Position numbers and translations under genes: made by a program. From NCBI GenBank assembly GCA_013140465.1, contig JABFST010000075.1:1-12981 (forward strand): a stretch of DNA of 12,981 nt. The letters run 5' to 3'. This document shows positions 1-12,981 of this stretch, piece after piece. The DNA is from Methylococcaceae bacterium. GTDB lineage: Bacteria > Pseudomonadota > Gammaproteobacteria > Methylococcales > Methylomonadaceae. The notes below the pieces were generated by a model, which ran no database searches, had not been told where the DNA came from, and was given only the letters and a program-made list of their open reading frames with translations. The first letter of the stretch is position 1, and every line of letters starts with the position of its first letter.

Positions 1-221
1 GCTTGATAGTCTGCGACGAACCCACCAGTGCCTTAGATCATGAGACCGGGCGCACAGTCATGGAATTGCTGAAAGCCGTCGCCCTGCACAAAGACCGCAG
101 TTTAGTCACCGTCACCCACGATGCGCGGATTTTTGATTATGCCGACCGTGTAGCGGAAATGGATGATGGGCTTATTGTGCAAATAAGCCAAAAAAACCAA
201 CTGCTGCGTGAGCCGGGATAA
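1..221 (+). CDS. ABC transporter ATP-binding subunit, C-terminal fragment (DevA/MacB/LolD-like)
   Basis: This is the last ~72 codons of an ATPase whose 5' part lies outside the window. The readable protein opens with a Walker B and D-loop (LIVCDEPTSALD, with the catalytic Glu after Asp). About 27 residues later comes the H-loop histidine in VTVTHDARIF. The continuation with Asp-Tyr-Ala-Asp-Arg-Val and a Glu-Met-Asp-Asp-Gly stretch is typical of ATPases that power MacB/LolD/DevA-type exporters, with the THD-x-RIF-x-x-ADR pattern closest to the DevA subgroup. Such proteins sit on the cytoplasmic side and drive export or lipoprotein release with an FtsX-like permease, presumably encoded upstream. 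The frame ends in TAA at 219-221. The Walker A and signature motifs are not visible, so the exact substrate class is uncertain. The next gene is convergent. Confidence 0.85.
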   Translation, partial: LIVCDEPTSALDHETGRTVMELLKAVALHKDRSLVTVTHDARIFDYADRVAEMDDGLIVQISQKNQLLREPG

Positions 222-236
222 GGCCACTTCGTAGTC

Positions 237-250
237 GAGGCTAGAGCCTC
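237..250. terminator. Short hairpin after the ABC ATPase gene
   Basis: GAGGC and GCCTC arms flank a four-base TAGA loop, starting 16 bases after the stop codon of the ABC ATPase. No run of T follows, so termination is uncertain. It may just be a small stem, or part of the adjacent repeat. Confidence 0.25.
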
Positions 251-262
251 TCCCACATAAAA

Positions 263-295
263 GTAGGATGGGTTGAACGAAGGTAAGCCCATCAT
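263..295. repeat. Imperfect palindromic intergenic repeat (GTAGGATGGGTT type)
   Basis: GATGGG at 267-272 and CCCATC at 288-293 are exact inverted arms around a ~15-base loop. The motif resembles a very common extragenic palindrome of proteobacterial genomes (GTAGG-TGGGTT ... AACCCA-C). It lies between the convergent ends of the ABC ATPase gene and the HNH gene, at the left edge of the A+T-rich two-gene unit. It could serve as a transcript 3' boundary. The family assignment is from memory and was not searched. Confidence 0.55.
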
Positions 296-352
296 GGTAA
301 GTTGCGGGGATTGAAGGGCTTTATTGAGTCAGTCTATCCTACGCGCCTTACG

Positions 353-1075
353 TTACCGAACTAACGTTTTTAACACATGCTCTAAAGCAGCACAAAAAGG
401 TTGAAACTTGCCATCTCGTTTTTGTGTAATTTTTTGTAGCAATATTTCAGCTTCTTCAGCGGTAATATAGTCCTCACCATCAAGGATATAACCCGCAATT
501 TCCGCACCTCGCAAAGTTTTTAATTTTGCAATACCTAAATTTAATGTAGATATTGTATCGCAACCTTCTGATGTTAAGCCTTCGATTAAGACCTCTTTAC
601 TGTTAGGATTAAATGAATAAGAAAAATGTGTTTCACAGTTTTCATCTAATGGGTTGATACAAATTTCTTTATCATCTTTTTTGCTGCCACAATATTGCGG
701 TATTCGTTGAGCTTTTGGTATTTTTTGCTCATTTTGATATTGTCGTTCTGTATCGCCGCCATCACAACAAACAAATAGATTTTGATAATCGAACATTAGC
801 TCAGAGTAAGTTGCTCTAGCCATAAAATGTTCGATAATAGTTTTTTTATCCAATTCAATACGTTGCTGACAATAACAACAAATAAAACCTTGTTCGTTTA
901 ACAGGGCTTGTTTAATATTTATTTTATCTTTGCCAGAAAGCTTTTCCCAAATTTTATCTTTTTGTTCATCAAGTAAAGGATTATCCAGTAAATCCTTTTT
1001 AGATAACTGCCAAGTGCTTTTCCATAATTCAAATTGCCCCAACTCCTCTGATGGGCGTTTAACGATGCGCTTCAT
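353..1075 (-). CDS. ptuB: HNH endonuclease-family protein, PtuB-like (TIGR02646 family)
   Basis: This is a 240-residue protein with a treble-clef HNH core. C66-x-Y-C69 is followed by I-E-H83-F, then Q-N99-L and C103/C104. Further C-terminal conserved elements are Y-C129-G-S-K-K and N141-P-L-D. This arrangement matches the TIGR02646 family, which includes PtuB of Septu and the HNH effector of Ec78-type retrons. In those systems it is the presumed nuclease, cutting nucleic acid once its ATPase partner is triggered by phage. The start ATG overlaps the TGA of the upstream ATPase gene (ATGA) and has no visible Shine-Dalgarno sequence, so translation probably depends on coupling. Base composition is clearly A+T-richer than the metabolic genes nearby, suggesting horizontal acquisition. 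The family call is firm. The defence role and gene name are inferred from the gene pairing. Confidence 0.82.
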   Translation of the reverse strand: MKRIVKRPSEELGQFELWKSTWQLSKKDLLDNPLLDEQKDKIWEKLSGKDKINIKQALLNEQGFICCYCQQRIELDKKTIIEHFMARATYSELMFDYQNLFVCCDGGDTERQYQNEQKIPKAQRIPQYCGSKKDDKEICINPLDENCETHFSYSFNPNSKEVLIEGLTSEGCDTISTLNLGIAKLKTLRGAEIAGYILDGEDYITAEEAEILLQKITQKRDGKFQPFCAALEHVLKTLVR

Positions 1076-2391
1076 TTTTGCAACAAATTTTTACGCGTAA
1101 TAAACGCATCCGCTCTGATAAAAATGGGATCATCTTTATCCAACTGTTGTTCAAGTTTTTCACGAAAAGTTTTTGCTTTTTCAAATAGGTTTTTATTAAG
1201 CAATGAGAAATAGTTGTCTGATAATTCTTGAATTTCTTTTGGACGTTTCGTTACATTCATGATTTCTTCGAGAATATCATTTGAATCTCTACCAATCGGA
1301 TTGCTAGATGGCTGATAAATATGATTATCATGAAGAATAAATATATTATCTTTATCTACCTTGCTTAATGTTTGTGGTGAATGGGTTGTGATGATAAATT
1401 GAATATTAGGAAATGTTTTTTGCAAGGCGGGCAAGACTTCACGTTGCCATTGGGGATGCAGGTGGAGTTCAATTTCATCAATTAAAACAATTCCTGATCG
1501 TTCAAGAATAGCATTTATAGCCTCTTCGGTATAATCTGGATACTCATAATCCCATTCCAAAAAGTTATTGTCACCATCAAGTTTTGGTGTCTCGATGACA
1601 ACATCTATTTTATTGATTTTTAACAAGTGCCGGGCTATATCACACACTATGCTAATCAATAACCTTTGCCCTTCTGAAAATTGGGAAAGCTTCAATTCTA
1701 TTTCCCTAAAGGTGATATACAAATCGTAACTGCGTGTAGCTATGTTAGGACTCCGCTTGTATCTTAACTTTGAAAAATTGGCATCCGTTATATTATAAAA
1801 AAATGTACTCATGGCTTTTCTAACAACATTCATTCTGGGGTTAGAAAAATCGATATTGCCACTATCAATCTTGATATCATTTTCTAATGCTAATTCACTA
1901 CTAAGCCAGTCTTCCAATTCCTTAAAGTCTTCTTGAGTTGATTCTGCACTTAGCACATGAATATTGCTTTTTCTATCTATTTTGTAATAAACACATAAAA
2001 ACCGATAGTTAAATAAAATGCCTTCTTGAGAAAGCTCCCTAATGAAAGATTCAAGCTTTTGATCATCAGAGACTGGATTATTTTCTTCCGTATTAATGTA
2101 GTGGCTAGTATGGGTTTTTTTTTCTGAGTTATACTTGAAGACAATTTTATTTTCTGTTGAAGATGAATGGTAGTGAAGATCATCGACATGATAATTAAGG
2201 TCAGATAGGCTGTTATAGTGTTGTTTATTTTCCTTTATATAATCATTTAAGCTTATCGCTATTGCATCTAATATTGCCGTCTTTCCTGAACCATTTGCCC
2301 CAATAAAAACAGCCAAATTGGCTGCTGGAAATGTAATATCCAGTTCTTTAAAACAGCGGAAATTTTTTAGATGTAATTCTTCAACGCGCAT
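1072..2391 (-). CDS. ptuA: AAA/ABC-type ATPase, PtuA-like (COG3950/OLD-RecF-like), Septu partner
   Basis: This 439-residue SMC/RecF-like ATPase has its Walker A near the N-terminus (GANGSGKT, 31-38), right after the typical LHLKNFRCF strand. The signature-like LSQFSEGQR is at 235-243. Walker B is IVLIDEIE (D305, E306), followed by LHLHP, and the H-loop histidine is H337 in TTHSPQ. The region between, ~60-230, is poorly conserved and probably forms the coiled or insert domain. In Septu systems PtuA senses infection and controls the HNH nuclease PtuB, which here is the overlapping downstream gene. No reverse transcriptase or toprim domain is visible, arguing against a retron or OLD nuclease. 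The start ATG has only a weak ribosome site. The gene lies 80 bases downstream of ilvD on the same strand, so it may be read from ilvD or from its own promoter. A run of nine A on the coding strand lies at codons ~90-92. Confidence 0.83.
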   Translation of the reverse strand: MRVEELHLKNFRCFKELDITFPAANLAVFIGANGSGKTAILDAIAISLNDYIKENKQHYNSLSDLNYHVDDLHYHSSSTENKIVFKYNSEKKTHTSHYINTEENNPVSDDQKLESFIRELSQEGILFNYRFLCVYYKIDRKSNIHVLSAESTQEDFKELEDWLSSELALENDIKIDSGNIDFSNPRMNVVRKAMSTFFYNITDANFSKLRYKRSPNIATRSYDLYITFREIELKLSQFSEGQRLLISIVCDIARHLLKINKIDVVIETPKLDGDNNFLEWDYEYPDYTEEAINAILERSGIVLIDEIELHLHPQWQREVLPALQKTFPNIQFIITTHSPQTLSKVDKDNIFILHDNHIYQPSSNPIGRDSNDILEEIMNVTKRPKEIQELSDNYFSLLNKNLFEKAKTFREKLEQQLDKDDPIFIRADAFITRKNLLQK

Positions 2392-2433
2392 TTTAGTAAG
2401 ATTCTCAAGATGATGGGGAAGAATATAGGGTAT

Positions 2434-2462
2434 GTAGAGACGTTGCAGTGCAACGTCTCTAC
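2434..2462. repeat. Near-perfect palindrome with 14-bp arms (GTAGAGACGTTGCA)
   Basis: The arms at 2434-2447 and 2449-2462 are fully complementary around a single central G. The element fills much of the 80 bases between the ilvD stop and the ptuA-like start. A hairpin of this size could slow or end transcription from ilvD, but no T-tract follows on the minus strand. The same kind of GTAGAGACGTTGCA palindrome is familiar as a multicopy extragenic repeat in cyanobacteria and other bacteria (recalled, not searched), so a dispersed repeat is the likelier identity. Confidence 0.75.
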
Positions 2463-2471
2463 CAGCAAGGA

Positions 2472-4169
2472 TTAATCCAAATTATCCGTCACCGCCCCCG
2501 TAGATGCAGAACTCACCAACTTGGCATATTTTGCCAATACGCCGCGTGTGTATCTAGGCGCGGGTTGTTGCCAGTGTTCCAAACGGCGTGCGACTTCGTG
2601 TTCGTTGACGACTAGGCTAAGCTCATTTTTTTCGGCATCAATGATGATGGTGTCGCCGTTTTCAATGATTGCCAAGGGGCCGCCGACATAGGCTTCGGGG
2701 GTGATGTGACCGACCACAAAACCGTGGGTACCGCCGGAAAAACGTCCATCGGTGATTAAGGCGACTTCTTTGCCTAAGCCTTTGCCCATGATTGCCGAGG
2801 TGGGCGAAAGCATTTCGCGCATACCCGGGCCGCCTTTGGGGCCTTCGTAGCGGATGACAATGACATCGCCTTTCACGATGCCGCCGTTTAAGATGCTTTG
2901 CAGGGCTTGTTCTTCGGCATCAAACACTTTGGCAGTGCCAACAAAACGCAAGCCTTCTTTACCAGTGATTTTTGCGACTGCGCCGCCGGGGGCGAGGTTG
3001 CCGTAAAGTACGACTAAATGGCTGTCTTTTTTAATCGGGTCGGCTAAGGAATGGATCATGTCTTGACCGTCGGGATACGGTTTAACGTCGGCGAGGTTTT
3101 CTGCCAAGGTTTTTCCGGTGACAGTCAGGCAATCGCCGTGCAGCAAGCCTTGGTCGAGCAGGATTTTCATCAGCGGTTGGATGCCGCCAATTTCTATCAA
3201 TTCCGCCATTTGGTAACGTCCGCTGGGTTTTAAATCTGCCAATAAGGGCACGTTTTTACCGATGCGGGTGAAGTCGTCTAAAGTGATGTCCACTTTCGCG
3301 GCATTCGCCATTGCCAATAAATGCAGCACGGCGTTGGTGGAGCCGCCTAGGGCGATAACCACGGTAATCGCGTTTTCAAACGCAGGTTTGGTCATGATGT
3401 CGCTGGGTTTGATGCCTTTTTTCAGCAATTCCAACACCGCTGCGCCTGCGCGTTCGCAATCGAGTTTTTTATCGTTGGACACCGCCGCTTGCGCCGAGCT
3501 ATTGGGTAAGCTCATGCCCAGGGCTTCAATCGCCGAAGCCATGGTGTTGGCGGTGTACATGCCGCCACATGAACCTGCACCAGGAATGGCTTTGGCTTCG
3601 ATTTCGGCGAGTTCGGCATCGTCGATTTGGTTGTTGGCGCGTGCGCCTACGGCTTCAAACACTGACACGACATCGAGTTTTTTGTCTTTATGGCAGCCGG
3701 GTAAAATCGTGCCGCCGTAGACGAAAATCGCGGGACGGTTTAAGCGCGAGATCGCAATCATACAGCCCGGCATGTTTTTGTCGCAGCCACCGATGGCAAC
3801 TACGCCGTCAAAGCCTTGGCAACCGACCACGGTTTCGATGGAATCGGCTATCACTTCGCGCGATACCAGCGAGTATTTCATGCCTTCCGTACCCATAGAA
3901 ATGCCGTCGGAAATGGTGATGGTGTTAAATATAACGGCTTTGCCATTGGCGTTGTTGACACCTAAGGCGGCGTCATCAGCCAGTTTGTTGATGTGCATAT
4001 TGCAGGGTGTGACCATGCTCCACGTCGAGGCGATGCCGATTTGGGGTTTTTTGAAGTCGTCGTTGTTAAAGCCGACCGCGTGCAACATGGCGCGGCTAGG
4101 GGCGCGTTCCATGCCGTCTACGACTAATGAGGAAAAGGTGCGGGTGTTGTGGTCGTCGGTGTGGGCCAT
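2472..4169 (-). CDS. ilvD: Dihydroxy-acid dehydratase
   Basis: This enzyme dehydrates 2,3-dihydroxy-3-methylbutanoate and the isoleucine counterpart to the 2-oxo acids, the penultimate step of valine and isoleucine synthesis, in the cytoplasm. At 565 residues it is complete and belongs to the shorter class of the family (E. coli IlvD is ~616). Visible iron-sulfur ligands are C56 in TPCNMH, C129 in GGCDKNMPG and C201 in [15 protein letters not shown]131 is the usual carbamylated Mg-binding lysine. The C-terminal part carries [12 protein letters not shown] and [10 protein letters not shown], both family hallmarks. The start is supported by GGAAG seven bases upstream of the ATG. A TATAAC lies ~35 bases upstream of the start (minus strand, 4205-4210), but no good -35 was found. 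Upstream is a 56-base repeat shared with bases 8817-8872. Confidence 0.97.
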
Positions 4170-4208
4170 TGCTGTGCTTCCGGGTTGGGGTTGATGTGAT
4201 TGCCGTTA

Positions 4209-4264
4209 TAGAGTCCGAAGCTGATAAATCTACATTAAACGCCCTCTCCCTCAGGGAGAGGGTG
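4209..4264. repeat. Copy 1 of a 56-base dispersed repeat ending in a CCCTCTCCCT palindrome
   Basis: This stretch matches 8817-8872 at 51 of 56 positions, counted by eye. The first 32 bases are identical (from TAGAGTCCGAAGCTG to ACATTAAAC). The 3' part of this copy is a perfect 10-bp inverted repeat, CCCTCTCCCT at 4242-4251 and AGGGAGAGGG at 4253-4262. It lies between ilvD and the SH3-domain gene, within the region that should hold the ilvD promoter. It may be a small mobile or REP-like unit. The hairpin could also end transcription from the SH3-domain gene. Confidence 0.8.
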
Positions 4265-4312
4265 ATTTAATGACGCTTTACTTCCTGCGTTCTCTTTATG
4301 ATGGGTGTACGC

Positions 4313-4981
4313 TTAATAGCTTTCCCAACTGCTTTTTCGCCGCCAGCTGAGTTTGGGTAAGATAAAGCCGAGTATAACCCCTGCCAGTGACAACACGCCG
4401 CCATATAAAAACCAATCTTGGCTGGCGGTGTCTTTTAGGGCGTGGTTTTCCAGTTTGAATTGTTCTAAATCGCGTTCGGCATTCACCATGCGTTCTTGCA
4501 ATTCGTCGCGTTCAGCTTTTATTTGGTAGGCGTTGGCGGCGGTTTTTTTAAGTTCGTTCAGCTCGCGTGCCAGCTGGTCGCGTTCTGTGGACAGACTTTT
4601 TTCTAATGACGAGCCTGGGGTCAGTTTGGTTTTTAAGGCGGATAATTCGGCTTTTAAGGCCGCATTGTCGGTTTGCAGCACGGTGATGGTTTTGCTGGCG
4701 GTATCTTTAGGGTCAAAAACGGGCGGCTGCTTTTTGGTGTATTTGGATTTTATAAAGCCTTCTGTGCCGTCGGCTAAGCGCACATGCACAAATTCTGCCT
4801 TGCTGGCTTTGTCCAGCAAGGTGAGCGGCGTGCCTGTGGGCAATGTTTGGATGACCTTGGCTTGGTTGTTGGCGGCATTGCGTAAGGCCAAGTTGGCATC
4901 GTCGGCTACATAAACGGTTTCTGCGTGGGCGAGACTGCAAGTCAAGGTCAGAAGAACTAGAGGGCGTAAGAGTGTGTTCAT
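4313..4981 (-). CDS. SH3b domain, coiled-coil, C-terminally anchored envelope protein (YgiM-like, TIGR04211)
   Basis: The preferred start gives 222 residues. The longer open frame begins at a TTG (5032) and also offers an ATG at 5002. The ATG at 4981 is favoured because an AAGAAG lies just upstream and it gives a clean signal peptide (residues 1-20, cleavage after AHA). Domain order is a bacterial SH3b domain (~22-83, with R/K-N-A-A...G-T-x-x-x-L and DGTEGFIKSKY), a charged coiled coil (~95-185), one membrane span (~191-209, WFLYGGVLSLAGVILGFILP) and a basic tail (KLSWRRKSSW). This matches the YgiM/TIGR04211 family, with the SH3 and coil outside the membrane and the tail inside. The molecular role is unknown; SH3b domains often bind peptidoglycan. 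It stands alone between argF and ilvD. Confidence 0.85.
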   Translation of the reverse strand: MNTLLRPLVLLTLTCSLAHAETVYVADDANLALRNAANNQAKVIQTLPTGTPLTLLDKASKAEFVHVRLADGTEGFIKSKYTKKQPPVFDPKDTASKTITVLQTDNAALKAELSALKTKLTPGSSLEKSLSTERDQLARELNELKKTAANAYQIKAERDELQERMVNAERDLEQFKLENHALKDTASQDWFLYGGVLSLAGVILGFILPKLSWRRKSSWESY

Positions 4982-5162
4982 GGGCAGCTTCTTTAAGGTC
5001 ATTAGCGGGCTATGCGTGGGCGGATAGTACAACTTAAGCGCCCCTGTCAGGAATCTTAGATGAAGAGCACGCAGTGCAGACTGCCAACGGTCAAATTTTT
5101 GGTTGTTATAAGGTGTTGCAGTGTTAGGCCCCTAGATAAATACGCCCTAAGGCATGTTCAGC

Positions 5163-6068
5163 TTATTTTGATGCCAGCAAAAATTCCAGCAAGGCTTTTT
5201 GGGCATGTAAGCGATTTTCGGCCTCAGGAAAAATCACGCTTTGCGGGCCGTCTATCACTTCAGCCGACACTTCTTCGCCACGGTGTGCGGGCAAACAGTG
5301 CATAAACAAAGCATCGGGCTGGGCTGCTGCCATCACTTCGGCATTTATTTGGTAGTCTTTAAAGGCGACTTCGCGTTGTTGTTGTTCTTGTTCTTGGCCC
5401 ATACTGGCCCACACGTCCGTCACCAATAAATCGGCGTTTGCCGCCGCCAATACTGGGCTAGCAAAAAACCGCACGCTGTCGCCAGCCGCAGCGACAATCT
5501 CCGGCAACGGGTAATAGCCTTCCGGGCTAGCTATATGCAGGGTGAACCCTAGCAACATAGCGGCATGGATATAGGAATGGCACATATTGTTGCCATCGCC
5601 TATCCACGCGACAATTTTGCCTTGGATGTCACCACGGTATTCAAAATAAGTCTGCATATCCGCCAACAGCTGGCAAGGATGTTGTTGGTCAGTCAGACCA
5701 TTAATGACGGGGACGCTGGAATGTTCGGCAAATGTGGTGACGGTTTCGTGTTTGTCGGTGCGTAACATAATGCCATCGACCATGCTGGAAATGACTTTGG
5801 CACTATCTTGTAGTGGTTCGCCACGGCCTAGTTGGGTATCCCTAGGCGAGAGGAAAATCGAACTGCCACCAAAATGCACCATGCCCGCTTCAAAGGAAAT
5901 GCGTGTGCGGGTGGACGATTTTTCAAACACCATCGCCAACACTTGGCCTTTTAAGGGTTGGTAATTGGGGTCGCGGTGGGTTTTAAGGGCCATCGCGCGG
6001 TGGATGATGTGCCGGAATTCGTCACTGGTGATGTCCAGCAAACTGGTGAAATGTCTGGTGTTGCTCAT
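5163..6068 (-). CDS. argF: Ornithine carbamoyltransferase
   Basis: This enzyme makes citrulline from ornithine and carbamoyl phosphate, the sixth step of arginine synthesis, in the cytoplasm. The 301-residue protein carries the carbamoyl-phosphate loop S52-T-R-T-R56, the HPCQ motif (130-133), the ornithine-binding D218-x-W-x-S-M223 and the catalytic H257-C258-L-P260. All are intact and the length is normal. The ATG overlaps the argD stop as ATGA and there is only a weak GAG upstream, so translation is probably coupled to argD. ArgD provides acetylornithine, from which ornithine is released by another enzyme (ArgE or ArgJ) not seen here. No terminator with a T-tract was found after the stop. 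Confidence 0.97.
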
Positions 6069-7237
6069 GCTGTGAACTCATTAATAAGCGTCGATAAAGT
6101 ATCTACAAGTAATTGGATTTGCTGTTCGTCTATGACTAAAGGCGGCAACAGCCGGATAGTGGTGTCGTTGGTGACATTAATCAACAGCTGTTGTGCCAAG
6201 GCCAACTTGACCAAATCCGCACAAGGACGTGCCAATTCTATGCCGATCATCAAGCCTTTATGGCGGATGTCCAGCACTTGCGGATTGGCCTGTAAGCGGG
6301 CAACAAAGCCGTCATAAATCGCCTTGCCTTTTAGGCTGGCTTGGGCGATTAAACCCTCGTCCGCCAACGTAGTCAGCACCGCAATCGCGGCACTACACGC
6401 CAAGGGGTTGCCGCCAAAGGTAGAGCCATGATTGCCCGCTTGGAAGACCTCGCCAGCTTTGCCATGCGCCAAACAGGCGCCGATAGGTACGCCATTGCCC
6501 AAGGCTTTTGCCAAGGTGCAGACATCAGGCAAAATGCCGTTGTGTTGAAAGGCAAAAAATTGTCCGGTACGGCCTATGCCCGTTTGGATTTCGTCCAGCA
6601 TCATCAACAAGCCATGTTGGTCGCACAAATCTCTGATCTGGTTAAGATAATCGGGGGCGGGAATATTGACCCCGCCTTCGCCCTGCACAGGCTCAACCAA
6701 CACCGCAACAATGCTGGCATTGTCGGCAATGGCGGCGGCAATCGCGGCAATGTTGTTATAAGGCACGCGGACAAAACCTTCCACCAACGGCGCAAAGCCT
6801 TGTTGTATTTTGCTGTTGCCAGTTGCGCTTAAGGTTGCCAAGGTACGCCCATGAAAGCTTTTTTCCATGACGATAACCGCAGGTTTTTCTATGCCTTTAT
6901 CATGACCGTATTTACGCGCCAGCTTAATCGCCGCCTCGTTAGCTTCTGCACCCGAATTGCTAAAGAACACATTGTCCATACCGCTGGCTGCTGTCAATAA
7001 CTCCGCCAAGCGTTCTTGAGCAGCAATTCGGTAAATATTGGAGGTATGCAACAACTTGGCGCTTTGCTGGCAGATTGCCTGATGCACCGCCGGATGCGCA
7101 TGGCCCAAATTACAGACGGCAATGCCGGACAAAGCATCTAGGTAACGGGTATTATTTTCATCAAACAACCACGCGCCTTCACCCCGATCAAAGGTGACGG
7201 GCAAACGGTTATAGGTTGGCATAATAGGGCTAGTCAT
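6065..7237 (-). CDS. argD: Acetylornithine aminotransferase
   Basis: This PLP-dependent class-III aminotransferase converts N-acetylglutamate semialdehyde to N-acetylornithine, and in many bacteria also serves lysine synthesis. The open frame extends to 7327. The ATG at 7237 ([14 protein letters not shown]) is chosen because the MPTY-x-R-x-P start is typical of ArgD and gives a normal 390 residues; the upstream extension is unlike the family. Motifs numbered from this start are [10 protein letters not shown] (92-101), FHGRT (128-132), [12 protein letters not shown] with D215 contacting the PLP ring nitrogen, and the PLP lysine K244 in TLAKALGNG. It is the first gene of an argD-argF operon (4-base overlap) and diverges from grxD across a ~170-base spacer with promoter-like sequences for both. 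No clear ArgR box was seen. Confidence 0.96.
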
Positions 7238-7294
7238 GAGTGTGCCTGTATTTAAAGTATAGGAAAGCGAAGCGACCCAATAAAAAAATGTTCG

Positions 7295-7323
7295 ATTATA
7301 AGTACCTATCCGCTCCCAAGCAA
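7295..7323 (-). promoter_or_regulatory. Probable argD-argF promoter
   Basis: On the minus strand a perfect TATAAT (7295-7300) lies 17 bases downstream of TTGCTT (7318-7323), a partial -35 that keeps TTG. Transcription would begin near 7288, leaving a ~50-base leader before the argD ATG at 7237. That geometry also supports the shorter argD start. Confidence 0.5.
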
Positions 7324-7364
7324 GCATCTGGCAACAAGATTTACTTTTTTAAGCGGGCTAAAGT

Positions 7365-7373
7365 TGATAAAAT
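7365..7373 (+). promoter_or_regulatory. Possible extended -10 for grxD
   Basis: TGATAAAAT contains the TGn extension followed by TAAAAT (5 of 6 to TATAAT). It sits ~35 bases before the grxD ATG. No good -35 is visible at standard spacing, as expected for an extended -10, so the call stays weak. Confidence 0.35.
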
Positions 7374-7407
7374 TACTGGGTTTTTATTTAACTTGAAGAG
7401 ACTATCC

Positions 7408-7737
7408 ATGAGCGCTATAGAAAGAATCAAAGACCAACTGGAAAACAACCCTGTTATTTTGTATATGAAAGGTTCGCCAGAATTTCCCCAATGCGGCTTT
7501 TCAGGGCAAACCGTACAAGTTTTGGAGGCTTGCCAAGCCGAATATGCCTACGTCAATATTTTTGAAGATCCCGAGTTGCGCGAAGCATTAAAAGAATATT
7601 CCCATTGGCCCACTTATCCGCAGTTGTATGTCAACGGCGAATTGGTAGGCGGTTGTGACATCGTGGTGGGTTTGTACCAAAGCGGCGAGCTGGCGGGCCT
7701 GTTGCAGGCTGCGGGTGGTGTAAAAGCTAACCCGTAA
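7408..7737 (+). CDS. grxD: Monothiol glutaredoxin, CGFS type (Grx4)
   Basis: This is a 109-residue cytoplasmic protein of normal length. The CGFS active site (C29) defines the monothiol class that binds a glutathione-ligated [2Fe-2S] cluster as a dimer, or with BolA, and acts in iron-sulfur delivery and iron sensing. Other conserved features are K21 in the YMKG strand, W67-P-T-Y-P-Q-L-Y and the GGCD turn at 81-84. The open frame extends upstream to 7240. The ATG at 7408 is chosen because GAAGAG lies seven bases before it and MSAIERIKDQ aligns with the family N-terminus. It is divergent from argD and convergent with rnt. The last codons form half of a hairpin whose loop contains the stop codon. 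Confidence 0.95.
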   Translation: MSAIERIKDQLENNPVILYMKGSPEFPQCGFSGQTVQVLEACQAEYAYVNIFEDPELREALKEYSHWPTYPQLYVNGELVGGCDIVVGLYQSGELAGLLQAAGGVKANP

Positions 7738-7751
7738 GCGGGGTTAGCTTT
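7723..7751 (+). terminator. Hairpin overlapping the grxD stop codon
   Basis: Perfect 11-bp arms, AAAGCTAACCC (7723-7733) and GGGTTAGCTTT (7741-7751), enclose a seven-base loop that contains the TAA stop of grxD. Only three T end the stem, so it may be a weak intrinsic terminator or an RNA-stabilising 3' stem. Confidence 0.6.
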
Positions 7752-7753
7752 GC

Positions 7754-7826
7754 GTAACTCAACTAAATCAATATGTTGGGTTACTGTAAGCTGAAATAAG
7801 CCGCCTAGAGCGCAAGTGATAGGCGG
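7754..7826. repeat. Two further inverted repeats between grxD and rnt
   Basis: GTAACTCAAC (7754-7763) pairs with GTTGGGTTAC (7775-7784) at 9 of 10 positions, and CCGCCTA (7801-7807) pairs exactly with TAGGCGG (7820-7826). They lie between two convergent genes. They may be repeat remnants or bidirectional ends of transcription. No flanking T-tract is present. Confidence 0.45.
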
Positions 7827-7891
7827 TGGTTCCGGCAAAGAGGGTGCTGTTTCCGGCCTACAAGGCTGGCGGCGGTAAGCATGGCGCGTGT

Positions 7892-8515
7892 TTACACGCC
7901 CATTTCTTCCAGCCGCTTCCAACGGTTGACTATTTTGCAAAACAATTCTGCGGTCATTTCCGCATCATACAAAGCCGAATGGGCTTTTTCGTTATCCCAC
8001 TCCAATCCTGCCGCTTGGGCAATTTTAGCCAATACGGTTTGTTGGTAGGCCAAGCCGCCTAAGGTGGCGGTGTCAAAGGTGCTAAACGGGTGAAACGGAC
8101 TGCGTTTGCATTGGGTGCGGGTAATGGCGGCATTTAAAAAGCCTATGTCAAAAGCCGGATTGTGTCCGACCAATATCGCCCGCGAGCAATTATTGCGTTT
8201 GGCGGCTTGCTTGATGGGCTTAAACAACAGCTCTAGCGCGTCTTTCTCCTCAATCGCCATGCGGAATGGGTGGTAAGGGTCAATCCCATTAAACTTTAGG
8301 GCTGCGGCATCCAATTCAGAATTTTTAAACGGGATCACATGGGTGGAATAACGTTCCGTAATTTCCAGCTCGTGTTGGCTGTTGTATTCCACAATCACGG
8401 CGGCTATTTCCAGCAAAGCATTCTTTTTAGGATTAAATCCCGCTGTTTCTATGTCGATGATAACGGGAAGATAGCCGCGAAAACGCTGGGCTAAGGGAAT
8501 TGCGGGGTTGTCCAT
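7892..8515 (-). CDS. rnt: Ribonuclease T
   Basis: This DEDDh 3'-5' exoribonuclease trims the CCA end during tRNA turnover and matures the 3' ends of tRNAs, 5S and 23S rRNA; it acts as a homodimer in the cytoplasm. The 207-residue length fits E. coli RNase T (~215). The catalytic set is complete: D21 and E23 in VIIDIETAGF, D123 in GHNPAFDIGF, H179 and D184 in KAHSALYDAE. RNase T rather than DNA polymerase III epsilon is indicated by the YLPVIIDIETAGFN start and the HPF-x-x-FDTATL stretch. The ATG has only a weak ribosome site. The stop codon falls between short GCGTGT/ACACGC arms (7886-7899). The gene converges with grxD; upstream is a long repeat-bearing spacer shared with guaB. Confidence 0.96.
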   Translation of the reverse strand: MDNPAIPLAQRFRGYLPVIIDIETAGFNPKKNALLEIAAVIVEYNSQHELEITERYSTHVIPFKNSELDAAALKFNGIDPYHPFRMAIEEKDALELLFKPIKQAAKRNNCSRAILVGHNPAFDIGFLNAAITRTQCKRSPFHPFSTFDTATLGGLAYQQTVLAKIAQAAGLEWDNEKAHSALYDAEMTAELFCKIVNRWKRLEEMGV

Positions 8516-8723
8516 TGTTGGGCGCTGTCCAAGTGTCGTGAGTGAGATAGGATGCCTAAGGGCTTAAAACAACAGCTAGGCATTTAACGCAAACCATCTT
8601 ACGCGAAGTTGTGCAGGAATAAAAATGCACTGCTTAATTTTGGGGCAAAAGACCTGCGCTATGGATTGCAGTTGCAGGGTGCTTATAGAGTCAGGCTACT
8701 CGCCTAAAGCGGGACTGAGGAGC

Positions 8724-8783
8724 CGTTGGCTGAGCGGAGTCGAAGCCGGCGGCGGGATTCGCTTCGACTCCGCTCAGCGAACG
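8724..8783. repeat. Inverted repeat with 22-bp arms (CTGAGCGGAGTCGAAG family)
   Basis: The arms at 8724-8745 and 8762-8783 are complementary at 21 of 22 positions around a 16-base GC-rich loop. The core CTGAGCGGAGTCGAAG / CTTCGACTCCGCTCAG is a widely seen intergenic repeat in bacterial genomes (recalled, not searched). Confidence 0.8.
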
Positions 8784-8816
8784 ACACCCAAACTGTCCAA
8801 GCTTAAACGGGAAGCC

Positions 8817-8872
8817 TAGAGTCCGAAGCTGATAAATCTACATTAAACACCCTCTCCCTGAGGGCATGGGTG
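8817..8872. repeat. Copy 2 of the 56-base dispersed repeat
   Basis: It matches 4209-4264 at 51 of 56 positions. The 5' 32 bases are identical, and differences cluster in the 3' palindrome, where GGGAGAGGG has become GGGCATGGG, so this copy can no longer form the full hairpin. No target-site duplication is evident around either copy. Confidence 0.8.
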
Positions 8873-8954
8873 TCTACACAAGTTTTAAAAGCCATAAAAA
8901 CAATAAGCTACACCGTGCATAGGTAACTTATCATTAGTTGTGGGCAAAAGCGGC

Positions 8955-8987
8955 AGACCTGCGAGGTTTTATAAACCTCACAGGTCT
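8955..8987. repeat. Inverted repeat AGACCTG(C/T)GAGGTTT
   Basis: Arms of 15 bases (8955-8969 and 8973-8987) match at 14 of 15 positions around a TAT loop. This is a familiar extragenic palindrome in many bacterial genomes (recalled). It could form a strong hairpin in RNA from either strand. Confidence 0.75.
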
Positions 8988-9021
8988 TTATCCTGTCACT
9001 CATGCGAAGTTACTTGCATAG

Positions 9022-9057
9022 CCCCCTCTCCCACGGGGAGAGGGTTGGGGAGAGGGG
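9022..9057. repeat. CCCTCTCCC / GGGAGAGGG palindrome with a tandem second G arm
   Basis: CCCTCTCCC (9024-9032) pairs exactly with GGGAGAGGG (9036-9044) across an ACG loop. A second arm, GGGGAGAGGGG (9047-9057), could pair with the same C-rich arm, giving two alternative stems. The core matches the palindrome inside the repeat at 4242-4262. Confidence 0.7.
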
Positions 9058-9153
9058 ATTTAACGCCCTGTTTTGGCGGCTTACTAAGAGGGCGTGCGTA
9101 CTACCCAAAAGTTGCCAAACCCCAGTGCCGCATGAGTCGCCCAGCTATTTAAA

Positions 9154-9184
9154 ATGACAAGCGTCTGCCAACTCATTGTATAAT
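9154..9184 (+). promoter_or_regulatory. Probable guaB promoter
   Basis: A perfect TATAAT (9179-9184) follows ATGACA (9154-9159, 5 of 6 to TTGACA) with a 19-base spacer, slightly longer than ideal. Transcription would start near 9191, about 30 bases before the guaB ATG. No PurR- or DnaA-type site was recognised. Confidence 0.6.
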
Positions 9185-9220
9185 GTTGGGTTAATTTAGT
9201 TATTGTTTAAGGTGTGGTTT

Positions 9221-10684
9221 ATGCGAATTATTCAGGAAGCGCTCACGTTTGATGACGTTTTATTAGTGCCTTTGCACTCCACTGTGCTGCCACGCGATGT
9301 AGAAATGCAAACCCAATTGACGCGTGGCATTACCCTCAATATCCCGCTGGTAGCGGCGGCGATGGATACCGTGACCGAAGCGCGTTTGGCGATTGCCATT
9401 GCCCAAGAAGGCGGCATCGGGATTATCCACAAAAACATGACCATCGAGCAGCAAGCCCGCGAAGTGCGCCATGTAAAAAAATACGAAAGCGGCGTGATTA
9501 AAGACCCGATCACCGTCTCGCCTGACAAAAGCATCCGCGATGTGATCCAACTCACCCGCGCCAAAAACATTTCCGGCGTACCCGTAGTGAATGGCGACGA
9601 ATTGGTCGGCATCGTCACCAGCCGCGATTTGCGTTTTGAAACTCGCTTTGATGAGCCAGTTTCCAAAGTCATGACCCCTAAAGACCGCTTGGTCACCGTC
9701 AACGAAAACGCCGACCGCAAAGAAGTGGTGGCTCTGCTGCATAAGCACCGCATTGAAAAAGTGCTAGTCGTGAATGATGATTTCCATTTGCGCGGCATGA
9801 TTACCGTTAAAGACATCCAAAAAGCCAAAGACTACCCGCACGCCTGTAAAGACGAGCAAGAACGTTTGCGCGTAGGCGCTGCCGTCGGCACTGGGCAAGG
9901 CACGGAAGAACGCGTTGCCGCACTGGTGGCTGCGGGCGTGGACGTGATTATTGTCGATACCGCCCACGGACATTCCCAAGGCGTATTGGATCGGGTCAGC
10001 TGGGTTAAACAAAACTACCCTAACGTACAAGTCATTGGTGGCAATATCGCCACTGCCGATGCCGCTTTGGCCTTGGTTGCCGCAGGTGCGGACGGCGTAA
10101 AAGTTGGCATCGGCCCCGGTTCTATCTGCACCACGCGTATCGTAGCAGGTGTCGGTGTGCCGCAAATCACCGCCGTCAGCAATGTCGCCGATGCCTTAAA
10201 AGGCACAGGCGTACCGTTGATTGCCGATGGTGGCATCCGCTATTCCGGCGATGTCGCCAAAGCCTTGGCGGCAGGGGCCCATGCGGTGATGTTGGGCGGC
10301 ATGTTTGCAGGTACAGAAGAAGCACCTGGCGAAGTGGAATTATTCCAAGGCCGCTCTTACAAATCCTACCGGGGCATGGGTTCTATGGGGGCGATGGCGC
10401 AACAACAAGGCTCTAGCGACCGTTATTTCCAAGAATCCGACAGCGCCGAAAAACTAGTACCTGAAGGCATCGAAGGCCGTGTCCCGTACAAAGGCAGCTT
10501 ATTGGCGGTTGTCCACCAACTCTTAGGCGGCATCCGCGCCAGCATGGGCTATACCGGCAGCCAAACCATCGCCATCCTGCATGAAAAAGCCCAGTTTGTG
10601 CGTGTGACCAGCGCAGGTATGCGCGAAAGCCATGTCCATGATGTGACCATCACCAAAGAAGCGCCGAATTACCGCGCTGAGTAA
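9221..10684 (+). CDS. guaB: Inosine-5'-monophosphate dehydrogenase
   Basis: This enzyme oxidises IMP to XMP with NAD+, the committed step of GMP synthesis; it is a cytoplasmic tetramer or octamer. The chosen ATG (9221) gives 487 residues, against 488 in E. coli, and [15 protein letters not shown] is the family start. A longer frame from 9203 is rejected; AAGG lies eight bases before the chosen ATG. The TIM barrel is interrupted by two CBS domains (~94-205). The catalytic loop [11 protein letters not shown] carries C303, the IMP phosphate site is in [11 protein letters not shown] (~335-344), and the flap arginine is R420 in [11 protein letters not shown]. It lies 114 bases upstream of guaA, and the two catalyse successive steps, so co-transcription is likely. 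Confidence 0.98.
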
Positions 10685-10696
10685 AGCTATGATTAG

Positions 10697-10719
10697 CCGA
10701 CGCTTAACCAAAGCGTCGG
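10697..10719 (+). terminator. Hairpin between guaB and guaA
   Basis: CCGACGCTT (10697-10705) and AAGCGTCGG (10711-10719) form a perfect 9-bp stem with an AACCA loop, 12 bases after the guaB stop. The following bases are not a T-tract, so partial attenuation or an mRNA 3'-stabilising stem is more likely than full termination. Confidence 0.45.
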
Positions 10720-10798
10720 TGTTACTGCTTGCCAGCCGCCACGGCAACGTCTACAGCCGTTGCACTCCACGCATACCCAAACAACCCAAGACCCTACC

Positions 10799-12385
10799 GT
10801 GAAACCACAAGCCACTTCTATCCACTCCCACAAAATCCTGATCCTCGATTTCGGCTCACAATACACCCAGCTCATCGCCCGGCGTATTCGTGAAATTGGC
10901 GTGTATTGCGAAATTTATTCCTGCGAATGCAGCGCCGACGACATCACCCAATTTGCGCCCAACGGCATCATCTTGTCGGGCGGCCCCGATACCGTGACCA
11001 GCGGCGATACCCCACGCGCCCCGCAAATCGTCTTTGAACTCAACATCCCCGTGCTAGGTATCTGCTACGGTATGCAAACCATGGCGGAACAACTGGGTGG
11101 CAAAGTCGAAAGCTCCAACCACCGCGAATTTGGCTATGCCCAAATCCGCGCACGCGGACATTCCAAACTACTGACGGGCATAGAAGACCATTTATCCCCC
11201 GAAGGCTACGGCTTGCTGGATGTGTGGATGAGCCACGGCGACCGCGTGGTGCAACTGCCCGACGGTTTTATGCTGATTGCCAGCTCAGACGGCGCACCGA
11301 TTGCCGGTATCGCCAACGAAGCCAAAGCTTTTTACGCCTTGCAATTCCACCCCGAAGTCACCCACACCAAACAAGGCGGGCGCATCTTATCGCGTTTTGT
11401 TTTGGATATTTGCGGCTGTGATGCCTTATGGACTGCCAGCAACATCATTGAAGACAGCATCAACGCCGTGCGCGAAAAAGTCGGCACCGACCACGTTATC
11501 TTAGGCTTGTCGGGTGGGGTGGATTCGTCCGTGGTTGCGGCCTTGCTGCACAAAGCCATCAAAGACCAACTCACTTGCGTATTTGTCGATACTGGCTTAT
11601 TGCGCCTAAACGAAGGCGACCAAGTGATGGCTACTTTTGCCGAACACATGGGCGTAAAAGTCATCCGCGTCAATGCCGCACAACGCTATTTTGACGCCTT
11701 AAGCGGCATCACCGACCCCGAACAAAAACGCAAAATCATCGGCAACTTGTTTATAGAAATCTTCGACGAAGAAGCCGCCAAAATCACCGATGCCAAATGG
11801 CTGGCACAAGGCACGATTTACCCTGACGTGATTGAATCGGCGGGTTCCAAAAGCGGCAAAGCGCATTTGATCAAATCCCACCACAACGTCGGCGGCTTGC
11901 CCGAAAACATGCAGCTCAAACTCGTTGAACCCTTGCGTGAATTGTTCAAAGACGAAGTCAGAAAACTGGGCTTGGAACTCGGCTTGCCCGCCGACATGGT
12001 GTTCCGCCATCCCTTCCCCGGCCCTGGTTTAGGCGTGAGAATCCTTGGCGAAGTCAAACAAGAATACGCCGACTTATTGCGCTTGGCCGATGCCATTTTT
12101 ATCGAAGAACTCTACCGCCACGACTTATACAACAAAGTCAACCAAGCCTTCGCCGTGTTCCTGCCCGTCAAATCCGTGGGCGTGATGGGCGACGGGCGGC
12201 GTTACGACTACGTTGTTGCGATCCGCGCCGTTGAAACCATCGACTTTATGACTGCACGCTGGGCGCATTTGCCTTACGAGTTCTTAGACCTCATTTCCCG
12301 CCGCATCATCAACGAAGTTGCGGGCATCTCCCGCGTCGCCTACGACATCTCCGGCAAACCCCCCGCGACTATCGAATGGGAATAA
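10799..12385 (+). CDS. guaA: GMP synthase (glutamine-hydrolysing)
   Basis: This enzyme aminates XMP to GMP using ATP and glutamine ammonia. The N-terminal class-I amidotransferase domain has GGP-D-T-V-T-S-G (61-69), nucleophile C89 in LGICYGMQ, and H184/E186 in FHPEVTHT. The ATP-pyrophosphatase domain opens with the PP-loop LSGGVDSS (S238-S244), and [17 protein letters not shown] follows. The C-terminal dimerisation domain ends in [10 protein letters not shown], the canonical terminus. No ATG is available near the expected start. GTG at 10799 gives 528 residues (E. coli 525) and is preferred over TTG at 10760; both have weak ribosome sites. It follows guaB and overlaps the start of tadA by 10 bases. 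Confidence 0.96.
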
Positions 12386-12753
12386 GCCCCACGCCAGACG
12401 ACGCATGGATGCGTCACGCTATCCGCCTCGCCCAATACGCCGAACAACAAGGCGAAGTCCCGGTCGGTGCGCTCATCGTCCAAAACGACCGCTGCATCGC
12501 CGAAGGCTGGAACAGCGTCATCGCCCACCACGACCCCACCGCCCACGCCGAAATCATGGCATTACGCAACGCGGGCCAACACCTGGCAAACTACCGCTTG
12601 CTCAACACCACCCTCTACGTCACCCTAGAACCCTGCGTCATGTGCATGGGCGCCCTCAGCCACGCCCGCATCACCCGCTTAGTCTTCGGCGCCTACGACC
12701 CCAAACGCGGCGCAGTCTGCAACGCCCTACACCTAAGCGATGCACCGTTTTAA
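12376..12753 (+). CDS. tadA: tRNA-specific adenosine deaminase, cut short by an in-frame TAA
   Basis: TadA deaminates A34 to inosine in tRNA-Arg(ACG), letting one tRNA read CGU, CGC and CGA; it is essential in E. coli. The 125-residue frame has the zinc site H57-A-E59 (proton-shuttling Glu) and P86-C87-V-M-C90, plus EVPVGALIV and the family N-terminus WMRHAI. The ATG at 12376 lies inside the guaA 3' end (10-base overlap), suggesting coupling. The protein stops at [14 protein letters not shown], ~30 residues short of normal. The next 27 codons in the same frame spell a normal TadA C-terminus (see 12751-12837), so a full gene would be 153 residues. All catalytic residues precede the stop, but the lost helix normally packs on the core and contacts tRNA. 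Activity of the short form is uncertain; a sequencing error is possible. Confidence 0.9.
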
Positions 12754-12837
12754 AACCATAGTGTTGATTGGTTGGGTGGAGTGTTGGAAGAAGAATGTGC
12801 GGAGTTGTTGAGGGGGTTTTTTAGGGGTAGGCGGTAA
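12751..12837 (+). pseudogene. tadA: Separated C-terminal segment of tadA after the in-frame stop
   Basis: Translation in the tadA frame gives stop, then NHSVDWLGGV and a continuation with GGVL-E-E-E-C-A-E-L-L and FF-R-G-RR, ending in TAA at 12835-12837. It aligns without gaps to the E. coli TadA tail (NHRVEVTEGVLADEC...FFRMRR). The stop occupies the residue just before NH, usually Leu or Met. A single TTA or TTG to TAA change would explain it. Codon choice here is G/T-rich, unlike the C-rich body of the gene. Confidence 0.85.
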
Positions 12838-12874
12838 GAAGGATTATTTGCTGTTTATTGGGTGGGGTTTTGGG

Positions 12875-12886
12875 TATAATCCGCCA
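12875..12886 (+). promoter_or_regulatory. Probable rRNA-operon promoter (-10 with GC-rich discriminator)
   Basis: A perfect TATAAT is followed by CCGCCA, giving TATAATCCGCCACC, very close to the TATAATGCGCCACC of E. coli rrn P1 promoters, whose GC-rich discriminator makes them sensitive to ppGpp. No good -35 was found at 16-18 bases (GTTTAT or TGTTTA lie there). The rRNA identity rests on the downstream boxA. Confidence 0.6.
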
Positions 12887-12981
12887 CCCTGAGTGCTGTA
12901 GGACTGATTTCCTCTCGGCGACGCATGACTCAGGGAAATTATCGCTCTGTTGAGGGCGAGATGGTTTTTGTTCTTTAATAT
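12887..12981 (+). promoter_or_regulatory. rRNA-operon leader with boxB-like hairpin and boxA antitermination site
   Basis: CCCTGAGT (12887-12894) pairs exactly with ACTCAGGG (12928-12935). A second stem, TCGCTCT/AGGGCGA with a GTTG loop (12942-12959), sits where boxB is found. TGTTCTTTAATA (12969-12980) matches the E. coli rrn boxA TGCTCTTTAACA at 10 of 12 positions. The boxB-then-boxA order is that of rRNA leaders, which recruit NusB/NusE to prevent premature termination. The 16S gene should start past the right edge. The T-rich stretch after the second stem could mimic a terminator, which is the main alternative reading. Confidence 0.65.

Follow-up and report, generated by a model that had tools for sequence, protein, structure and literature searches.

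Does a single stop codon inside tadA, the gene for the tRNA deaminase TadA, reflect the biology of the bacterium that carries it, or the draft genome in which it was found? The window, by which we mean the whole stretch of 12,981 nucleotides analysed here, is the entire contig C172 of a draft metagenome genome, G000 (3,601,235 bases in 507 contigs; 83.42% complete, 2.46% contamination). The source is apparently an uncultured methane-oxidising bacterium. Those of the best database relatives that are named come mostly from Methylobacter or other Methylococcales, and judged by these relatives G000 appears to be akin to Methylobacter.

An in-frame TAA divides the tadA reading frame

In the window, tadA runs from an ATG through 125 codons to a TAA, beyond which the same frame continues for 27 sense codons (NHSVDWLGGVLEEECAELLRGFFRGRR) and closes at a second TAA, at 12835-12837 (Table 1). 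The original prediction described this layout, with a TadA C-terminus and a terminator of its own behind the first stop, and it was confirmed by our reading of the open reading frames (ORFs) and by the tails of related genes. The stop is present in the sequence letters, 228 bases from the contig end at 12981, and is explained by no device that we found.

Table 1. Coordinates of tadA, its parts and the preceding gene in the window
Feature	Position	Strand	Evidence or remark
tadA 5' part, 125 codons and in-frame TAA	12376..12753	+	HAE at 57-59, PCVMC at 86-90; NCBIfam NF008113, 181.1 bits
In-frame TAA	12751..12753	+	Leu codon in relatives (TTA in G002; TTA or TTG in all 22 same-genus loci read)
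Continued tadA frame, 27 codons for the conserved C-terminal end of the protein (final strand and helix), then the closing TAA	12754..12837	+	ORF, relatives, model of G002 TadA
guaA (GMP synthase), with its own terminator TAA	10760..12385	+	10-base overlap with the start of tadA

The product of the 125 codons scores above the curated cut-off of the TadA family (150 bits) and keeps HAE and PCxxC, which are catalytic zinc motifs of TadA. The corresponding columns are invariant across 12 aligned relatives, an alignment from which the window protein was left out. In sequence and catalytic motifs the gene resembles TadA (NF008113; PDB 1z3a and 3ocq), and its place directly after guaA is the same as in the nearest genome, G002, and in the draft locus L088. 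Unlike TadA, the gene as written halts 28 residues before its nearest relatives. The C-terminal strand and the anticodon-binding helix are absent from the protein as translated and are coded 3' of the TAA.

Relatives have leucine at the position of the stop

We searched 40 relatives and found a TadA-class match in 22 of 24 same-genus genomes; the two that gave none, G008 and G010, are drafts at 80% and 75% completeness. Codon 126 is a leucine codon in all 22 loci (TTA in 21, TTG in one), and the gene is uninterrupted in each of them. Relatives that all end at the stop position, which the original prediction had named as the sign against a nonsense change, were not found (0 of 22). Seven loci were available at the level of the order, of which L027, L028 and L032 were left out of the reading of codon 126. 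G002 has an intact tadA with TTA at codon 126 (TTTTTAAA), one base off the TAA of the window (TTTTAAAA). This supports the predicted T-to-A substitution, and a single-base change from TTA to TAA would account for the stop.

A 153-residue database protein, P0001 (a cluster of 5 sequences; one 907-base contig), is closer to the window than G002 and has both L126 and the whole tail. It has Y107 and H119 in common with the window protein, where G002 has F107 and S119, and differs from the window core at residue 61 only. Since G002, the 22 same-genus loci and P0001 all have leucine, the stop is known from the G000 assembly alone.

The same position was read in the best 80 of at least 581 tadA loci confirmed in a collection of named genomes, and holds Leu in 62, Met in 13, and Ala, Val and His in one each, with two unassigned; some of these loci lie on contigs apparently identical to those of the same-genus set, so that the two counts overlap. 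That the stop sits at a usual Leu/Met position thus holds. The gap-free alignment to the Escherichia coli protein was likewise borne out, with G002 TadA aligned to PDB 1z3a, which we take to be E. coli TadA, and L126 falling opposite the Met of PGMNHR.

The tail itself appears free of decay, although it is richer in changes than the core. Between the window and G002, the core differs at 14 of 375 bases (12 of 125 codons, with 2 amino-acid changes), and the stretch from codon 126 through the terminator at 10 of 87, a density of differences about three times that of the core. Nine of the 28 codons 3' of the stop, terminator included, differ: seven synonymously, one as TAA against TGA, and one as D against A at residue 131, a position that varies among relatives. 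The motif FFR/K-x-RR ends the tail in 22 of 22 same-genus loci. Because the differences from G002 are mostly synonymous and the ending is kept in relatives, the resemblance of the tail to TadA is not due to chance.

The stop is probably a wrong base near a contig end

We propose, with a probability of roughly 60%, that the stop is a sequence or assembly error, or an artefact of strain mixing near the contig end. The leucine TTA of the relatives would have become TAA through a one-base difference that is seen only in the consensus of one metagenome contig. This difference would stem from sequencing, from assembly or from the mixing of strains close to the contig end. The living population would then encode an ordinary 153-residue TadA, which would deaminate A34 of tRNA-Arg(ACG). 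Because the nearest relatives examined have no stop at this position, an error or a very recent mutation is to be preferred to a new biological device, and we infer a mistaken base in the consensus and not a recent mutation.

In favour of an artefact we count the leucine in G002, in every same-genus locus and in P0001, the undecayed tail, and a tRNA-Arg(ACG) that is the same as in genomes with an intact tadA. Further points are the lack of a second tadA in the assembly, the short distance to the contig end, the number of contigs and the parallel offered by L088. This draft locus, one of the best 80 of at least 581 tadA loci in the named collection, has an isolated in-frame TAG at codon 10 (L088:1499-1501) in place of a conserved Trp, and shows that isolated stops in draft tadA genes also occur elsewhere, at another position. 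Like the window gene, it has a lone in-frame stop in an otherwise intact gene of a single draft genome. Unlike in the window gene, its stop comes early, and translation from a TTG further downstream could still give a 141-aa protein. When an essential gene present in one copy has a stop that its nearest relatives do not share, this is a useful flag for base errors or strain mixing near the ends of contigs in draft metagenome genomes.

Counted against an artefact are the otherwise clean assembly and the denser changes from codon 126, a possible trace of relaxed selection even if almost all are silent. The comparison covered 41 hand-picked, non-random stretches of G000 (300,656 bases) and 81 stretches of G002 (1,346,683 bases). 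It used G002 ORFs of at least 100 aa whose counterpart reached 60% coverage and 70% identity, a coverage filter that may have dropped broken genes. Four of the 50 ORFs with a G000 counterpart contain a stop there. The tadA stop is the sole mid-gene case, the other three lying no more than about 8 codons from the ORF end. No split, frameshifted match was detected among the 50, a count in which badly broken genes may be hidden by the same filter. One further ORF gave two matches over the same part of the query, which represent a duplicate and not a split. In the reverse comparison, 53 G000 ORFs gave six stops in G002, two of them in a wrong-frame ORF over tadA and four within the first 24 or so codons. 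Where it was compared, the G000 consensus is generally clean. Consensus substitution errors are rare in short-read assemblies. The clean consensus tells to some extent against a plain error, and it is chiefly for this reason that we leave a third of the probability with a real mutation.

A truncated TadA would be expected to function poorly

The best surviving alternative, possible but not favoured, is that the sampled population truly has a nonsense mutation of very recent origin. TadA would then be missing the final strand and the C-terminal helix, tRNA-Arg(ACG) would be deaminated weakly or not at all, and the lineage would either get by with CGN codons, CGA above all, decoded less well, or be dying out. 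One substitution suffices for such an event, and the undecayed tail is compatible with it if it is recent. That tadA has the only mid-gene stop among the 50 comparable ORFs, in a consensus that is good overall, also speaks for a mutation.

The part cut off in the window corresponds to a strand at 131-134 and a helix at 138-151 in our model of G002 TadA (best mean pLDDT 79.1; the other four models 69.0, 43.5, 36.5 and 34.8). One study describes TadA as needing its long C-terminal helix to bind the anticodon stem-loop (PMC8216470). Because the lost part includes this helix, an enzyme cut at 125 residues would be expected to function poorly. For the same reason, we doubt the suggestion in the original prediction that a retained catalytic core makes the mutation tolerable.

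A second source describes TadA as essential in E. coli, which argues against a real loss (PMC3711424). The same source reports that tRNAs with an unmodified A34 are almost unimpaired on C-ending codons and perform worst on A-ending ones, and that some Mollicutes live without TadA, having lost tRNA-Arg(CCG) and using mostly AGA (PMC3711424). From this decoding and the TadA-less Mollicutes, it follows that loss of TadA is perhaps not lethal in every setting.

The Mollicutes thus offer a precedent for living with a lost or weakened TadA, but G000 is unlike them in keeping genes for both tRNA-Arg(ACG), the putative TadA substrate, and tRNA-Arg(CCG). The tRNA-Arg(ACG) gene, for which the original prediction had proposed a search, is unaltered and 100% identical to those of G005, G007 and G011, all of which have an intact tadA. 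CGN codons predominate among the arginine codons of the ten other window genes, with CGC the commonest (CGC 79, CGT 35, CGG 17, CGA 10, AGA 14, AGG 5), and both this usage and the unaltered tRNA weigh against a real nonsense mutation. No change that would compensate for the loss of TadA was found.

It is unlikely that the stop is both real and tolerated, with a helix-less TadA acting at a reduced level on tRNA-Arg(ACG), or with the tail made at a low level by readthrough, and with inosine-34 scarce despite the reliance on CGN codons. Were this so, the locus would represent a natural first step towards the loss of TadA outside the Mollicutes. If real, the stop would more generally offer a natural experiment on how short TadA can become and on CGN decoding with little inosine. 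The biological weight of the locus is small unless the stop is confirmed by reads.

No route around the stop was found

The original prediction listed further ways in which the cell could live with the stop. Sequencing error and recent nonsense mutation stand among its options, whereas a second tadA, a suppressor tRNA and stop readthrough are without support. A search of the G000 contigs, in which about 17% of the genome is missing (83.42% complete), found no second full tadA. The other two deaminase matches are a 155-aa protein at 39% identity, presumably guanine-deaminase-like, and a RibD-like protein. None of the 35 tRNA hits has the UUA anticodon of an ochre suppressor (ARAGORN; 150 of 162 first-look candidates scored, in a genome 83% complete).

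Readthrough or suppression of the stop, by which full-length TadA would still be made, has the intact downstream frame as its sole support, and we consider it very improbable. Besides the missing suppressor, TAA is the terminator of 8 of the 10 other window genes, including the overlapping guaA, and conserved programmed readthrough is not indicated, with a stop at this codon in 0 of 22 same-genus loci. Rfam gave no matches in the whole window at gathering scores and none in 12740-12981 at E values up to 1. TAA followed by A is not known to be a leaky context. Readthrough, frameshifting and suppression are all without support.

A structured RNA or recoding element was rejected on the same Rfam result. 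Programmed frameshifting is ruled out, since it would be useless for a tail that is already in frame with the core, and a +1 slip on TTTT would exit the TadA frame. A scan for sigma-70 promoters in 12300-12981 gave none.

It is equally improbable that the product of the 125 codons functions as a short TadA able to dispense with the C-terminal helix: it keeps HAE and PCVMC and passes the TadA cut-off, but the best 120 of 8000 scored database relatives are all 148-183 aa long, the missing strand and helix include the element said to bind the anticodon stem-loop, and the closest relatives keep the tail.

Composition and surroundings of the tadA 3' end

The GC skew changes from -0.29 to +0.89 at 12760 (120-base flanks). 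None of the other positions sampled in G000 (29,101 in all) shows so large a change, the runner-up having one of 0.82. The flip spans 12640-12890, and third-position C falls from 66% in the tadA core to 4% in the tail. A skew change of 0.95 occurs there in G002 too, where it exceeds every other on the 17,465-base contig; in the other 21 loci of the genus the skew is positive in core and tail alike, without such a flip. Because G002, with its intact gene, has the same flip, the flip is older than the stop and is no explanation for it. Replacement of the tail by recombination or a phage-type exchange was rejected, as G002 combines the same composition change with an intact gene. Rho-loading sites are C-rich and G-poor, and the minus strand of the flip stretch has this composition.

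Homology between G000 and G002 stops at 12897, 60 bases past tadA, and the last 84 bases of the window (12897-12981) have no match in the 24 relatives searched. They contain a terminator-like site at 12942-12959 (0.5 expected by chance). In G002, tadA is followed by small unrelated ORFs that seem to include a toxin-antitoxin-like pair. Given the end of homology and the unrelated genes beyond it in G002, the 3' end of tadA may border variable DNA. Assemblies tend to break at such borders.

Elsewhere in G000, two equal-scoring tRNA-Arg(CCG) genes lie 4.8 kb apart on one contig (L047, C377:915-988; L048, C377:5744-5817) and could flank an integrated element. A low-scoring tRNA-like sequence with anticodon ACG (L145:1191-1274, on contig C462; 36.4 bits) has, by eye, a Leu-type body and a long variable arm, and seemingly has mismatches in its acceptor stem.

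At the other end of the window, 353-2391 on the minus strand encodes an HNH protein and an AAA ATPase that match the Septu defence proteins PtuB and PtuA (E values down to 4.7e-40 and 2.8e-87). Copies of a stretch of about 60-140 bases within 8908-9046 occur, with 78-92% identity, in no fewer than 17 of the 81 G002 stretches; they form a dispersed repeat family common to G000 and G002. Another short repeat, found at both 4205-4298 and 8817-8879, has copies in G002 too.
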